Of a DNA stretch of 62,455 bases, positions 1-62,455 are shown in pieces. Source of the stretch: Pseudomonadota bacterium. GTDB lineage: Bacteria; Desulfobacterota; Binatia; UBA9968. The notes under the pieces are model-generated. The model did not search any database. It was given only the letters and a program-made list of their open reading frames with translations, and had not been told where the DNA came from. A program made the translations under genes and the position numbers. Each line of letters begins with the position of its first letter. The stretch's first letter is position 1. Location: NCBI GenBank assembly GCA_021324155.1, contig JAJPJQ010000050.1, positions 1 to 62,455 on the forward strand, given 5' to 3'.

Positions 1-542
1 CCGTGCTTGCCCATGTTCATCTTGACCGAGACGGTGTTCTTGTTCTGCACCATCACGCGATAGGTGCCGACATTGACCTTGCCGGTCTCGGGATCTCTGG
101 TGATGACCCCGCAGCCGGTCCCGATGTACGGGCCGCCGTCGAGCTCGTGCCAGCTCGGCGTTGGGAATTTATAAAGATCGACTTCGCTGTCGACCATCTG
201 ATTCTCGCCGACGGGCCCGCCTTCGACCTGTTGCGCGGGGACAGGCTTGAATGCCGCGAGCTTTTTCCGCCACGCGTAGAGATACTCGATGCCGTTCAAA
301 TCCTCCGGCAGGCCCATCGCCGGCGCCGTGCGCTTGCACGTGCGAAATGCGTTCGAGATGATGCGAAACCCCGGCGGATATCCGGCGAAGCCGCCGAAGA
401 GCAGTGCCGGTCCTTCCTTCTCCGCCGCGCGCTCGGTCAGGGCGCCGACTTCGATCTTGAGATCGGCGCCATCGAACTTCTTGATCTCGCCCATCTCTTC
501 GAGACACTGGATGTACTCCCGCATATCGGTCACAGTACGCAT
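1..542 (-). CDS. ubiD: UbiD family decarboxylase, N-terminal part (runs off window start)
   Basis: Prenylated-FMN-dependent (de)carboxylase family that acts on aromatic or alpha,beta-unsaturated acids in the cytoplasm. I translated the minus strand from an ATG at 542, preceded by a GGAGGAAT ribosome site. The frame stays open for 180 residues to the window edge. It begins MRTVTDMREYIQCLEEMGEI, as UbiD proteins do, and later carries the family signatures GPYIGTGCGVITRDPETG and VGTYRVMV followed by KMNMGKH. Only the N-terminal third is present, so the catalytic Arg/Glu residues cannot be checked and the substrate is unknown. It is divergent from the M16 genes across about 96 bp. No UbiX-type flavin prenyltransferase is visible in the window. 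Confidence 0.9.
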   Translation of the reverse strand, partial: MRTVTDMREYIQCLEEMGEIKKFDGADLKIEVGALTERAAEKEGPALLFGGFAGYPPGFRIISNAFRTCKRTAPAMGLPEDLNGIEYLYAWRKKLAAFKPVPAQQVEGGPVGENQMVDSEVDLYKFPTPSWHELDGGPYIGTGCGVITRDPETGKVNVGTYRVMVQNKNTVSVKMNMGKH

Positions 543-638
543 GATTCCTCCAAAAAGTTCATCCTATTTCCCGGGCCCGATACTGTCAACACGCTGCCGG
601 CCCTTGCTCTTTCACGCTGTTCCTGTATTCCTGAATAA

Positions 639-1958
639 ATGCGTTTGCTGGTTTTCGTCGCGCTCTTTTTAGCGGCTGCGGCCGCGCCGGCCGCGGCGCA
701 AAATTTTCCCGTGAAAGAAGCAATTCTCGACAACGGCCTGAAAGTTCTCCTGCTCGAAGACCACAAGAGCGCCGCGGTGACGTTCCAGGTCTGGTACCGA
801 GTCGGCTCGCGCAACGAGATCGACGGCAAGAGCGGACTCTCCCATTTTCTCGAGCACATGATGTTCAAGGGCACGCCGAATGTGAAGCCCGAGGAGTACG
901 CGAAGATCATCGCCAGGAACGGCGGCAACTCCAACGCCTTTACCTCTTACGATTATACCGTGTATTTCGCGACCATGAGCCGGGACAAAATCGGCATCGA
1001 AGTTGAACTCGAAGCCGACCGGATGGCGAACGCGATTCTCGACGGACCGACTTTCGAAAACGAAAAAGCCGTCGTCATGGAGGAGCGCCGTCTCAGAACC
1101 GACGACAATCCCGACCAGGCGCTCGCCGAAATCGCCAATGCGGTCATGTACATGGTTTATCCGTATCGTCGCCCCGTTATCGGCTGGATGTCGGACATTT
1201 TGAATCTCACGCGCGACGATCTGGTCCAGCATTACAAGACTTATTACTCGCCGAACAATGCCTTTATCGTAGCTGTCGGCGATTTTTCCAGCGACGAGAT
1301 GCTCGCCAAAATCAAGCAGGAATTCGGCAAGGTGGCGCGCCGGTCGGACCCGCCCGCGGTCAAATTGGAGGAGCCGCCGCAGCAGGGCGAGCGCCGCGCC
1401 GCGCTCAAGAAAGAGGCGGAGCTGCCGCTGCTCTCGGCGTATTATCACGCGCCGAATTTGCTCAACCGCGACGCATTCGCGCTCGACCTGCTTTCCACGA
1501 TTCTCGCGGGCGGACGCAGCTCGCGCCTGCATCACGATCTGGTTTACGAGAAACAGATCGCGACGGCCGTCGACGCCGATTACGAGGGCTACATGATCGG
1601 GCCTTCGATGGTGGGGATGACGGCGCAGGTCATGCCCGAGAAGGAGCCCGCCGAGGTGCAGCGCGCGATCGAAGCCGCCGTCGAAAAAATCAAGTCCGAG
1701 CCGGTCGGTGACCGCGAGCTGCAGAAGGCGAAAAACCAGGTTGAGGCGGCGTTCGTCTTCGGCCAGGACTCGATCTTCGGCCAAGCGCTGCGCATCGGGC
1801 AGTTCGAGTCGCTCTCGAAGTGGCAGCTGATCAACGATTATCTTCCCGGAATCCGCGCCGTGACGGCGCAGGACGTCCTTCGGGTCGCGAAGAAATATCT
1901 CCAACCCGATCAGCGGACGATCGGCGTCCTGATTCCTACGAAAGAATCCGACTCGTGA
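639..1958 (+). CDS. M16 family zinc metalloprotease, catalytic subunit, exported
   Basis: Secreted pitrilysin/MPP-like zinc peptidase of 439 residues. A signal peptide covers residues 1-21 (hydrophobic, Ala-rich, ending AAAQ). The inverted zinc motif HFLEH is at residues 69-73, and the third ligand is a glutamate near residue 149 in VVMEER, the usual distance of about 75 residues. The N-terminal M16 domain is followed by the M16_C substrate-binding half (about 190-380). The gene overlaps the next gene by GTGA, so the pair is almost certainly co-transcribed and the products probably form a heterodimer in the periplasm. The start was chosen for the signal peptide; no strong ribosome site lies in front of it. 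Confidence 0.93.
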   Translation: MRLLVFVALFLAAAAAPAAAQNFPVKEAILDNGLKVLLLEDHKSAAVTFQVWYRVGSRNEIDGKSGLSHFLEHMMFKGTPNVKPEEYAKIIARNGGNSNAFTSYDYTVYFATMSRDKIGIEVELEADRMANAILDGPTFENEKAVVMEERRLRTDDNPDQALAEIANAVMYMVYPYRRPVIGWMSDILNLTRDDLVQHYKTYYSPNNAFIVAVGDFSSDEMLAKIKQEFGKVARRSDPPAVKLEEPPQQGERRAALKKEAELPLLSAYYHAPNLLNRDAFALDLLSTILAGGRSSRLHHDLVYEKQIATAVDADYEGYMIGPSMVGMTAQVMPEKEPAEVQRAIEAAVEKIKSEPVGDRELQKAKNQVEAAFVFGQDSIFGQALRIGQFESLSKWQLINDYLPGIRAVTAQDVLRVAKKYLQPDQRTIGVLIPTKESDS

Positions 1959-3298
1959 GAAGGCTTCTTGCGGCGGTCTTCATGACAGCTATTCTCGGCT
2001 CGCAATCTTCCGCGCAGGCGCGGCTCACCCCGTCGCGGACAACGCTCGCCAACGGAGCGGTCGTTCTCACGTCGGAGCAGAGGGCGCTTCCGATGGTGAC
2101 GATGAGCCTGATGATCGCCGGCGGCGGGCGTCTCGATCCGGCCGGACGGGAAGGGCTCGCCAACTTGACGGCGCAGCTCCTGACATACGGCACCAAAAAT
2201 CACACCGCCGTCCAGCTTGGCGAAGCGCTCGATTTTCTCGGCGCCTCGCTATCCGCCGGCTGCAGCGAAGAGGCGATCACCGTCAATTTCACGCTGCTGA
2301 AAAAAGATCTCGACGAGGGACTACGGCTGCTTGCCGAGGTGCTGACCGAGGCGTCGTTTCCGCCGGAAGAGATCGAGCGGCGCAAACAGGCGGTCATCGC
2401 GGGCATCCGCGCGCAGGACGAGCAGCCCGGGCAAGTCGCCGAAGTGAAATTTCTCGAAGCGCTCTTCCCCAAGAGCCCTTATGGACGCCGCGTCGAAGGA
2501 ACGCCGGAATCGGTCAAGAGCATCGCGCGCGCCGACTTGACCGCTTTTTACGAGAACGAGCTTCGTCCCGACCGCGCCATCTTCGCGGTGGTCGGCGACG
2601 TGTCCGAGAAGGAGATCGTCGAGAAACTGAACGCGGCGCTGCGGTCCTGGCAGACGAAGGCGGCGGCCAAGCTGTCGTTGCCCAAGGTCATTCCCGGATC
2701 GCCGACGGTCATCAAAATCAACCGGCAGCTAACGCAGGCGAACATTATTCTAGGCCATGACGGTGTACCGCGCACGCATCCGGATTATTACGCGATTCAG
2801 GTCATGAACTACATTCTCGGCGGCGGCGGTTTTTCGTCGCGGATGATGGAATCGATCCGCAATCAGCGCGGTTTCGCCTATTCGGTTTACAGCCAGTTCG
2901 ACCCGCGGAAATATGCCGGAAGCTTCCAGGTCGTGATGCAGACGAAGAACGAAAGCGCGGGCGAGGCGATCAAGATTGCGCTCGCCGACATACGAGAAAT
3001 CCGCGAGCAAGGCGTGACCGAAACCGAGCTCAACGAGGCCAAGGATTATCTCATCGGCAGCTTCCCGCTGCGCTTCGACACGAATCGCAAGGTCGCCGCC
3101 GTGCTATCGCAGGTGGAATTCTACGGACTGGGCCTTGACTATCTCGATCGATATCCCGAGATCATTCGTAAAATAACCCGTGAAGACGTGCTGCGTGCCG
3201 CCAAGAACTATCTGCATCCGGAAAAGCTTATTGTGGTTGTCGTGGCCGACCAATCCAAGGCCGCTCTTCAGGCGCTTGACAGTGGAGGGGGGCTATAG
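1955..3298 (+). CDS. M16 family peptidase-like, non-catalytic partner subunit
   Basis: About 447 residues. I start it at GTG 1955, which overlaps the TGA of the upstream gene and gives a clean signal peptide (VRRLLAAVFMTAILG, then SQSSAQA). A longer frame reaching back to 1820 would lie inside the upstream gene and lacks a signal peptide. The M16 fold is clear, including the C-terminal R/Y-type region GGGGFSSRMMESIRNQRGFA. At the zinc site, however, the expected HxxEH is replaced by NLTAQ, so it should not bind zinc. This matches alpha/beta-type M16 pairs in which one subunit is catalytic and the other only shapes the substrate chamber. Confidence 0.9.
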   Translation: MRRLLAAVFMTAILGSQSSAQARLTPSRTTLANGAVVLTSEQRALPMVTMSLMIAGGGRLDPAGREGLANLTAQLLTYGTKNHTAVQLGEALDFLGASLSAGCSEEAITVNFTLLKKDLDEGLRLLAEVLTEASFPPEEIERRKQAVIAGIRAQDEQPGQVAEVKFLEALFPKSPYGRRVEGTPESVKSIARADLTAFYENELRPDRAIFAVVGDVSEKEIVEKLNAALRSWQTKAAAKLSLPKVIPGSPTVIKINRQLTQANIILGHDGVPRTHPDYYAIQVMNYILGGGGFSSRMMESIRNQRGFAYSVYSQFDPRKYAGSFQVVMQTKNESAGEAIKIALADIREIREQGVTETELNEAKDYLIGSFPLRFDTNRKVAAVLSQVEFYGLGLDYLDRYPEIIRKITREDVLRAAKNYLHPEKLIVVVVADQSKAALQALDSGGGL

Positions 3299-3343
3299 TA
3301 AGACACCCTTCGTTTCGCTTACGGAAGGAGGAGAGGCGCGCGG

Positions 3344-3727
3344 ATGAAAAAGGTCCTGGTCGTCGAAGACCATCCAGACATGCGCGAACTCCTCATCTGG
3401 CAGATGGAGCTGATGGGGTTTTCGGCGATCCCAGCCAAGCACGGCAAAGAGGGTGTGGAGAAGGCAGTCCAGGAGAAGCCCGAGCTGATCCTGATGGATA
3501 TCATGATGCCGGGCATGGACGGTCGCGAGGCCACTCGGCTTTTGCGCTCGCATCCGGATACGCAGGATATTCCCATACTTGCAGCCACCGCTCTTTTCCG
3601 CGACGCCGATCTCAAGACCTGCATCGACGCCGGCTGCAACGACTATATCGTCAAGCCCTTTACGTTTCAGGAATTGCAGGGCAAAATCCAGGAATTCATC
3701 ACCGATTCCCGCATGACCCTGCAGTAG
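3344..3727 (+). CDS. Single-domain (CheY-like) response regulator
   Basis: A 127-residue stand-alone receiver domain. The acidic pocket is E8/D9, the phospho-acceptor is D52 in LMDIMMPGMDG, the switch Thr is T82 and the conserved Lys is K104 in IVKPF. There is no output domain, so it acts by protein contact or as a phosphorelay step. A strong ribosome site (GGAAGGAGGAG) precedes the ATG. No histidine kinase is adjacent; the nearest is the hybrid-free GAF kinase at 9.6-11.3 kb, which lacks a receiver. Pairing the two is speculation. Confidence 0.92.
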   Translation: MKKVLVVEDHPDMRELLIWQMELMGFSAIPAKHGKEGVEKAVQEKPELILMDIMMPGMDGREATRLLRSHPDTQDIPILAATALFRDADLKTCIDAGCNDYIVKPFTFQELQGKIQEFITDSRMTLQ

Positions 3728-3785
3728 TTTCCTTCGCCGCTCCTTCGTTTACCATTTCGGTTGGCATCGTTCCCGAGGTTGTGCC

Positions 3786-5099
3786 GTGACACGCCGGGAA
3801 AAAGCCGTCGCCATTGTCGAGCGCCTGAAACAGGCGGGGTTCGAGGCGTATTTCGCCGGCGGATCGGTGCGCGATATGCTTCTGGGCCGAGACCCCGACG
3901 ATTACGATATCGCAACCGGCGCGCGCCCCGAGGATATCCGCAAAATATTTCCCCGCACGCTCGAAGTAGGCGCGCAATTCGGCATTCTTCTGGTTCTCTC
4001 CGACGGCGACGCCTTCGAGGTCGCGACCTTCCGTTACGACGGGCCGTATCTCGACGGGCGCCGCCCGAGCGAAGTCCGCTACGCGCGGCTCGAAGAGGAC
4101 ATTCACCGGCGCGATTTCACCGTCAACGGCCTGATGTACGATCCGCTGGACGATCGTCTCATCGACCTCGTCGGCGGGTGCGACGATCTCGCACGGCGCC
4201 GCATCCGCGCCATCGGCGATCCGCGCGCGCGCTTTCAGGAAGACCGGCTGCGGATGATCCGCGCGGCGCGTTTTTCCGCGAGCCTCGGTTTCGAAATCGA
4301 GCCGGATACGCTCGCGGCGATTCGCACTGAGGCGCCCCACATCACGCAGGTATCGTGGGAGCGCATCGGCGAAGAGGTCACGCGCATTCTCACCGAGGGC
4401 GGCGCCCGCCGCGGCTTCGAGATCATGGACGCGACCGGATTGCTGACGCGAATTCTCCCCGAGGTGGCGGCGATGCACGGCGTCGAGCAATCGCCGGACT
4501 ACCATCCCGAAGGCGATGTGTTCGTGCACACGATGCTCGTGCTGAAGAATCTCGCAGAGCCTACGGAGACGGTCGCGTACGGCGCGCTGCTCCACGACGT
4601 CGGCAAGCCCGTAACCGCGGACCGCAAAGAGCATCGCATCACGTTCTACGGCCACACGGAACAAGGCGCGGAAATGGCGGTCGCGATCTTGAAGCGTCTG
4701 AAGCGTAGCCGCAGCGTATGGGAGCGCGTGGCGTATATCGTCAAGAACCATCTGCGGCCCGTGCAGGCGCCGAAGATGCGCGTATCGACGCTCAAGCGAT
4801 TTTTCGCCGACCCGGGCATCGACGAGCTGCTGGAAGTGGTGCGCCTCGATGCGCTGGCATCGAACGGCGACCTGCAATATTATGATTTCTGCCGGCGGAA
4901 AATGGCCGAGCTGAAGCACGAGGAGATTCATCCGCCTCCGCTCGTCACGGGCAAGGATTTGATCGCGCTCGGCCTCGAGCCGGGGCCGATGTTTCACGAG
5001 ATTCTGGACCGCGTCAAAGAAGCGCAGCTCGAGGGCGAGCTGCGCGACCGGCAAGCGGCGCTCGACTGGGTCAAAAAGGAGTACGGGGGGCGAGACTGA
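3786..5099 (+). CDS. cca: CCA tRNA nucleotidyltransferase with HD domain
   Basis: Class II nucleotidyltransferase of 437 residues that adds or repairs the 3'-CCA end of tRNA. The N-terminal signature is GGSVRDMLLGR at 25-35, with the metal-binding acidic residues in DDYD at 38-41. The RNA-binding segment has RFQEDRLRMIRAARF at about 149-163. A C-terminal HD phosphohydrolase domain shows H240, H248 and H270-D271 (LLHDVGKP). The start is GTG at 3786 with a weak GAGG ribosome site. The architecture could also fit a poly(A) polymerase of the same superfamily, but the single HD domain and length favour Cca. Confidence 0.9.
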   Translation: MTRREKAVAIVERLKQAGFEAYFAGGSVRDMLLGRDPDDYDIATGARPEDIRKIFPRTLEVGAQFGILLVLSDGDAFEVATFRYDGPYLDGRRPSEVRYARLEEDIHRRDFTVNGLMYDPLDDRLIDLVGGCDDLARRRIRAIGDPRARFQEDRLRMIRAARFSASLGFEIEPDTLAAIRTEAPHITQVSWERIGEEVTRILTEGGARRGFEIMDATGLLTRILPEVAAMHGVEQSPDYHPEGDVFVHTMLVLKNLAEPTETVAYGALLHDVGKPVTADRKEHRITFYGHTEQGAEMAVAILKRLKRSRSVWERVAYIVKNHLRPVQAPKMRVSTLKRFFADPGIDELLEVVRLDALASNGDLQYYDFCRRKMAELKHEEIHPPPLVTGKDLIALGLEPGPMFHEILDRVKEAQLEGELRDRQAALDWVKKEYGGRD

Positions 5100-5100
5100 T

Positions 5101-7398
5101 ATGGAAGCGGCGAACGGCTTCAAAGTCGTCGGCAAGGGGCCAAAGCGCGTCGACGGCAAAGACAAGGCGACGGGCAAGGCGGCCTATACGGTCGATCTGG
5201 AGCTCCCGAACATGGCTGTCGGCAAAGTTCTGCGCAGTCCTCTTCCGCACGCGAAGGTTGTCAGGATCGACGCGGCGAAGGCCGCGAGGCTGCCGGGCGT
5301 CTTCGCCGTCATCACGCGCGACGATCTCTCCGCCCTCAATTATTATTACGGCGCCGCCTACAAGGACCAGCCGATCGTCGCGACCGACAAGGTTCGCTTC
5401 GTCGGCGATCCCGTTGCCGGGGTCGCTGCGGCGGATGCCGAGATCGCCGAAGAGGCGCTCGGCCTGATCGAAGTCGAATATGAAGAGCTGCCGGCGGTGG
5501 ACGACCTCGACGGCGCGCTCAAAACCGGAGCGCCGATCATTCACGAGGCGCTCGCCCAGGGCGGCGAGCTGCACGGCTACCACTATCAGGCGCCGGAAAG
5601 ATTCAAAGGCACGAACATCTGTTACCAGTTCAGTTACGCGAACGGCGATGTCGCCCAGGGTTTCAAGCAGTCCGACCACATCTTCGAGCATACGTTTACG
5701 TTTCCGCGCGTGCAGCATTTCTCCATGGAGCCGCACGCGATCATCGCCAATGTCGAGATCGACCGCATCACGCTATGGGCGTCGTCGCAGGACCCGTTCA
5801 CGCTGCGCGAGCATCTGGCGGAAATCTTCCGCATGCCCCTAAGCCGCGTGCGCGTGGTGGTGCCGTACGTGGGCGGCGGCTACGGGGGCAAGCTCTCGGT
5901 CAAGACGGAGCCGCTCGCCGCCGCGCTGTCCTGGAAGGCCGGGCGCCCGGTGAAGATCGTCCTCTCGATCGAGGAGAGCTTCAAGACCGTGACGCGCCAT
6001 CCGGCGCGCTTTCGCATCAAGACCGGGGTTACGCGCGACGGCAGGATGCTCGCGCGCGAATGCGAGATCTACATGGACACCGGTGCGTACGCCGACGCGG
6101 GACCGCGCGTCACGCAAAAAGCCGGCTACCGGGCCTTCGGCCCATATAAAATTCCCAACGTCAAGTCTGACGCCTACACCGTCTACACCAATACCGCGCC
6201 CGCCGGCGCGTTCCGCGGCTTCGGCACGCTGCAAGTCACGTGGGCCTACGAATCGCAGATGGACATCATCGCGGAGAAGCTGGGGCTCGATGCGCTGGAA
6301 TTCCGCCTCAAAAATATGCTCGACAAAGGCGATCTCTACACGCCGGGCGATACGCCGGTCGATGCCGACCTCCGCGAAGGCTTGCTGCGCGTCGCGCGGG
6401 AAATAGGCTGGGGAGAAAAAGGGCCGGCCGGAACCGGCAAAGGGCTGAGCTGCTGCATGAAGGACGGCGGCGGTACGTACAAGTTCGCCTCCGCGGTCGC
6501 GAAGATGATCTCCGACGGCAGCGTCGTGCTGCTCACCGGCACCGTGGAACTCGGACAGGGCGCGCGGACGGCGCTCAGCCAGGTCGTCGCCGAAGAGCTC
6601 GCGGTGCCGCTCGAGTACGTTGTCGTCGCGCAGCTCGACACCGATACGACGCCGTACGACCCCGGCACGAACGCCAGCAGCTCGATGGTCGTCATGGGAC
6701 TCTGCGTCCAGCGCGCGGCGCAGGACTTGAAACGCCAGTTGCTCGAATCCGCCGCCAAGGCGCTGAACGAAAATGCGGCGGATCTGTCCCTCCAGGACGG
6801 CAGCGTTCAGAGCCGCAGCGGCAAGAAAATTGCCTACAGCGCGGTGATCGCGAAATATTTCGGCGCCAATGCGGGCGAGATCATCGGCAAAGGATCGTAC
6901 CAGGATATCAAGAGCAAGGACGCCGCGCTCGGCTCGCCGACGACTTTCTGGGAGATCGGCTGGGGCGGCGCGCAGGTTGCCGTCGATCGGGACACGGGCG
7001 CGATCAAGCTACTGAAGTACGTCTCGATCGCGGACGTCGGCCAGGCGATCCATCCGATTCAGTGCGAAGGGCAGGACGAAGGCGCCGTGATGTTCGCCGT
7101 CGGCCACACACTGCGCGAGGAGATGGTCTACAAGGACGGTCAGCTGCTCAACCCGAATCTTATCGACTATCACGTCCCGAACTTCCTCGACGTGCCGGAG
7201 GAGTTCGAGACCGTTTTGATGCAGAACAAAAACGGGCCTGGCCCGTTCGGCTCGAAGGGGATGGGCGAAGGCGGCCTGCTGCCGGTCGCGTCGGCCGTCG
7301 CCAACGCGGTCTACAACGCGGTCGGCGTGCGGCTTTACGATCTGCCGCTCACGCCGGAGAAAGTCTGGCGCGCGCTCAACGAAAAAAGCTCGGGCTGA
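5101..7398 (+). CDS. Xanthine dehydrogenase family molybdopterin-binding subunit
   Basis: Large (765-residue) molybdenum-cofactor subunit of the xanthine oxidase superfamily. Domain order is Ald_Xan_dh_C (about 20-130) and then the Mo-binding domains. The FRGFG active-site loop (from residue 371) is of the xanthine/aldehyde oxidoreductase type rather than the CO-dehydrogenase AYxCSFR type. The catalytic glutamate is E723 in KGMGEGG. No signal peptide is seen. It starts one base after the cca stop, so it is probably co-transcribed with cca. Unusually, neither the [2Fe-2S] nor the FAD subunit is next to it. The substrate cannot be told from sequence; hydroxylation of an N-heterocycle or aldehyde is the family reaction. 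Confidence 0.9.
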   Translation: MEAANGFKVVGKGPKRVDGKDKATGKAAYTVDLELPNMAVGKVLRSPLPHAKVVRIDAAKAARLPGVFAVITRDDLSALNYYYGAAYKDQPIVATDKVRFVGDPVAGVAAADAEIAEEALGLIEVEYEELPAVDDLDGALKTGAPIIHEALAQGGELHGYHYQAPERFKGTNICYQFSYANGDVAQGFKQSDHIFEHTFTFPRVQHFSMEPHAIIANVEIDRITLWASSQDPFTLREHLAEIFRMPLSRVRVVVPYVGGGYGGKLSVKTEPLAAALSWKAGRPVKIVLSIEESFKTVTRHPARFRIKTGVTRDGRMLARECEIYMDTGAYADAGPRVTQKAGYRAFGPYKIPNVKSDAYTVYTNTAPAGAFRGFGTLQVTWAYESQMDIIAEKLGLDALEFRLKNMLDKGDLYTPGDTPVDADLREGLLRVAREIGWGEKGPAGTGKGLSCCMKDGGGTYKFASAVAKMISDGSVVLLTGTVELGQGARTALSQVVAEELAVPLEYVVVAQLDTDTTPYDPGTNASSSMVVMGLCVQRAAQDLKRQLLESAAKALNENAADLSLQDGSVQSRSGKKIAYSAVIAKYFGANAGEIIGKGSYQDIKSKDAALGSPTTFWEIGWGGAQVAVDRDTGAIKLLKYVSIADVGQAIHPIQCEGQDEGAVMFAVGHTLREEMVYKDGQLLNPNLIDYHVPNFLDVPEEFETVLMQNKNGPGPFGSKGMGEGGLLPVASAVANAVYNAVGVRLYDLPLTPEKVWRALNEKSSG

Positions 7399-7400
7399 TT

Positions 7401-9425
7401 TCAGCTCGTCGTGATGTAGGGGATCGGAATCACCGGGTCGGGGAAGGGGACGTGAAGTCCGCGTTCGAATAGAACGAAGAAAAATAACCAGGCGCCGAAT
7501 GCGATGGCAATCGTGATCGGCCATTTCTCGCGTCCGGCGATCTTCAAGTAGAGTATCGTCGCGAGCGGCACGGCGACGGCAAAGCCGAACAGCCAGATTG
7601 CCACGAAAAATCCCACCGTCCAGATCCCGATGCTCACGGTTCGCTGCTTCACAACCTCCCGCGGAAGCTCGGCGCCGACGCCGCTGTCGTCCGGAGCTTT
7701 GAAGCGCGTCTTGCCGGAAGCATCCATCAAAAACTGCACGATCGTCAGCGCCAGCGCCGGGATGCCGATGACCCAGGGAAACAAACCGGCGCGATAGCCG
7801 AAGTTCCGGCTCTGCCACAGCGCGAGCCCGAGCAGCACGACGACGATGAAGCTGAAGATCGCCGCGGTCTTCGCGCGGCCGGGATCGGCGACGGTCGCAT
7901 TGGCGAGCGCCACGTCGGCAGCGGTCTCCCGCTTGGATTTTCTCTTCACGCGGTCTTTCACGACCGGGTAAAGAACGCCGAGCAAGGTAATGGTGAAAAT
8001 GAGCAACACGCCCGGTCGCCAGATCCATGCCCAGCCGTAGTTGTCGGTCGCGAGGAACAATCGATTCTCCGCCAGCGGGCCGAGAACGAGACCCAGTAGC
8101 AGCGGCGGCCGCGGCCATTCGAGCTTCTCCAAAACCCAGCCGAGCGCGCCGAAGCCGAGCACGACCAGCATGTCCTCGAAGGCGTTCTTTTCGGCGAAGG
8201 CGCCGAGATAGATGAGGATCAAGATCAGCGGGATGATGAGGCTGCCGCGTATTTGCGTGATCTTCGCGAGCGGCTTGAGGAACAGAAAACAGACAGCGAC
8301 CGTGATGATGTTCGAGATGATGATGACCCAGACGAAAGAGAAAGTGACATCGAGCTTGCCCTTCGGCGGCGGCAACAACATGTCGGGCCCCGGAACGATA
8401 CCTTGAATGATGAAGCCGCCCAAGAGGATCGCCATAATGACGCTCGCTGGCACGCCGAAGGCGATCGTGGTGATCAGGCTGCCGCCGAGCGTGGAATTAT
8501 TCGCCGCGCCGGGGCCGAGCACGCCTTCGATAGCGCCCTTGCCGAAGCGCTCTTTCTTCGGCGAGCTCTGCACGGCGTGCGCGTAGGCGACCCATTGAGT
8601 CGTCGCCGCGCCCATGCCGGGAATGATCGCCGTGAAAGTGCCGATCGCGCTGCAGCGCAGCACGAGCCACCAGTGGGTGAACGTGTCCTTGACGCCCTGC
8701 ATGACGCCGCCAAGCTCTTCGACCTTGTCTTGCGCGATGCTCGTGCCTAGGACCGCTAACTCGATGGTTTCAGGGATGGCGTAGAATCCGATCGTCACCG
8801 GCACGAGACCGACGCCGTCCCAGAGAAACAGCTGACCGAACGTGTAGCGCTGGATGCCGGAAATCGGATCGAGCCCGATGGTCGCGAGCATGAGACCCAG
8901 CGCGCCGGAGATCACGCCTTTCAATACCGCCTCGCCGCTCAGCGCGGCCACAAAGGAGATCCCCAATAGCGCGAGCATGAAAAATTCCGGCGAGCCGAAG
9001 GTGAGCACGAGTGGACGGACGATCGGCACTGCGAGGACGATGCAGACGGCGCCGAAGATGGCGCCGAACAGCGAGCTCATCAGCACGGCGCCGAGCGCGC
9101 GGCCGGCTTCGCCGCGCTTCGCCATCGCGTGTCCATCGACGATCGTCGACGCGGTCGTCGGCTCGCCCGGCACGCCGAAAAGCACCGAGGTGATGTCGCC
9201 GGTCGTCGCCGTCACCGCCGTCATGCCGAGCAGAAAGGCGAATGCCTCGACCGGGGTCATTTTGAAGATGAAGGGGAGCATCAGCGCCATCGCCGTCGGA
9301 CCGCCGAGGCCTGGCAGAATACCGACGATAAAGCCGATGAAGAGACCGACGCACATCAGGCCGAAAGTCGACGGAGCGAAGACCTGATAGAAACCCGAGA
9401 CGAACGATGTCAACATCTCGAACAT
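7401..9425 (-). CDS. Tripartite tricarboxylate transporter permease, TctA-TctB fusion
   Basis: 674 residues. Residues 1 to about 500 form a TctA large permease (10-12 membrane segments), with the family glycine-rich motif PGLGGPTAMALMLP near residue 40 and GVPGEPTTASTI near 85. After a basic linker near 480-510, the last 150 or so residues contain four hydrophobic segments resembling the small TctB subunit. The two membrane parts of a TTT importer are therefore one polypeptide. A GGGAGTAGC ribosome site precedes the ATG. No TctC binding protein lies next to it, so the ligand (carboxylate class) is unknown. It ends 2 bp from the molybdenum subunit gene, tail to tail. Confidence 0.92.
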   Translation of the reverse strand: MFEMLTSFVSGFYQVFAPSTFGLMCVGLFIGFIVGILPGLGGPTAMALMLPFIFKMTPVEAFAFLLGMTAVTATTGDITSVLFGVPGEPTTASTIVDGHAMAKRGEAGRALGAVLMSSLFGAIFGAVCIVLAVPIVRPLVLTFGSPEFFMLALLGISFVAALSGEAVLKGVISGALGLMLATIGLDPISGIQRYTFGQLFLWDGVGLVPVTIGFYAIPETIELAVLGTSIAQDKVEELGGVMQGVKDTFTHWWLVLRCSAIGTFTAIIPGMGAATTQWVAYAHAVQSSPKKERFGKGAIEGVLGPGAANNSTLGGSLITTIAFGVPASVIMAILLGGFIIQGIVPGPDMLLPPPKGKLDVTFSFVWVIIISNIITVAVCFLFLKPLAKITQIRGSLIIPLILILIYLGAFAEKNAFEDMLVVLGFGALGWVLEKLEWPRPPLLLGLVLGPLAENRLFLATDNYGWAWIWRPGVLLIFTITLLGVLYPVVKDRVKRKSKRETAADVALANATVADPGRAKTAAIFSFIVVVLLGLALWQSRNFGYRAGLFPWVIGIPALALTIVQFLMDASGKTRFKAPDDSGVGAELPREVVKQRTVSIGIWTVGFFVAIWLFGFAVAVPLATILYLKIAGREKWPITIAIAFGAWLFFFVLFERGLHVPFPDPVIPIPYITTS

Positions 9426-9566
9426 GCTACTCCCCTGATGTCCCGCTCATCTCCGGGATGACGCTCGATGGGAAAAAAACCCGACATCACGCGACGTTCG
9501 CGCCTCGACTACATGCGTGCTGGATGGGTGTCTTATTGCAAAAGGGGCGGCAAAGCAAGAAAAAAC

Positions 9567-9612
9567 GCCCCCGAGAAAGGACTACCGACAGCTGGCTTTG
9601 CTCTTCGGGGGC
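9567..9612 (-). terminator. Rho-independent terminator of the histidine kinase gene
   Basis: On the minus strand GCCCCCGA (9612-9605) pairs with TCGGGGGC (9574-9567), giving an 8-bp GC-rich stem with a loop of about 30 nt. It is followed at once by GTTTTTTCTTGC. The upstream arm lies inside the last codons of the kinase gene, whose TAG is at 9584-9582. The large loop is unusual, but stem, T-run and position fit an intrinsic terminator. Confidence 0.65.
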
Positions 9613-11309
9613 AAAGGCAGGCTTACGGTGAATGTCGAGCCGCGGCCCGGCTCGCTCTCCACTTCGATTTCGCCGTCGAGCAGCTCGACGAGCTTCTTGA
9701 CGATGCTGAGGCCGAGCCCGCTGCCGGGGTATTTCCGCCGATCGACGCCCTCGGCCATGTAAAAAGGCTCGAAGATGCGAGGCAGGTCCGAATTGCGGAT
9801 GCCGATGCCGGTGTCGGCAACGGACCAGACGATCCGCTTCGGCCGTCTGGCGTTTTCAATACCGACGCGCAGTTCAATGCCGCCGGTTTCGGTGTATTTC
9901 ACCGCGTTCGCGAGCAGGTTCTCGAGAATTTCTCTGAGTCGCAGACGGTCGGTCGTGACCCGCGGCAAGCCGCGCGCAACTGTGATTTCGAGACGCAGCC
10001 CTTTCTCGCGCGCCAGAGGCTCAAACGAAAGCTCGAGGTCGTCGGTGACGTCGCGCACTGCGAACTCCTCGGGATGAAGCGGAACTTTTTTCGCCTCCAG
10101 GCGCATGAGGCCGAGAATTTCATTGATGAGCTCGAGCAGCTCCCGCGCATACCGGCCGATGCGCGACAGCGCCTTCTGTTGCTGATCGCCGAGCTTCCCG
10201 TAAGCGCCCTCTTGTAAAAGTTGCTGCGTGCCGATCACGACGTTGAGCGGCGTTCGCAGCTCGTGAGCCATGGTATTTAAGAAATCGGTCTTAAGCTTGA
10301 AGGCGTTCTCCAATTCGGCGGATTTCCGCCGGACTTCTTCGAACAGCCGCGCGTTTTCGACGGCGATCGCGGCGCCGCCGGCGAGTTGCTGCAGAGACCC
10401 GATCTCATCCTGAGAAAATTGGCGTGCTCGGTACGTGAGAACGCGCAGCACGCCGATGACGTCGCCGTTCCGGGAAAGCAGCGGAACTCCAGCATAGCCG
10501 CGAAAGCCGTGACGCGTCTGCCTTTGCGCCGTGCTCGCATCCGCGGGAATCATGTCGGAGACCGTGACCGGTTGACCGCTCTGGAGGACCGATCGGGATA
10601 AGCCGCGGCCCGCGCCGTAAGCAGTCGGCTGGAGCGAGCCCGGCTCCGTGCCTGAGACTCCGAGGGACCGCCATTCGCCGTTGACGATCAGACGCACATC
10701 GGAGACGTCGACCTTCAACACGTCGCGGATTTTTTCGGTGAGTTTCTGCAACAACGTATCGACGTCGAGAACGGCGATATCCTGGCTGAGCTCCTTTAAC
10801 ACCTTCTGCATCTCCTCGCGGTTGCGCGATTCCTCGTACCGCCGCGAGTTTTGAACCGCCAGCGCAAGGATGTCGGCAATCGGCGTGAGGAGCTCGAGCT
10901 CTTTCCGCCCGAAGCGCTTCGGGACGAGGCTCCCCAAGTTTAAAACTCCGAGCAGTTCTTGCTCGGCGATGAGCGGAAGCATGATATACGAGCGGATGCC
11001 GACGCTCCGGTATCTCTGATGCGTGAGAGGAAAACGGTCGTCGTTCAGGATGTCCTCGCAGATAACGGACTCCGCGTTGCGCATCACCCATCCGGTGGCG
11101 GTTCCCATGACCGTGGAAAAGCCCTGCGGGATCGCGGGAGCCGGCAAGCGTGATTCTTCGGCGTATACGGCGAACTGCTCGGCGGTGTCGGCAAGATTGA
11201 TCGCCGCTCGATCATAGGGGACGAGCTTGTGGATCTCTCGGCAAAGCGTTAGGCAGATATCGCTGAGATTCATAATCGCGAAAAAACGTCCCCGGCAATC
11301 AGCGCGCAC
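9582..11309 (-). CDS. GAF-GAF sensor histidine kinase, cytoplasmic
   Basis: 575 residues with no membrane segment. Two GAF domains (about 15-155 and 175-320) and a short coiled linker precede the HisKA domain, with the phospho-acceptor H349 in TMAHELRTPLN. The HATPase domain has the N-box ENLLANAVKY, the G1 box DTGIGI and the G2 box GSGLGLSIV. The GAF domains suggest sensing of a soluble ligand, redox state or gas. The first possible start is GTG 11309. ATG at 11273 (MNLSDICL) is an equally good start, and neither has a clear ribosome site. No cognate regulator is adjacent. Confidence 0.92.
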   Translation of the reverse strand: MRADCRGRFFAIMNLSDICLTLCREIHKLVPYDRAAINLADTAEQFAVYAEESRLPAPAIPQGFSTVMGTATGWVMRNAESVICEDILNDDRFPLTHQRYRSVGIRSYIMLPLIAEQELLGVLNLGSLVPKRFGRKELELLTPIADILALAVQNSRRYEESRNREEMQKVLKELSQDIAVLDVDTLLQKLTEKIRDVLKVDVSDVRLIVNGEWRSLGVSGTEPGSLQPTAYGAGRGLSRSVLQSGQPVTVSDMIPADASTAQRQTRHGFRGYAGVPLLSRNGDVIGVLRVLTYRARQFSQDEIGSLQQLAGGAAIAVENARLFEEVRRKSAELENAFKLKTDFLNTMAHELRTPLNVVIGTQQLLQEGAYGKLGDQQQKALSRIGRYARELLELINEILGLMRLEAKKVPLHPEEFAVRDVTDDLELSFEPLAREKGLRLEITVARGLPRVTTDRLRLREILENLLANAVKYTETGGIELRVGIENARRPKRIVWSVADTGIGIRNSDLPRIFEPFYMAEGVDRRKYPGSGLGLSIVKKLVELLDGEIEVESEPGRGSTFTVSLPLPPKSKASCR

Positions 11310-11464
11310 GCGCGGAGCTCGCCCGCGCCGGCGCGTCGTAGGACACGCGGCGCGATACGGGTTGCAATCGCCTGAAGTCGTTCTCTGCTGGCCGAGATTG
11401 TTTTTGACCCGTTAGATTACTAAAATGAATGCGGAGATTGCAAGGGTTTTGTCAGAAGTTGACT

Positions 11465-12955
11465 ATGCGCTCGATATATAAAAACTATATTGGAGGCCGG
11501 TGGATCGCGGCCGCGTCAGGCGAAACTTTCGAGAACCGCAATCCGGCGGACCAACGCGATTTAATTGGCTTATTTCCAGACTCGGCGGCGGAGGATATTG
11601 ATGCGGCGGCGCGCGCGGCGCGCCGGGCGCTGTCTTCCTGGCGGCTCATTCCCGCGCCGAAGCGCGGCGAAATCATTTTCAAGGCCGGTGAGATTCTCAA
11701 ACGCCGCAAGGAAGAGATCGCGCGCGCGATGACGCGCGAAATGGGAAAAATACTGAAAGAAACGCGCGGCGACGTGCAGGAGGGAATCGACACCGCGTTT
11801 TATGCGGGCGGCGAAGGGCGGCGGCTTTTCGGCGAGACCACGCCGGCGGAACTGCCGGATAAGTTCGCGATGTCGGTGCGGGCGCCGGTTGGTGTCTGTG
11901 GCCTCATCACGCCGTGGAATTTTCCCCTCGCGATTCCGACGTGGAAGCTTTTCCCGGCGCTACTCTGCGGCAATACCGTCATCTTGAAACCGGCCGAGGA
12001 TACGCCGCATACCGCCGTGCTCTTCTTCGAGGTTCTCGAGGAGGCGGGCGTCCCGACCGGCGTTGTCAATCTGGTCCACGGTGCGGGTGAGATCGCCGGC
12101 GCCGCGCTTGTGAACCACCCGGAGGTCAAGCTGATCTCGTTCACCGGCTCTTCTGAAGTCGGCCGCGAGATCGCCGCTTCGTGCGGAAAAAATCTCAAAC
12201 GCGTCGCGCTCGAGATGGGCGGAAAAAACGCGCAGATCGTACTCGAGGACGCCGACTTGGATCTCGCCGTGGAAGGCGCGCTGTGGGGCGCCTTCGGCAC
12301 GACCGGACAGCGCTGCACCGCGACGAGCCGCCTCATCGTGCACCGGGACGTCAAACAGCGTGTCACCGACGCCCTCGTCGCGCGCGCCGAGAAGATCGTC
12401 GTCGGCAGCGGCCTGGACGAAAGCACGGAGATGGGGCCGCTCATCCACGAGGCCGCGCGCGAAAAAGTGCATGGCTATGTAAAGATCGGCAAGGACGAAG
12501 GCGCTCGTCTGTTGACCGGAGGGTCGCTGTACGAAGAGGAGAAATGGATTAACGGCTGGTTTTACCGGCCGACGATCTTTGACGGCGTCGCGCCGTCGAT
12601 GCGTATCGCGCAGGAAGAGATTTTCGGCCCCGTCCTCTCGATCATCGAGGTGAAGAATTTCGAAGAAGCGATCGAAGTATTGAACGGCACGCGTTACGGA
12701 CTTTCGAGCTCAATTTATACCCGCGACGTCGCGCGCGCGTTTCGCTCCATGCGCGACATCGAGGCCGGCATCACGTATATCAACGGGCCGACGATCGGCG
12801 CCGAGGTGCATCTGCCGTTCGGCGGTGTCAAAGACACCGGCAACGGCCATCGCGAGGCCGGCACGACCGTCTATGATATTTTCACCGAGTGGAAGTCGGT
12901 CTACGTCGACTACTCGGGAAAGTTGCAAAAGGCGCAGATCGACAACGCGGAATGA
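11465..12955 (+). CDS. NAD(P)-dependent aldehyde dehydrogenase
   Basis: About 496 residues from ATG 11465 ([13 protein letters not shown]). An upstream in-frame ATG at 11429 adds 12 unlikely residues. The catalytic cysteine is C284 in TGQRCTATS and the general base is E250 in LEMGGKN. The Rossmann-fold substrate/cofactor motifs [12 protein letters not shown] and FTGSSEVGR are present. The closest family feel is 2-oxoglutarate-semialdehyde/2,5-dioxovalerate dehydrogenases. The next gene, an aminotransferase, overlaps by ATGA, so the two probably form a transamination-then-oxidation pair (amino acid or diamine to semialdehyde to acid). Substrate is inference. Confidence 0.93.
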
Positions 12956-14205
12956 GCGAATTAAAAGTTCCTCACATCAAAGTCAAACCGCCTGGGCCGA
13001 AAGCCCAGGAGCTCATCCGGCGCGACGAGCGCTACACCGCCCCGGCGTACGGGCGCGTGTATCCGCTCGCCGTCAAGGAAGGCCGCGGCATTGCGATTGA
13101 GGACGTCGACGGCAATCTGTACCTCGATTTCACCGCCGGCATCGCCGTAACCTCGACCGGGCATTCGCATCCCAAGGTCGTCGCCGCGATCGAGCAACAG
13201 GCGCGGCGCTTTCTCCATTACTGCGGCAGCGACTTCTACTATGAGCCGATGGCGCAGCTGGCGGAAAAACTCGCCAAGTTGGCTCCGGGAGCTTCGGAGA
13301 AGAAAGTTTTCTTCACCAACTCCGGCACGGAGGCGGTCGAAGCCGCGATCAAGCTCGCGCGCTACGAGACGAGGCGGACGCACCTGATCGCGTTTCTCGG
13401 CGCGTTTCACGGCCGCACGCTGGGCGCGCTCTCGCTTACGGCGAGCCGGGCGACGCACCGCGCGCACTTCGGCCCGCTGCTGCCCGGCGTACATCATGTG
13501 CCTTACGGGATCGAAGGTCTCAAAACGATAGAGACGGAAATCTTTTCCCATGAGGCGGCGCCCGACGAGGTCGCGGCGATTTTCGTCGAGCCGATCCAGG
13601 GCGAGGGCGGATATGTCGTCCCGCCGCCCGAATTCCTTCCGACGTTGGCGGCGCTTTGCCGGCGCCACGGGATCCTGCTCGTGGCCGACGAAATTCAATC
13701 CGGCTTCGGCCGCACGGGAAAGATGTTCGCGTGCGAGCATTGGAACATCGAGCCGGATATCCTCTGCGCCGCCAAGGGCATCGCCAGCGGCCTCCCGCTC
13801 GGCGCGATGATCGCGCGGAGCGAGATCAGCACATGGAAGCACGGCAACCACGGCTCGACCTTCGGCGGCAATCCGGTCGCGTGCGCCGCCGCGCTCGCGA
13901 CGATCGAGCTCGTCGAAAACGGACTCATGAAGAACGCCGCGGAAGCCGGCGCTTATCTGAAGGAAAAACTAGCGCGGCTGAAAATGTCGCGTTCGACTAT
14001 CTCCGACGTGCGCGGCATGGGCTTGATGGTCGGTGTCGAGTTCGCGTCCGCCGAAGAGCGCGAGCGCGCCGTACTCGCATCGTTCGAAAAAGGATTACTG
14101 CTGCTCGGCTGCGGCGACCGCGTGATTCGCTTTTGCCCACCGCTGATCGTAACCAAGGCGGAAATCGATATCGGCGTAGAGATATTCTCGTCCGTGGTAA
14201 AGTAG
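12952..14205 (+). CDS. Class III PLP-dependent aminotransferase (4-aminobutyrate/ornithine type)
   Basis: About 417 residues. The start is ATG 12952, overlapping the stop of the aldehyde dehydrogenase gene. A longer frame from 12889 would lie inside that gene. The PLP lysine is K275 in [36 protein letters not shown] and [14 protein letters not shown] are class III signatures. It transfers an omega-amino group from a substrate such as 4-aminobutyrate, acetylornithine or a diamine to 2-oxoglutarate, and the coupled dehydrogenase would oxidise the aldehyde. The gene converges on an SDR with a 35-bp gap and no strong terminator. Confidence 0.92.
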
Positions 14206-14240
14206 CGGTAAGCCTTCGGTAGCGAAGCGCCCCAAAAACT

Positions 14241-14984
14241 TTACACTCCCCAGGCTCCGCTCAAATGGATATTGGCGCCGTTGACGTAGCGCGCCTCTTC
14301 GGAAAGTAAGAATCGGATAGTCGCGACGGCGTCGTCGGTGGAACCGACGTAACCGGCCGGGATGCGCTTCGCCATCGCCGCGGTTTCTTCCGCGGGCGCG
14401 CTGCCGGTGTCGATAAATCCCGGAGAGATCGCGTTGACGGTGACGCCGTGCGGCGCGGCGACCTTCGCCAGCGTGCGCGTGAGCACGAGCACGCCGGTCT
14501 TCGCGATATAGTGCGCGGTCAGGTTCGGCTGCGCGATCATTTGATCGGCGTTGGCCATACTGAAGTTGACGATGCGGCCCCAATTGCGCGTCATCATGCC
14601 CGGCAGCACGGCGCGGCTGAGGTAGAAGACCGGATGGAGGTTGTTGTCGAACATCGCATGCCAGCCTTCGACCGTCTCCTTCAAGAGATCGACACGATGA
14701 TACGGACCCGCGCCGTTGATCAAGACGTCGATGCGGCCCCATTCTTTTTCGACGCGCTCGACCATCGCGGCGGCGGCTTTCGGATCGGACACGTCGCATT
14801 GCGCGGCGAACGCCTGGGCCCCGCTGCGTTTCGCGCTGTCGGCCACCGTAGCCGCCTCGTCTGCGCTCGTCCGGTAGCACACGGCGATGTTCCATCCGCC
14901 GCGCGCGAGATCGAGCGCGACCGCTCGCGCGATGCCGCGGGCACCGCCGGTGATCAAGGCAGTCTTAGCTCCCGTTTCGCTCAT
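14241..14984 (-). CDS. SDR family oxidoreductase with displaced active-site tyrosine
   Basis: 247-residue FabG-like Rossmann protein. The cofactor motif is TGGARGIA near 12-19, the NAG-type motif is NGAG at 90-93 and the active-site serine is S142. The C-terminal SPGFIDTG is normal. The catalytic segment reads TAHYIAKTG, so the tyrosine (Y159) is three, not four, residues before K162 and a histidine sits at the usual tyrosine position (158). I checked this on the nucleotide sequence. Either local geometry compensates or activity is altered. It is divergent from the sorbosone-dehydrogenase-like gene. The substrate is unknown. Confidence 0.9.
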   Translation of the reverse strand: MSETGAKTALITGGARGIARAVALDLARGGWNIAVCYRTSADEAATVADSAKRSGAQAFAAQCDVSDPKAAAAMVERVEKEWGRIDVLINGAGPYHRVDLLKETVEGWHAMFDNNLHPVFYLSRAVLPGMMTRNWGRIVNFSMANADQMIAQPNLTAHYIAKTGVLVLTRTLAKVAAPHGVTVNAISPGFIDTGSAPAEETAAMAKRIPAGYVGSTDDAVATIRFLLSEEARYVNGANIHLSGAWGV

Positions 14985-15096
14985 GAAAAATCCTTTAACT
15001 ATGTCCGCACAAGGTTAAACATCGCGGAACTTCATTGCCGCACGGTCGACTAGCTGGCAATATAACAAACAGGCCCTCGGAGTCATAGGAGGAACG

Positions 15097-16203
15097 ATGC
15101 GCCGGACGATCATCGCCGCTCTCTTCTTTCTCGCTGCCGGGAGACTTTTCGCCGCCGACATAACGGACGCCGAGCTGGCACAGCGCCTGCGCCTGCCGAC
15201 GGGATTTGAGATCCATGTCTTCGCACGCGGCCTCTCCGGCGCTCGCTTTATGACGGTCGGGCCTGACGGATTGATTTACGTCTCGCTGCCCGGGTCGGGC
15301 AGCGTTGCGCGGCTCCACGCCGACGGTGGCACCGTGCGCGCTGAGCGCGTCATCACCGGCCTCGACCGAGCGCACGGCCTTGTCTTTCGTGAAGGCAAGC
15401 TCTATGTCGCCGGCACACGGAAAATTTGGCGCGTCGATCAGTTCCGCGGCGACAGTGCGCCTGGGCGATCGGCGGAAATCGTCTCGAACCTGCCCGACGG
15501 CGGCCATTCGACGCGCACGATCCTGTTCGGCGATGACGGCAAGCTCTATGTCTCGATCGGCTCCTCGTGCAACGTCTGCAAGGAGAAAGATCCGCGCAGG
15601 GCCGCAATCGTTCGGTACAATCCCGACGGAACCGGCGAAGAGATCTTCGCCACGGGGCTGCGCAACTCGGTCGGCATCGCGTGGCATCCGGCAAGCAAGG
15701 AGCTTTGGGCCACCGACAACGGGCGCGATTGGCTCGGCGACGATTCGCCGCCGGAGGAGATCAACATCATCCGCCAGGGAAAAAACTACGGCTGGCCCAA
15801 TTGCTACGCCGACCGCGTGCTTGATCCCGAGTTCGGCAGCGAGGAAATCTGCCGGAAGACGGAGCCGCCGCTGGTAAAGATTCAAGCCCATTCGGCGCCG
15901 TTGGGCCTTGCGTTCTATACGGCCAAGCAATTCCCGGAAGCATATCGCGGCGATCTCTTCGTCGCGCTGCACGGCTCGTGGAACCGGAGCAAAAAAACCG
16001 GCTATAAAGTCATCCGCGTCAGGCTGAAAAACGGCAAACCCGCCGCGCCGGAGGATTTCATCACCGGCTGGCTCAGGCAGGAAAGCGGAGCGGAAACCGT
16101 CTGGGGCAGGCCGGTCGATTTGGTCGTCGGCGGCGACGGCGCTCTTTATCTCTCGGACGACGCTACGGGACTTATCTATCGTATCGATTATCAAAAAAAA
16201 TAG
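15097..16203 (+). CDS. PQQ-dependent sugar (L-sorbosone) dehydrogenase-like protein, secreted
   Basis: 368 residues with a signal peptide (MRRTIIAALFFLAAGRLFA) and a six-bladed beta-propeller of the soluble glucose/sorbosone dehydrogenase family. Signatures are LPDGGHSTRTILFGDDGKLY, the CNVC motif in the calcium/PQQ region, WATDNGRDWLGDD-type residues near 205 and NYGWPNCYADR near 230. It would oxidise an aldose or aldehyde in the periplasm if PQQ binds, but many family members have no proven activity. A strong AGGAGGAACG ribosome site defines the start. No pqq genes are in the window. Confidence 0.88.
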   Translation: MRRTIIAALFFLAAGRLFAADITDAELAQRLRLPTGFEIHVFARGLSGARFMTVGPDGLIYVSLPGSGSVARLHADGGTVRAERVITGLDRAHGLVFREGKLYVAGTRKIWRVDQFRGDSAPGRSAEIVSNLPDGGHSTRTILFGDDGKLYVSIGSSCNVCKEKDPRRAAIVRYNPDGTGEEIFATGLRNSVGIAWHPASKELWATDNGRDWLGDDSPPEEINIIRQGKNYGWPNCYADRVLDPEFGSEEICRKTEPPLVKIQAHSAPLGLAFYTAKQFPEAYRGDLFVALHGSWNRSKKTGYKVIRVRLKNGKPAAPEDFITGWLRQESGAETVWGRPVDLVVGGDGALYLSDDATGLIYRIDYQKK

Positions 16204-16294
16204 CGCCGCAGGACTCGCCGCGAAGCAGTAGCGGTGAGACGTTCATGAGCAATGCTACTGGAGTCCGCTGGCAAAGTTGTGGTAAAAAGACGCC

Positions 16295-17080
16295 ATGGCA
16301 GCCGATCCGCTCAGCATAACAGCCGTTCCGGCGCTCAGGCGGCCGGTCTTGGTTCTTGCCTTCGGCGGCTGGAGCGACGCCGGCGCGTCGGCGACGACGT
16401 CGGTCCGGTACCTCTCCGAGCAGATCATGGCGACCAAGTTCGCCGCCATCGACCCCGAAGACTTCTACGATTTCTCACTGCAGCGGCCGCAGGTGCGGCT
16501 CGCCGACGGCCTGCAGCGGGAGGTTCACTGGCCGACCTACGATTTCCACCACGGCGCCGGCATGGGCATCGACCGCGATTTCGTTTTCGGTATCGGCGGA
16601 GAGCCGCACCTCCGCTGGCGCGGTTTTTCCGAGACGATGCTGCGCGTCGTCCGTGAATGCAAGATTGAGCTCGTGGTCACGCTCGGGGCCTACCTCGACG
16701 AAGTCCTATACACGAGGCCCGTGCCGCTGACCGGCTTCTCGACCGACACGCAACTCATGAACGAGCTGGATCTGCTGCCGTCGCGCTATCAAGGACCCAC
16801 CGGCATTATCGGCATCTTGGGCGACGCGTTTCGAAGAAACAATGTGCCGCACCTGAGCCTGTGGGCGACGCTGCCGCATTATCTCTCCGCCACGCCGAAT
16901 CCGCGTGGCTCGCTCGCGCTCGTGCTGAAGCTCACGCAGTGGCTCGGGCTCCGTGTGGACATCGGGCCGCTCGAGCGCGCCGCGGCCGATTTTCAGAACA
17001 AGGTCAACGAAGCTGTCAATAACGATCCCAACCTCTCGGCGTTTATCCGCGAGCTGAAAAAGCGCGAGTTCGAGCAGTGA
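16295..17080 (+). CDS. PAC2 family protein
   Basis: 261 residues matching the PAC2 (proteasome assembly chaperone 2) fold. It begins with VPALRRPVLVLAFGGWSDAG, has a central TLGAYLDEVLYTRP region and ends in a charged helical tail. Bacterial PAC2 proteins are soluble and mostly of unknown role, with actinobacterial homologues linked to the proteasome. No proteasome or Pup gene is visible here. Instead the gene overlaps a glycosyltransferase by GTGA, tying it to the following glycan cluster. The function in this organism is unknown. Confidence 0.85.
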   Translation: MAADPLSITAVPALRRPVLVLAFGGWSDAGASATTSVRYLSEQIMATKFAAIDPEDFYDFSLQRPQVRLADGLQREVHWPTYDFHHGAGMGIDRDFVFGIGGEPHLRWRGFSETMLRVVRECKIELVVTLGAYLDEVLYTRPVPLTGFSTDTQLMNELDLLPSRYQGPTGIIGILGDAFRRNNVPHLSLWATLPHYLSATPNPRGSLALVLKLTQWLGLRVDIGPLERAAADFQNKVNEAVNNDPNLSAFIRELKKREFEQ

Positions 17081-17784
17081 AGCTCTCCGTCGTGATGCCC
17101 GTCTACAACGAGGCGGCCTCGCTCGAAGAAGCTATCCGGAGAGTGCAGAGCGTCCCTTTTCCGAAAGAGATCATCGCCGTCGACGACGGCTCGACGGACG
17201 GCAGCCGCGACATTCTGCATCGCTTTGCCGCGGGGGCGATCGCCGCAGGCGCTGCCGATACATTCAAAGTATTCCTGCAGCCGTTCAACCAGGGCAAAGG
17301 CGCGGCGCTCCGGACCGGCATCGCGCACGTGACCGGCGAAGTCGTAATCATCCAGGACGCAGATCTCGAATACGATCCCGCCGATTACGAGCGGCTGCTG
17401 GAGCCTATCGTGCAAGGCAAAGCGGACGTCGTCTACGGCACGCGGTTTGCCGGCGGCGGTCCCCACCGCGTGATGTTTTTCTGGCACTATATCGGCAACA
17501 AGATGCTGACCCTCTTCTCGAACGCGCTCACCAACTTGAATCTCACCGACATGGAGGTCGGCTATAAGGTCTTTCGCGCCGAGGTCATCAAGAGCATCAG
17601 GCTCGAATCCGAGCGCTTCGGTTTCGAGCCCGAAATCACGATGAAGGTCGCGAAAATGGGCTGCCGCGTCTACGAAGTGCCGATCTCCTATTACGGCCGG
17701 ACCTACGCCGAGGGAAAAAAGATCACCTGGAAGGACGGAGTCTCGGCGCTGTATTGTTTGATACGGTTTTGGTGGAAGGACTAA
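17077..17784 (+). CDS. Glycosyltransferase family 2, polyprenyl-phosphate mannosyltransferase type
   Basis: 235 residues, GT-A fold. Signatures are VVMPVYNEA at 5-13, VDDGSTDGS near 35, QGKGAALRTGI near 75 and the metal/nucleotide motif QDADLEYDP near 95. It has no membrane tail, like short dolichol-phosphate-mannose synthases. The GTG start overlaps the PAC2 stop. The next gene is a GT87-like membrane mannosyltransferase candidate that would use a lipid-linked sugar. A close paralogue is at 19080-19757 on the other strand. Confidence 0.9.
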   Translation: MKLSVVMPVYNEAASLEEAIRRVQSVPFPKEIIAVDDGSTDGSRDILHRFAAGAIAAGAADTFKVFLQPFNQGKGAALRTGIAHVTGEVVIIQDADLEYDPADYERLLEPIVQGKADVVYGTRFAGGGPHRVMFFWHYIGNKMLTLFSNALTNLNLTDMEVGYKVFRAEVIKSIRLESERFGFEPEITMKVAKMGCRVYEVPISYYGRTYAEGKKITWKDGVSALYCLIRFWWKD

Positions 17785-17801
17785 GGGACGGGCGACTCAC
17801 G

Positions 17802-19106
17802 ATGTCTAACGAACGCTTGACGAAGGCTATCAAAGTTTTCATCGGCGTCGGCGTGCTCGGGCTGCTTTTCGGCGGCGGCATCGCCTATCTTATCCACGCG
17901 CGGTCGTTCATCGGGGACTACGACCATTACGCGCGGATGGGGCGGGGCGTCGTGCAGGGCTTCAATCCGTACGACGTGGACGACGTGCGCTACCGTTGGC
18001 CGCCTTCGATGCCGGTCATCTTCGCGCCGCTGGCTTTCTTCGACGGGATCAACGATGCTGCCACGCGGGTAGGTTATTTATTTCTCACTTATCTTGCCTT
18101 CTTCGACGCTTTGCGCATTCTGATCAGGCGCATTTACGGCAAGCCGCTAAGTCTCTGGCCGATGGCTGGCCGCGTGTCGATCACCATGCCATCGATCGCC
18201 CTCGCGATTATCGTTTTGTCGCGCTTTATCACCGAGACCGCCAAGATCATGCAGGTTACGTTCATCCTGCTGTGGCTCGCCGTAAGAGCGACGGATTACC
18301 TTGAGCGCCGAAAGGAAGCGCGCGCCGCTTTCTTTATCGGCCTTAGCGCGGCGATCAAGCTCACGCCCGCGATCTGGATCGGTTATGCTGCTTTTCGGGG
18401 GCGCTGGAAAGCGGCCGTTCTCTCCCTTCTCGTGATCGCGTTTTTCTTCGTCCTTCCTTTCGCCGTGGTTGGCCCCGAGCGGACCCACGAATATTACGAT
18501 TCGTGGCTCGCGCCGGGAAAATTGCTCAGCCCCATCCCGACGCGTGCTCACAATGTCTCGGCGTTCGCGATGTTCGACCGATGGATCGGCCACGGCCTCT
18601 GGCCGTGGGCCGACGTTCAGATCGACGGGCCGTTGTTTGCGAGCGGCAAACCGGCGGTTATGGTAGTTACGGCCGGGTTTCTTCTAATTCTCGGCTGCGC
18701 CTGGATCTACTACGCCGGCAATCCGTTCCAGGATGACGGCCGCGGCACCTCGATCGCGGACCGGGCGAGCCGCATTGTAGAGGAGGGGCTGGTGATGAAT
18801 TTGTCGCTCTACGCCTCGCCGCTCACGTGGAAGCACTACTACGCGTCGCAGATCTACCTGCTGACCGGTTTGTTCGCGCTCTGGGCAGCCTCCGCTCCGG
18901 GTCGCAAGCGCAACATCGTGACCGGCCTGATCGTCGCCGGAGCGCTCCTGCAGTCGGGCCTGTTGCCCGGACTCCTAGAGGAGACCCTCGAACGTCAATC
19001 GATCATTACCCTGGGGAGTCTCTGCTACTTCGTTGCCGGATTGATTTTTTTGAAACGAAAACGCGTCGACGCGCCGGCTTCAGCGGCGCAGCCGGTACTT
19101 GAGTAG
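17802..19106 (+). CDS. GT87/DUF2029-like polytopic glycosyltransferase
   Basis: About 434 residues from ATG 17802 (MSNERLTKAIKVF); an upstream in-frame start at 17754 would overlap the GT2 gene. About ten hydrophobic segments are present. The first periplasmic loop contains GDYDHYARMGRGVVQGFNPY, with the acidic residues expected of GT-C enzymes. The domain resembles DUF2029/GT87 polyprenyl-phosphate-mannose-dependent transferases. It probably takes the sugar loaded by the adjacent GT2. Its last 27 bases overlap tail to tail with the next gene on the minus strand. Confidence 0.82.
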   Translation: MSNERLTKAIKVFIGVGVLGLLFGGGIAYLIHARSFIGDYDHYARMGRGVVQGFNPYDVDDVRYRWPPSMPVIFAPLAFFDGINDAATRVGYLFLTYLAFFDALRILIRRIYGKPLSLWPMAGRVSITMPSIALAIIVLSRFITETAKIMQVTFILLWLAVRATDYLERRKEARAAFFIGLSAAIKLTPAIWIGYAAFRGRWKAAVLSLLVIAFFFVLPFAVVGPERTHEYYDSWLAPGKLLSPIPTRAHNVSAFAMFDRWIGHGLWPWADVQIDGPLFASGKPAVMVVTAGFLLILGCAWIYYAGNPFQDDGRGTSIADRASRIVEEGLVMNLSLYASPLTWKHYYASQIYLLTGLFALWAASAPGRKRNIVTGLIVAGALLQSGLLPGLLEETLERQSIITLGSLCYFVAGLIFLKRKRVDAPASAAQPVLE

Positions 19107-19757
19107 AGTCCACAGAGCCTGTAGGCCGTCCTTCCAGTTGATCTTCTTACCCTCTGCGACGCTCCGCGGCATGTAGCGGATCGGCACTTCGTGAATGAGA
19201 ATGCGCCGGGCGGCGATTTTCGCCGTGACCTCCGGGCAGAACTCGAAGCCTTCGCATTGAAGATCGAGACTCTTCAGCAAGTCCCGGCGAAAGACTTTAT
19301 AACACGTCGGCTCGTCGGTGATGTGAATTCCATAGAGGAGATTCGTCACCAACGAGAGAAATCTTCCGGCGATATAGAATTTCACGTTCGAACGAGGGTT
19401 CTCGCGTCGCAGGATTCGCGAGCCGTACACGACCGGCGTTTTGCCGTCGACGATCGGCTGAACGAGGGCGTGATAATCGTTGGGGTCGTATTCCAGGTCG
19501 GCGTCCTGAATGAGGACGATGTCGCCGGTCGCGCGCTCCAGGCCGGTTCGAATCGCCGCTCCTTTGCCGCGGTTGCCGTCGTGAAAAATAATTTTTGCGA
19601 CGGGGGAAAAGTTTCTCAGGATTTCCCGCGTCCCGTCGACGGATCCGTCATCGACGATGATCAATTCCTTGTTCAAATCGACCGCCATCACGCGCTTGAT
19701 GATCTCGGCGATCGTCGCGACTTCATTGTAGACCGGCATGATGATCGAAAGCTTCAT
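19080..19757 (-). CDS. Glycosyltransferase family 2, polyprenyl-phosphate mannosyltransferase type
   Basis: About 225 residues from ATG 19757 ([12 protein letters not shown]). An open upstream extension to 19874 adds 39 polar residues not seen in its paralogue, so I prefer the inner start, although neither has a convincing ribosome site. Motifs are [26 protein letters not shown] and [12 protein letters not shown]. It is clearly paralogous to the gene at 17077, sharing the order and spacing of motifs and the ending [13 protein letters not shown]. It probably loads GDP-mannose or another sugar onto a polyprenyl phosphate. Confidence 0.88.
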
Positions 19758-19997
19758 AATGGCGGGCTGCGTGGCGCGGGTGACTTCGGATTCGATCAAA
19801 GAGCGATGTGCATCCGAAGCGTTTGACGCGGTATCGTCGTATTTCTCGGCCGTATGTGGATAAATCGTTTTCATGATCGACGTCGGTTAAATCTCGTCGA
19901 CAGGTAGCCTGCGGGAAGCGCGCTGGCGAGCCATAACATTGCCGGTTGTTCCGTGGGAGCCGTCAGCGGGACTCTTCAATGATATCGCCGGTTGGTG

Positions 19998-20942
19998 TCA
20001 AACGTTTCGCGCCTCGCTCCACAATTCTTCCATGTAGTCTCGGAGTGCCTCTTTCAATGGAAACTGGGGCGCGTAGCCCAATTCCGCTTCGGACGAGCTC
20101 AGGTCGAGCGGGTATTCCGCGTGGCTTTCCGCCGCGGTGCCGGTCACGCGGATTTCGATGTTCGGCACGAGGTCGCGTGCGGCGCGCGCCAAATCGTCGA
20201 CGCGTGTGACAACGCCGCTGCCGGCGTTGTAAATCCGCTGCTTCGGCGCTTTCGCCGAGCAGGCGAGATCGATCGCGAATGCGACATCCTTAGCATAAAC
20301 GTACTCATTCGAGAAATAAACCTTCGCGTCGAGCGCGAACGGCGCGCCTTGGATGAGCTTGAGCGCGAGGTCGCGCATGACCATGCCCACCGTCGAGCCG
20401 CCCACGTAATGGCCGCGGCCGAAGACGCCGGCCGGGCGGATGATCACCGTATCGAGATCGTACAGATGCGTATAGGAATGCACCAGATGCTCCGAGCAGA
20501 TCTTCGTTGTCGTGTAGAGATTGTGCCCGCCGATCGGCGCGTCCTCGCGGATCGGCGCCTTGATGTTCGCCCGGTCGTAGACGCCGAACGTGCTGACATA
20601 GACGACGCGGCGCAAACGGCGCAGCCGCGCAGCCTCCAGGGTATGGATCGTGGCGAGAATATTGTTCGTCGCGCCGGTGTAAGAGTTCTCGGCGACGCGC
20701 TTGCCGATGAGGCCGGCGGTCGCGACGACCGTGTCGATGTTCGAGCGCTCGAGCGCGCTCAGCAGCGCCGGCAGATCGCGCATATCCGCGGCGACGATCT
20801 CCGCGCGGTCGCGGCCGACGATCTTGTCGATATAGTCGCGGTTGGGCGACAGATCATAGATCACGACTTTATTGCCGGCGTCGGCGGCGCGTTTCGCGAC
20901 ATGGCAGCCGATCAGCCCGGCGCCGGTGATGAGGACGTTCAT
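19998..20942 (-). CDS. NAD-dependent epimerase/dehydratase (nucleotide-sugar type)
   Basis: About 314 residues, extended SDR. The NAD motif is TGAGLIGCHVAK at the N-terminus, the active site is YTTTK (YxxxK), and RPAGVFGRGHY is the substrate-side motif. The start is ATG 20942, not the frame beginning at 20960, because AGGAGGT sits six bases upstream. It probably supplies or modifies a nucleotide sugar for the neighbouring glycosyltransferases, but may equally be a UDP-glucose-4-epimerase-like enzyme with another substrate. It is divergent from the binding-protein gene at 21053. Confidence 0.88.
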   Translation of the reverse strand: MNVLITGAGLIGCHVAKRAADAGNKVVIYDLSPNRDYIDKIVGRDRAEIVAADMRDLPALLSALERSNIDTVVATAGLIGKRVAENSYTGATNNILATIHTLEAARLRRLRRVVYVSTFGVYDRANIKAPIREDAPIGGHNLYTTTKICSEHLVHSYTHLYDLDTVIIRPAGVFGRGHYVGGSTVGMVMRDLALKLIQGAPFALDAKVYFSNEYVYAKDVAFAIDLACSAKAPKQRIYNAGSGVVTRVDDLARAARDLVPNIEIRVTGTAAESHAEYPLDLSSSEAELGYAPQFPLKEALRDYMEELWSEARNV

Positions 20943-21052
20943 GGGATACCTCCTGGTCATCCAACCTTAGGCCAGCGCACGGCATGCGTCAATTGCTCTT
21001 GCCATCGACGCTGTTTTAAGGCTAGCCTCTATCCGCCGGAAAGGAGACAGCC

Positions 21053-22048
21053 ATGAGGATGAGTCCCCAAGCCCCAATCTCCGCGTTGGCATTCGTTCTA
21101 CTGGTTTTCGCCGTCTCAATCGCCGACGCGCAGTCGATCAAGATCAGGGTCGGCCGGACGACCGGCGGGAGCGGCTTTCACATACCGTCATACGTCGCGA
21201 TCGACAAGGGCTTCTTCAAGAACGAAGGGCTCGACGCCGATTTCATCGCGGCGACCGCCGGCGTGCTTGTGCGCGCGACGATCGCGCGCGAGATCGAGTT
21301 CACGCCGATCCCCGGCGGCGGCTCGGAGGCGATGCTCCAGGGCGCGCCGATTGTCTTCATCGTCGGTGAGTCGCTGATCTCGCAGTGGACGCTCACGACC
21401 ACGCCGGACATCAAGCGCGTCGAGGACCTCAAAGGCCGAACGCTGGGCCTAGGGCGGCCTGGCTCGGCGGACTATAGCGAGCTCGTGATCGTGCTCGGGA
21501 AGAATTTCAAGATGGAGCCGGGCAAGGACTACAAAGTAATCAGCTTCACGGGCGAGCCGGACCGCGTCGCGGCGCTCATTCAAGGCTCGATCCAGGGCGG
21601 CGTGCTCTCGTTCCCGCACGCCGCGCGCGCCGAGAAGGAGGGCATGAAAATTCTCGTGCGCACCGGCGACTACCTGCCGCGACTCGGCGGGACGTTCCTG
21701 ACGCACAAGGATTACATCAAGGAGAAGCGTGAGGTTGTGAAGCGCTTCATCCGCGCGATGGTCAAGGCCGAGGACTACATCAAGGCGAACAAGCAGGGGA
21801 CGGTCGACGTGATCGCGAAATATTTCGAGATCAAAGACCCGAAGGTAAACGAGAGCATCTACAAGCAGGTGTTCGACAAGTACAGCCCGGAGATGCCGGC
21901 GAACCTGATCCGCGACCTTTTCGAGTCGCGCACCACACCGGAGCTCGGCTGGCCGAAGGGCAAGCCGCTTCCCGATCCCGAGCAGTTCGTCGACCGCGGT
22001 CCTTTGAACGAAGTGCTGAAAGAGATGGGGCGGACGCCGGCGAAATAA
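21053..22048 (+). CDS. NMT1/THI5-type ABC transporter substrate-binding protein
   Basis: 331 residues with a signal peptide ending ...IADAQS (about residue 27) and no lipobox. The NMT1 fold shows as YVAIDKGFFKNEGLDADF near 48-65, EDLKGRTLGLGRPGSADY near 125 and a helical C-terminal half. A strong AAAGGAGA ribosome site precedes it. The transporter membrane and ATPase genes lie just downstream on the opposite strand (22296-24659), so this is probably their ligand receptor. The family includes pyrimidine, sulfonate and nitrile-type ligands; the ligand here is unknown. Confidence 0.9.
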   Translation: MRMSPQAPISALAFVLLVFAVSIADAQSIKIRVGRTTGGSGFHIPSYVAIDKGFFKNEGLDADFIAATAGVLVRATIAREIEFTPIPGGGSEAMLQGAPIVFIVGESLISQWTLTTTPDIKRVEDLKGRTLGLGRPGSADYSELVIVLGKNFKMEPGKDYKVISFTGEPDRVAALIQGSIQGGVLSFPHAARAEKEGMKILVRTGDYLPRLGGTFLTHKDYIKEKREVVKRFIRAMVKAEDYIKANKQGTVDVIAKYFEIKDPKVNESIYKQVFDKYSPEMPANLIRDLFESRTTPELGWPKGKPLPDPEQFVDRGPLNEVLKEMGRTPAK

Positions 22049-22053
22049 AGATT

Positions 22054-22290
22054 GTGCATCCGCTCTTTTGGTTTTGTATTTTTTTCGGCGTTCTCGGTTT
22101 GTATGTCTTCGCGAGTCGAGTCGTCGCTCAAGCTATTGCCAAACGCTCGGCTTTAAACGCCAAGGTCATCGAGTATTCAATTGCTGTAATCGTCTTTCTT
22201 GTCTGTAACTACCTCTGGGTATATACAGGCGTTTACCAAGCCATTTCGGAGTTTACAGGGATATCGCTGGAGCGTGGCGCTGGTTTCTAA
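22054..22290 (+). CDS. Small membrane protein, two predicted helices
   Basis: 78 residues from GTG 22054, only 5 bp after the binding-protein stop. Hydrophobic segments cover about 3-25 and 42-64, separated by a basic loop (AKRSALNAK). The base composition is more AT-rich than neighbouring genes. There is no recognisable family and no good ribosome site, so translation would rely on coupling to the upstream gene. Position suggests an accessory part of the ABC importer, but that is a guess. Confidence 0.5.
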   Translation: MHPLFWFCIFFGVLGLYVFASRVVAQAIAKRSALNAKVIEYSIAVIVFLVCNYLWVYTGVYQAISEFTGISLERGAGF

Positions 22291-22295
22291 TCAGA

Positions 22296-23093
22296 TCAGA
22301 ACGTCTTCGCCGTCTCAGGGCGCCAGCTCGCGAGGCGCGATTCCAATCGCTTGACCGCGAGCGTCAGGACGAGCGACAGCGCCATGAATATGGCGACGCC
22401 GACGAAGACGACGTCGACTTTATAGTTCGTCGCCGCCGACGCGATCATATAGCCGAGGCCGCGCGACGATCCGAAAAACTCACCGACCACGACGCCCAAA
22501 ATCGCGCGCCCGATCGCGAGCCTGAGTCCCGCGATGATGTACGGCAGCGAATTCGGCACTACGACGACCTTCATCAATTGCCATTCGTTCGCGCCGAACG
22601 AGCGCACGACGTTCACGAGCACGCGGTCGACGTTTTTCACGCCGGCATAGGTGTTGATCAGCAGCGGAAAAACCGCGCCGGCGAACACGACGGCGATCTT
22701 CGACCAGATGCCGATGCCGAACCAGAGGATCAGCAGCGGCAGGAAGACGATGCGCGGCGTCGCATTGAAAGCCGTGACGTAGGGATCGAGCAGCGCCTCG
22801 AGCGTCTTCGACCGCCCCATAATGATCCCCAACGGCAGGCCGACGGCGATCGAGAGGCTGAGGCCGGCGACGAAGGCGAGCGCGCTGACATAGATGTGCT
22901 TTTCCAGTTCGCCGCTCGAAACGAGATGCCAGAACGCCGCCGCAACCGCCGAAGGCGTCGTAAAAAACAGCGCCATGCCGCGCGGCAGCGTGTACCAGAG
23001 CGGAACCGATTGCCAGACGAGCAGCAGCGCCGCGATGAAGCCGATGCCGAGAATGTAGGGCTCGCGCTCGAGATAAAATCGTTTCAGCGCCAT
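22296..23093 (-). CDS. ABC transporter permease (TauC/SsuC type), second permease
   Basis: About 265 residues from ATG 23093, preceded by GAGGAGGT. An ORF to 23120 would only add residues from the upstream gene. Six hydrophobic segments. The EAA-type loop that contacts the ATPase is near 165-195 (GANEWQLMKVVVVPNSLPYI). The start overlaps the stop of the other permease by TAATG, which implies translational coupling and a heterodimeric channel or two alternative channels. Its sister permease has an equivalent loop, so neither looks like an inactive copy. Confidence 0.92.
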   Translation of the reverse strand: MALKRFYLEREPYILGIGFIAALLLVWQSVPLWYTLPRGMALFFTTPSAVAAAFWHLVSSGELEKHIYVSALAFVAGLSLSIAVGLPLGIIMGRSKTLEALLDPYVTAFNATPRIVFLPLLILWFGIGIWSKIAVVFAGAVFPLLINTYAGVKNVDRVLVNVVRSFGANEWQLMKVVVVPNSLPYIIAGLRLAIGRAILGVVVGEFFGSSRGLGYMIASAATNYKVDVVFVGVAIFMALSLVLTLAVKRLESRLASWRPETAKTF

Positions 23094-23881
23094 TATCGTA
23101 CCTCCTCGCCGGCGCGCCACGGCGCGAGCGCGGTCTCGAGCCAGCGCATGCCTTCGGTCAAGATCACCGCGATCACCGAGAGAATGAGAATGCCGACGAA
23201 CATGTCAGGCAGGCGGTAGGTGTCGCCGGCCTGCGAGATCGCGAAGCCGATGCCTTCCGAGGCGGCGTAGAACTCGCCGACGGTGATGCCGACCAGCCCG
23301 CGGCCGATCGCGATGCGCGCCGCCGCCGCGAGATACGGCAGCGTGCTCGGAAGGATGACTTTGACGTACAAATCTTTTTCACACCCTCCGAAAGCGCGCA
23401 CGACGCTGATGAGCAGCGGATCGGTTGACTTCACGCCGGCGAAGACGTTGAAGACGAACGGGAAGACGGCGAGCAGAAAGACCAGCACCGCTTTGCCGGT
23501 GAGTCCGACGCCGAAAAAGATGATCAAAAGCGGCGCGACCGCGACCAGCGGGCTCGCGTACATCGCCGTGAGAAACGGATCGAGCGCATATTCCACGCGC
23601 CGGTTCCAGCCCATGACGATGCCGAGCGGTATGCCGACGATCACTGCGGCCGAGAAGCCGAGAATGAACGCGCGGCTGCTGACGCCGAGGTCGTGCCACA
23701 GCTTGCCGGTCGCGATCTGATCGCGGAACGCGGCGGCGATGAGCGACGGCTTGGTGAAGAAGAAAGGATTCAGCGGAACGACATACGTCAGCAGCAGCTC
23801 CCACGCGGCGACCACAGCGACGAGCGACGCCACGCCCAAAATCAGCCGCCGGTGCTCGCCGTAGAATTCCCGCGCGCGCAT
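23093..23881 (-). CDS. ABC transporter permease (TauC/SsuC type), first permease
   Basis: 262 residues with six hydrophobic segments. The BPD_transp_1 domain has the EAA loop GGCEKDLYVKVILPSTLPYL near 165-185, then GRGLVGITVGEFYAASEGIG. It starts at ATG 23881, one base after the stop of the ATPase gene. It is paralogous to the permease that follows. Together with the ATPase and the binding protein at 21053 it completes an importer for a small organic anion or nitrogen compound. Confidence 0.92.
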   Translation of the reverse strand: MRAREFYGEHRRLILGVASLVAVVAAWELLLTYVVPLNPFFFTKPSLIAAAFRDQIATGKLWHDLGVSSRAFILGFSAAVIVGIPLGIVMGWNRRVEYALDPFLTAMYASPLVAVAPLLIIFFGVGLTGKAVLVFLLAVFPFVFNVFAGVKSTDPLLISVVRAFGGCEKDLYVKVILPSTLPYLAAAARIAIGRGLVGITVGEFYAASEGIGFAISQAGDTYRLPDMFVGILILSVIAVILTEGMRWLETALAPWRAGEEVR

Positions 23882-23882
23882 A

Positions 23883-24659
23883 TTATTTCTTTCCCACGAG
23901 CTCTTCTTTGAGAATGTCCCAGATGCGCGATTTCAGCACGTTGAATTCCGCCGTGAGCCGCATCTCGTAATCGCGCGGGCGTGGCAGCTCGACCTTGAGA
24001 ATATGCTTGATCCTGCCGGGCCGCGCGCTCATCACCACGACGCGGTCCGAGAGGTAAGCGGCCTCTTCGATGCTGTGTGTGACGAAGAGCACCGTCTTCC
24101 GCGTCTTCTCCCACACCTGCAAAAGCTCGCTCTGCATGAGATCGCGCGTCTGCGCGTCGAGCGCGGCGAACGGCTCGTCCATGAGAAGCACCTCGGGATC
24201 GGTCGCGAGCGCGCGCGCAAGTCCGACCCTCTGCTTCATACCGCCGGAAAGCTCGTGCGGATAGTGGCTGGCGAAGCCGGAGAGGCCGGCCATGTCGATC
24301 AGCTCCGCCGCGCGACGGCGCCGCTTCTCAGCGTCGACACCTTTCAGCTCCAAGCCGAGCTCGACGTTGCCGAGCACGGTGCGCCACGGCAGCAGTCCGA
24401 ACTCCTGAAACACCATCGCACGGTCCTGGCCCGGCCCGTCGATGCGCCGGCCGTTGAGTTCCATGACGCCCGCATCAGGTCGAATGAGCCCCAAAAGTAT
24501 ATTGAGGAAGGTGCTCTTGCCGCAGCCCGAAGGGCCGACGATGCTGACGAACTCGCCCCTAGCGACTTCGAGCGAGAGGTTTTGCAAGGCTGCGACGGGG
24601 TCGCGATTTTTCGGGCGGAAGGTGAGGCTTACGTCTCGCGCCTGGATGCATGGCTGCAT
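23883..24659 (-). CDS. ABC transporter ATP-binding protein (SsuB/TauB type)
   Basis: About 258 residues from ATG 24659; a GTG nine bases upstream is also possible. All nucleotide-binding motifs are intact: Walker A GPSGCGKST, Q-loop MVFQEFGLLPW, signature LSGGMKQR, Walker B VLLMDEPFAALD and the switch histidine in FVTHSIEEA. It is the first gene of a three-gene minus-strand operon with the two permeases. The type is that of nitrate/sulfonate/taurine importers. There is no regulatory ACT or TOBE domain. Confidence 0.93.
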   Translation of the reverse strand: MQPCIQARDVSLTFRPKNRDPVAALQNLSLEVARGEFVSIVGPSGCGKSTFLNILLGLIRPDAGVMELNGRRIDGPGQDRAMVFQEFGLLPWRTVLGNVELGLELKGVDAEKRRRRAAELIDMAGLSGFASHYPHELSGGMKQRVGLARALATDPEVLLMDEPFAALDAQTRDLMQSELLQVWEKTRKTVLFVTHSIEEAAYLSDRVVVMSARPGRIKHILKVELPRPRDYEMRLTAEFNVLKSRIWDILKEELVGKK

Positions 24660-24729
24660 GGCGTCCACGCGCGCTAATCTACACAAAAGGCTTGCCGCTC
24701 TACAAGAAGAAAGCGTCGTTTAGCCGCCC

Positions 24730-24759
24730 TTGAAAACAGCCGTCGCGGCGCGGTATAAA
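24730..24759 (+). promoter_or_regulatory. Sigma-70-like promoter of the VOC gene
   Basis: TTGAAA at 24730-24735 and TATAAA at 24754-24759, spaced 18 bp. The predicted start is near 24766 and the gene starts at 24786 behind AGGAGGAGA. It is the best consensus match that I noticed next to a start in this window. Confidence 0.5.
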
Positions 24760-24785
24760 ATCAATCAGCGTAGGAGGAGAAGTCT

Positions 24786-25205
24786 ATGAAGATTAAAAAG
24801 GTCTACCACATCGGCTTGCCGGTCAATGACCTCGACCGCGCGACGAAATTCTACAGCGAAGTTCTTGGCATGAAATGCACCAAGGTCGGCTTCGACGTCG
24901 ACAGCGGCGGCCCCTACAAGGAAGTCTACGGCATGTATCCGTCGATCTCGCGCCTGTTCTGCGAGGACGGCATGTGCCTCGTCCTCTTCCAGCGTCCCAA
25001 GCCGATCGAGCGCGGCGACTTCGACGATGGCACGGCGCACATCGCGCTCCAGACTAATAAGGAAGACTTCGATAATGCCGTCGACGAATTGAAGAAGGCC
25101 GGCGTCAAAGTGCTCATCGACAAGCCGGTCGCGCGGCCGACGGGGCGCGGCCTCTACTTCTACGATCCCGAGGGCAACTATATTCAGCTGCAGTGCCCGG
25201 AGTGA
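24786..25205 (+). CDS. VOC (glyoxalase/bleomycin resistance/dioxygenase) superfamily protein
   Basis: 139 residues with a single VOC domain of two beta-alpha-beta-beta-beta repeats. KVYHIGLPVNDLDRATKFYS opens the first repeat, with H8 as probable metal ligand, and GLYFYDPEGNYIQLQCPE closes the second, with a Glu or Gln ligand. The family includes lyases, epimerases and ring-cleaving enzymes. Sequence alone does not decide which, and the histidine near residue 80 (TAHIAL) is kept. It has its own promoter and terminator, so it is probably monocistronic. Confidence 0.88.
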   Translation: MKIKKVYHIGLPVNDLDRATKFYSEVLGMKCTKVGFDVDSGGPYKEVYGMYPSISRLFCEDGMCLVLFQRPKPIERGDFDDGTAHIALQTNKEDFDNAVDELKKAGVKVLIDKPVARPTGRGLYFYDPEGNYIQLQCPE

Positions 25206-25240
25206 TCGGCAGGTAATTTAATCACAAATACGATGTAGAG

Positions 25241-25274
25241 AGGTGAAGGCGGCGCGAGCGGCTTTCACCTTTTC
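25241..25274 (+). terminator. Rho-independent terminator after the VOC gene
   Basis: AGGTGAAGGC (25241-25250) pairs with GCTTTCACCT (25261-25270), a 10-bp stem with one G-U pair and a 10-nt loop, followed by TTTTCTGTTTG. It sits 36 bp past the VOC stop and before the convergent gene. Confidence 0.75.
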
Positions 25275-25288
25275 TGTTTGCGACAAAT

Positions 25289-26545
25289 CTATCGCGCGGC
25301 CACGCGCGAGGCGGTGTGAGGCTCGACCATCCAGTCCCAAGAACGCAGAGTACCCCCGTCTTTCAGCGTAATCCCGCGCGGGTTCGTCGGGTGGATGCCG
25401 TCGTATTCACTGAGGGTCACCGCGATGGATACGATTCCTATGCGGTGTGCGGGCATTACCTCGTCCGGCTGCGAGACGCCGTCGCCGTTGCGGTCGAACC
25501 ACACGCTGATACCTTCCATTTCCGAGCTGGAAAGAACGCCGTCATCGTTATCGTCCAGCGCGCGCAGCGCGTCGTAGCCCGTGCGCCAGAAAATCTGAAA
25601 CGTATAGCCGCCGAACATCTGCCGCGCGGATTCGATTCGGCCGCTCTCGTTTGGGTCCCAAACGAGAAACCCGAGCTCGGGCTTGACCCACGGCCAAGTC
25701 TCGCACGGCCCATAGCCGCGAAGATCGAAGTCGACAGATTTGTCGGGCACGAGAAGATCGGCGAGGTGCGCTTCCTGAAACGAAAACGCCATGGGCGTAA
25801 ATAAGCCGTGCTCCATCGCCCGCTTCTCAAACCGTGCCATCGCCACCTTCGCTTGCACTAATTCTGTTTTATCGGCGGCCGTCAAACTTCCGTCTTGCGC
25901 AAGTCGGACCAGGCCCGCCGCGGCCTCGTGACCCGTAAGGCTTTTGCTTACGCCGGCCACCGGTACTTCCTGTGGCTTAGGATCTTTAGCTGTAGCGAGG
26001 GCGAAAGCTTTGGAATAAGCATTGCGGACGGAGCGGACGGTTATCCCGCGCAACTCCTGCGGCAGCGCTCCAGGTTTCTTCCTTTCGCTCCAACGCCAGA
26101 ACTCTTCGAGGAGCGAAGCAAGGCCGAGCTGATATAGAGAGTTTTTCGGGTCGAGCTGTACAGCTTCCTTGAAGCTGCGAGCGCCGCGCGCGGCGTGATC
26201 GATCAATTCTGCATCGCTCAGCTTTGCGCCGGGATTGGTTTTCGGCTCGTAGTGGCCGTCTTCCACCATCCACTGCGACGCGGGGAAGAAACGGCCTTTA
26301 TCATCACCATAACCCTCGTGCGCAGGCACTTGGTTGCGTTTAGAGGAAAATGCCAAGTAGTGAATGCGCGCGAGCGTATAATGGGCGTTGGCTTCGTTTC
26401 GATGCTTTAGTAGATAGGCCTCGGCATTCTTCACTAGTCGATCGACAGGCGTCATTTGCGGCATCACGAATTTAGCTTCAACGACTGCTGCGAAGGCCAA
26501 AAAGAAAAATATTCCGCAGAGTACATTTTGAAAAATTTTCGACAT
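25289..26545 (-). CDS. Secreted protein with TPR-like helices and two EF-hand loops
   Basis: About 418 residues from ATG 26545, which has GGGGAGGT in front; the open frame continues upstream only through the trmI gene. A signal peptide spans 1-26 (MSKIFQNVLCGIFFFLAFAA, then VVEA). A helical TPR-like region (about 30-180) contains AHYTLARIHYLAFS. Two calcium-binding EF-hand loops lie at about 331-342 (DDNDDGVLSSSE) and 351-362 (DRNGDGVSQPDE). No enzyme motif was recognised. It starts 3 bp after trmI, in the same direction. Periplasmic or outer-surface calcium-dependent binding is inferred. Confidence 0.8.
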   Translation of the reverse strand: MSKIFQNVLCGIFFFLAFAAVVEAKFVMPQMTPVDRLVKNAEAYLLKHRNEANAHYTLARIHYLAFSSKRNQVPAHEGYGDDKGRFFPASQWMVEDGHYEPKTNPGAKLSDAELIDHAARGARSFKEAVQLDPKNSLYQLGLASLLEEFWRWSERKKPGALPQELRGITVRSVRNAYSKAFALATAKDPKPQEVPVAGVSKSLTGHEAAAGLVRLAQDGSLTAADKTELVQAKVAMARFEKRAMEHGLFTPMAFSFQEAHLADLLVPDKSVDFDLRGYGPCETWPWVKPELGFLVWDPNESGRIESARQMFGGYTFQIFWRTGYDALRALDDNDDGVLSSSEMEGISVWFDRNGDGVSQPDEVMPAHRIGIVSIAVTLSEYDGIHPTNPRGITLKDGGTLRSWDWMVEPHTASRVAAR

Positions 26546-26547
26546 TT

Positions 26548-27336
26548 CTACCTCCCCGCCAATCTCCGCGCCACAGTAATGAATCCCGTGTGCGCCACCA
26601 TGCGGTGCTGCGGGCGCATGCTCATCTCTTTGATGTGCCAGTAGCGGAAGAGTGTCTCGAAGGTTTCGACCGCGGCAAACCCGCCGTGTGCGCGGATGGA
26701 ATCCACGAGCGTCTTCACTTGAATGACCGTCGGCAGATAGCTGAGCAGAATTCCTCCGGGGCGGAGCGCCGCCCAGGATTTTTCCGTTACCTGCCACGGC
26801 TCGGGCAGGTCGAGGATGATGCGGTCGACCTCACTTTCGGCGAGCGCCTCGGCAACGTTGCCGAGATTGAGCGTCCAGTTCTCCGCCGCGCCGTAGTAGC
26901 GCGCGACGTTTTCCTTCGCCATGCGCGCGAAGTCCTCGCGCAGTTCGTACGAAACGAGACGTCCTGAAGGCCCGAGCGCGCGCAGCAGCGCGACCGTGAG
27001 CGCGCCGGCGCCGACCCCGGACTCGACGACGGCAAGCCCCGGCTGGATATCGGCCCAGACGGGGATCGAGCCGATGTCCTTGGGATAGATCACCTGCGCC
27101 TGCCGCGGAAGATTGGGAATCAGCTGCGCGAGCGTCGGGCGGAAGACGAGGAACGTATCGCTCAGCGACGAGCGCACGAGCGTGCCTTCGTCGCGGCCGA
27201 TCACTTCGTCGGCGGCGAGCTTGCCGTCGCGGATTTTTATTTCTTTGCCGCCGGCGAGCCGCCGCAGATATTCGCGCTCTTTGCGGTCGATGAAAATAAC
27301 CGTCTCGCCGTCGCGCAGCGGACCGCTCGGATTCAT
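26548..27336 (-). CDS. trmI: tRNA (adenine-58-N1)-methyltransferase
   Basis: About 262 residues from ATG 27336 (MNPSGPLRDGE, GGAGAG ribosome site); an in-frame upstream start at 27390 is less likely. The N-terminal beta-barrel is followed by a class I SAM-binding domain with VVESGVGAGALTVALLRALG, YELREDFARMAKEN, and DRIILDLPEPW at the catalytic Asp. It makes m1A58 in the T-loop of tRNA as a homotetramer. The length is normal. Confidence 0.92.
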   Translation of the reverse strand: MNPSGPLRDGETVIFIDRKEREYLRRLAGGKEIKIRDGKLAADEVIGRDEGTLVRSSLSDTFLVFRPTLAQLIPNLPRQAQVIYPKDIGSIPVWADIQPGLAVVESGVGAGALTVALLRALGPSGRLVSYELREDFARMAKENVARYYGAAENWTLNLGNVAEALAESEVDRIILDLPEPWQVTEKSWAALRPGGILLSYLPTVIQVKTLVDSIRAHGGFAAVETFETLFRYWHIKEMSMRPQHRMVAHTGFITVARRLAGR

Positions 27337-27460
27337 ACGCTCTCCATGAGAGGGATGAGCAAAAGTAAAGCAGCGGTGCGATGAAGTCAATGTAACAGAG
27401 GTAGCGCGGCGCCGGCGATTTTCTGTTGGCTTTTAAAATCTCGGGTGGTAGCTTCCACGC

Positions 27461-28183
27461 ATGGCGGAACCCGCGCTCATCCAGCACCACCACGTTGAAG
27501 ATTGGCACACGCCGAAGGGGCGCGCGATCCGCGAGGTCGTTTTCGGGATGAACGATGGGCTCGTGACGACGATCGGCTTTTTGGCCGGCGTCACCGGCTC
27601 GATCGCGCAGAGCCGCTACATTCTTCTCGCCGGCATGGCGGAAATCGTCGCCGGCGCGGTCTCGATGGCGCTCGGCGCCTATCTCGCCACCAAGTCGCAG
27701 CGCGAGTTCTTCCACTCCGAGATCGAGCGCGAGAAGTGGGAGATCGAAAAGATGCCGGAAAAGGAAGCGCAGGAGATCCGCGAGATCTACGGCGAGATGG
27801 GCTTCACGCGGCCGGAGCAGGAGATGATCGTCAACCGCGTCATGTCGAATAAGGATCTGCTCCTGCGCTTCATGACGCGCGAGGAGCTCGGTCTTTTCGA
27901 GGAGCATCTGGATGAGCCGGTGCAGGTCGCCGGCACGATGGGGGTTTCCTTCGTGGCCGGCGCGCTGCCGCCGATTATCCCGTATTTTTTCATGAGCAAT
28001 GCCCGGACGGCGATCTGGGCCGCGGTTCTCGTCTCGGTCGCGTTTCTATTCGCCGTCGGTGCGGTTAAGACGCGCCTTACGAAGACGAACGCGTTGCGCT
28101 CCGGCCTCGAGACGACATCCTTGGGCATCGCCGCGTGCGCGATCGGCTACATTCTCGGCTGGGTCGCGGAAAAATTCATCTAG
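27461..28183 (+). CDS. VIT1/CCC1 family iron/manganese transporter
   Basis: 240 residues. A first pair of membrane segments carries the family motif VVFGMNDGLVTTIGFLAGV (about 26-44) and AEIVAGAVSMALGAYLATKSQ. A cytoplasmic Glu-rich metal-binding loop follows (about 83-150, with EKWEIEKMPEKEAQEI), then three C-terminal membrane segments. It probably exports Fe2+ or Mn2+ from the cytoplasm in exchange for protons. It ends 8 bp inside the manC gene on the other strand. Confidence 0.92.
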   Translation: MAEPALIQHHHVEDWHTPKGRAIREVVFGMNDGLVTTIGFLAGVTGSIAQSRYILLAGMAEIVAGAVSMALGAYLATKSQREFFHSEIEREKWEIEKMPEKEAQEIREIYGEMGFTRPEQEMIVNRVMSNKDLLLRFMTREELGLFEEHLDEPVQVAGTMGVSFVAGALPPIIPYFFMSNARTAIWAAVLVSVAFLFAVGAVKTRLTKTNALRSGLETTSLGIAACAIGYILGWVAEKFI

Positions 28184-29285
28184 CGACGTATTTGCGGAAG
28201 CCGCGGATACCGAGCTCGTCGGTCAAATCCTTGATTTCCTGCGCGCGGCGAATGTCCGCGACGAGAATCGCGTCGGGCGTGTCTACCACGACGGTATTTT
28301 CCATACCGAGCAATGCGACGAGACGGCCGTCGGAGGCATATACGAGGCAGTTGCTCGAGCGGAACGGGAAGTGCGGCCCTACTCCGGCGTTGCCGGATCT
28401 TTTCTTCGGCAGCATGCGATGGAGCGCGTCCCAATTGCCGATGTCGCTCCAGCCGAAGTCCGCTTCGATGGTCACGACTTTCCCATCCGACCCGGCTTTT
28501 TCCATCACGGCGTAGTCGATCGATACGTTCGGCATTTTTCGGTACGCGCGCTTAAGCGCCGCGCGCGCGGCGGGCGAGAGGCGGGCAAGGCTGCGGCCGT
28601 GCGCGATCCCGGCGATGACGTCGAGCCTGCGCGCGACCTGCGGCGCGTAGCGGCGGAACGCCGCGAGAAACGTCGCGACGCGCGCGACGAAGATGCCGCT
28701 GTTCCACAGCGCGCCGGAGGCGATCAGCTTGCGCGCCTGTGCGGCCGGCGGCTTTTCGACGAAGCCCCTAACGCGGCGGGCTTCGGCGCGGCCGCCGCCT
28801 TTCGCCTTCACGATATAGCCGTAACCCGTTTCGGGGTACGTGGGCCGGATGCCGAGCGTGACGAGCGTGTCCGTTTCGGACGCGACGGCGATCGCTTTTT
28901 GCAGCGCGCGGGAAAACCGGCGCCCGTCGGATATCCAATGATCGGCGGGCAGGATCGCCGCGATCGCTTCGGGATCGCGCTCGAGCAGCTCGACGGCGGC
29001 GAGCCCGATGCACGGCGCGGTATTTTTTCCCAGCGGCTCGATCAGAAAATTGCTCTTCGGCAGCATGCGCAGTTCGCGGCGCATCGCGCGCTGCTGCTCG
29101 TCCACCGCGACGATCAGGATGTTGCGCGGCCCAAAGACCGGCATCAGCCGGTCCACGGTCTCGCGCACGAGGCTTTTGGGCGTGAGCAGCCGCAGCATCT
29201 GCTTTGGGCGGCTCGGACGGCTGAGCGGCCAGAAGCGGCTTCCTTTGCCACCGGCCATGATGACGGCGAAAAACTCGGGCTTCAT
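28176..29285 (-). CDS. manC: Mannose-1-phosphate guanylyltransferase
   Basis: 369 residues. The nucleotidyltransferase signature is MAGGKGSRFWPLSRPSRPKQ, followed by LGKNTAPCIGLAA, LPADHWI, GYGYI, FVEKP and LWNSGIF. It makes GDP-mannose from mannose-1-phosphate and GTP. The long C-terminal isomerase domain of bifunctional ManC/AlgA is missing, so it is the single-function type. GDP-mannose is the probable donor for the DPM-like GT2 enzymes at 17-20 kb. It is divergent from the RluA-type gene with a 46-bp gap. Confidence 0.93.
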   Translation of the reverse strand: MKPEFFAVIMAGGKGSRFWPLSRPSRPKQMLRLLTPKSLVRETVDRLMPVFGPRNILIVAVDEQQRAMRRELRMLPKSNFLIEPLGKNTAPCIGLAAVELLERDPEAIAAILPADHWISDGRRFSRALQKAIAVASETDTLVTLGIRPTYPETGYGYIVKAKGGGRAEARRVRGFVEKPPAAQARKLIASGALWNSGIFVARVATFLAAFRRYAPQVARRLDVIAGIAHGRSLARLSPAARAALKRAYRKMPNVSIDYAVMEKAGSDGKVVTIEADFGWSDIGNWDALHRMLPKKRSGNAGVGPHFPFRSSNCLVYASDGRLVALLGMENTVVVDTPDAILVADIRRAQEIKDLTDELGIRGFRKYVAR

Positions 29286-29331
29286 TGTTCGACCCCGATG
29301 GGTTAGATACCATTAAAGCCGCGACAAAGCG

Positions 29332-30282
29332 ATGAACCCTGTGACATCTTGGATTGTGCCCGCGGAAATCCGCGCGATACGCCTCGATGCCTTCGTGCGC
29401 CGCTGTCTGCCGCATCTCTCGGTCCGAGAAGCGCAGAAAGCTATCGAGGAGGGCGCCTTCTGGGTCGCCGGCCGCCGAGGCCGCAAAGGCGACAGCCTAT
29501 CCGGCGGCAACGAAATCGTCTTCCGCGGCGATCCGCATTGGCTCGCGACCGCGCCGCCGCCCGAGCCGGACCTCGGCATCGTCGTCCGCTACGAAGACGA
29601 CGCGGTCATCGTCGTTGACAAGCCGGCCGGCATCGCGACGCACGGCTTTTCCGGTCGCGAAAAGCGCAGCCTCGCCAACTTTCTCGCAGCCGCGCGCCCG
29701 GCTCTTAGCGGCGTCGGCCGGAGCCCGTGGGAGCCGGGGCTCGTCAACCGCCTCGATCGCGGCACCTCGGGACTCGTTATCGCCGCCAAAGATCAAGCGT
29801 CGTTCGAAAACTTGCGCGCGCAATCCGAAGCCGGCGCGATCCAAAAAATCTATTGGGCGTTGGTGTGGGGAGTCGCCGACGAAAGCGGTACGATCGCGGT
29901 TCCGCTCGCCCACGATGCGAAGGAGCGCGGGAAGATGAGGCCGGTTCCGCAGCAAGATCAAAAGGGCCGGACGCGCAAATGGCCCGCGTCGACGCGCTTT
30001 CGCCGCAGATTAAGCGTCCGTGGCTTCAGCCTGCTCGAAATCGAGATCGCGCGCGGCGTTACACATCAGATCCGCGCGCATTTGCAGAGCGCGGGCCATC
30101 CGATCGCCGGCGATCCGCTTTACGGCGGCAAACAGCGCGACGTGTTCGGTCTTAGCCGGCAGTTCCTGCACGCCCAATTAATAGAATTTCGCCATCCGGC
30201 CGAAGGCCGGACTATCCGCGTGGAATCGCCCCTTCCGGAAGATTTGAAACGCGTGCTGGCTGAACTGGGGATGCCGCTCTGA
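29332..30282 (+). CDS. RluA family pseudouridine synthase with S4 domain
   Basis: 316 residues. An S4-like RNA-binding region (about 10-65) is followed by the pseudouridine synthase domain with the catalytic aspartate D142 in NRLDRGTSGLVI and later GVTHQIRAHL and HPIAGDPLYGG. It isomerises uridines in rRNA or tRNA. Target positions cannot be told apart by sequence here (RluC/RluD/TruC types are all possible). It converges on the zinc-ribbon gene 15 bp away. Confidence 0.92.
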   Translation: MNPVTSWIVPAEIRAIRLDAFVRRCLPHLSVREAQKAIEEGAFWVAGRRGRKGDSLSGGNEIVFRGDPHWLATAPPPEPDLGIVVRYEDDAVIVVDKPAGIATHGFSGREKRSLANFLAAARPALSGVGRSPWEPGLVNRLDRGTSGLVIAAKDQASFENLRAQSEAGAIQKIYWALVWGVADESGTIAVPLAHDAKERGKMRPVPQQDQKGRTRKWPASTRFRRRLSVRGFSLLEIEIARGVTHQIRAHLQSAGHPIAGDPLYGGKQRDVFGLSRQFLHAQLIEFRHPAEGRTIRVESPLPEDLKRVLAELGMPL

Positions 30283-30297
30283 CGCGGCTCAGCGGGA

Positions 30298-30651
30298 TCA
30301 GCTCGCCGCCGCCTTGATGCCTTTTTCCTTGGCGCAGGCGGCGCAGTAATTCACCTGGCTGACCGGGTCTTCGACGAGACCCTCGTCGAGATTGTGTGCG
30401 ATCCGCTTGCAGGAAAAACAGATGTAATAAATACCGTCGATGCTCTTGTTGATCTTCTCGCGGTTCAGCACCCGGCCTTTGAGCTTCTCGACCCGAATTC
30501 CAAGCAGCTCTTCGTAATTCTTTTTGATTTTCAGCCTGCCGGCCTCGTCGCTCGCGAGCCCTTGCTCTTCGGCCTCATCCTGGTTCTGTTCGTCGAGCGC
30601 GCTCGCGTTGCGCAGCTTTGCGGTCGATGTTTTTTTCTTCACCCGTGCCAT
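30298..30651 (-). CDS. Small basic zinc-ribbon protein, unknown function
   Basis: 117 residues. A Lys-rich N-terminus (MARVKKKTSTAK) and an acidic middle precede a four-cysteine site: C78/C81 (CFSC) and C103/C106 (CAAC), spaced like a treble-clef or ribbon zinc finger. No family name is recognised. A GGAG site lies about 13 bases before the ATG, which is rather far. It has its own predicted promoter (30713-30741) with a hairpin at the 5' end. Nucleic-acid binding is plausible from charge and zinc site only. Confidence 0.7.
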   Translation of the reverse strand: MARVKKKTSTAKLRNASALDEQNQDEAEEQGLASDEAGRLKIKKNYEELLGIRVEKLKGRVLNREKINKSIDGIYYICFSCKRIAHNLDEGLVEDPVSQVNYCAACAKEKGIKAAAS

Positions 30652-30676
30652 GTTTGGAAAGTCTCCTCAAATCCAA

Positions 30677-30704
30677 AAGCCGGCGAGTCGATGACTGCCG
30701 GCTT
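30677..30704 (-). terminator. Hairpin downstream of the 1044-residue gene and in the leader of the zinc-ribbon gene
   Basis: AAGCCGGC (30704-30697 on the minus strand) pairs with GCCGGCTT (30684-30677), an 8-bp stem with a 12-nt loop followed by TTGG. It can end transcription from the large gene stopping at 30750. Because the predicted promoter of the next gene lies just upstream, it would also form the first bases of that mRNA. Confidence 0.5.
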
Positions 30705-30712
30705 GCAATTTC

Positions 30713-30741
30713 ATAATGATCATACGATTTCCGGTTGTCAA
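30713..30741 (-). promoter_or_regulatory. Sigma-70-like promoter of the zinc-ribbon gene
   Basis: On the minus strand a perfect TTGACA (30741-30736) is followed after 17 bp by CATTAT (30718-30713). The predicted start is near 30706, directly before the GCCGGC hairpin. The gene starts at 30651. Confidence 0.5.
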
Positions 30742-30749
30742 TAGAAACA

Positions 30750-33700
30750 TCAGTAGCGCCGGCCTAAAGACTTGAGGCCTTCCCACGCCTCCCCATTGCC
30801 CGGCTCCATCGCCATCACTTCGCGGTAGCGAAGCTCGGCCTCGCGCGTCCTGCCGAGGCGCGTCAGCGCGCGTGCCTGCAGCAGCCGCCACGCACTGTTC
30901 TTGCGCTGCCGCAGCAGCGCCTGCTCGAGCGTCTCGACGGCGTCGTCCCAGCGTTCGAGCTGCACATATGCGTTGCCGAGCGTGCCGTAGAGGATCGACG
31001 ACTTTTCGCCTTCCGGCGCCGCACGCGCGGCCTCGAGCAGCGCGACGGCGCGCGGATAATTTTTCCGCACGACTTCCAGCCGCCCGAGCGCGAGCAGGAC
31101 GGCGGCGTGCTTGGGCTGGAGCGCCTCGGCTTTGCGCAGCCAGGATTCCGCTTCGTCGAGGCGGTTGCGCTGGAGCTCGACGGTGCCGAGCCCGAGATAC
31201 GGGATGATCTCTTTCGGATTCGCCTCGATCGCCTTCAGGTAGACCTGTCTCGCTTCGCCAGTGTAAAGGTCCTCCGCCAGCGCCATGACTTTTTTCACTT
31301 TGCTGCGGTCGAGCGCCATGACGATCTGCGCCGCCCGCGCGGCTTCGGCGGTCTTATCCTGCGCGGCGAGGATCTGCGCGCGCAGCAGATGAAAATCGGC
31401 GTTCGCCTGATCGACCGCGAGCGCCTTCTCCACCTCGGCGAGCGCCCGGTCGTCCCAGCCGCTCGCGTGGAGCGCTTCGGAGACGAGGTAACGTCGCCGC
31501 TCGGGCGCGAGCGGGGCGTCGGCGGCCCACGGCGCCGGCGTCACGAGCGGCTCCATGATCTTGCGGTTCAGCTCCGAGGTATTGGCGCCGAGGCTTCGCG
31601 GCGCCGAGAATTCCAGGCGCGCGTTGTCGTCCGTGTTGTACTCGGCGCCGTCCGCCAGCTTCAGCAGCTCGGGACGTCCCATGCGGTAAAAGCCCAGGAC
31701 GGAATAGGCGTCGGAAAGTCCGAGGTCGTGGAAGTCGTCGCGCAGGACCTCGTTGCTCGAAAAGATTTTCTGCGCGCGTGCGTAATCGAAGCGCAGCTCT
31801 TTGTGGCTGCCGACGAGAAGGAAATCGGTCTCCTGAAGGTTCCACACCGATATGTGCGGAAACGCCTCGGCGAACGTGCGCAGCACCATGCGGAAATCGT
31901 CCGGCGACATGGAGTAGTTGTGGAGCCACTGCGCGAACACGCCGTCGGGCGTGAGCTTTTGTCGCGCGGTCGCGTAAAAGTCGCGCGTGAACAAGCTCGC
32001 AATGCCGGCGATCCATGGATTCGACGGCTCGGAGACGATGAGGTCGTATTTGCGAGGCACGGCCATGAGATAATTGCGGCCGTCCGACGGGATCAGCCGC
32101 ACGCGCGGGTCTTTCAGAATATTGTCGTTCTTCGCGCCGAAGTAAGCCGCCGCCTCGGCCATCGCCGGCTCGATCTCCAGCACGTCGATATTTTTCACCG
32201 GGAATGCGCCGACCGCCTTAACGGTCATGCCGGTGCCGAGACCGATGACGGCTATGTCGCGCGCGTCGGGCTGGAGCAGCATCGGCACATAGCCCGTCAT
32301 GAGCATCGTAAGCGCGTCGCCGTAAGATCCGTCGACTTTGCCGTTCGTTTTGAAGTAGCGATAGGTCTTGAAGCGCATCTCGTGCACGCTGACCGTCGCG
32401 GTGAGACCCTCGCGGTAATAGAGCAGCCGGTCGCGGTGCATCTCTTCGAGACGGAGCGAATCGGTCGGAATGGGCTTATATCGTTTGGCGTAGACCGTGA
32501 CGCCGCTCGTCATCACGACGGGATCCCAATGCGTGAAGCGCAGGCCGAAGACCAAGAGCGCGGCGGTGATCGCTCCGCCGATTGCGAGACGAAAGCTTCG
32601 ACCCGGACGTACGTCGCCGATGAGCAGCGCGCAGCCGACCGCGAGATTCAGCAGGCCGCCGATGACGATGCTATGCTGGATGCCCGCAAGTGGCAGTAGG
32701 ACGAAGCCGCCGATGAATGCGCCGGCGATCGCGCCGAGCGTGTTGCTGGCGTACGTGGTTCCCACGCTGCTGCCCACGCGGTAGACATTTTCCGTGAAGA
32801 GGCTCACCACCAGCGGGAACGTCATGCCGAGCAGCAGCGCCGGGATGAACATCACGGCGAACGCGAGCATCACCTGGATGGCGAGGAAAAGCGCGAAGGA
32901 ATCGCCGAAGCTCTCGTGCAGGCGGAGAAACACCAGCGGCAGCTTCTCGAACATCGCAATCGTCGCCACCGCCGTGATGCCGACGCTCAGCTCGACGACG
33001 CCGAATGCCGTTACGCTGACGGGCTGGCGCCCGAAGATGCGCGCGTAAAGATATCCGCCGGCGGCGAGACCTACGAGAAACGTGAGCAGCATGGTCGTGA
33101 ACGAATAGACCGAGCCGCCGATCACGAGCGTCAGCGCGTGCGTCCAGGCGTTTTCATAGATCATCGCCGCCGCGCCGGACAGCGCGATCGATGCGAGCAG
33201 CAGCCATTCGGTCGCCGTGCGACGTTCGGGCACGATTGCGCCGTCTTCGCCGGTGACTTCGGTTGCTTCGCCGTACGGCGCGACGCTTAGAATCATTACG
33301 ATGAGTGCGATGACGACGTTGCCGATCGCCGCCGTATAAACAGTGCTGCTGAGCCCCAGCTGCGGAATGAGGTAGTAGCCCGCGAGCGCGCAGCCGACGA
33401 CCGCGCCGAGGGTATTTGTCGCGTAGAGATCGCCGACGCGCTGGCCGAGATGGCTCTTGTTCCGGACGAAAACCTGGCTCAGCACCGGGAGTGTCGCGCC
33501 CATGAGAAAGGTCGGCACGGCGAGCAGGAAAAACGCGAGAATGAAAAGGACGATATTGAAAGCGCCGGGCGAGAGCTCGTAGAGCCAGAAGAGCGGCGCG
33601 TAAATTCCGCGCGCAGAGTAGAACAGCGACGGCGCGACGAATCCGTAAACGCCGACGCCGAGTTCCAGCGCTCCGTACAGCCGGAGCAGGTTTGTTCGCC

Positions 33701-33884
33701 GATCCGCGAGCCGGCCGAAGACGTAGCTGCCGAGCGCGAGACCGGCCATGAAGGCGGCGAGCACGGTCGCGACGGCGTAGGCGGTGCTGCCGAAAATCTG
33801 TGTCAGCATCCGCATCCAGACGACCTCGTATACCAGCGCGGCGGCGCCGGAAAGGAAGAAGCAGACAAACAGAGACGGGATCAT
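30750..33884 (-). CDS. MFS-like/spermidine synthase-like/TPR multidomain membrane protein
   Basis: 1044 residues in three parts. The first 430 or so hold 12-14 hydrophobic segments of the fused-MFS/spermidine-synthase type (MIPSLFVCFFLSGAAALVYE, ATNTLGAVVGCALAG and a later ASNTLGAIAGAFIGG). About 500-710 is a SAM/decarboxy-SAM-binding domain resembling spermidine synthase: VIGLGTGMTVKAVG, VLEIEPAM and LIVSEPSNPWIAG, with the DAR-type segment as SDGRNYL. The last 250 residues are TPR repeats. Whether it makes a polyamine is doubtful; the role may be a transporter with a sensory methyltransferase-fold domain. Confidence 0.85.
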   Translation of the reverse strand: MIPSLFVCFFLSGAAALVYEVVWMRMLTQIFGSTAYAVATVLAAFMAGLALGSYVFGRLADRRTNLLRLYGALELGVGVYGFVAPSLFYSARGIYAPLFWLYELSPGAFNIVLFILAFFLLAVPTFLMGATLPVLSQVFVRNKSHLGQRVGDLYATNTLGAVVGCALAGYYLIPQLGLSSTVYTAAIGNVVIALIVMILSVAPYGEATEVTGEDGAIVPERRTATEWLLLASIALSGAAAMIYENAWTHALTLVIGGSVYSFTTMLLTFLVGLAAGGYLYARIFGRQPVSVTAFGVVELSVGITAVATIAMFEKLPLVFLRLHESFGDSFALFLAIQVMLAFAVMFIPALLLGMTFPLVVSLFTENVYRVGSSVGTTYASNTLGAIAGAFIGGFVLLPLAGIQHSIVIGGLLNLAVGCALLIGDVRPGRSFRLAIGGAITAALLVFGLRFTHWDPVVMTSGVTVYAKRYKPIPTDSLRLEEMHRDRLLYYREGLTATVSVHEMRFKTYRYFKTNGKVDGSYGDALTMLMTGYVPMLLQPDARDIAVIGLGTGMTVKAVGAFPVKNIDVLEIEPAMAEAAAYFGAKNDNILKDPRVRLIPSDGRNYLMAVPRKYDLIVSEPSNPWIAGIASLFTRDFYATARQKLTPDGVFAQWLHNYSMSPDDFRMVLRTFAEAFPHISVWNLQETDFLLVGSHKELRFDYARAQKIFSSNEVLRDDFHDLGLSDAYSVLGFYRMGRPELLKLADGAEYNTDDNARLEFSAPRSLGANTSELNRKIMEPLVTPAPWAADAPLAPERRRYLVSEALHASGWDDRALAEVEKALAVDQANADFHLLRAQILAAQDKTAEAARAAQIVMALDRSKVKKVMALAEDLYTGEARQVYLKAIEANPKEIIPYLGLGTVELQRNRLDEAESWLRKAEALQPKHAAVLLALGRLEVVRKNYPRAVALLEAARAAPEGEKSSILYGTLGNAYVQLERWDDAVETLEQALLRQRKNSAWRLLQARALTRLGRTREAELRYREVMAMEPGNGEAWEGLKSLGRRY

Positions 33885-33900
33885 CGAGGAATGGCGGCGG

Positions 33901-34374
33901 TCAGCGGCGTAGCTCGAGCCCGAGCCACACGGTCGCCGCGGCGATCACGAGAAGCGGCAGCGTCGAGCCGCGAATCCGCTTCGCTATCGAATCGAGCTCG
34001 CCGGGAGTGATCGCGTCGCCACCGTCGTAGCGGCGGACGAAGCGGAGCGCGACGCCCATGCTTTGATACGTGCTGAGGAGGATCAATATGAAAGCGAGAA
34101 CGAGTTTCCATCCGAGCGTCGCGCCGAACGCTTGCGCGAACGAGCCGCGATAGGCGTCCTTCAAGTCCGTTACCTGGATCGCGCCGGTGAGCACCAGCAC
34201 ACCGAGGGCGCCGCATTGCACGGGGTTGTAAACTTTCAGGCTCCGGGCGAGGAGCTTGAGGCGGCCTTCATGGCCGGCGAGGGCAGTATAGCTCGGGAAG
34301 ACGATCGTCCAGAGACCTGCGACGGCGCCGAGATACGCGGTGAGCGCGACGAGATGCAGCGTGGAAGCGATCAT
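33901..34374 (-). CDS. CopD-like four-helix membrane protein
   Basis: 157 residues with four hydrophobic segments (about 2-28, 52-72, 86-106 and 133-153). It begins MIASTLHLVALTAYLGAVAG, as in the membrane half of CopD/YebZ-type copper proteins, but no copper-ligand cluster is obvious. The ATG overlaps the stop of the ferredoxin-like gene by ATGA, so the two are translationally coupled. The next gene downstream (33884) is 16 bp away in the same direction. Confidence 0.7.
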   Translation of the reverse strand: MIASTLHLVALTAYLGAVAGLWTIVFPSYTALAGHEGRLKLLARSLKVYNPVQCGALGVLVLTGAIQVTDLKDAYRGSFAQAFGATLGWKLVLAFILILLSTYQSMGVALRFVRRYDGGDAITPGELDSIAKRIRGSTLPLLVIAAATVWLGLELRR

Positions 34375-35186
34375 CCCCAGGCGAAGGAACCCTTTTTAGC
34401 GGGGCGGCCGGGCGCGTCGTAGTTGTCGCCGAGCTCGGCGAAGCGAGCTTTGATTTTTTCGAGCCCCTGGCGCCGGCGGTTCTCGAAGTCGCGCAGCTCC
34501 TTGGCGCGCTTCTCGCGGAATTCTCTCAGCTCGCGCTCGCGTCGCGCGCGAAACTCGGTCTCGTCCTTTTCCCAGCCTTCGTAAAAGTCCTTCAAGAGAG
34601 TGCGGATTTGATAATTCACGTTGTCGCGCACGACCATCGACTTGTGGCAGTGCGGACACCAGAGGACGTTGCCGACCATGAAGCGGCCGACGGGGAAATC
34701 GAAACTTTCATTGCATTTGTAGCAGCGGAGCGGTATCGACCAGGAATCGGCGGGCGGAAGCGGCGGCTCGATCGACTCATCCTCCAGCCTCTCGACCGCT
34801 GCCGGCGCGGCGGACTCCGCTGTCGCCGCGGTGGCAGCCGCGGGCTCGCCTTGCGGCTGGGCGGCGGGCTTCTTCGCGGCAGCGGGAGCCGGCTTGTCGC
34901 CTTTGCGGAAGCGCGATTCGAAGGTATCGCCGAACTGAATGTCTTGATGGATCGCCTTGGCGCGGCCGATCAGCGCTTCTTCGCCTTCGACGTTGTTAGG
35001 ATCGGTGACGCAGCAGTCCACGGGGCATACCGCGGCGCACGCCTCGTAATCGTGGAAGCCGACGCATTCGGTGCAGAGCAGCGGATCGATGACGTAGAGC
35101 TCTTCGCCCTGCGAGATCGCATTGTTGGGGCACTCGGGCTCGCAAGCGCCGCAGTTGATACACTCGCTCGTAATCATCGTGGCCAT
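34371..35186 (-). CDS. YfhL-type ferredoxin fused to zinc ribbon and coiled-coil tail
   Basis: 271 residues. The N-terminus is a 2[4Fe-4S] ferredoxin: C9, C12, C15, C19 and C38, C41, C50, C54, with the wider spacing in the second cluster (CTECVGFHDYEACAAVC) typical of YfhL/Alvin ferredoxins. After an Ala/Pro linker (about 98-135) comes a zinc ribbon with CYKC (155-158) and CPHC (177-180). A highly charged Arg/Glu coiled coil (about 205-255) and a short tail follow. It is cytoplasmic. The electron donor or acceptor is unknown. It is coupled to the CopD-like membrane protein. Confidence 0.85.
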   Translation of the reverse strand: MATMITSECINCGACEPECPNNAISQGEELYVIDPLLCTECVGFHDYEACAAVCPVDCCVTDPNNVEGEEALIGRAKAIHQDIQFGDTFESRFRKGDKPAPAAAKKPAAQPQGEPAAATAATAESAAPAAVERLEDESIEPPLPPADSWSIPLRCYKCNESFDFPVGRFMVGNVLWCPHCHKSMVVRDNVNYQIRTLLKDFYEGWEKDETEFRARRERELREFREKRAKELRDFENRRRQGLEKIKARFAELGDNYDAPGRPAKKGSFAWG

Positions 35187-35277
35187 GCAGCAATGCCTCT
35201 TGTAGGAATTTTGCTTTCTCGAACGGGAGCGCGATCATCCTAGTGGAAAACGACGCTCGATGCAAATTAACGGCGCC

Positions 35278-36177
35278 ATGACGGACGTCCGGATCGGCAC
35301 CTGCGGCTACTCCTATCCCGGCGCGCCGCCAAAAGGTTGGGACGGCGCTTTTTATCCCGCCGAGCGGCGGCGCGGCTTCGACGAGCTTTCCTATTACTCC
35401 GACTTTTTCGACACGGTCGAGATCAACAGCAGCTTCTACCGGCCGCCCGCGCCTGCGATGGCGCGCGCGTGGGCGGCGAAAACGCCGGACGGCTTCGAAT
35501 TCTCCGTCAAAGCGTGGCAAAAATTCACGCACGCGACGCGGCTCGGCGAGCCCGGCGCGCCGCGCGAGCGCCGGGAGAATCCCACGGCGGACGACGTCGA
35601 GCTCTTCAAGCAGGCGATCGCGCCGCTTGCCGCGGCGGGCAAGCTGGGCGCGCTGCTATTTCAATACCCTGCAGGGTTTTATTTCACGCCGGCCAACGCC
35701 GAGCGCGTCGCGTGGACGCTGGAGGCGTTCCGCGATTTCGAGAAGGTTGTCGAGCTCAGGCATCGGAGCTGGAGCGACGGGCGGCCGGCGACCGAGAAGC
35801 TTCTCGCCGAAGGCGACGCCGCGTGGGCGGTCATCGACGAGCCGAAGTTCGCGTCGTCGGTGCGCCAGCCGTTCGCGCCGAGCCGCGGCGTTTTTTATCT
35901 CAGGCTCCACGGCCGCAACAGCGCGCAATGGTGGGAGCACGGCGAGTCGTGGGAGCGCTACGATTATCTTTACGGAGCGGAGAAAATGCAGGCGCTGGCG
36001 ACGAGGGTGAAAGAGATCGCCGGCAAGCCGGAGGCGCGCAAGATTCGCGTTTACCTCAACAACCACGCGCGCGGGCGCGCCGTCGCCGACGGCCTGCTGC
36101 TCAAGCGCGCCCTCGGCCTCGACGTGCCGTCGTTACCGAGAGAACTGAGAGATGCATTTCCGGAGCTAACGGGTTAA
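35278..36177 (+). CDS. DUF72 (YecE) family protein
   Basis: About 299 residues from ATG 35278; an ATG at 35260 is also possible and neither has a clear ribosome site. TIM-barrel-like DUF72 signatures are RIGTCGYSYPG at the start, FFDTVEINSSFYRPP, FEFSVKAWQKFTH, VVELRHRSW and YLRLHGRNS near the end. The biochemical function of the family is not established. The gene is divergent from the ferredoxin-like gene and converges on gloA. Confidence 0.9.
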   Translation: MTDVRIGTCGYSYPGAPPKGWDGAFYPAERRRGFDELSYYSDFFDTVEINSSFYRPPAPAMARAWAAKTPDGFEFSVKAWQKFTHATRLGEPGAPRERRENPTADDVELFKQAIAPLAAAGKLGALLFQYPAGFYFTPANAERVAWTLEAFRDFEKVVELRHRSWSDGRPATEKLLAEGDAAWAVIDEPKFASSVRQPFAPSRGVFYLRLHGRNSAQWWEHGESWERYDYLYGAEKMQALATRVKEIAGKPEARKIRVYLNNHARGRAVADGLLLKRALGLDVPSLPRELRDAFPELTG

Positions 36178-36188
36178 ATTTTAAAGTA

Positions 36189-36218
36189 AAGGGTTAAGAA
36201 CCGGCTTGCCTAACCCTT
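36189..36218. terminator. Hairpin between convergent genes
   Basis: AAGGGTTA (36189-36196) pairs with TAACCCTT (36211-36218) around a 14-nt loop, between the DUF72 gene and gloA. No T-run follows on either strand, so termination is only possible, not shown. Confidence 0.35.
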
Positions 36219-36267
36219 CAACTCTGCAGCCCCTAAGCTCTTCAACGAGACGACTTCCGCCAACTCT

Positions 36268-36654
36268 TTAACGTTTGGCTTGAATGAGCTCGATCTTGTA
36301 GCCGTTCGGGTCTTCGACGAAGGCGATCTCGGTCGTGCCGTGCTTCATCGGGCCGGGTTCGCGCACGGTCTTGCCGCCCTTGCCGCGGAGCGCCTCGCAT
36401 GTCGCGTAGATATCGTCGACGCCGACGGCGATATGGCCGAAGCCGTCGCCGACACTGTATTGATGCGTATCCCAATTATACGTGAGCTCGACGACCGCGC
36501 TGGAAGCTTCGTCGCCGTAGCCGACAAAGGCGAGCGTGAAGCGCCCCGACGGATACTCTTTTTTCCGCAGCAGGCGCATGCCGAGCAGGTCGCAGTAAAA
36601 GCGGATCGATTCGTCCAAATCATTGACGCGGATCATCGTGTGCAGGATTTTCAT
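36268..36654 (-). CDS. gloA: Lactoylglutathione lyase (glyoxalase I)
   Basis: 128 residues from ATG 36654 behind GGAGGGG; the open frame upstream to 36861 is antisense to the next gene and is not coding. The four metal ligands are at H5, E56, H74 and E122, the same positions as in the E. coli enzyme, within ILHTMIRV, VELTYNWD, GHIAVGV and KIELI. It converts the methylglyoxal-glutathione hemithioacetal to S-lactoylglutathione in the cytoplasm. By length and loops it looks like the Ni/Co-dependent short form. Confidence 0.94.
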   Translation of the reverse strand: MKILHTMIRVNDLDESIRFYCDLLGMRLLRKKEYPSGRFTLAFVGYGDEASSAVVELTYNWDTHQYSVGDGFGHIAVGVDDIYATCEALRGKGGKTVREPGPMKHGTTEIAFVEDPNGYKIELIQAKR

Positions 36655-36754
36655 CGGCCCCTCCGTCCGATTATTCTTATACCGCCCGCCGACACCGCAC
36701 AACGGCGTGCTTGATTGACAAGCGGACGGCGCGAAGATAGAAGCCGGTCTCGAC

Positions 36755-37720
36755 ATGGCGAAAAAAACCGCTTCGTGGATTAATTGGATCAAAGCGGGCG
36801 TGGGCCTCGGGCTGCTCGCGATCCTTTTCTGGAGTCTCGACTGGCGGCAGTTCGTCCACACGCTTTCGACGGCGAACTTCGGCTTCGTCGCCGCCGCGCT
36901 TCTTGCCTACACAGTCGGGAAAGTTCTGACGGCTATTCGCTGGGCGATGCTCGCGCGGCCGCCGGGATTCAAAAATCCGCTGAAAGAGTTCGTCGCGTTC
37001 TATTATATCGGGATGTTTTTCAACCTCTTCGCGCCGAGCACGCTCGGCGGCGACGCGGGCAAGGTTTACTATCTCACGCGCGAGAGGGGCGATGCCGGCG
37101 GCGGCGCCGAGACGGCGACACGCGCTGTGATCTCCATCCTCGCCGATCGCGCCATCGGCATGACGGTGCTGTTCTGGATCGCCGCCGTTGCGCTCCTCGC
37201 GTTTCCCGGCTATGCGGAGCTTTTTCCGCAGGCGGTGCGCTATGCGACTTATATCAGCGCGGTCCTGCCGATCGCCGCCTATGCGGCGTTTCCGCTCGTG
37301 GGCCGCCGGCTCGCAAAGATTCGCCACTCGCTGGCGCAAAAGCTCCATGACATGGGAAACGCGTACTGGCGGCGGCCCGACGTTCTCGCCGGAGCCGTGC
37401 TGCTGTCGCTGGCGTTCCACTTGATTCAAGTGGCGATCCAGGTTCTCATCGCCGACGCGCTCGCTTTCGAGCTGCCGTGGAGCTACGCGCTGGTTTTTTT
37501 TCCGCTGGTCGATGTCGTGGCGATGCTACCGGTTAGTATCAGCGGCATCGGGATACGCGAGGGCGGCTATTTGTTTTTTCTCGGCCGCATCGGCGTCGCG
37601 CCGGAGCGGGCGATCGCCAGCAGCATCGTGTGGCTCGCGATCGTCGTGGCGAGCGGCCTTGTCGGCGGTCTCGTGTTCGTGCTTTACCGCGAGCGCGCTC
37701 AGTCGATTTCCCCGTCTTGA
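36755..37720 (+). CDS. Lysylphosphatidylglycerol synthase-like (UPF0104) integral membrane protein
   Basis: 321 residues with about eight hydrophobic segments. The flippase-like LPG_synthase_TM family is shown by TVGKVLTAIRWAMLAR near 50-65, FFNLFAPSTLGGDAGKVYYL near 88-107, and LPVSISGIGIREGGY near 245-260. The aminoacyl-transferase domain of MprF is absent. Such stand-alone proteins are often found with glycan clusters and may flip lipid-linked sugars. It converges by 22 bp on the GT39 operon described next, which makes that role attractive but unproven. Confidence 0.85.
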   Translation: MAKKTASWINWIKAGVGLGLLAILFWSLDWRQFVHTLSTANFGFVAAALLAYTVGKVLTAIRWAMLARPPGFKNPLKEFVAFYYIGMFFNLFAPSTLGGDAGKVYYLTRERGDAGGGAETATRAVISILADRAIGMTVLFWIAAVALLAFPGYAELFPQAVRYATYISAVLPIAAYAAFPLVGRRLAKIRHSLAQKLHDMGNAYWRRPDVLAGAVLLSLAFHLIQVAIQVLIADALAFELPWSYALVFFPLVDVVAMLPVSISGIGIREGGYLFFLGRIGVAPERAIASSIVWLAIVVASGLVGGLVFVLYRERAQSISPS

Positions 37721-39222
37721 TCGATCGGCGGCGGCAGCTGCGCCTTCTCGATTTCACAAGCCTGAGGATCGCGCGTCGCACCTTTCATAACGATCGTCTT
37801 TCCATCCGATGAGGTTACGACGACTTTCATTTCGCCGTTCGCTTCACCGGCCCGCGCAAGGTAGTAGTCGTCCGGTTTGCCGCACGACAGCGGCATGCGG
37901 ATGATATTGCGATCGAGTCGGTAGGCGACAACCTGCAGTGTCGGATTCAATAGCTCTGGCGTAGCGTAGAACCGGCTGCTTCCTGGAACGGCAGCTTCGA
38001 CTTTGCCCACGAAATCAAGCATGCCGCCAAACGCCACTTCGCGCCTCCATACGGAAGGATTTGGAAGGATCAACACGAGATCGACGAGCGCGACTAGCAG
38101 GGCAAGGCTCTGCAGGCGGGCTAACTTCAGCGCGGCGAAACGAGCCTTGAGCGTCTCGCCGTCGGCGAGCGGCGCGAGCGCGCGCGCCGCGATCAGCGCG
38201 ACCGCCGGATAGGCAGGGAGCAGATAGACGGCGCGCTTGATCGTCGAAATAAAGACGATGGCAAAGATCACTATCCACCAAGCATGGAGAAAGCGTCCGG
38301 TCGAGTCCTCGCGCCCGCCGCGGAAGCGATGGACGAGGGCCGCGATCAGCGCGAGGTTCCAAGGAAACAATCGCGTCGCGAGCCAGCCGAAAACCGCGAA
38401 TTTGCTGTGGCGCGTCGAAAAGCCGTGCGTGCCGAGAATGTGCTCGAAGTTCTCGCGAAAGATCTGCACGTCGAGGAAGCGCTTGCCGCCGATATGATAC
38501 GCGCCGGCATACCAGCCGATGTCGATGGCGAGCGTCAGCGTGACCCACGGCCACGACCAGAGTTGCCAAAGTTCCGCCAGCCGCTTATCGGCGGCGAGGA
38601 AAGCGATGATGCCGAGCGCGGGGAAAGCGGCGCCTGCTGGACCCTTGGCGAGCACGGCGAGCGCCGCGCCGATATAGCATATGGCGCGCTGCCATTCGCG
38701 CCTGTCGCGCTGCCAGAAGAAAAAGCCCGTGAGGGATGCCGTGACGCACGCCGCGAACACCATATCGACGCGCGCTTCGGTTCCGGACACCCAGAATTCG
38801 TACATGCCGAGCAGCGCGCCGACGGCCAGCCATGCGGTGCGCCGCCCGCCGATCGCTTTGCCCAGCATGAAAGTCATCGTGGCCACGGCGCCCGCCGCCA
38901 GCGCTGATGGGAGGCGCACCGTCCAGTCGGAAAGACCGAGCGGGAGCGCGAGGATGGCCGCGATCCAGTGGAACAGCGGCGGCTTCGAAGGGATGCCCTC
39001 GTTCGGGTCCGGCAGAATCCATTCGTGATCTTGAACGATGTCCTGCACGACGAGTCCCTCGCGCGCCTCGCCGTGATTCCAGATCGGCGGGAGCAAATAC
39101 GTCCAGGCGGCGAGCGCGATAAAAATCGCCGCGAGAAAAAGGATGTCCCAGCGCGTTCCGCGCTCTGACGTGGCGACGGGCTTATCGTAAGTGAGTGTAG
39201 ATACAGTGTTCAGCGCGTTCAT
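37699..39222 (-). CDS. GT39 family (ArnT-like) membrane glycosyltransferase, copy A
   Basis: 507 residues with about twelve hydrophobic segments. The first periplasmic loop holds the catalytic-region acidic residues in HGEAREGLVV, followed by IPSKPPLFHWIAA. A second conserved acidic motif is EARVDMVF near 150. It would move a sugar from polyprenyl phosphate to lipid A, a protein or another lipid in the periplasm. It is most similar to copy C (40945-42708), sharing EGLVV and IPSKPPxFHW. It is the last gene of the six-gene operon, 13 bp after copy B. Confidence 0.88.
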   Translation of the reverse strand: MNALNTVSTLTYDKPVATSERGTRWDILFLAAIFIALAAWTYLLPPIWNHGEAREGLVVQDIVQDHEWILPDPNEGIPSKPPLFHWIAAILALPLGLSDWTVRLPSALAAGAVATMTFMLGKAIGGRRTAWLAVGALLGMYEFWVSGTEARVDMVFAACVTASLTGFFFWQRDRREWQRAICYIGAALAVLAKGPAGAAFPALGIIAFLAADKRLAELWQLWSWPWVTLTLAIDIGWYAGAYHIGGKRFLDVQIFRENFEHILGTHGFSTRHSKFAVFGWLATRLFPWNLALIAALVHRFRGGREDSTGRFLHAWWIVIFAIVFISTIKRAVYLLPAYPAVALIAARALAPLADGETLKARFAALKLARLQSLALLVALVDLVLILPNPSVWRREVAFGGMLDFVGKVEAAVPGSSRFYATPELLNPTLQVVAYRLDRNIIRMPLSCGKPDDYYLARAGEANGEMKVVVTSSDGKTIVMKGATRDPQACEIEKAQLPPPIDQDGEID

Positions 39223-39235
39223 GAAAACTTTACAT

Positions 39236-40948
39236 CTAGCGGTTCGTTACCAGCGCGACGCCATCGGCGCGGAGCAAAACCTTCGCGCCGTGCAGCTCGA
39301 AGAGGCGTTTTTCTTTAACGAATACCAGAAGCCTTCTCTGCCCCCATTGTCGGTCAAATTCTTCGTAAGTCAACAGCGCCGGGTCGTAGCCTGGGGCGGG
39401 AGAGGGCCATTCTTTCGATAAATAAAAGCTGCCGAGGATTTCGCCGTCGCCGCGATGCGCGACGACAGCCATGGGCCGATGAAGGGCGAGGTAAAAAGGG
39501 AGGCTCGGAAGGTATGTGTCGTAAATCACGACGGGCACCGTCGCGTCCGCCGAGCGCACGACCGCCGCGGAATCATGCGCCAGCTCTTTGTCGGAGCGGT
39601 CGAGAGAAATCGGCGCAATCACACGGTGCCCGATAAAAAACAGCGCCGCGAAAGCGACGCAGCAAAGCGGCATCAACCGCTCGAGCGGCGCCGTCAGCGT
39701 CGTCCATGCGGCGGCGAAGAAGAGGAGCGCGGCGACGACTCCGACCGACGCGATTTCGGCGCGCGGCAGCTGAGTAACGAATTCCCGACCGGCGGCTGGG
39801 ACGAGGGTCGGCGCGATCAGCCCGGCAAAGAAGTAGAGACAGGCCAGGCCGAGCAGCAGCCAGGCGGCAGCGAGAAGGCGGAGATCGATCCGCTGAAGGC
39901 CATAAGCCAACGTTATTCCGGCGAGTGCGGCGAGCGCCGGATAAATCGGCAGGAGGTATTCGGACATCTTCGAGCTGGACAAGCTGAAAAACGCGAACGG
40001 CACGACGGCCCATAACAGCGTAAACAGCGCGAAGTCATCACGCATCTGCCACAGCCTCGCCGCGATGCGCGGCAGGATGAGCGTCCAAGGAAAGAAGCCG
40101 ACGGCGACGACGCCGAAAAAGTAATACCACGGCTTTCCGCGGTTGAAGTGCGGCGTGAGAAAGCGGACGAAATGCTCCTGGCCGAGAAAGTAGGCGAGGT
40201 ATCCGGGGCGGCGCATCTCCGCGGCGGCGTACCAGGGCGTGACTATGAGCAGAAAGATCAACACGCCCCAGCCAAGCTCCATCTCTTTGAGCGCCGACCA
40301 TTTCCGCCGCGCGGTGATATATGCGACCACGATCATCCCGGGAAAGATGAAACCGATCGGCCCTTTAACGAGCGTCGCGCCCGCCGCGGCGGCATACATT
40401 AGGAAGTGATAGCGCCGTTTAACATTCTGCAGTTCGGCTATACTCGCGAGATAAAATGCCATCAGCGCTGTCGTGATGAAGAATGCCAGGACCATATCGA
40501 CGATCACGATGCGCGCGAAGATATTAAACTGCACTGCGGTCACGAGCACGAGCGCGCTCCAGAGCGCCGCCCACGCGCCGGCTATGCGCCGGACGAAGAA
40601 ATAGGTGATGACGAGAATACCGAGCGCGGCCAATGCGGATGGCAGCCGCGCCGCCGTCTCGGAGACGCCGAAGAGCTTAAAGCTCGCCGCCGTTGCGGCG
40701 TAGAAGAACATCGGCTTTTCGATCCGCGGGAGAAAATTATAGTAGGGCGTGATCCAGTCGCCCGTCTCCAGCACTTCGCGGGCGATTTCGGCGTTGCGCC
40801 CTTCATCCGGATTGAAGAGGGCGGCGCCGCCGAGATCGTGGAACAGGACAAAAACCGCAGACAGCGCGAGAATCGCAGCTGCTATGCGGCTATCGTCGAG
40901 CAACGCGGCTAGAGAGCGCGGGCGGTCGGCCGCCGCTGCCGGTCTCAC
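39236..40948 (-). CDS. GT39 family (ArnT-like) membrane glycosyltransferase, copy B
   Basis: 570 residues from GTG 40948, with GGAG seven bases upstream and overlapping the stop of copy C by GTGA. The open frame reaching back to 41377 lies inside copy C in another frame and is not coding. The first loop is the canonical ArnT form NPDEGRNAEIAREVLETGDW, followed by RIEKPMFFY; VDMVLAF supplies the second acidic motif. Of the three copies it is closest to true ArnT (4-amino-arabinose transferase). About twelve membrane segments. Confidence 0.88.
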   Translation of the reverse strand: MRPAAAADRPRSLAALLDDSRIAAAILALSAVFVLFHDLGGAALFNPDEGRNAEIAREVLETGDWITPYYNFLPRIEKPMFFYAATAASFKLFGVSETAARLPSALAALGILVITYFFVRRIAGAWAALWSALVLVTAVQFNIFARIVIVDMVLAFFITTALMAFYLASIAELQNVKRRYHFLMYAAAAGATLVKGPIGFIFPGMIVVAYITARRKWSALKEMELGWGVLIFLLIVTPWYAAAEMRRPGYLAYFLGQEHFVRFLTPHFNRGKPWYYFFGVVAVGFFPWTLILPRIAARLWQMRDDFALFTLLWAVVPFAFFSLSSSKMSEYLLPIYPALAALAGITLAYGLQRIDLRLLAAAWLLLGLACLYFFAGLIAPTLVPAAGREFVTQLPRAEIASVGVVAALLFFAAAWTTLTAPLERLMPLCCVAFAALFFIGHRVIAPISLDRSDKELAHDSAAVVRSADATVPVVIYDTYLPSLPFYLALHRPMAVVAHRGDGEILGSFYLSKEWPSPAPGYDPALLTYEEFDRQWGQRRLLVFVKEKRLFELHGAKVLLRADGVALVTNR

Positions 40949-42708
40949 GGCTCGTCTCCTTCGTCCGGCGCATCGACGGTATCCGGCAGCCGGATGTCGG
41001 TGCCGGGAGCGACGGCAACGACCAAGAGCCGCTCGCTTCCGTCCCAGCCGGTCGTCTCGCTCGTATCGATCTCCGTCAGGCCGCGTTTGCCTTTGAGCAT
41101 CAGCCACTCGTTCTCGCGGATGAGAATATAGTAGGGCGGCTTTGCGGGCCGCTGGAGCGGCAGAAACGACGGCAGATAGGCGCGGGCGTAGAACTGCGCG
41201 GCTTTGTTGGCGCCGCTGTAAAAAACGATTGGCATGCCGGCCGGAGTCTCGGCGCGGACGCGCGCCATGAACGGCCGAAAGCTGTAGTTGCCCGCGAGCG
41301 CCGGATGGAAGGTGCTTTGGATTGCGCTGAGCGAGATCATGAGCACGATAGCAAGACTCAATGCGACGGCGTTCCAAGCTCCGCGCCGTGCTTCGCCGAT
41401 GATGAAGACGCCTCCCAGCAGCGACACCGCGGCGCAGAAAAACAGCGTCGTGCGAAAATCGTTCAAAGCTCCGGCCATGACCGTAAGGCTCTCGCGGCTA
41501 TTTGGCCACACGAAACGCTGCGCCGCTGCGACCACGTCGAACCCGACTGCCTGGGCCGCGAGCGTTACGCCGGCGAGACCGAAGACGGTCGCGATCGCGT
41601 ATACGGCCGTTTTGGCCCATCCGGTTTCCGCCGACACGCCGAGCGACAAGTCGCTCCACCATGCAGCGAACAGCAGCGCTACCGCCGGGTAAAGCGGAAG
41701 GATGTACACCGATCGCTTACCCAGCGCGAGCGACAAAACGACGAAGACGGCGGCGAACCAGACGAGCGGGTAAAGCAGCTCCTTTTCCGCCAGACGGCGG
41801 CGCTGCCGGAACAAATAAATCGCAAGGGCCGGAAAGAACAGACTCCATGGCGCCATGCCCGCGAAAAGCGCCGGCACATAATAAAAGATATTGTGATTAT
41901 GGCCGGCGGCGCCGAGCGGCGTGCCGACGATCTCGTGGACGACCTGGCGGAGAAAAAACCTTTCGCCGCCTTGGAGCCATGCGAGAGAGTACCAGCTCCC
42001 GGCGACTACCAAGCCGAATGGAATGGAAATCCAGAGATAGAGCCGCTTAACGAAAGCGAGGTCGCGCATGAACCCGAGAAACAGCAGGGCGGCGATTCCG
42101 GGAAGCGCGGCGCCGACCGGCCCCTTGGCAAGGATTGCGAGGCCGGCAAAGAGTGCGAGCAGCAGGCTGCGCGCAATTCCACCGCCGGCTTTGTGCAAGA
42201 AATAAAAATACAGGAACGTGCAGAGCATGAAAAAAGTGAGCGTCATATCGACGCGAGCGCTGACGGCGGCGCGCCACCACTCGGGACTCGTCGCGAGGAC
42301 GACGGCGGCGACAAGACCCGCGGTCGCGCCCCACAGACGAGCGGCGGCAAGATAGACGGCGAGAACACCGAGCGAGGCGAGCAGCGCGGAAGGGAAGCGC
42401 ACGGTGAATTCGTTGAATGTTCCCGACACGAGCGAGGTGACAGCCGCGATCCAATGGAACATCGGCGGCTTGGACGGGATGTCGACGCCCGCGCGCAGCG
42501 GCAGGATCCAGCTGCCGTTGTGCCAGATCTCCCAGACGACGAGGCCTTCACGCGGCTCTCCCTTTTCATAGAACGGCGAGGCCCAGAGTGCCCAGATAAA
42601 GAGAATGAAGCAGAAGGCACAGACGAGAACCGCGCCCGCGGCCACCGACGGTACCGCCTCTACCTTACCATTTCGAGTTTTATGCTGCCTTGCCGAATCA
42701 GCGCTCAT
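40945..42708 (-). CDS. GT39 family (ArnT-like) membrane glycosyltransferase, copy C
   Basis: 587 residues with about twelve hydrophobic segments and a polar N-terminus of 20 residues. The first loop has KGEPREGLVV and DIPSKPPMFHWIAAV; the second acidic motif is SARVDMTLTF. It is the sister of copy A. It ends by overlapping copy B (GTGA) and follows the Gfo/Idh dehydrogenase gene by 31 bp in the same operon. Donor and acceptor are unknown; a polyprenyl-phosphate sugar donor is the family rule. Confidence 0.88.
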   Translation of the reverse strand: MSADSARQHKTRNGKVEAVPSVAAGAVLVCAFCFILFIWALWASPFYEKGEPREGLVVWEIWHNGSWILPLRAGVDIPSKPPMFHWIAAVTSLVSGTFNEFTVRFPSALLASLGVLAVYLAAARLWGATAGLVAAVVLATSPEWWRAAVSARVDMTLTFFMLCTFLYFYFLHKAGGGIARSLLLALFAGLAILAKGPVGAALPGIAALLFLGFMRDLAFVKRLYLWISIPFGLVVAGSWYSLAWLQGGERFFLRQVVHEIVGTPLGAAGHNHNIFYYVPALFAGMAPWSLFFPALAIYLFRQRRRLAEKELLYPLVWFAAVFVVLSLALGKRSVYILPLYPAVALLFAAWWSDLSLGVSAETGWAKTAVYAIATVFGLAGVTLAAQAVGFDVVAAAQRFVWPNSRESLTVMAGALNDFRTTLFFCAAVSLLGGVFIIGEARRGAWNAVALSLAIVLMISLSAIQSTFHPALAGNYSFRPFMARVRAETPAGMPIVFYSGANKAAQFYARAYLPSFLPLQRPAKPPYYILIRENEWLMLKGKRGLTEIDTSETTGWDGSERLLVVAVAPGTDIRLPDTVDAPDEGDEP

Positions 42709-42739
42709 GGCGAGTGCGGCCGGCGCGCGCCAGCCGAGG

Positions 42740-43759
42740 TCAGGATTCGATGGCGATTTTCTTTCCGCCGGCTCGGAGCGAGCGCTCGCCCGCTTCCAGC
42801 ACCGCGAGGACTTTCAGCGAGAACTCGCCGTCCGAAAGCGGCGCGCGCCGCTCGCGGATGCTGCCCAGAAAATCCGCCACGGCGGAAGCCAGCGGCTCCT
42901 CGGCGGCGATGCCTTCGAGTTTGCGTTCCGTCAAAACTTTCGACGGAATTGTATTCGCGTCCGGCGCTGCGCCGCCCGCGCCAGCGCCCGTCGCGTACTC
43001 GTAGAGCGTTGCCGCGCGCTTGTCGAATTTGCCCTCGTAGACGAGCATCTTTTTGCTGCCGACGACCGTGAGCTTCGCCGTGTTCTCGGGAAAAAGCCAG
43101 TTGTGATAGATGAACGCGGAGGCGCCGTCGGACATCTCGACCGTCGCCATGTTGAGGTCTTCGACGTCGGGTTGGAGATAACGATAGCCTTGGAGCGTGA
43201 CGCTCGCCGGACGGCCCTTCAAAACGAACAAGAGGATCGAGACGTCGTGCGGCGCAGAGTTCCACCAGACGTTGGAGTCGCGCTTGATGCGGCCGAGGTT
43301 CAGCCGCTGGAGAAATACATGGTAGACGTCGCCCAGCTCGCCGCCAGCGGCGAGCTCCTGCGTCACGCGGATCGCGCGGTCGTAGAGAAACGTGTGGTCG
43401 ACGAAGAGCACGGCGCGCTGCGCCTGCGCCGCGGCGACGAGAGCTTTTCCCTCATCGTAGCGGAGCGCTAGCGGCTTCTCGATCCAGATGTGCTTGCCGG
43501 CGTCGAGCGCCTTTTTGCCGAGCGAGAAATGCGTTGCCGGCGGCGTCACAAGCACGACGGCGTCGATTTTAGCGTCTTTAAGCACGGCGTCGTACGACCC
43601 AGTCGTAGAAATATCGGGAAAGGCTTTATGGCATTCCGCACGCAGGCCGGCATCGAGATCGCATATCACTGCGACCGAGCAATCCTTGGCCGCACGAAAT
43701 TTCGGCAACAGCTTGCGCCCCCAGTAGCCGGCGCCCACGAGCGCGACGTTGATCGTCAT
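42740..43759 (-). CDS. Gfo/Idh/MocA family NAD(P)-dependent dehydrogenase
   Basis: 339 residues. The N-terminal Rossmann fold has VALVGAGYWGRKLLPKF, VVLVTPPATH and the family EKPLAL motif near 98. The C-terminal half is the usual dimerisation/substrate domain (PHDVSILLF contains the conserved His). In sugar clusters, members such as WbpB and GnnA oxidise a UDP-hexose at C3 to a keto sugar that a DegT aminotransferase then aminates; such an aminotransferase is two genes upstream here. No signal peptide. It lies 3 bp after the GT2 gene. Confidence 0.9.
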   Translation of the reverse strand: MTINVALVGAGYWGRKLLPKFRAAKDCSVAVICDLDAGLRAECHKAFPDISTTGSYDAVLKDAKIDAVVLVTPPATHFSLGKKALDAGKHIWIEKPLALRYDEGKALVAAAQAQRAVLFVDHTFLYDRAIRVTQELAAGGELGDVYHVFLQRLNLGRIKRDSNVWWNSAPHDVSILLFVLKGRPASVTLQGYRYLQPDVEDLNMATVEMSDGASAFIYHNWLFPENTAKLTVVGSKKMLVYEGKFDKRAATLYEYATGAGAGGAAPDANTIPSKVLTERKLEGIAAEEPLASAVADFLGSIRERRAPLSDGEFSLKVLAVLEAGERSLRAGGKKIAIES

Positions 43760-43762
43760 TGC

Positions 43763-44650
43763 CTAACGAAACTCCTTAATGCGGAAAGGCGGACGTTCCT
43801 GCGCTTCAACGAAGCGCTCGAGGCTCCGCCCGTTGGCGTAGATCAGACAGGCAATGAGCAATAAGAGGAGCGCCGGAATCGTCCAGCCGAGAATTAAAAA
43901 AAAGGCGCCGACCGTGACCGTCAGCCACTGGAGTCTGAGAAAGGCGCCGATCCAGCGCTCGGCGCCCGCCACGGCGAACGGCAGCACGCAGATATCGCGC
44001 GCGACTTCGAAGACGCGCCCCAGCCCGTAGTGCGAAGTGCCCGCCTTACGCTCGCGGTCGACGATCTCCACTTCGGAAAATTCGTTTGCTTTCACGCCGA
44101 ACACCACTGGCGAGAAGCGATTTAAAAATCCCTTGGGCACATATCGGCCGGCGATTACCTCGCGCCGGTACGCCTTCAGGCCACAGCCGCAGTCGTGTAC
44201 CGGCACGCCGCTGACCAATCGGATCAGCGCGTTCGCCACGATCGACGGCAGGCGCCGGTCCCAGAAGCTGCCGACCCGTTCCCGCCGCCAGCCTGAGACG
44301 ACGCGGTACCCCTGCGACAAGCGATCGAGCATCGCGGGAATATATGCAGGATCATTCTGATAATCGCCGTCGATCGTCACGATGATTTCGCCGGACGCGC
44401 GCGAAACGCCCGCCAGCAGCGCCCAGTTCTCACCGACATTCGTCTCGAGATCGGCGTAGTGAAAGCGCGGATCCTCATCGGCGATCGCTTTCATGATGGA
44501 GAGTGTGTCGTCGTTGCTCCAATCGTTCACGAAAATGATCTCATAGTCGCCCAGCGGCTCGAGCGCGTCGCGAATGGCCTCGTAAAGCGCCCGCACGTTT
44601 CCTTCTTCGTTGTGCATGGGCGCGACGACCGACAGCCGGAGTTTCTGCAC
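43763..44650 (-). CDS. GT2 polyprenyl-phosphate glycosyltransferase with two C-terminal membrane helices (ArnC/GtrB type)
   Basis: 295 residues. The GT-A domain has VVAPMHNEEGNVRALYEAI, then FVNDWSNDDT where the family usually has VDDGSxDxT, and TIDGDYQNDP as the metal/acceptor motif. Two hydrophobic segments (about 228-250 and 254-275) end the protein, as in ArnC/GtrB. It would load a nucleotide sugar onto undecaprenyl phosphate for export and use by the three GT39 enzymes. It starts 8 bp after the aminotransferase. Confidence 0.9.
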   Translation of the reverse strand: MQKLRLSVVAPMHNEEGNVRALYEAIRDALEPLGDYEIIFVNDWSNDDTLSIMKAIADEDPRFHYADLETNVGENWALLAGVSRASGEIIVTIDGDYQNDPAYIPAMLDRLSQGYRVVSGWRRERVGSFWDRRLPSIVANALIRLVSGVPVHDCGCGLKAYRREVIAGRYVPKGFLNRFSPVVFGVKANEFSEVEIVDRERKAGTSHYGLGRVFEVARDICVLPFAVAGAERWIGAFLRLQWLTVTVGAFFLILGWTIPALLLLLIACLIYANGRSLERFVEAQERPPFRIKEFR

Positions 44651-44658
44651 GGAGAAGG

Positions 44659-45768
44659 TCAGTCGCGCGAGAAATATTCCCGCACCGCCGCGATGATGTA
44701 GTCGACTTCATCGTCGCGGAGCTCGGCGAAGACCGGCAGCGCGAGGTTCTCGCGCGCGTACCGCTCGGCCTCGGGAAGCGAATATTTCGGCAGCTTTTTG
44801 GCGATCCACGACTCATGGTGGTGCAGGCAAAGCGGATAATAGATGCCGTTGCCGATGCCTTTTGCGTCGAGAAATTTCTTCAGCGGCTCGCGGTCGGGCG
44901 TCTCGATTGCGTATTGATGGTAGACACTCGTACGATCGGAAAAGACCGGCGGCGTGCGCAGCGGCAGATTGCGGAAAGCGTCGTCGTAGCGCGCGGCGAT
45001 CTCGCCGCGACGGGCGTTGTCGCGGTCGAGCGTCGGAAGCTTGAGCCGCAGCATGCCGGCCTGAAGCTCGTCGAGTCGGCTGTTCCAGCCGTAGATCTTG
45101 TGGTTGTACTTTTCCGCCTGTCCGTGGACGCGGAGCAGCCGCACGGATTCCGCGAGCTTGTCGTCGTTCGTGAGCACGACTCCGCCGTCGCCGTAGCAGG
45201 CGAGGTTTTTCACCGGTCCCAGGCTCATCGGCGTGATGCGTCCTAGACCGGCCGCGCGCTCGCCCTTGTACACCGCGCCCTGCGCCTGCGACGCATCCTC
45301 GATGACGGGGATATTGTTTTCGCCGGCGAGACGGACGAGCGAGTCCATGTCGCACGGCAGCCCGAGCATATGAACGGCGAGGATCGCGCGCGTGCGGGGG
45401 CTGATGGCCGCTCTGACCGAGCCGAGATCGGGACCGTAATCGCCGGCGGCCTTGTCGACCAGCACCGGCTTGGCGCCCACGCTGAAGATCGGCTCGATCA
45501 CCGGCGCGGGCGCGTGTGCCGCGAGGATCACCTCGTCGTCCTCGCCGATCCCGAGCGCGCGCAACGAGAGAAAGATCGCGTCGGTGCCGGAGGCGACGCC
45601 GATCGCGTGCTGCACGCCGCAAAACGCGCCGAACTCGCGCTCGAAACCGGCGAGCTGTGGCCCGTTCAGGAGCCGCATCGATGTCAGCGTTTCGTCCCAG
45701 CGGGCGCGGAGGTCTGGCTCGATCTGGCGGTATTTCCGTGTGAGATCGAGTAAAGGAATATTCATCAA
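44659..45768 (-). CDS. DegT/DnrJ/EryC1/StrS family sugar aminotransferase
   Basis: 369 residues, first gene of the six-gene operon (45768 to 37699). PLP-lysine region is SLGPVKNLACYGDGG, with the conserved Asp in VIEDASQAQGA and the substrate-side NSRLDELQAGML. The cofactor-facing segment LAAHAPAPVIEPI departs from the usual AFTFVAT pattern. It transfers an amino group to a keto sugar nucleotide made, in this model, by the Gfo/Idh enzyme. GnnB, WbpE, FdtB and ArnB belong to the same family; which one is closest needs a tree. Confidence 0.9.
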   Translation of the reverse strand: MMNIPLLDLTRKYRQIEPDLRARWDETLTSMRLLNGPQLAGFEREFGAFCGVQHAIGVASGTDAIFLSLRALGIGEDDEVILAAHAPAPVIEPIFSVGAKPVLVDKAAGDYGPDLGSVRAAISPRTRAILAVHMLGLPCDMDSLVRLAGENNIPVIEDASQAQGAVYKGERAAGLGRITPMSLGPVKNLACYGDGGVVLTNDDKLAESVRLLRVHGQAEKYNHKIYGWNSRLDELQAGMLRLKLPTLDRDNARRGEIAARYDDAFRNLPLRTPPVFSDRTSVYHQYAIETPDREPLKKFLDAKGIGNGIYYPLCLHHHESWIAKKLPKYSLPEAERYARENLALPVFAELRDDEVDYIIAAVREYFSRD

Positions 45769-45989
45769 ATCGATCGGTCTTTCGTAACGGGATTGCCGGC
45801 GGAGCTCAAAGCTGAAGCAATAGCCTTTACTACCTCAAAATCGCGAAAATGACAAATGTTCGCGGCAAAAAATGCCGCGGGTCGCATCGCGGCCTCTGTC
45901 GCGAAGTTGTCCTTGCGCGATGCGTTTGAAGCCGTAGCCGTTGCAATGCTATTGGATTTGCGGGAAGACACGGGAGGAGGAAACCCCTT

Positions 45990-46736
45990 ATGAAATTGGA
46001 AAATAAGGTCGCGATTGTTACCGGCGCGGGACGCAATATCGGTGAAGAGGTCGCCGTCTGGCTCGCGCGCGAGGGCGCTCGCGTGGCGGTGATCGATCTC
46101 GATCGCGGCCGCGGCGAGAAGGTGGCGGCCGCGATTAACGCACAGCACAAGGACCACGCGATCGCCGTCGTGTGCGATGTCTCATCCTCGGCGGACGTGC
46201 AGAAGATGGTACGCACGGTGTCCGACAAATGGGGCGGCATCGACATTCTCGTCAACAACGCCGCATGGACCGACCGCAAGAACGTCCTCGACCTAACCGA
46301 GGAGGAGTGGGACAAGGTTATGGACGTCTCGCTGAAGAGCGTCTTTCTCTGCGTCAAGTACGCGGCGCGCGCGATGATCGATGGCAAGCGGAAAGGGCGC
46401 ATCGTCAATCTCGCTTCCACGTCGGGCTATGTCGGACGGCCGGACGCGACCGCTTATACGGCTGCCAAGGCAGGCGTCCTCAACCTCACGCGCTCGCTCG
46501 CGGCGCAGCTCGCCACGCACGGCATCCGCGTCAACTCCGTGACGCCGAACCGCATCGGCTCGCCCGTGGGCGAAGACGTGGTGCCGGAAAACCGCTACGT
46601 CAAGAATCTCGTGGGGCGGAGGGGGGTGCCCGCCGACATCGCGGCCGCGGTATTGTTTCTCTGCACCGAGGAGTCGGATTTTATCACCGCTGCCGATGTG
46701 CTTGTCGACGGCGGCGCACTGGCGACGATGCCGTAA
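45990..46736 (+). CDS. SDR family oxidoreductase
   Basis: 248 residues. The cofactor motif is TGAGRNIGEEVA near 11-22, then NNAA, an active-site Ser in LASTSGYVG, and YTAAK as a normal YxxxK. SPVGEDVVPENRY replaces the usual PGxxxT. An excellent GGAGGAGG ribosome site lies upstream with a spacing of about 10 bases. The substrate is unknown. It converges on a binding-protein gene, with an inverted repeat in the gap. Confidence 0.92.
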   Translation: MKLENKVAIVTGAGRNIGEEVAVWLAREGARVAVIDLDRGRGEKVAAAINAQHKDHAIAVVCDVSSSADVQKMVRTVSDKWGGIDILVNNAAWTDRKNVLDLTEEEWDKVMDVSLKSVFLCVKYAARAMIDGKRKGRIVNLASTSGYVGRPDATAYTAAKAGVLNLTRSLAAQLATHGIRVNSVTPNRIGSPVGEDVVPENRYVKNLVGRRGVPADIAAAVLFLCTEESDFITAADVLVDGGALATMP

Positions 46737-46740
46737 ACAC

Positions 46741-46801
46741 TGAGTAGTGAGTAGTTACGAGATCGGTTGAAAATTTTATTCTAATCACTACTCACGACTC
46801 A
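46741..46801. terminator. Inverted repeat, probable bidirectional terminator
   Basis: TGAGTAGTGAGTAGT (46741-46755) is matched by ACTACTCACGACTCA (46787-46801): a 15-bp stem with one mismatch around a 31-nt AT-rich loop. It lies between two convergent stop codons. There is a short T-rich stretch in the loop but none right after the stem, so efficiency is uncertain. Confidence 0.5.
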
Positions 46802-46808
46802 TTACGCA

Positions 46809-47822
46809 CTACTTAAACATCTCCTTGAACTTCTTGGTCCAGGTTTCGCGCTCCGAGGCGGAGGGTATCCTCATCGGCACGAGTTGATCGTCTTTGATGT
46901 TGTTCTCGAAGCGGTCCGGCACGTCGGGATGGAGGACGTAATCGCCTAGGTTCGCGATCAGCTGCTGCGATTCGGGGCCGAGGAAAAAATCCATGAAGAG
47001 CCGCGCCGCGTTCGGATGCGGCGCGCCGAGCGCCACGGCGACGTAGCTCGGCGACACGAGGTATTTGTCCATTCTCACATAATCGATCGGCCCGCCGAAC
47101 TGATATTTGTCTTTGGTGTAACCGATCGCCAGCGGAAGCTCGCCGGATGCGAGCGTCGGGATCGCCTCCGGCGGGTCACGCGTCAGCCGCGGCCGCTGCT
47201 TTGCGAGACCTTCCACGACCGAACGCCATTTTGACCCGAGAATTTTTTCCAGATTGAGCAGGAACTGGAGGGTGGCGGAGTGAAGCGCCGGATTGGCCAT
47301 TAGAAACTTCCGCTTCCATTTAGGATCCAGCAGATCCTCCCATGTTTTAGGCGCTTGTTCGGCGCTCAGCCGCTGTGTGTTGTAATTGATGGCGAAGACG
47401 AAAACACGCCAAGGCGTCATCCTGCGGCTCGCAACCAGCAGTTGTTTGAAATAGCCGCGAGTCGACGGGGCATCGAACGGCTCGAAGTAGCCCTTGGCGT
47501 CGAGCGCGGCCATTAACGTGTCGCTGCCGACGACGACGTCGAAATTCGAGCGCGCCCTCCTCGCGTCGGCCGCGGTGCGCTTGAGCAGCTCTTCGGAGTC
47601 GCCGTGCCAGGTCGAAATGCGTATATCGTAGTGCTTCTCGAACAGCTCGCGTATCGGTCGCAGCGCCTGACCGGGAATGCCCCCGTAGAGAACAACTTCG
47701 CGCTCCTTTTTTGCGGCCTCTACGATGGCGGCCGGCAGCTCATCGGCGCTGGCGACGGGCGACAAGACAGCGGCGATCGAGACGAGCGCGGTGGCGAGAC
47801 ACAAGCAGCGGAAAAGCCGCAT
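46809..47822 (-). CDS. Fe3+-type extracellular solute-binding protein, orphan
   Basis: 337 residues with a signal peptide (ending ...SPVASA, about residue 26). The class II binding-protein fold shows as EREVVLYGGIPGQALRPI, VVVGSDTLMAALDAKGYFEP, then INYNTQR and PKTWEDLLDPKWKRKFLM, and ends PHPNAARLFMDFFLGPESQQ. Members bind ferric ions or small organic acids. No permease or ATPase gene is nearby, so it either uses a distant ABC system or signals. It shares architecture with the protein at 54770. Confidence 0.88.
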   Translation of the reverse strand: MRLFRCLCLATALVSIAAVLSPVASADELPAAIVEAAKKEREVVLYGGIPGQALRPIRELFEKHYDIRISTWHGDSEELLKRTAADARRARSNFDVVVGSDTLMAALDAKGYFEPFDAPSTRGYFKQLLVASRRMTPWRVFVFAINYNTQRLSAEQAPKTWEDLLDPKWKRKFLMANPALHSATLQFLLNLEKILGSKWRSVVEGLAKQRPRLTRDPPEAIPTLASGELPLAIGYTKDKYQFGGPIDYVRMDKYLVSPSYVAVALGAPHPNAARLFMDFFLGPESQQLIANLGDYVLHPDVPDRFENNIKDDQLVPMRIPSASERETWTKKFKEMFK

Positions 47823-47962
47823 GCAAAAGAGTCTAACCGTCCGCGGGGTGGGTCTGCAAGGGAACCGACGGGTGCGAAAAAAAGGCGACGAAGAGTCCGA
47901 TCGACGAGCATGTGGTTTATTTTTTTAGCAGCCGTAGCTTGGCTGTAGGCCGACGCATACTA

Positions 47963-47990
47963 TTGACTTGACTCAAGCCCGGCTTATATG
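47963..47990 (+). promoter_or_regulatory. Sigma-70-like promoter of the hydroxyacid dehydrogenase operon
   Basis: TTGACT at 47963-47968 and TATATG at 47985-47990, spaced 16 bp. The predicted start is near 47997 and the gene starts at 48034 behind AAAGGAGC. Confidence 0.45.
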
Positions 47991-48033
47991 TTCCGAGAGC
48001 GTCTCAAGCGCGACGCATAGAAAGGAGCTCAGC

Positions 48034-49104
48034 ATGGCAAAGGCGAAGGTTTTCGTTTTCGCGCCCGCCGACCCGACTGGCGAGAGCGACAGGATACTCG
48101 AGTCCGCGGGCTGCGAGCTGAAGCAGGGCAAGGCGAATTGGGATACGCCGCAGGGCGACAGCGAGATGGAGATGGCGCGCCTGTCCGAGGGCACCGATGC
48201 GCTCGTCGGCACGTCGATCCGTAGCACGCCGATCACGCAGAAGATCATGCAGAGCTCGAAAAACCTGCGCATCGTTGCCAAGTACACGATCGGCGTCGAC
48301 GACGTCGACGTGGACGCCGCGACGGAGCTGGGCATTCTTGTCACGCATTCGCCGACGGAATCCAACTGGGGCGGCGTCGCCGAAGGCGCGATCACCAACA
48401 TGCTTGCGCTAGCGAAAAAGCTGCGCGAGCGCGACCGCTACTTGAAGGAGAATCCGACCAAGTGGCGCAACCTCGACTATCAGGGCCTCTACTTCGGCTC
48501 GCGCGCCAGCGACGGTTATCCGGGCATCACGCTCGGTATCATCGGCCTCGGTCGCATCGGCGGGCGCATCGCCAAGCTCATGCGCCCGTGGGAGATGAAG
48601 ATCATCGCGTGCGATCCGTACGTGCCGGATTCCAAGTTCGCCGAACTCGGCGTCGAGCGAGTCGACTTGCCCACGCTGCTGAAGCGCGCGGACATCGTGA
48701 CCCTACATGTCGTGCTGACGAAAGAGACGCGCCACATGATCAGCGCGCGCGAGCTCGCGCTCATGAAGCCGACCGCGCTTTTGATCAACACCTCGCGCGG
48801 CGCTTGCGTCGACGAGAAGTCGCTGATCGACGCGCTCGCGCAGGACAAGATCGCCGGCGCGGCGCTCGACGTCTTCGAGAACGAGCCGCTCGCGCCCGAC
48901 AGCCCGCTCCGGAAAATGGGCGACAAGGTGCTCATCTCGCCGCACATGGTGTCGTCCAACGTCGGCAGCGGGCTCAAGCCCGGCGTCGCATGGGCGACGC
49001 GGTCGGTGATCACGGCGCTGAAGGGCGAGGTGCCGGACAACGTCTACAACAAAGAGGTCATTCCGCAGTGGCAGAGCCGCTTCGGCGGCAAGAGCCTGCT
49101 GTAA
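48034..49104 (+). CDS. D-2-hydroxyacid dehydrogenase (phosphoglycerate dehydrogenase-like)
   Basis: About 356 residues from ATG 48034 (MAKAKVF, GGAGC upstream); an in-frame start at 47968 is not supported. The NAD motif is GIIGLGRIGGRIAKLM. The catalytic Arg is in INTSRGACVDE, the Glu in VFENEPL and the His in ISPHMV. It reduces a 2-keto acid to the D-hydroxy acid or the reverse. It has no ACT or ASB regulatory domain, which makes biosynthetic SerA less likely. The binding-protein gene follows by 14 bp in one operon, suggesting the two handle related hydroxy or keto acids. Confidence 0.92.
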   Translation: MAKAKVFVFAPADPTGESDRILESAGCELKQGKANWDTPQGDSEMEMARLSEGTDALVGTSIRSTPITQKIMQSSKNLRIVAKYTIGVDDVDVDAATELGILVTHSPTESNWGGVAEGAITNMLALAKKLRERDRYLKENPTKWRNLDYQGLYFGSRASDGYPGITLGIIGLGRIGGRIAKLMRPWEMKIIACDPYVPDSKFAELGVERVDLPTLLKRADIVTLHVVLTKETRHMISARELALMKPTALLINTSRGACVDEKSLIDALAQDKIAGAALDVFENEPLAPDSPLRKMGDKVLISPHMVSSNVGSGLKPGVAWATRSVITALKGEVPDNVYNKEVIPQWQSRFGGKSLL

Positions 49105-49118
49105 GACGGCGAGGAGAA

Positions 49119-50105
49119 ATGCTTTCGCGCGCGATTCCGTTCGTCGCCGCGGCGGCGCTCAGCGCGTTTTTCGCGGGCGCGGCGTTCGCGGCGACGGTTT
49201 CGATCAGCGCAGCCTACCCGCAGCTCAACGGCGGGCAGACGCCGCTCTGGCTTATCGCCGACACCGGCATCGACCGGCGCTACGGCGTCGAAGTAAAGCC
49301 GGTGCTTATTCCCGGCGGCGCGCGCCTGACGCAGACGGTCGTCTCCGGCGATGTCGACGTGGCGCTCACCGGCGGCGCCGCGGTGAACGCGATGCTGTCC
49401 GGCGCCGACATCATCTACATCGGCATGCCGGTGCCGACGTTCGCTTTTTCTTTCTACGCCCGGCCCGAGATCAAATCGGTGGAAGATTTGCGCGGCAAGG
49501 TGCTCGGCGTCATCACCAAGGGCGCATCGTCCGACCACGCCTCGATCGCGCTGCTCCGCCGTCACAACATGAGCCAGGGAAAGGACGTGAAGGTCCTTTA
49601 CTTCTCGCGGCAGGAAGACGCGCTCGCGGCGCTCAATCAAGGCATCGTGTCGGCGGCGGTCCATTCGGCGCCGACGACGCTGATGGCGCGGCGCCTGGGC
49701 TTCAAGGAACTGGTCAATATCGGCGCGCTGAAAATTCCCTATCCGTTCACCGGCCTCGCGGTGCGCCGGGCGCTTCTCAAGCAGAATCCAGCGTTAATCA
49801 GCTCGTTCCTCAAGTGCTACCTCGCCGGCATCAAGGTGGCGGTCGAGCAGGCCGAGACGGCGCGGCGCGTGCTCGCGCGCTATCTTGTGACCAAGGATCC
49901 GGAAATAATCGACGAAGCGTACAGAGGTTTCGCGCCACTCTTCCCGCGCGTGCCGTACGTGACCGAAGAGGCGATCCGCGGCGCCATCTCATTCACCGAT
50001 CATCCCAAGGCGGCTGCAGCCGACCCGAAAGATTTTTTCGATAATCGGTTTTTGAAGGAGCTGGAAAGCTCGGGCTTCGTCAAAGAGCTTTACGGCAAAA
50101 GCTAA
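49119..50105 (+). CDS. NMT1/THI5-type substrate-binding protein, orphan
   Basis: About 328 residues from ATG 49119 behind GAGGAG; the same frame stays open far upstream through the dehydrogenase gene, but that part is not coding. The signal peptide ends ...GAAFA near 24. The fold shows as LIADTGIDRRYGVEVKPVLI, SVEDLRGKVLGVITKGASSD and a helical C-terminus. No transporter gene is adjacent, so it probably shares a distant permease. Co-transcription with the 2-hydroxyacid dehydrogenase suggests an organic-acid ligand, by inference. Confidence 0.9.
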   Translation: MLSRAIPFVAAAALSAFFAGAAFAATVSISAAYPQLNGGQTPLWLIADTGIDRRYGVEVKPVLIPGGARLTQTVVSGDVDVALTGGAAVNAMLSGADIIYIGMPVPTFAFSFYARPEIKSVEDLRGKVLGVITKGASSDHASIALLRRHNMSQGKDVKVLYFSRQEDALAALNQGIVSAAVHSAPTTLMARRLGFKELVNIGALKIPYPFTGLAVRRALLKQNPALISSFLKCYLAGIKVAVEQAETARRVLARYLVTKDPEIIDEAYRGFAPLFPRVPYVTEEAIRGAISFTDHPKAAAADPKDFFDNRFLKELESSGFVKELYGKS

Positions 50106-50126
50106 AAAGCGATCGCGGCGAAGTCT

Positions 50127-50471
50127 TCAATACCCCGGCGCGCGGTAGGTGGTGGCAGGCGGCGGGTATTGGCGGCGGATCTGCGCGTGATCCAGATGCG
50201 GCTCGCGCGGCCATTGGATTGCCACGCGATCGCTGTCGCTCAGTACGTTCTTGAAGCGATGTGGAATCCTGCGGTCACGGTGCCAGCCGTTATCACGGTA
50301 CGAGCACCATTGGCCGGCGCTCGGATAATAGTACAGCTCGTAGGCAGGATAGTAAAAATACGTCTCGCCGCTGGCGTATGGGACGTGGGTTTGGGGCTGA
50401 GGCTCGGGCACATTACCGCCGGCGATGAGGAGGCAAGCCGCGCCAATCACAAGGATCGCTATCTTCTTCAT
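50127..50471 (-). CDS. Small secreted tyrosine-rich protein, paralogue 1
   Basis: 114 residues. The N-terminus is a signal peptide (MKKIAILVIGAACLLIAGGN); the lipobox cysteine is not at the expected place. The core YFYYPAYELYYYPSAGQW, then W-H-R-D-R-R-I-P-H-R-F, resembles a recurrent small periplasmic family with YYYYPxxxVYY and GxW motifs and unknown function. The tail is Pro/Tyr-rich. It shares core and PREPHLDH segment with the gene at 50905, so the two are tandem paralogues separated by about 430 bp. No enzyme motif. Confidence 0.75.
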   Translation of the reverse strand: MKKIAILVIGAACLLIAGGNVPEPQPQTHVPYASGETYFYYPAYELYYYPSAGQWCSYRDNGWHRDRRIPHRFKNVLSDSDRVAIQWPREPHLDHAQIRRQYPPPATTYRAPGY

Positions 50472-50904
50472 GCGAACCTCCGCCGCCGCTTTGTTAAAGA
50501 TCCCGAGTCGCGCCGAAATGCTGTGTCGTCATTCGGCCAAGGGCGCTGTCAACGGCAGGCGATTCTGCGCCGGTTCTTCGTTTCGTGGTGATCGGCGTCA
50601 ACAATCCACCGTTTCGCCAGATCAGTTCGGTGCGTCGTTCATGAGCCCGCTTCGAGAGAGCTGCTGCTTCCATACGAATCGCCGGAACGGCGTCCGATTT
50701 CTATCGGGGTTTTCCAGATTTTCAGGTTGAGAAAACCTGAGAGGAGCTAGGGAACGTTCGCCGGTGAATTATGCGGCGAAGTAACTGCGGGGTCAGACAA
50801 ACGAAACCGCGGCGAGTCTCGAAAAAGGAGGGGAAAGAAAACAGAGCAGGGCGGGGCGGGACCTCGTCGTCCATGAAGTCCCGCCCCGCCGATCAGTAGA
50901 CGGC
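50472..50904. other. 433-bp intergenic region, hairpins but no credible gene
   Basis: No open frame here has a ribosome site, a plausible composition or a family match. It holds a 7-bp hairpin (TCAGGTT 50722-50728 with AACCTGA 50734-50740) and the strong terminator at 50850-50890. The part next to 50471 presumably carries the promoter of that gene on the minus strand, but I found no convincing -35/-10 pair. Confidence 0.5.
50850..50890 (-). terminator. Strong Rho-independent terminator of the tyrosine-rich lipoprotein gene
   Basis: A perfect 13-bp stem, GGCGGGGCGGGAC (50850-50862) with GTCCCGCCCCGCC (50878-50890) around a 15-nt loop. On the minus strand CTGCTCTGTTTTCTTT follows. It lies 14 bp after the gene stop at 50905. 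Confidence 0.75.
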
Positions 50905-51282
50905 CTAATAGCGCGGCCGGTCGCGGTCGCGATCTTTATCTCGGTCGCGATCCCGATCGCGGTCGTTGCGGTGTCCGGGATAATCCCTGCGGATACGGTC
51001 GTGATCCAGATGAGGCTCGCGCGACCAGTTGAACCGTACGCGGTCGCGGTCGTTCAGTCTGTAACGGTCCGGCAGCCGGCGGTCGTGGTGCCAGCTTCCG
51101 CCGTCGTACCAATAGTACAGACCGACATTCGGATAAAAGTACACCTCGGCGTCGGGGTAGTAATAATAGGTTGCGCCGCCGGCGTAGGGTCCGGGTCCCG
51201 AATCCGCCGCGACATAGCAGCCCGCGAGGAACAGCAGCGAGCATGCGACGAGCGCAAGAAATAACGTTTCGGTTCTCTTCAT
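50905..51282 (-). CDS. Tyrosine-rich lipoprotein with Arg/Asp repeat tail, paralogue 2
   Basis: 125 residues. The lipoprotein signal is clear: MKRTETLFLALVACSLLFLA then GC (LAGC lipobox, Cys 22). The core ATYYYYPDAEVYFYPNVGLY and GGSWHHDRRLPDRYRLNDRD match paralogue 1. The C-terminal 25 residues are a low-complexity alternation of Arg and Asp (from about HRNDRD to the end), encoded by a short repetitive DNA stretch. It is likely an outer- or inner-membrane-anchored periplasmic protein. The role is unknown. Confidence 0.78.
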   Translation of the reverse strand: MKRTETLFLALVACSLLFLAGCYVAADSGPGPYAGGATYYYYPDAEVYFYPNVGLYYWYDGGSWHHDRRLPDRYRLNDRDRVRFNWSREPHLDHDRIRRDYPGHRNDRDRDRDRDKDRDRDRPRY

Positions 51283-51382
51283 ATTTTATCCACCTCCAGT
51301 CTTTATGATAGCGCAAATGAGAGCCAGCGACGAGGGATGCAGGGCATTGGCCCAAAACACAGCGATTTTGCATCGGACGGCG

Positions 51383-52765
<1,383 letters not shown>

Positions 52766-54148
52766 TGCTTCTCCATGTCGCCTCCGCGGCGGGCTCCCGC
52801 TCGCCGGGCAAAACGATCGCGACCGTCGTGCCGCGCCCCGGCTCGCTCGCGATGTTGATGCTGCCGCCATGGCTTCGGATAATCTCGTGCGAGACCGCGA
52901 GGCCGAGGCCGGTTCCTTTGCCGGGCGGTTTCGTGCTTACGAAGGGGTCAAACACCTTCGACAGCATCTCGGGAGAAATGCCGGTTCCGTCGTCGGCGAT
53001 TTCGACGACAGCCGCGGCGGCATCCGCCCGCGTCGTCACCGTGACGCCGCCGCCGTCGGGCAGGGCGTCGAGCGCGTTGTCGAGGAGGTTGATAAGCACG
53101 CGTTGGAGCGAAGCATCGTCGCCGCGGACCGGCGGCAGACCGCGCGCGAGCTCGACCGCAACGGCGATGCCGTGCTGCTCGAAGATCGGTTTGAATAACT
53201 CCAGCGTCTCCCTTACGGTCCGGTTGAGATCGACGCGATAATGTTTTCGCAGGGAGTTCCGCGCGCGCGACAGATGCCGGTCGATGATGCCGACGATTCG
53301 CCGCACCTGGGCAGCGACGACATCGAGACGGCGGCGCGCGACGTCGGAAAGCGGCTCCTGCGCCAGCAGTTCGGTGTAGCCGAGAACCGAGTTGAGCGGC
53401 GTCCCGAGCTCGTGCGCGATCGTTCCGGTAACGCGGCCCATCGCGGCGAGGCCTTCCACGCCGCCGCGTTCGCGCTGAAGGCGCCAGAGCTCGGCGTTCC
53501 GCTCGATCAATTCCTGCGTCACCTTGGCGAGGCGCGCCTCGGCTTCGCGGCGCTCGGCGATCTCCATCCGGAGTTTTTCGTTGGTTTGAGTCAGTTCCGC
53601 GGTGCGCTGCCGCACCCGCGCCTCCAAGCCGTCGCGCGCTCGGCGCAGCGCGTCGGCCGCGCGATTGCGCTCGCCGATGAGCGAATTCGTCAGCAGCGCG
53701 ACCAGAAAATAGACGGTGAGGCGGAAAAAACCGCTCGCTTGATCGTAACCGGACGCGGTTACCATATCGAGGCAAACTGTCGAGAGCACGGTCGCGAGCA
53801 GGCCCGGTCCGACGCCGCCGAACCATGTGCTCACAACGACAGCGGCGAAAAACAGAGAATACAGCGTTTGCCCCGGCAAGCGGGACAGCAGCCCCGAACT
53901 GATCGCCGCCACCCCAACGATGGCGGCGGCAGCGCCATAGTACGCCACGCGCGGCAGCCGATCCCCGGCGTCTAAGCGTGCAATCTGCAAATAATGTTTA
54001 ATTGTATAAGGGCGGTATCTTTGAAATCCACGGAACATGGGACGTACATGAAAAGTATAGACCCAGCGATGGGCGATACAATCCGGCGGGGCCCGGCAGG
54101 CCGCATCAACATCGAGCAACCGCCGGGCCGCCTCACTACGGGTTCCGA

Positions 54149-54511
54149 TCAACGCTGGTGCAGTGGTTGACTTGCCGAAGTCACGGAACCGCGCCAGATC
54201 GCTAGGATGCCCACGATAATTCCCACGATCACATCATCCACCATTGCATTTCGCGTCTGGCTGTAGCCGAGCACGAACGGCGAAATCAGCGTCCACAGTC
54301 CCACCAACGCCAAGACCCAGCTGATCACGGTCATTCCCTCGCTCTCTTCCGCCAACGCTCGCCAGATCGCCAGAATCGCGATGACGATGCCGACGATAAC
54401 GTTGTCCCACAGGGCTTGCGTGACTCCCCGAAAGACTAGAACGAACGGCGAGATAATGAGCCATAGACCGAGGATGAAATTCACCCAGCTTACGCCTTTC
54501 AACTCTTTCAT
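54149..54511 (-). CDS. SPW repeat membrane protein
   Basis: About 120 residues from ATG 54511, with a perfect AAGGAGGT site upstream; a GTG nine bases before it lies inside that site. Two tandem SPW units, each with two membrane helices: VNFILGLWLIISPFVLVF and a second LVGLWTLISPFVLGY. Each repeat is followed by a VIVGIxxxILAIWR segment. Family function is unknown. It is often stress-associated in other bacteria, which is only suggestive. Confidence 0.88.
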   Translation of the reverse strand: MKELKGVSWVNFILGLWLIISPFVLVFRGVTQALWDNVIVGIVIAILAIWRALAEESEGMTVISWVLALVGLWTLISPFVLGYSQTRNAMVDDVIVGIIVGILAIWRGSVTSASQPLHQR

Positions 54512-54769
54512 CGATATCACCTCCTTTTTTTGAAGCTTCCAATCTGAGTAATGAGCAAGCGGTATACCAGCGACAAACGTCGATTTTTTCGTTCGCAGCT
54601 ACGAATTTATCTGCAAAAGTGCCACAGACGACCACGCAATCCGACCTCACGGCGCTTGCCACAGTGTAAATTCCTCAATGGATTCATTGCCGGCCGGCGG
54701 CTTCGATTGGCATCGAGATTGCGCTTACATCGTTTGGTCTAAGAAGGTGGAAAAAATTAGGAGGGCTGA

Positions 54770-55783
54770 ATGTTGCGAAATATTTTCTATTTTATCTTGG
54801 CGGCGGCGCTTGGGCTGTTTTCCGCCGCGCCGGTGCAGGCCCAGAGCACGGCGCTCGTCGACGCCGCGAAAAAAGAAGGCGGCAAAGTAGTTATTTATGG
54901 CTCGCTCGAGGGCGACACCTTCGAGGCGGTGGCCAAAGCGTTTCACGAGCAAACAGGGTTGTCGGCCGAATATTGGCGCGCGTCGGCGACGAAAGTCATG
55001 GACCGCGCGCTGACGGAATACCGATCCGGTAAACCGCTCTTCGACATCATCTTAACCAACGATACGCCGATGCGCATCATCGAGAAAAACGGCATCTTCG
55101 CGAAGTATGATTCTCCGTCGGCGAAGGAATTCCCGCAGAGCGCAATCGATCCGCAGCTCGGCCCGCGCTACCGCAACGTGATCATCGGCGTCATTTACAA
55201 CAAGGACCTGCTGCCGGCGGCGCGCGCGCCGAAGTCGCTCGAAGATTTACTGAAGCCCCAGTACCAGGGCAAGATCGTGATGCCCGATCCGACCGAGCAC
55301 ACGACGACCGCGCAGTGGCTCGCGAGCCTCTATAAAATCATGGGAAAAGAGCAGGCCTCCGATTTCACGAAGAAGCTCGCCGCGGCGCATCCCATTTTAG
55401 TTCAATCGTTGTTGCCGGCCGCCGAGCGCGTCACGACCGGCGAAACGCCGATCGCCGTGACCTACATCAAGTACGCCTACATCTTCGGCCAAAAAGGCGC
55501 GCCGCTCGATTACGTGCGGATGGATAAGTATCTCGGCGAAGGCCATTACGTCGATCTCAGCAACAAAGCGCCGCATCCGTCCGCCGGGAAGGCGTTCATC
55601 GATTTCTTTCTCGGACAGAAGAGCATGCAGACGATGGCGAAGATGGGCGAGTTCGTGAACCGCAAGGGCGTTTATCCGCCGCTTCCCGGCGCGGATAAAA
55701 TCCAATTCGTCGCGCTCGACAGCTTCGACAAAAGTCAATTCCAGGCGCTGGACAAAGAATATGCGCAGCTCTTTCACCGGTAA
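54770..55783 (+). CDS. Fe3+-type extracellular solute-binding protein
   Basis: 337 residues with a signal peptide (ending SAAPVQAQ, about 25) and TAGGAGGGCTGA before the ATG. The binding-protein fold shows as KKEGGKVVIYGSLEGDTFEA, DIILTNDTPMRIIEKNGIF, then IYNKDLLPAARAPKSLEDLL and APHPSAGKAFIDFFLGQKS. It is paralogous to the protein at 46809. No ABC permease is adjacent, and the following gene, only 6 bp away, is an unrelated 460-residue protein. The ligand is unknown (metal or organic acid). Confidence 0.9.
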   Translation: MLRNIFYFILAAALGLFSAAPVQAQSTALVDAAKKEGGKVVIYGSLEGDTFEAVAKAFHEQTGLSAEYWRASATKVMDRALTEYRSGKPLFDIILTNDTPMRIIEKNGIFAKYDSPSAKEFPQSAIDPQLGPRYRNVIIGVIYNKDLLPAARAPKSLEDLLKPQYQGKIVMPDPTEHTTTAQWLASLYKIMGKEQASDFTKKLAAAHPILVQSLLPAAERVTTGETPIAVTYIKYAYIFGQKGAPLDYVRMDKYLGEGHYVDLSNKAPHPSAGKAFIDFFLGQKSMQTMAKMGEFVNRKGVYPPLPGADKIQFVALDSFDKSQFQALDKEYAQLFHR

Positions 55784-55789
55784 GGATAT

Positions 55790-57172
55790 ATGTCTCTAAT
55801 CGCCAAAGTCACGGAAGAAGCCGAGCGCGAGGGTGGCATCGTCGCCTACGGGTTCGACGCCGCAGGTTTCGATGTAAAGGAAGGCGAGATGCCGTATCCC
55901 GGACCGCCGGTGGAATTCCGGCGCTTCGGCGACGGCAGCTCGCTCGAAAACGCCGACGGGGTGATCATCCCGCAGGGCATTTTCGAGAAGATCGAGACGC
56001 GGAAATCGATGCTCGGACCGAAGACCGAAGTGGACGTAGACCCGCTGCTGCTCGAGCGCGAGCGGCAGGTCTTCAACCTCGTGCGGGCCGGCAAGTGGGT
56101 GTGCTTTCTTGTCGGCGATATCGTCGACGATGTGCCGCAGGGAATGCATCGCGAATCGATCCGCGACACCGACCTCTGTAAGCGGATCCTCAACGCGTTC
56201 TCCGTGGCGCGCCATCACCGCTACCGCATCGATCTCGGCAGTCCTCCGGAAATAAAAATTCGCGACGCGGAATTCCGACTCTATGCGCTTCGCTACGGCG
56301 AGCCGACGACGGTTTTCGACCTGCCGCATTTCCACCCCATCGAGCGGCACGTGATCATCGAGCTCGGCGATTATCCGGTGGGCTTCGAATTCGACGCGCA
56401 GCTTTTCTTTCTGCCATTTCGCACGAACGAAAAGAGCTGGACGACGGCGCGCAACGCGGTCCGGGCGGCGGCGCAGGCGATCGTGCGGTATCGGCAAAGC
56501 CGGATCGTGGAGATTCCGTCCTGGGTGGAAAATATCCGCTTCAGGAGCGAAGAGGGTCTCTACCGACAGATCAACGGCCTGCTGGAGAAAGTCAACCGCC
56601 TCGAGAGTCAGCTCCTCTCGTGGCGCAATTACAAGAGCATTCTCACCGCCACCGGTGCGCCGCTCAGCCACAAGCTCGCCGCGCTGTTGGAGAGCGTTTA
56701 CGACCTGCGGATCGAATTCGACGCCGATTTTAGGGCCGGGGTTCTGGAAGACGCCCGGCATCATCCGGCGGCAGCGGTGAGCGTACAATCTTCGGCGGAA
56801 GCGGTAGACACCGACAGCGTCCGCGAAGCGTGCCGCCGCCGGAGCGAGCTCGGATTTTCCGCCGACTTTCCGGCCGTGCTGTTCATCAACTCGGATATGC
56901 GCGTCGAAGGCGTCGTCGAAAGATCGTTCGCCTCGGTGCCGAACGAAACGATCGAGTATGCCAAACAGGGCCACGTCGTGATCGCGCGGACGATCGACTT
57001 GTTGTTATTGACGCGGCAGCTCGAGAACGATCCGCATCGACAGCGCGAGCTCCTGCGCCGCCTGATTTCCGGAGACGGCAGGCTTGCCGCCGATGCCGGA
57101 AGCGGCGCGGTCTTTCCGCGCGGCGGCGGCGGCGAAGAGCAGCCGGCGCCCGCAATGCATTTCAGGGGATAA
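55790..57172 (+). CDS. Unknown protein: N-terminal Rossmann-like part, coiled coil, degenerate nuclease-like C-terminus
   Basis: 460 residues. The first 240 look like an alpha/beta domain with ENADGVIIPQGIFEKI (about 53-68) and GKWVCFLVGDIVDD near 101. A short coiled coil (about 257-280) follows. Residues 281-425 have the layout of a PD-(D/E)XK restriction-endonuclease-like domain: an alpha helix (KSILTATGAPLSHKLAALL), a core strand, then the family end FINSDMRVEG and EYAKQGHVVIARTIDLLLL. The strand that should carry E-x-K reads AVSVQSS (329-335), so catalysis is unlikely. The family name is unknown; this is my fold comparison by eye. Confidence 0.7.
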   Translation: MSLIAKVTEEAEREGGIVAYGFDAAGFDVKEGEMPYPGPPVEFRRFGDGSSLENADGVIIPQGIFEKIETRKSMLGPKTEVDVDPLLLERERQVFNLVRAGKWVCFLVGDIVDDVPQGMHRESIRDTDLCKRILNAFSVARHHRYRIDLGSPPEIKIRDAEFRLYALRYGEPTTVFDLPHFHPIERHVIIELGDYPVGFEFDAQLFFLPFRTNEKSWTTARNAVRAAAQAIVRYRQSRIVEIPSWVENIRFRSEEGLYRQINGLLEKVNRLESQLLSWRNYKSILTATGAPLSHKLAALLESVYDLRIEFDADFRAGVLEDARHHPAAAVSVQSSAEAVDTDSVREACRRRSELGFSADFPAVLFINSDMRVEGVVERSFASVPNETIEYAKQGHVVIARTIDLLLLTRQLENDPHRQRELLRRLISGDGRLAADAGSGAVFPRGGGGEEQPAPAMHFRG

Positions 57173-57201
57173 TTGCTTGGCTTGCCGGGAATGACCCGCG
57201 G

Positions 57202-57229
57202 TTGGATCGAAGGAGAGCCGGCATAAAAT
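57202..57229 (+). promoter_or_regulatory. Possible sigma-70-like promoter of the ThDP-enzyme operon
   Basis: TTGGAT at 57202-57207 and TAAAAT at 57224-57229, spaced 16 bp. The gene starts at 57285 with CAAGGAGAAGG in front. Only a moderate consensus match. Confidence 0.35.
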
Positions 57230-57284
57230 AAGGCTGTAAGCTCAAAGTTTTCGGCGATTCGCGCGCCTTCAAGGAGAAGGATTC

Positions 57285-59033
57285 ATGGCTCAAACCGCGG
57301 CTGATATTTTGATCGATACGATTCACGACTGGGGAGTGGAAATCGTCTTCGGCCTGCCAGGCGACGGGATCAACGGCATTATGGAGGCGCTGCGCAAGCG
57401 CAGGGAACAAATCCGTTTCATTCAGGTGCGCCACGAAGAGGCCGCGGCGTTCATGGCGTGCGCTTACGCGAAATACACCGGCAAGCTCGGCGTCTGTGTT
57501 GCGACTTCGGGCCCCGGCGGCATTCATTTATTGAACGGTCTTTACGACGCGAAGCTCGACGGCCAGCCGGTGCTCGCGATTACCGGTCATCATTTTCACG
57601 ACCTCATCGACACGCACGCGCAGCAGGACGTCGATCTCGACCGGGTCTTCGAGGACGTGAGCGTCTACAACACGCGCGTCATGGGACCGGCGCACGTCGA
57701 GAACGTGGCCGACCTGGCATGCCGGACGGCGTTCAGCTATCGCGGCGTCGCGCACATCAATTTCCCCACCGACCTACAGGAGCAGGAGAGGGGGTCGCGC
57801 TCGAAACGCAACGTCGTCGACCATACCTCCGACGTCTGCGCGCACAGCGCGCGCCTTCCTGCCGAAGACGACATCATCCGGGCCGCCGTTACTCTCAACG
57901 CCGGCAAAAAAGTAGCGATCTTGTGCGGCCGCGGCGCGCTCGACGCGACCGATGAACTGGAGGCGACCGCAGACCGGCTGGGCGCGCCGATCGTGAAGGC
58001 GCTGCTCGGTAAGGCCGCGGTCCCCGACATGAGTCCTTTTACGACCGGCGGCATCGGCCTGCTCGGCACGAAGCCTTCGCAGGAAGCGCTCGAGGAATGC
58101 GACACGCTGTTCATGGTGGGCACGTCGTTCCCTTACATCGAATTTCTCCCCAAACCCGGTCAGGCGCGCGGCGTGCAGATCGATCTCGACCCTGCGCGCA
58201 TTGGTTTGCGCTATCCCGTTGAGGTCGGACTCGTCGGCGACTGCCAGCGAACGCTCCGGCTGCTGCTGCCGAAGCTGGAGAGAAAATCCGACCGGAGCTT
58301 TCTCGAACGCGCGCAGGCGGGCGCGAAAGAATGGTGGAAATTGATGGAGGAGCGCGGCACGCGCAGGGACCGGCCGATGAAGCCGCAGGTGGTCGCGTGG
58401 GAGCTGGGCAAGCGGCTCACCGACACCGCGATCGTATCTTCGGACTCCGGCACGATCGCCACATGGTTCGCGCGGCAGATACCCGCGCGGCGCGGCCAGA
58501 TGTATTCGCTCTCCGGCACGCTCGCGACGATGGCGAACGGCCTTCCTTATACAATCGCGGCGCAGATCGCTTATCCCGAGCGGCAATGCGTCGGCTTCGT
58601 CGGCGACGGCGGCTTTACCATGCTGATGGGCGAGTTTCTCACCGCCGTAAAATACCGCCTGCCGATCAAGATTGTCGTCGTCAAGAACAACACGCTCGGC
58701 ATGATCAAATGGGAGCAGATGGTCTTTCTCGGCAATCCCGAATACGGCGTCGAGCTCCAGCCGATGGATTTCGTCGCCTTCGCGCGCGCGTGCGGCGCGA
58801 CCGGCTTCGCCATCGACGATCCGGAAAGATGCGGCGCGATTCTCGACCAGGCGCTCGAGACGCCCGGCCCCGTTCTCGTCGAGGCGACGGTGGATCCGCT
58901 CGTGCCGCCTCTGCCGGCAAAGATCAATTTCGATCAGGCGAGGCACTTCGCCGAAGCGCTGGCGCGAGGCGAGCCCAATCGCAGCAAGATCGCTTGGACG
59001 GTCCTGGGCGATCGCGTGCGCGAGATGATTTGA
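57285..59033 (+). CDS. ThDP-dependent enzyme, pyruvate oxidase (PoxB)-like
   Basis: 582 residues with the three domains of the acetolactate synthase/pyruvate oxidase family. The N-terminal PYR domain has VFGLPGDGINGIMEAL and the activating Glu in RHEEAAAFMA. The central FAD or nucleotide domain (190-330) includes LIDTHAQQDVDLDRVFEDV just before it. The C-terminal PP domain has the ThDP motif VGDGGFTMLMGEFLTAV then KNN. It decarboxylates a 2-keto acid, and by similarity donates electrons to quinone or makes an acyl product. First gene of a four-gene operon. Confidence 0.9.
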   Translation: MAQTAADILIDTIHDWGVEIVFGLPGDGINGIMEALRKRREQIRFIQVRHEEAAAFMACAYAKYTGKLGVCVATSGPGGIHLLNGLYDAKLDGQPVLAITGHHFHDLIDTHAQQDVDLDRVFEDVSVYNTRVMGPAHVENVADLACRTAFSYRGVAHINFPTDLQEQERGSRSKRNVVDHTSDVCAHSARLPAEDDIIRAAVTLNAGKKVAILCGRGALDATDELEATADRLGAPIVKALLGKAAVPDMSPFTTGGIGLLGTKPSQEALEECDTLFMVGTSFPYIEFLPKPGQARGVQIDLDPARIGLRYPVEVGLVGDCQRTLRLLLPKLERKSDRSFLERAQAGAKEWWKLMEERGTRRDRPMKPQVVAWELGKRLTDTAIVSSDSGTIATWFARQIPARRGQMYSLSGTLATMANGLPYTIAAQIAYPERQCVGFVGDGGFTMLMGEFLTAVKYRLPIKIVVVKNNTLGMIKWEQMVFLGNPEYGVELQPMDFVAFARACGATGFAIDDPERCGAILDQALETPGPVLVEATVDPLVPPLPAKINFDQARHFAEALARGEPNRSKIAWTVLGDRVREMI

Positions 59034-59043
59034 CCGGTGGACG

Positions 59044-59421
59044 ATGAGCGCCATAGGAGCCAAACGCTGGGCGATCGCCGAAGGCTACATCCCGGGTTGG
59101 GGACACGGTCCTGCGCCTCAGATGACGAGCCATGAGACGGTCTGTTTATTGAACGCAAGCGACAGCGAAGCGCACGTCGCAATCACGATATTTTTCGCCG
59201 ACCGCGAGCCTTGCGGGCCTTACCGTATCGTGCTGCCCGCGCGGCGTACGAAGCACGTGCGCTTCAACAATCTCAGCGATCCCGAGCCGATTCCGAAAGA
59301 CACCGACTTTTCTAGCGTGATCGAGTCCGACGTCCCCATCGTCGTCCAGCACACGCGCCTCGACAGCCGGCAGGCGGAAAACGCGCTGCTCAGCACGATC
59401 GCCTACGCAGCCGCAGACTGA
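59044..59421 (+). CDS. Anabaena sensory rhodopsin transducer (ASRT) family protein
   Basis: 125 residues matching the ASRT fold: KRWAIAEGYIPGWGHGP at the start, TSHETVCLLNASDSEAHV, then TIFFADREPCGPYRI, PARRTKHVRFNNL and IESDVPIVVQHTRLDSRQ. In Anabaena this small soluble protein binds a photoreceptor. In other bacteria it is a stand-alone small-molecule-binding domain. No rhodopsin or carotenoid gene is in the window. It sits 10 bp after the ThDP enzyme and its stop touches the ATG of the next gene, so it is probably a ligand sensor or accessory of this pathway. Confidence 0.88.
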   Translation: MSAIGAKRWAIAEGYIPGWGHGPAPQMTSHETVCLLNASDSEAHVAITIFFADREPCGPYRIVLPARRTKHVRFNNLSDPEPIPKDTDFSSVIESDVPIVVQHTRLDSRQAENALLSTIAYAAAD

Positions 59422-60515
59422 TGGCGCGAACTCCCAACATCGACCGCATCGACGTTTCCGCGTACACGATCCCGACCGATTCTCCCGAATCCGACGGCAC
59501 GCTCGAATGGAGCGCGACGACGGTCGTCGTCGTCGAGGCGCGCGGCGGCGGCAAGTGCGGCCTCGGCTATAGCTTCGCCGACACCGCCACAGCGCGCCTG
59601 ATCGCCGACAAGCTCGCGCCTTTGCTCACCGGCGGCGATGCCATGAACGTGCAGGCCTCGTGGCTCGCCGCGGTCCGCGCGATCCGCAATCTCGGCCGGC
59701 CCGGCATCGCGTCGATGGCGATCGCGGCCGTCGACGTCGCACTCTGGGACCTGAAAGCGCGGCTTTTGGAGCTGCCGCTGATCGAGCTCTTCGGCAGAAT
59801 GCGCGATTCGATCCCGGTCTACGGCAGCGGCGGCTTCACTTCGTATTCCATCCCGCAGCTTCAGGAGCAGCTCGGCGGCTGGGCGCGCGACGGCATCGCC
59901 ATGGTGAAGATGAAGATCGGGAGGGACGCGGAGCAGGATGCCGAGCGCGTCGCCGCCGCGCGCGCAGCGATCGGCCCCGGTGTCGAGCTCTTCGTCGACG
60001 CCAACGGCGCATATACGCGCAAGCAGGCGCTCGCGCAAGCCGAGCGCTTTGCCGCGAGCGGGGTGGCGTGGTTCGAAGAGCCGGTTTCCTCCGACGACCT
60101 CGAGGGATTGCGCTTGCTGCGCGATCGCGCGCCGGCGGGCATGAACATCGCCGCGGGCGAATACGGCTACGACCTGCCGTATTTCCGCCGCATGCTCGAC
60201 GCGGGCGCCGTCGACGTTTTACAAGCCGACGCGACGCGCTGCGCCGGCTTCACCGGCTTTATCGCAGCCGCGGCGCTCTGCGACGCCCGCTCGATGCCGC
60301 TCTCGGCGCACACCGCGCCGGCGCTTCACGCGCACGTCTGCTGCGCGCTCGCGCCGGTCCGGCACGTCGAATACTTTCACGATCACGCGCGCATCGAACA
60401 CATGCTTTTCGACGGCGCGCTTTCGCCCGACGACGGCGCGCTGCGTCCGGATCGCTCGCGGCCGGGCATGGGCATTGCCTTTAAGCGAGACGACGCGGCG
60501 CGTTACGCCGCATGA
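59421..60515 (+). CDS. Mandelate racemase/muconate lactonizing enzyme family, MR subgroup
   Basis: 364 residues of the enolase superfamily. Its catalytic residues lie almost exactly at mandelate racemase positions: K163/K165 (KMK), metal ligands D193, E219 and E247, and the Asp/His dyad D270 and H297. This dyad defines the MR subgroup, which abstracts the alpha-proton of a hydroxy or sugar acid, giving racemases and acid-sugar dehydratases. The substrate is not fixed by sequence. It overlaps the ASRT stop by one base and precedes the FAD dehydrogenase by 13 bp. Confidence 0.93.
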   Translation: MARTPNIDRIDVSAYTIPTDSPESDGTLEWSATTVVVVEARGGGKCGLGYSFADTATARLIADKLAPLLTGGDAMNVQASWLAAVRAIRNLGRPGIASMAIAAVDVALWDLKARLLELPLIELFGRMRDSIPVYGSGGFTSYSIPQLQEQLGGWARDGIAMVKMKIGRDAEQDAERVAAARAAIGPGVELFVDANGAYTRKQALAQAERFAASGVAWFEEPVSSDDLEGLRLLRDRAPAGMNIAAGEYGYDLPYFRRMLDAGAVDVLQADATRCAGFTGFIAAAALCDARSMPLSAHTAPALHAHVCCALAPVRHVEYFHDHARIEHMLFDGALSPDDGALRPDRSRPGMGIAFKRDDAARYAA

Positions 60516-60528
60516 CGAAAGACGAATC

Positions 60529-62455
60529 ATGGAACAACTGCAACAGTACGCTAACCAACAACACTACCGCCCGAATCACCACGCCGACGTGGTGCCGTCG
60601 CTGCCCGTCGATGTTCGGCGCCGGGCGAAGCTCCGGCGCGTCGAAGCCGCGCGGACGGCGAAATACGACTTCTCGACCGTCGACGGAAGCGCGCTCGCAG
60701 CGGAATTGCGCGAGCGCGTCCGCGGCGAGGTGCGCTTCGACGACGCGAGCCGCGCGCTGTACGCGACCGACGGTTCGAACTATCGTCAGACGCCGATCGG
60801 CGTCGTGCTGCCGCGGGATATCGACGATGTGGTCGCAACCGTCGCCGCCGCGCGGCGCCATCGCGCGCCGGTGCTCGCGCGCGGCGGCGGCACGAGCCTC
60901 GCGGGGCAGTGCTGCAACGTCGCCGTCGTGATGGACTTCTCGAAGTACATGCACGGCATCCTCGAGCTGGATGCGGAGAAGCGCCGGGCGCGCGTCCAGC
61001 CGGGCCTCGTGCTCGACGACCTCCGCGACGCGGCCGAGAAATTTCATTTGACGTTCGGCCCCGATCCTTCCACCCACAACCATTGCACGCTCGGCGGCAT
61101 GATCGGCAACAACTCGTGCGGCGTCCATTCGGTCATGGCCGGCAAAACCGACGACAACATCGAAGAGTTGGAGATACTCACCTATGGAGGCCTCCGCCTC
61201 CGCGTGGGCAAGACCGACGAGGCCGAGCTTTCGGACATCATCCGTGCCGGCGGCCGCCGCGGCGAGATTTACGCGCGACTCAGGGCGCTGCGCGATAAGT
61301 ACGCGGATCTCATCCGGAAAAAATTCCCCGACATTCCGCGCCGCGTCTCCGGCTACAATCTTCCCTGGCTCCTGCCCGAGAATGGTTTTCACGTCGCGCG
61401 CGCTCTCGTCGGCAGCGAATGCACCTGCGTCACGGCTCTCGAAGCCACGGTGCGGCTTGTGCCGAGCCCGCTGGTGCGCTCGCTGGTCGTGCTCGGCTAT
61501 CCCGACGTTTACAGCGCGGGCGATCACATCATGGAGGTCCTCGCTGCGAAGCCGATCGCGCTCGAAGGCCTCGATGATAATCTCGTCCATGACATGAGAA
61601 AAAAGAAGCTTCATCCCGAAAACATTGAGATTTTACCCGATGGTAAGGGATGGCTGCTGGTCGAGTTTGGCGGCGACGATAAACAAGAAGCCGACGAGCG
61701 AGCACGGGCTCTGATCGAAAACCTCAAACAAAAACCGAATGCGCCGAGTGTAAAGTTTTTCGACGATCCGGCGGAAGAGCGCACGATCTGGCTCGTCCGC
61801 CGCTCGGGCCTGGGCGCGACCGCGCGCGTGCCCGGCGAGAAGGACACCTGGGAGGGTTGGGAGGACTCGGCGGTGCCGCCGGAAAAATTGGGAAATTATC
61901 TCCGCGATCTGCGGCGGCTGCTCACGAAGCACGGCTACGCCTGCGCGCTCTACGGCCACTTCGGCCAGGGCTGCGTGCACACGCGCATCGATTTCGATCT
62001 CGTCACCAAAGCGGGGATCGAGAAATACCGCTCGTTCATCCACGAGGCGGCCGATCTCGTGATCGGCTACGGCGGCTCGCTCTCCGGCGAGCACGGCGAC
62101 GGCCAGTCGCGCGGCGAGCTGCTGCCGAAAATGTTCGGCCCAGAATTGATGCAGGCGTTCCGCGAGTTCAAGTCGATCTGGGACCCGGACTGGAAGATGA
62201 ATCCCGGCAAGGTGGTCGACGCTTATCGCATGGACGAGAACCTGCGGCTCGGCGCCGACTACCGCCCGCCCGAGACTGCGACGCATTTCAAGTTTCCCGG
62301 CGACGACAAAGGGAGCTTCGCGCGCGCGACGCTCCGCTGCGTGGGCGTCGGCGAATGCCGGCGCGAGAGCGTCGGCACGATGTGCCCGAGCTACCGCGCG
62401 ACGCGCGAGGAGATGCACTCGACGCGCGGCCGCGCGCATCTGCTCTTCGAGATGC
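60529..62455 (+). CDS. FAD-binding and Fe-S oxidoreductase (D-lactate/glycolate dehydrogenase-like), 3' end missing
   Basis: Read from ATG 60529 and open to the window edge (642 residues). The FAD_binding_4 domain has VLARGGGTSLAGQCCNVAVV near 105-125, PDPSTHNHCTLGGMIGNNSC near 180-200 and GSECTCVTALEATVRL near 300. The FAD-linked oxidase C-terminal domain ends near SLSGEHGDGQSRGELLPKMF, with the family His-Gly-Asp. The last residues begin a cluster domain (GVGECRR, MCPSYRATREE, typical of GlpC/LldE-like Fe-S parts). It would oxidise a D-2-hydroxy acid and pass electrons to quinone. Fourth gene of the operon. Confidence 0.93.
   Translation, partial: MEQLQQYANQQHYRPNHHADVVPSLPVDVRRRAKLRRVEAARTAKYDFSTVDGSALAAELRERVRGEVRFDDASRALYATDGSNYRQTPIGVVLPRDIDDVVATVAAARRHRAPVLARGGGTSLAGQCCNVAVVMDFSKYMHGILELDAEKRRARVQPGLVLDDLRDAAEKFHLTFGPDPSTHNHCTLGGMIGNNSCGVHSVMAGKTDDNIEELEILTYGGLRLRVGKTDEAELSDIIRAGGRRGEIYARLRALRDKYADLIRKKFPDIPRRVSGYNLPWLLPENGFHVARALVGSECTCVTALEATVRLVPSPLVRSLVVLGYPDVYSAGDHIMEVLAAKPIALEGLDDNLVHDMRKKKLHPENIEILPDGKGWLLVEFGGDDKQEADERARALIENLKQKPNAPSVKFFDDPAEERTIWLVRRSGLGATARVPGEKDTWEGWEDSAVPPEKLGNYLRDLRRLLTKHGYACALYGHFGQGCVHTRIDFDLVTKAGIEKYRSFIHEAADLVIGYGGSLSGEHGDGQSRGELLPKMFGPELMQAFREFKSIWDPDWKMNPGKVVDAYRMDENLRLGADYRPPETATHFKFPGDDKGSFARATLRCVGVGECRRESVGTMCPSYRATREEMHSTRGRAHLLFEM

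Follow-up and report, generated by a model that had tools for sequence, protein, structure and literature searches.

A six-gene operon with a recurrent core, predicted to make, load, and attach an amino sugar outside the cytoplasm

The window analyzed here, a stretch of 62,455 nucleotides from a genome that seems to belong to the uncultured class Binatia, carries on its minus strand a compact operon of six genes (45768 to 37699) encoding a DegT/StrS-family aminotransferase, a GT2 glycosyltransferase, a Gfo/Idh/MocA dehydrogenase, and three GT-C enzymes (GT39a, GT39b, and GT39c), with the gene of a flippase-like PF03706 membrane protein converging on its end. On balance, we favor the view that the genes of this operon together form a self-sufficient system for amino-sugar capping outside the cytoplasm, in which a 3-amino sugar would be made, loaded, flipped, and attached in the periplasm. 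Gene content, the predicted fold of GT39a, the subfamily of DegT, conservation across loci, and DegT-GT2 fusion come from the analysis itself, whereas each chemical step, the identity of the sugar and of its acceptor, and the part played by the flippase are inferred. In this model, the Gfo/Idh dehydrogenase would oxidize a nucleotide hexose, probably one carried on UDP, at C3, DegT would add an amino group at the 3-keto carbon, and GT2 would move the resulting 3-amino sugar, most likely with a free amine, to polyprenyl phosphate on the cytoplasmic side of the membrane. Passage of the lipid-linked sugar to the other side may be aided by the PF03706 protein, and up to three ArnT-like GT-Cs would transfer it in the periplasm to differing positions or acceptors, most likely on lipid A or the LPS core.

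All seven genes were found where an earlier note, made from the sequence alone, had placed them, and each passes its Pfam cut-off. The gene of DegT, a predicted nucleotide-sugar C3-aminotransferase (44659..45768, minus strand; PF01041, 318 bits), probably starts at ATG 45765, one codon past the TTG used by that note, and is followed on the same strand by those of GT2, a predicted ArnC-like polyprenyl-phosphate glycosyltransferase (43763..44650; PF00535, 106.5 bits), Gfo, a predicted sugar C3-dehydrogenase (42740..43759; PF01408, 83.5 bits), GT39a (40945..42708), GT39b (39236..40948), and GT39c (37699..39222), the best PMT/PMT_2 models for the last three scoring 48–64 bits (PMT_2, 48 bits, for GT39c). 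The label GT39 follows the Pfam PMT naming; ArnT-type enzymes are filed by CAZy under GT83. From DegT onward, the spacing is operon-like, with gaps of 8, 3, and 31 nt, a 4-nt GTGA overlap, and a gap of 13 nt. The likely start of GT39b is GTG 40948, with AAGGAG upstream, and the Pfam, NCBIfam, and PDB scores of this protein were computed from a start at 40969, which adds 7 residues. The gene of the PF03706 (LPG_synthase_TM) protein, a predicted lipid-linked-sugar flippase (36755..37720, plus strand; PF03706, 141 bits), shares its last 22 nt with the end of the operon in a tail-to-tail overlap, in line with the convergent arrangement described earlier. Between 36500 and 46200, one sigma-70-like site was found against 2.3 in shuffled sequences, and 22 terminator-like sites, many of them intragenic, against 11.7. 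The Pfam/NCBIfam scan found no N-acyltransferase, formyltransferase, deformylase, or deacetylase among the operon genes.

A core of GT2 and Gfo was found at 29 loci, a recurrence which argues that the gene set is not due to chance, and gene order, on whose conservation the earlier note had made its reading depend, is conserved across related loci. GT2 is present at 29/29 core loci, partly by construction because the loci were chosen partly for a visible GT2. DegT is found at 26 of the 29, two of the three misses being at contig ends, and a GT-C of some type also at 26, the three misses lying on contigs of at most 8.3 kb. Almost all cassette genomes (22/23) carry lpxA. Kin of the window's PF03706 protein occur at 10/29 cassette loci (window included) and PF03706-type proteins at 15/29. 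At seven loci (L081-L084, L088, L089, and L138) the PF03706 gene is collinear with the core genes, which links the flippase-like gene to the system; it does not lie near the core at 14/29 loci. The window's protein scores 54.6 bits against TIGR00374 (cut-off 43.2), and a PDB search gave no solved relative at E values up to 1. A literature search, with most subscription papers outside its coverage, returned no paper on this gene set, and a term search of the Binatota genome paper (PMC8262859) gave no match.

Among solved structures, DegT scores highest against 2oga, which we take to be DesV (285 bits with a sequence query and 399 with a profile query), 7b0d (270 and 444), QdtB (247 and 385), and WbpE (221–224 and 320–324), all above the ArnB-type enzymes (137–161 and 214–241). 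NtdA, a C3-aminotransferase, does no better than the latter (128 and 231 bits), so that the ranking makes no clean split between C3 and C4 enzymes. DegT is predicted to belong to the C3-aminotransferase group, 2oga/DesV, QdtB, and WbpE ranking above ArnB, NtdA excepted, and the tree agreeing. Lys187 is invariant in 17 alignment rows. The tree, which drew on 24 of 60 non-cassette genome_contigs loci and 13 other loci, with rows under 280 aa omitted and L055 counted as cassette, places the cassette DegTs in a single clade separate from O-antigen relatives; the cassette rows fall with DegTs near Gfo genes, away from the genome's ArnB-like gene. DegT and GT2 form a single ORF at 3/29 loci (L063, L086, and L092, among the ORFs compared), and at L066, L087, and L138 no GT2 match fell within the long ORF that surrounds Gfo. 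Because DegT and GT2 are one polypeptide at three loci, the amino sugar is probably the cargo loaded by GT2, and the make-load-attach logic of the earlier note is backed by these fusions.

The cassette Gfo proteins likewise form their own clade (27 rows, support 100/99), with their nearest kin in the tree coming from O-antigen-type clusters; L058 and L080, in which Gfo is broken or partial in the assembly, were omitted from this tree, and GnnA itself is absent from it. Lys95 (EKP), His171, and Asp172 are invariant in 15 rows. The window's Gfo (AlphaFold model, pLDDT 89.6) gives a full-length match to GnnA 7bvj (66 bits; Z 35.1, 25% identity), other Gfo enzymes scoring alike, and the cassette Gfo profile ranks KanD2 6jw6 (91 bits), GnnA (86), WlbA (84), and GenD2 6nor (80) close together. 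The fold search (Foldseek, VIA-align) gave Z 33–37 among the 50 VIA matches listed, with C3-dehydrogenases not separated from other Gfo enzymes, and the C-terminal domain alone had no confident match in the PDB (best E 0.08). Structure matches and trees place both DegT and Gfo with sugar enzymes, not in the non-sugar clades that would have spoken against the earlier note. Its comparison with GnnA/GnnB, which make UDP-GlcNAc3N for the lipid A backbone, holds for the reaction logic and the GnnA fold of Gfo but is not supported as an assignment: the cassette Gfo is nearest O-antigen-type kin and lies outside the lpx operon (cassette on contig C43; lpxD, lpxA, lpxI, Gfo, lpxB, and msbA on C35), and it is the lpx operon that holds a GnnA-like Gfo (L162), whose very long branch makes its placement in the tree uncertain.

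The nearest solved relative of GT2 is ArnC 9hwj (107 bits); the motifs DGD.QNDP and GCGLK are retained in 16 GT2 rows, and C-terminal membrane helices were read by eye. Together with the GT-Cs, GT2 supplies, by sequence and predicted fold, the GT2 and GT-C pair of three-component (Gtr-like) polyprenyl-phosphate glycosylation. The AlphaFold model of GT39a (pLDDT 88.4) matches ArnT 5f15 best (Z 37.8 over 502 residues, rmsd 3.4), the next family being Pmt4 (Z 28.5), so GT39a is predicted to have the ArnT fold. Likeness to ArnT comes from sequence only for GT39b, the nearest of the three by this measure (172 bits to ArnT 5ezm over residues 36-502; 171 bits to NCBIfam ArnT, cut-off 567), and from the PMT_2 match and tree only for GT39c. 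The ArnT motifs RYA and YFEKP mark the first periplasmic loop, according to the available part of PMC5377068. At these positions GT39a and GT39c both read REG/IPSKP and GT39b reads RNA/RIEKP (within DEGRNA ... EKP), the Lys being retained in all three and the Tyr of RYA in none. In the GT-C tree, built with the alignment from ORFs of at least 330 aa from 40 loci plus the window stretch, GT39b sits on a branch confined to the window's family, and GT39a and GT39c fall in a separate 18-row GE.RE clade without RYA and YFEKP; within it GT39c pairs with L076 (support 100), the only one of the 29 loci with close kin of it. The earlier description of three ArnT-like transferases thus stands in part, for the fold of GT39a and the partial motifs of GT39b, but GT39a and GT39c belong to a clade lacking both ArnT motifs. 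The first-loop Asp of ArnT is replaced by Gly in GT39a and GT39c, but because the separate ArnT-like protein of this genome carries a Val at that position, the Gly may mean little.

Several other readings of the operon were weighed. A possible, though clearly less probable, alternative to lipid A or LPS as the likely acceptor is that the same make-load-flip-attach machine serves an O-antigen or capsule side branch (cf. Gtr), a glycolipid such as a hopanoid, or a protein. The HpnL family is named for hopanoid clusters, and the PF03706 neighbor matches an HpnL-like protein at 5 cassette loci (the L058 copy, which was scanned, scores 178 bits, cut-off 196); an aldo/keto reductase lies near 7/29 core loci, and GT2, flippase, and GT-C systems are described as decorating O antigens in the available part of PMC11127046. 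On the other hand, the predicted GT39a fold is closest to ArnT, Arn-type modules adjoin the core at 4/29 loci, and the three window neighbors scanned (Pfam/NCBIfam), a glyoxalase, an SDR, and a solute-binding protein, are not O-antigen genes.

It is unlikely that two unrelated modules share the operon, with Gfo and DegT making a 3-amino nucleotide sugar for O antigen or, in a GnnA/GnnB role, for a lipid A backbone of the 2,3-diamino type, and GT2 and the GT-Cs handling another sugar. Away from the cassette, these Gfo and DegT families occur in O-antigen-type clusters, DegT being present at 47 of 60 non-cassette loci and a GT-C match at none; Gfo resembles GnnA 7bvj over its full length; and at one locus (L088) GT2, Gfo, and GT39a occur together with the PF03706 gene, with no DegT within 10 kb. 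Against this reading stand the three DegT-GT2 fusions, the separate cassette clades of Gfo and DegT, and the GnnA-like Gfo that the lpx operon already holds. WbpB/WbpE(/WbpD) and WlbA-type O-antigen enzymes share with the cassette a Gfo and DegT pair leading to a 3-amino nucleotide sugar, and WbpE is among the nearest solved DegTs, but related clusters have an N-acyltransferase (present in two plasmid examples and fused between Gfo and DegT in the O-antigen-type relative L172), whose place is taken in the cassette by GT2 and GT-C; one O-antigen-type hexapeptide acyltransferase query (E 1e-10) matched at 0/29 core loci, a further point against the two-module reading. A natural split of the operon in the L088 genome bin (G008) was rejected as an unsafe pairing: its Gfo groups with that of L092, outside the window's family, a DegT elsewhere in the bin (L055) groups with the window's family, and bin contamination is 9%.

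Still less probable is that Gfo and DegT act after loading, oxidizing and aminating a sugar already on polyprenyl phosphate. KanD2 and GenD2, which act on an assembled glycoside, score about level with WlbA and GnnA, and the DegT-GT2 fusion is compatible with either order, but the O-antigen-cluster kin accompany nucleotide-sugar enzymes and DegT itself ranks nearest such enzymes. That this is an Arn operon producing L-Ara4N, as the resemblance of the GT-C fold and GT2 to ArnT and ArnC might suggest, is contradicted by gene content and hardly credible: DegT scores 186 bits against an NCBIfam ArnB cut-off of 631, ArnA and ArnD genes are absent among the operon genes, and a separate Arn-type set lies on contig C12 (ArnB-like, 428 bits; formyltransferase, 379; ArnC-like, 331; ArnD-like, 251; ArnT-like, 216), with no ArnA dehydrogenase identified among the six genes scanned there. 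At E up to 1e-40, ArnD-like genes, all of which stay below the NCBIfam cut-off, occur in only 11/23 cassette genomes and in 72/145 of the class, which indicates no association with the cassette either way. The four Arn-type modules adjoining the core contain no ArnB-like gene, and in three of these genomes (G060, G066, and G085) the best ArnB-like match lies elsewhere in the genome (362–395 bits, cut-off 631).

The capping system that we favor can be set beside known ones. With the Arn system (ArnA-F and ArnT), which adds L-Ara4N to lipid A, it shares a DegT aminotransferase, a GT2 acting on undecaprenyl phosphate, and an ArnT-fold GT-C, but it has Gfo instead of ArnA, a DegT outside the ArnB group, and no formylation or deformylation genes, and GT39a and GT39c lack the ArnT motifs. 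In the Bordetella and Francisella systems, the amine comes from deacetylation of an N-acetyl sugar. Bordetella lgmA-D caps lipid A phosphates with an amino hexose, GlcN, using an ArnT-like enzyme (PMC11895810, available part), and the Francisella NaxD system caps lipid A with galactosamine (PMC4410734, available part). In the cassette, by contrast, the Gfo and DegT pair would install the amine, and a deacetylase is missing among the operon genes. The rhizobial Rgt transferases, which modify LPS and also include RgtA-C, differ, when compared by description only, in having galacturonic acid as the donor sugar and no amino-sugar genes. RgtE and the Rgt GT-Cs likewise combine one donor-making enzyme with several transferases (RgtD, RgtF, RgtE: PMC7663294, available part).

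More tentatively, the operon may represent an independent class of cationic lipid A capping, combining de novo synthesis of a 3-amino-3-deoxy hexose, aminotransferase-coupled GT2 loading without formyl or acetyl protection, a new GE.RE GT-C clade with Glu in place of the ArnT Asp as catalytic acid, and several transferases served by one donor. The outcome of an encounter between bacteria and antimicrobial peptides depends on cationic sugars capping lipid A, and, to our knowledge, few capping routes are known, namely those for aminoarabinose, galactosamine, and glucosamine. If our reading is true, uncultured environmental bacteria would use a different sugar pathway, sometimes beside Arn-type genes, and capping would have evolved more than once. 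The system could then be used to test the need for the Arn formylation cycle in loading an amino sugar onto undecaprenyl phosphate, and with the DegT-GT2 fusion the question whether loading needs formylation could be put to one protein.

The window is a single contig (C43) of a 4.8-Mb draft genome, and its minus-strand operon runs from 45768 to 37699 in the order DegT aminotransferase, GT2 glycosyltransferase, Gfo/Idh dehydrogenase, and three PMT-type GT-C genes, GT39a, GT39b, and GT39c. Successive genes are separated by 8, 3, and 31 nt, overlap by 4 nt (GTGA), and are then separated by 13 nt; the most likely start for GT39b is the GTG at 40948. A flippase-like PF03706 gene (36755-37720, plus strand) overlaps the operon end tail to tail, so that the gene order and convergence described in the earlier note are borne out. 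That note read the set as a possible amino-sugar lipid modification system joining GnnA/GnnB or WbpB/WbpE logic to Arn-type attachment, perhaps to lipid A; the logic is largely right, but naming GnnA/GnnB and lipid A was too specific. In such a system, Gfo would oxidize a sugar at C3, DegT would then transaminate it, GT2 would load it on polyprenyl phosphate, the PF03706 protein would flip the lipid-linked sugar, and the GT-C enzymes would transfer it in the periplasm; here we infer the identity of the sugar, its flipping, and its acceptor. Three-component loading, flipping, and GT-C systems have been described for O antigens (PMC11127046), and amino sugars have been reported on the lipid A of Bordetella (PMC11895810) and Francisella (PMC4410734). 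The use of several transferases for one donor resembles the arrangement of the rhizobial Rgt enzymes (PMC7663294). No description of this gene set was found in the literature searched.

Conservation was surveyed at 29 cassette loci, the window included, by seeking neighbors within 10 kb of Gfo, as far as sequence was available. DegT was present at 26/29, any GT-C at 26/29, a PF03706-type protein at 15/29, and GT2 at 29/29, the last count reflecting loci chosen in part for having GT2. A single O-antigen-type acyltransferase query matched at none of the 29 within this distance; lacking such a partner enzyme, the pathway probably leaves the amine free and cationic. The three loci without a GT-C are contigs of 4.0, 5.7, and 8.3 kb; DegT is missing at two contig ends (L081 and L090) and truly missing at L088. 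At L088 (bin G008, contig C142), the PF03706 gene, GT2, Gfo, and GT39a lie in a row without DegT, and a lone DegT of the window-family type (L055) lies on another contig of that bin, C63. This DegT may or may not be the partner of the L088 cassette, the pairing being unsure because their relatives in the trees differ and contamination of the bin is put at 9%; contamination or transfer may explain the split. In a Gfo tree built regardless of neighboring genes, all 27 usable cassette rows formed one clade (100/99), as did the cassette rows in a quick DegT tree (27 rows, SH-aLRT 100). At the other 60 loci in the same genome scan, DegT occurred at 47 and a GT2 match, mostly weak, at 8, and none had a GT-C match. 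The cassette Gfo is present in 23/145 genomes of the class, taken to be Binatia (E up to 1e-95), and the system is therefore patchy. The cassette apparently also reaches beyond the class within its phylum, to L081-L084, L089, and L138, where the PF03706 gene is collinear with the core genes. At L081, L082, L083, and L084, from RBG_16_54-type relatives, genes for a PF03706 protein, another GT2, and another PMT_2 protein come after the core, with one for a calcineurin-like phosphoesterase lying between; this may be a second lipid-linked sugar system.

Among solved structures, DegT matched 2oga (285 bits), 7b0d (270), QdtB (247), and WbpE (221-224) best, ArnB-type chains reaching 137-161 bits; a 17-row profile gave 444 for 7b0d, 399 for 2oga, 385 for QdtB, 320-324 for WbpE, and 214-241 for ArnB-type chains. 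We take 2oga to be DesV, the structure record itself reading transaminase, and the top-ranked structures to be mostly C3-aminotransferases; NtdA, presumably another, scored no higher than the ArnB type (128 bits with DegT alone and 231 with the profile). The closest solved structure to GT2 was ArnC (107 bits). Gfo keeps the EKP and HD residues usual for the family, invariant across 15 aligned rows, and matched GnnA over its full length (66 bits; Z 35.1 by fold comparison of its model); in a fold search this model did not separate from other Gfo enzymes, and the C-terminal domain had no confident match in the PDB. DegT and an ArnC-like GT2 are fused in three separate assemblies, as Pfam-confirmed single ORFs of 691 (L063:8034-10109, minus strand), 678 (L086:7949-9985, plus strand), and 671 residues (L092:2088-4103, plus strand), an arrangement that couples aminotransferase and polyprenyl-phosphate transferase. 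At an outgroup locus (L172:7832-10582), Gfo/Idh, a hexapeptide acyltransferase, and DegT form a triple fusion of 916 residues, apparently the entire O-antigen-type amino-sugar branch within one protein; in S. meliloti pSymB and Pelagibacterium the acyltransferase, Gfo, and DegT are separate adjoining genes. Together, these fusions and neighbors suggest that the lineages diverge after amination, toward acylation in the outgroup and lipid-carrier loading in the cassette.

ArnT was the closest fold to the predicted GT39a model (pLDDT 88.4), both by Foldseek (E 7e-20; next family, 1e-7) and by VIA-align (Z 37.8, rmsd 3.4 over 502 residues; Pmt4 next at 28.5). In ArnT, the Tyr and Lys of the RYA and YFEKP motifs are reported to be required for activity (PMC5377068). 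The corresponding positions read REG and IPSKP in GT39a and GT39c and RNA and RIEKP in GT39b, so that all three keep the Lys and lack the Tyr. GT39a and GT39c belong to an 18-row clade in a quick tree (SH-aLRT 100), in which the ArnT Asp position is Gly in 15/18 rows, Met in 2, and Gln in 1, and the following Glu is invariant. The ArnT-like protein of the same genome (L071) has Val at the Asp position, so the Asp has been lost outside this clade as well. GT-C enzymes adjoining Arn-type genes (L057, L064, L091, L093, and L094) carry DE.RYA and YFEKP, and those of L082, L084, L089, and L138 carry DEPRYA with DKPP.

At L057, L064, L091, and L093, the cassette adjoins an Arn-type module of ArnC, formyltransferase, ArnA dehydrogenase, ArnD, and a GT-C with ArnT motifs. 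No ArnB-like gene was found in these modules, the cassette DegT being the sole aminotransferase seen there, and in 3/3 of their genomes checked the best ArnB-like match lies elsewhere; either ArnB works at a distance or the module and cassette share parts at these four loci. ArnD-like genes occur in 11/23 cassette genomes versus 72/145 of the class, which gives no sign that the cassette requires them. lpxA is found in 22/23 cassette genomes, the exception being an 80% complete bin. Two LpxA homologs exceed the cut-off in 18/23 of these genomes and one in the genome holding the window. Near three second copies (L178, G003:C91:2718-3473; L179, G066:C3:181461-182213; L180, G041:C1:100866-101618) and the sole copy of genome G002 (L181, G002:C196:8453-9208), no other lpx query genes were found except weak ABC-transporter matches. 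Elsewhere in the window's genome, contig C35 carries lpxD, lpxA, lpxI, Gfo, lpxB, and msbA in line. This Gfo (L162:8206-9147) is GnnA-like (NF040723, 204 bits against a cut-off of 450), and a counterpart lies between lpxI and lpxB in genome G003 (L182:8308-9237); its place inside the lpx operon hints at a diamino-sugar lipid A backbone, and no aminotransferase partner was identified for either gene. Contig C12 of the window's genome carries an Arn-type set of ArnB-, ArnD-, ArnT-, and ArnC-like genes plus a formyltransferase, which alone exceeds the strict NCBIfam cut-off, and no ArnA dehydrogenase was identified near this set. Given the lpx genes on C35 and this Arn-type set, the organism probably makes LPS and has an Arn-type route in addition to the new one.
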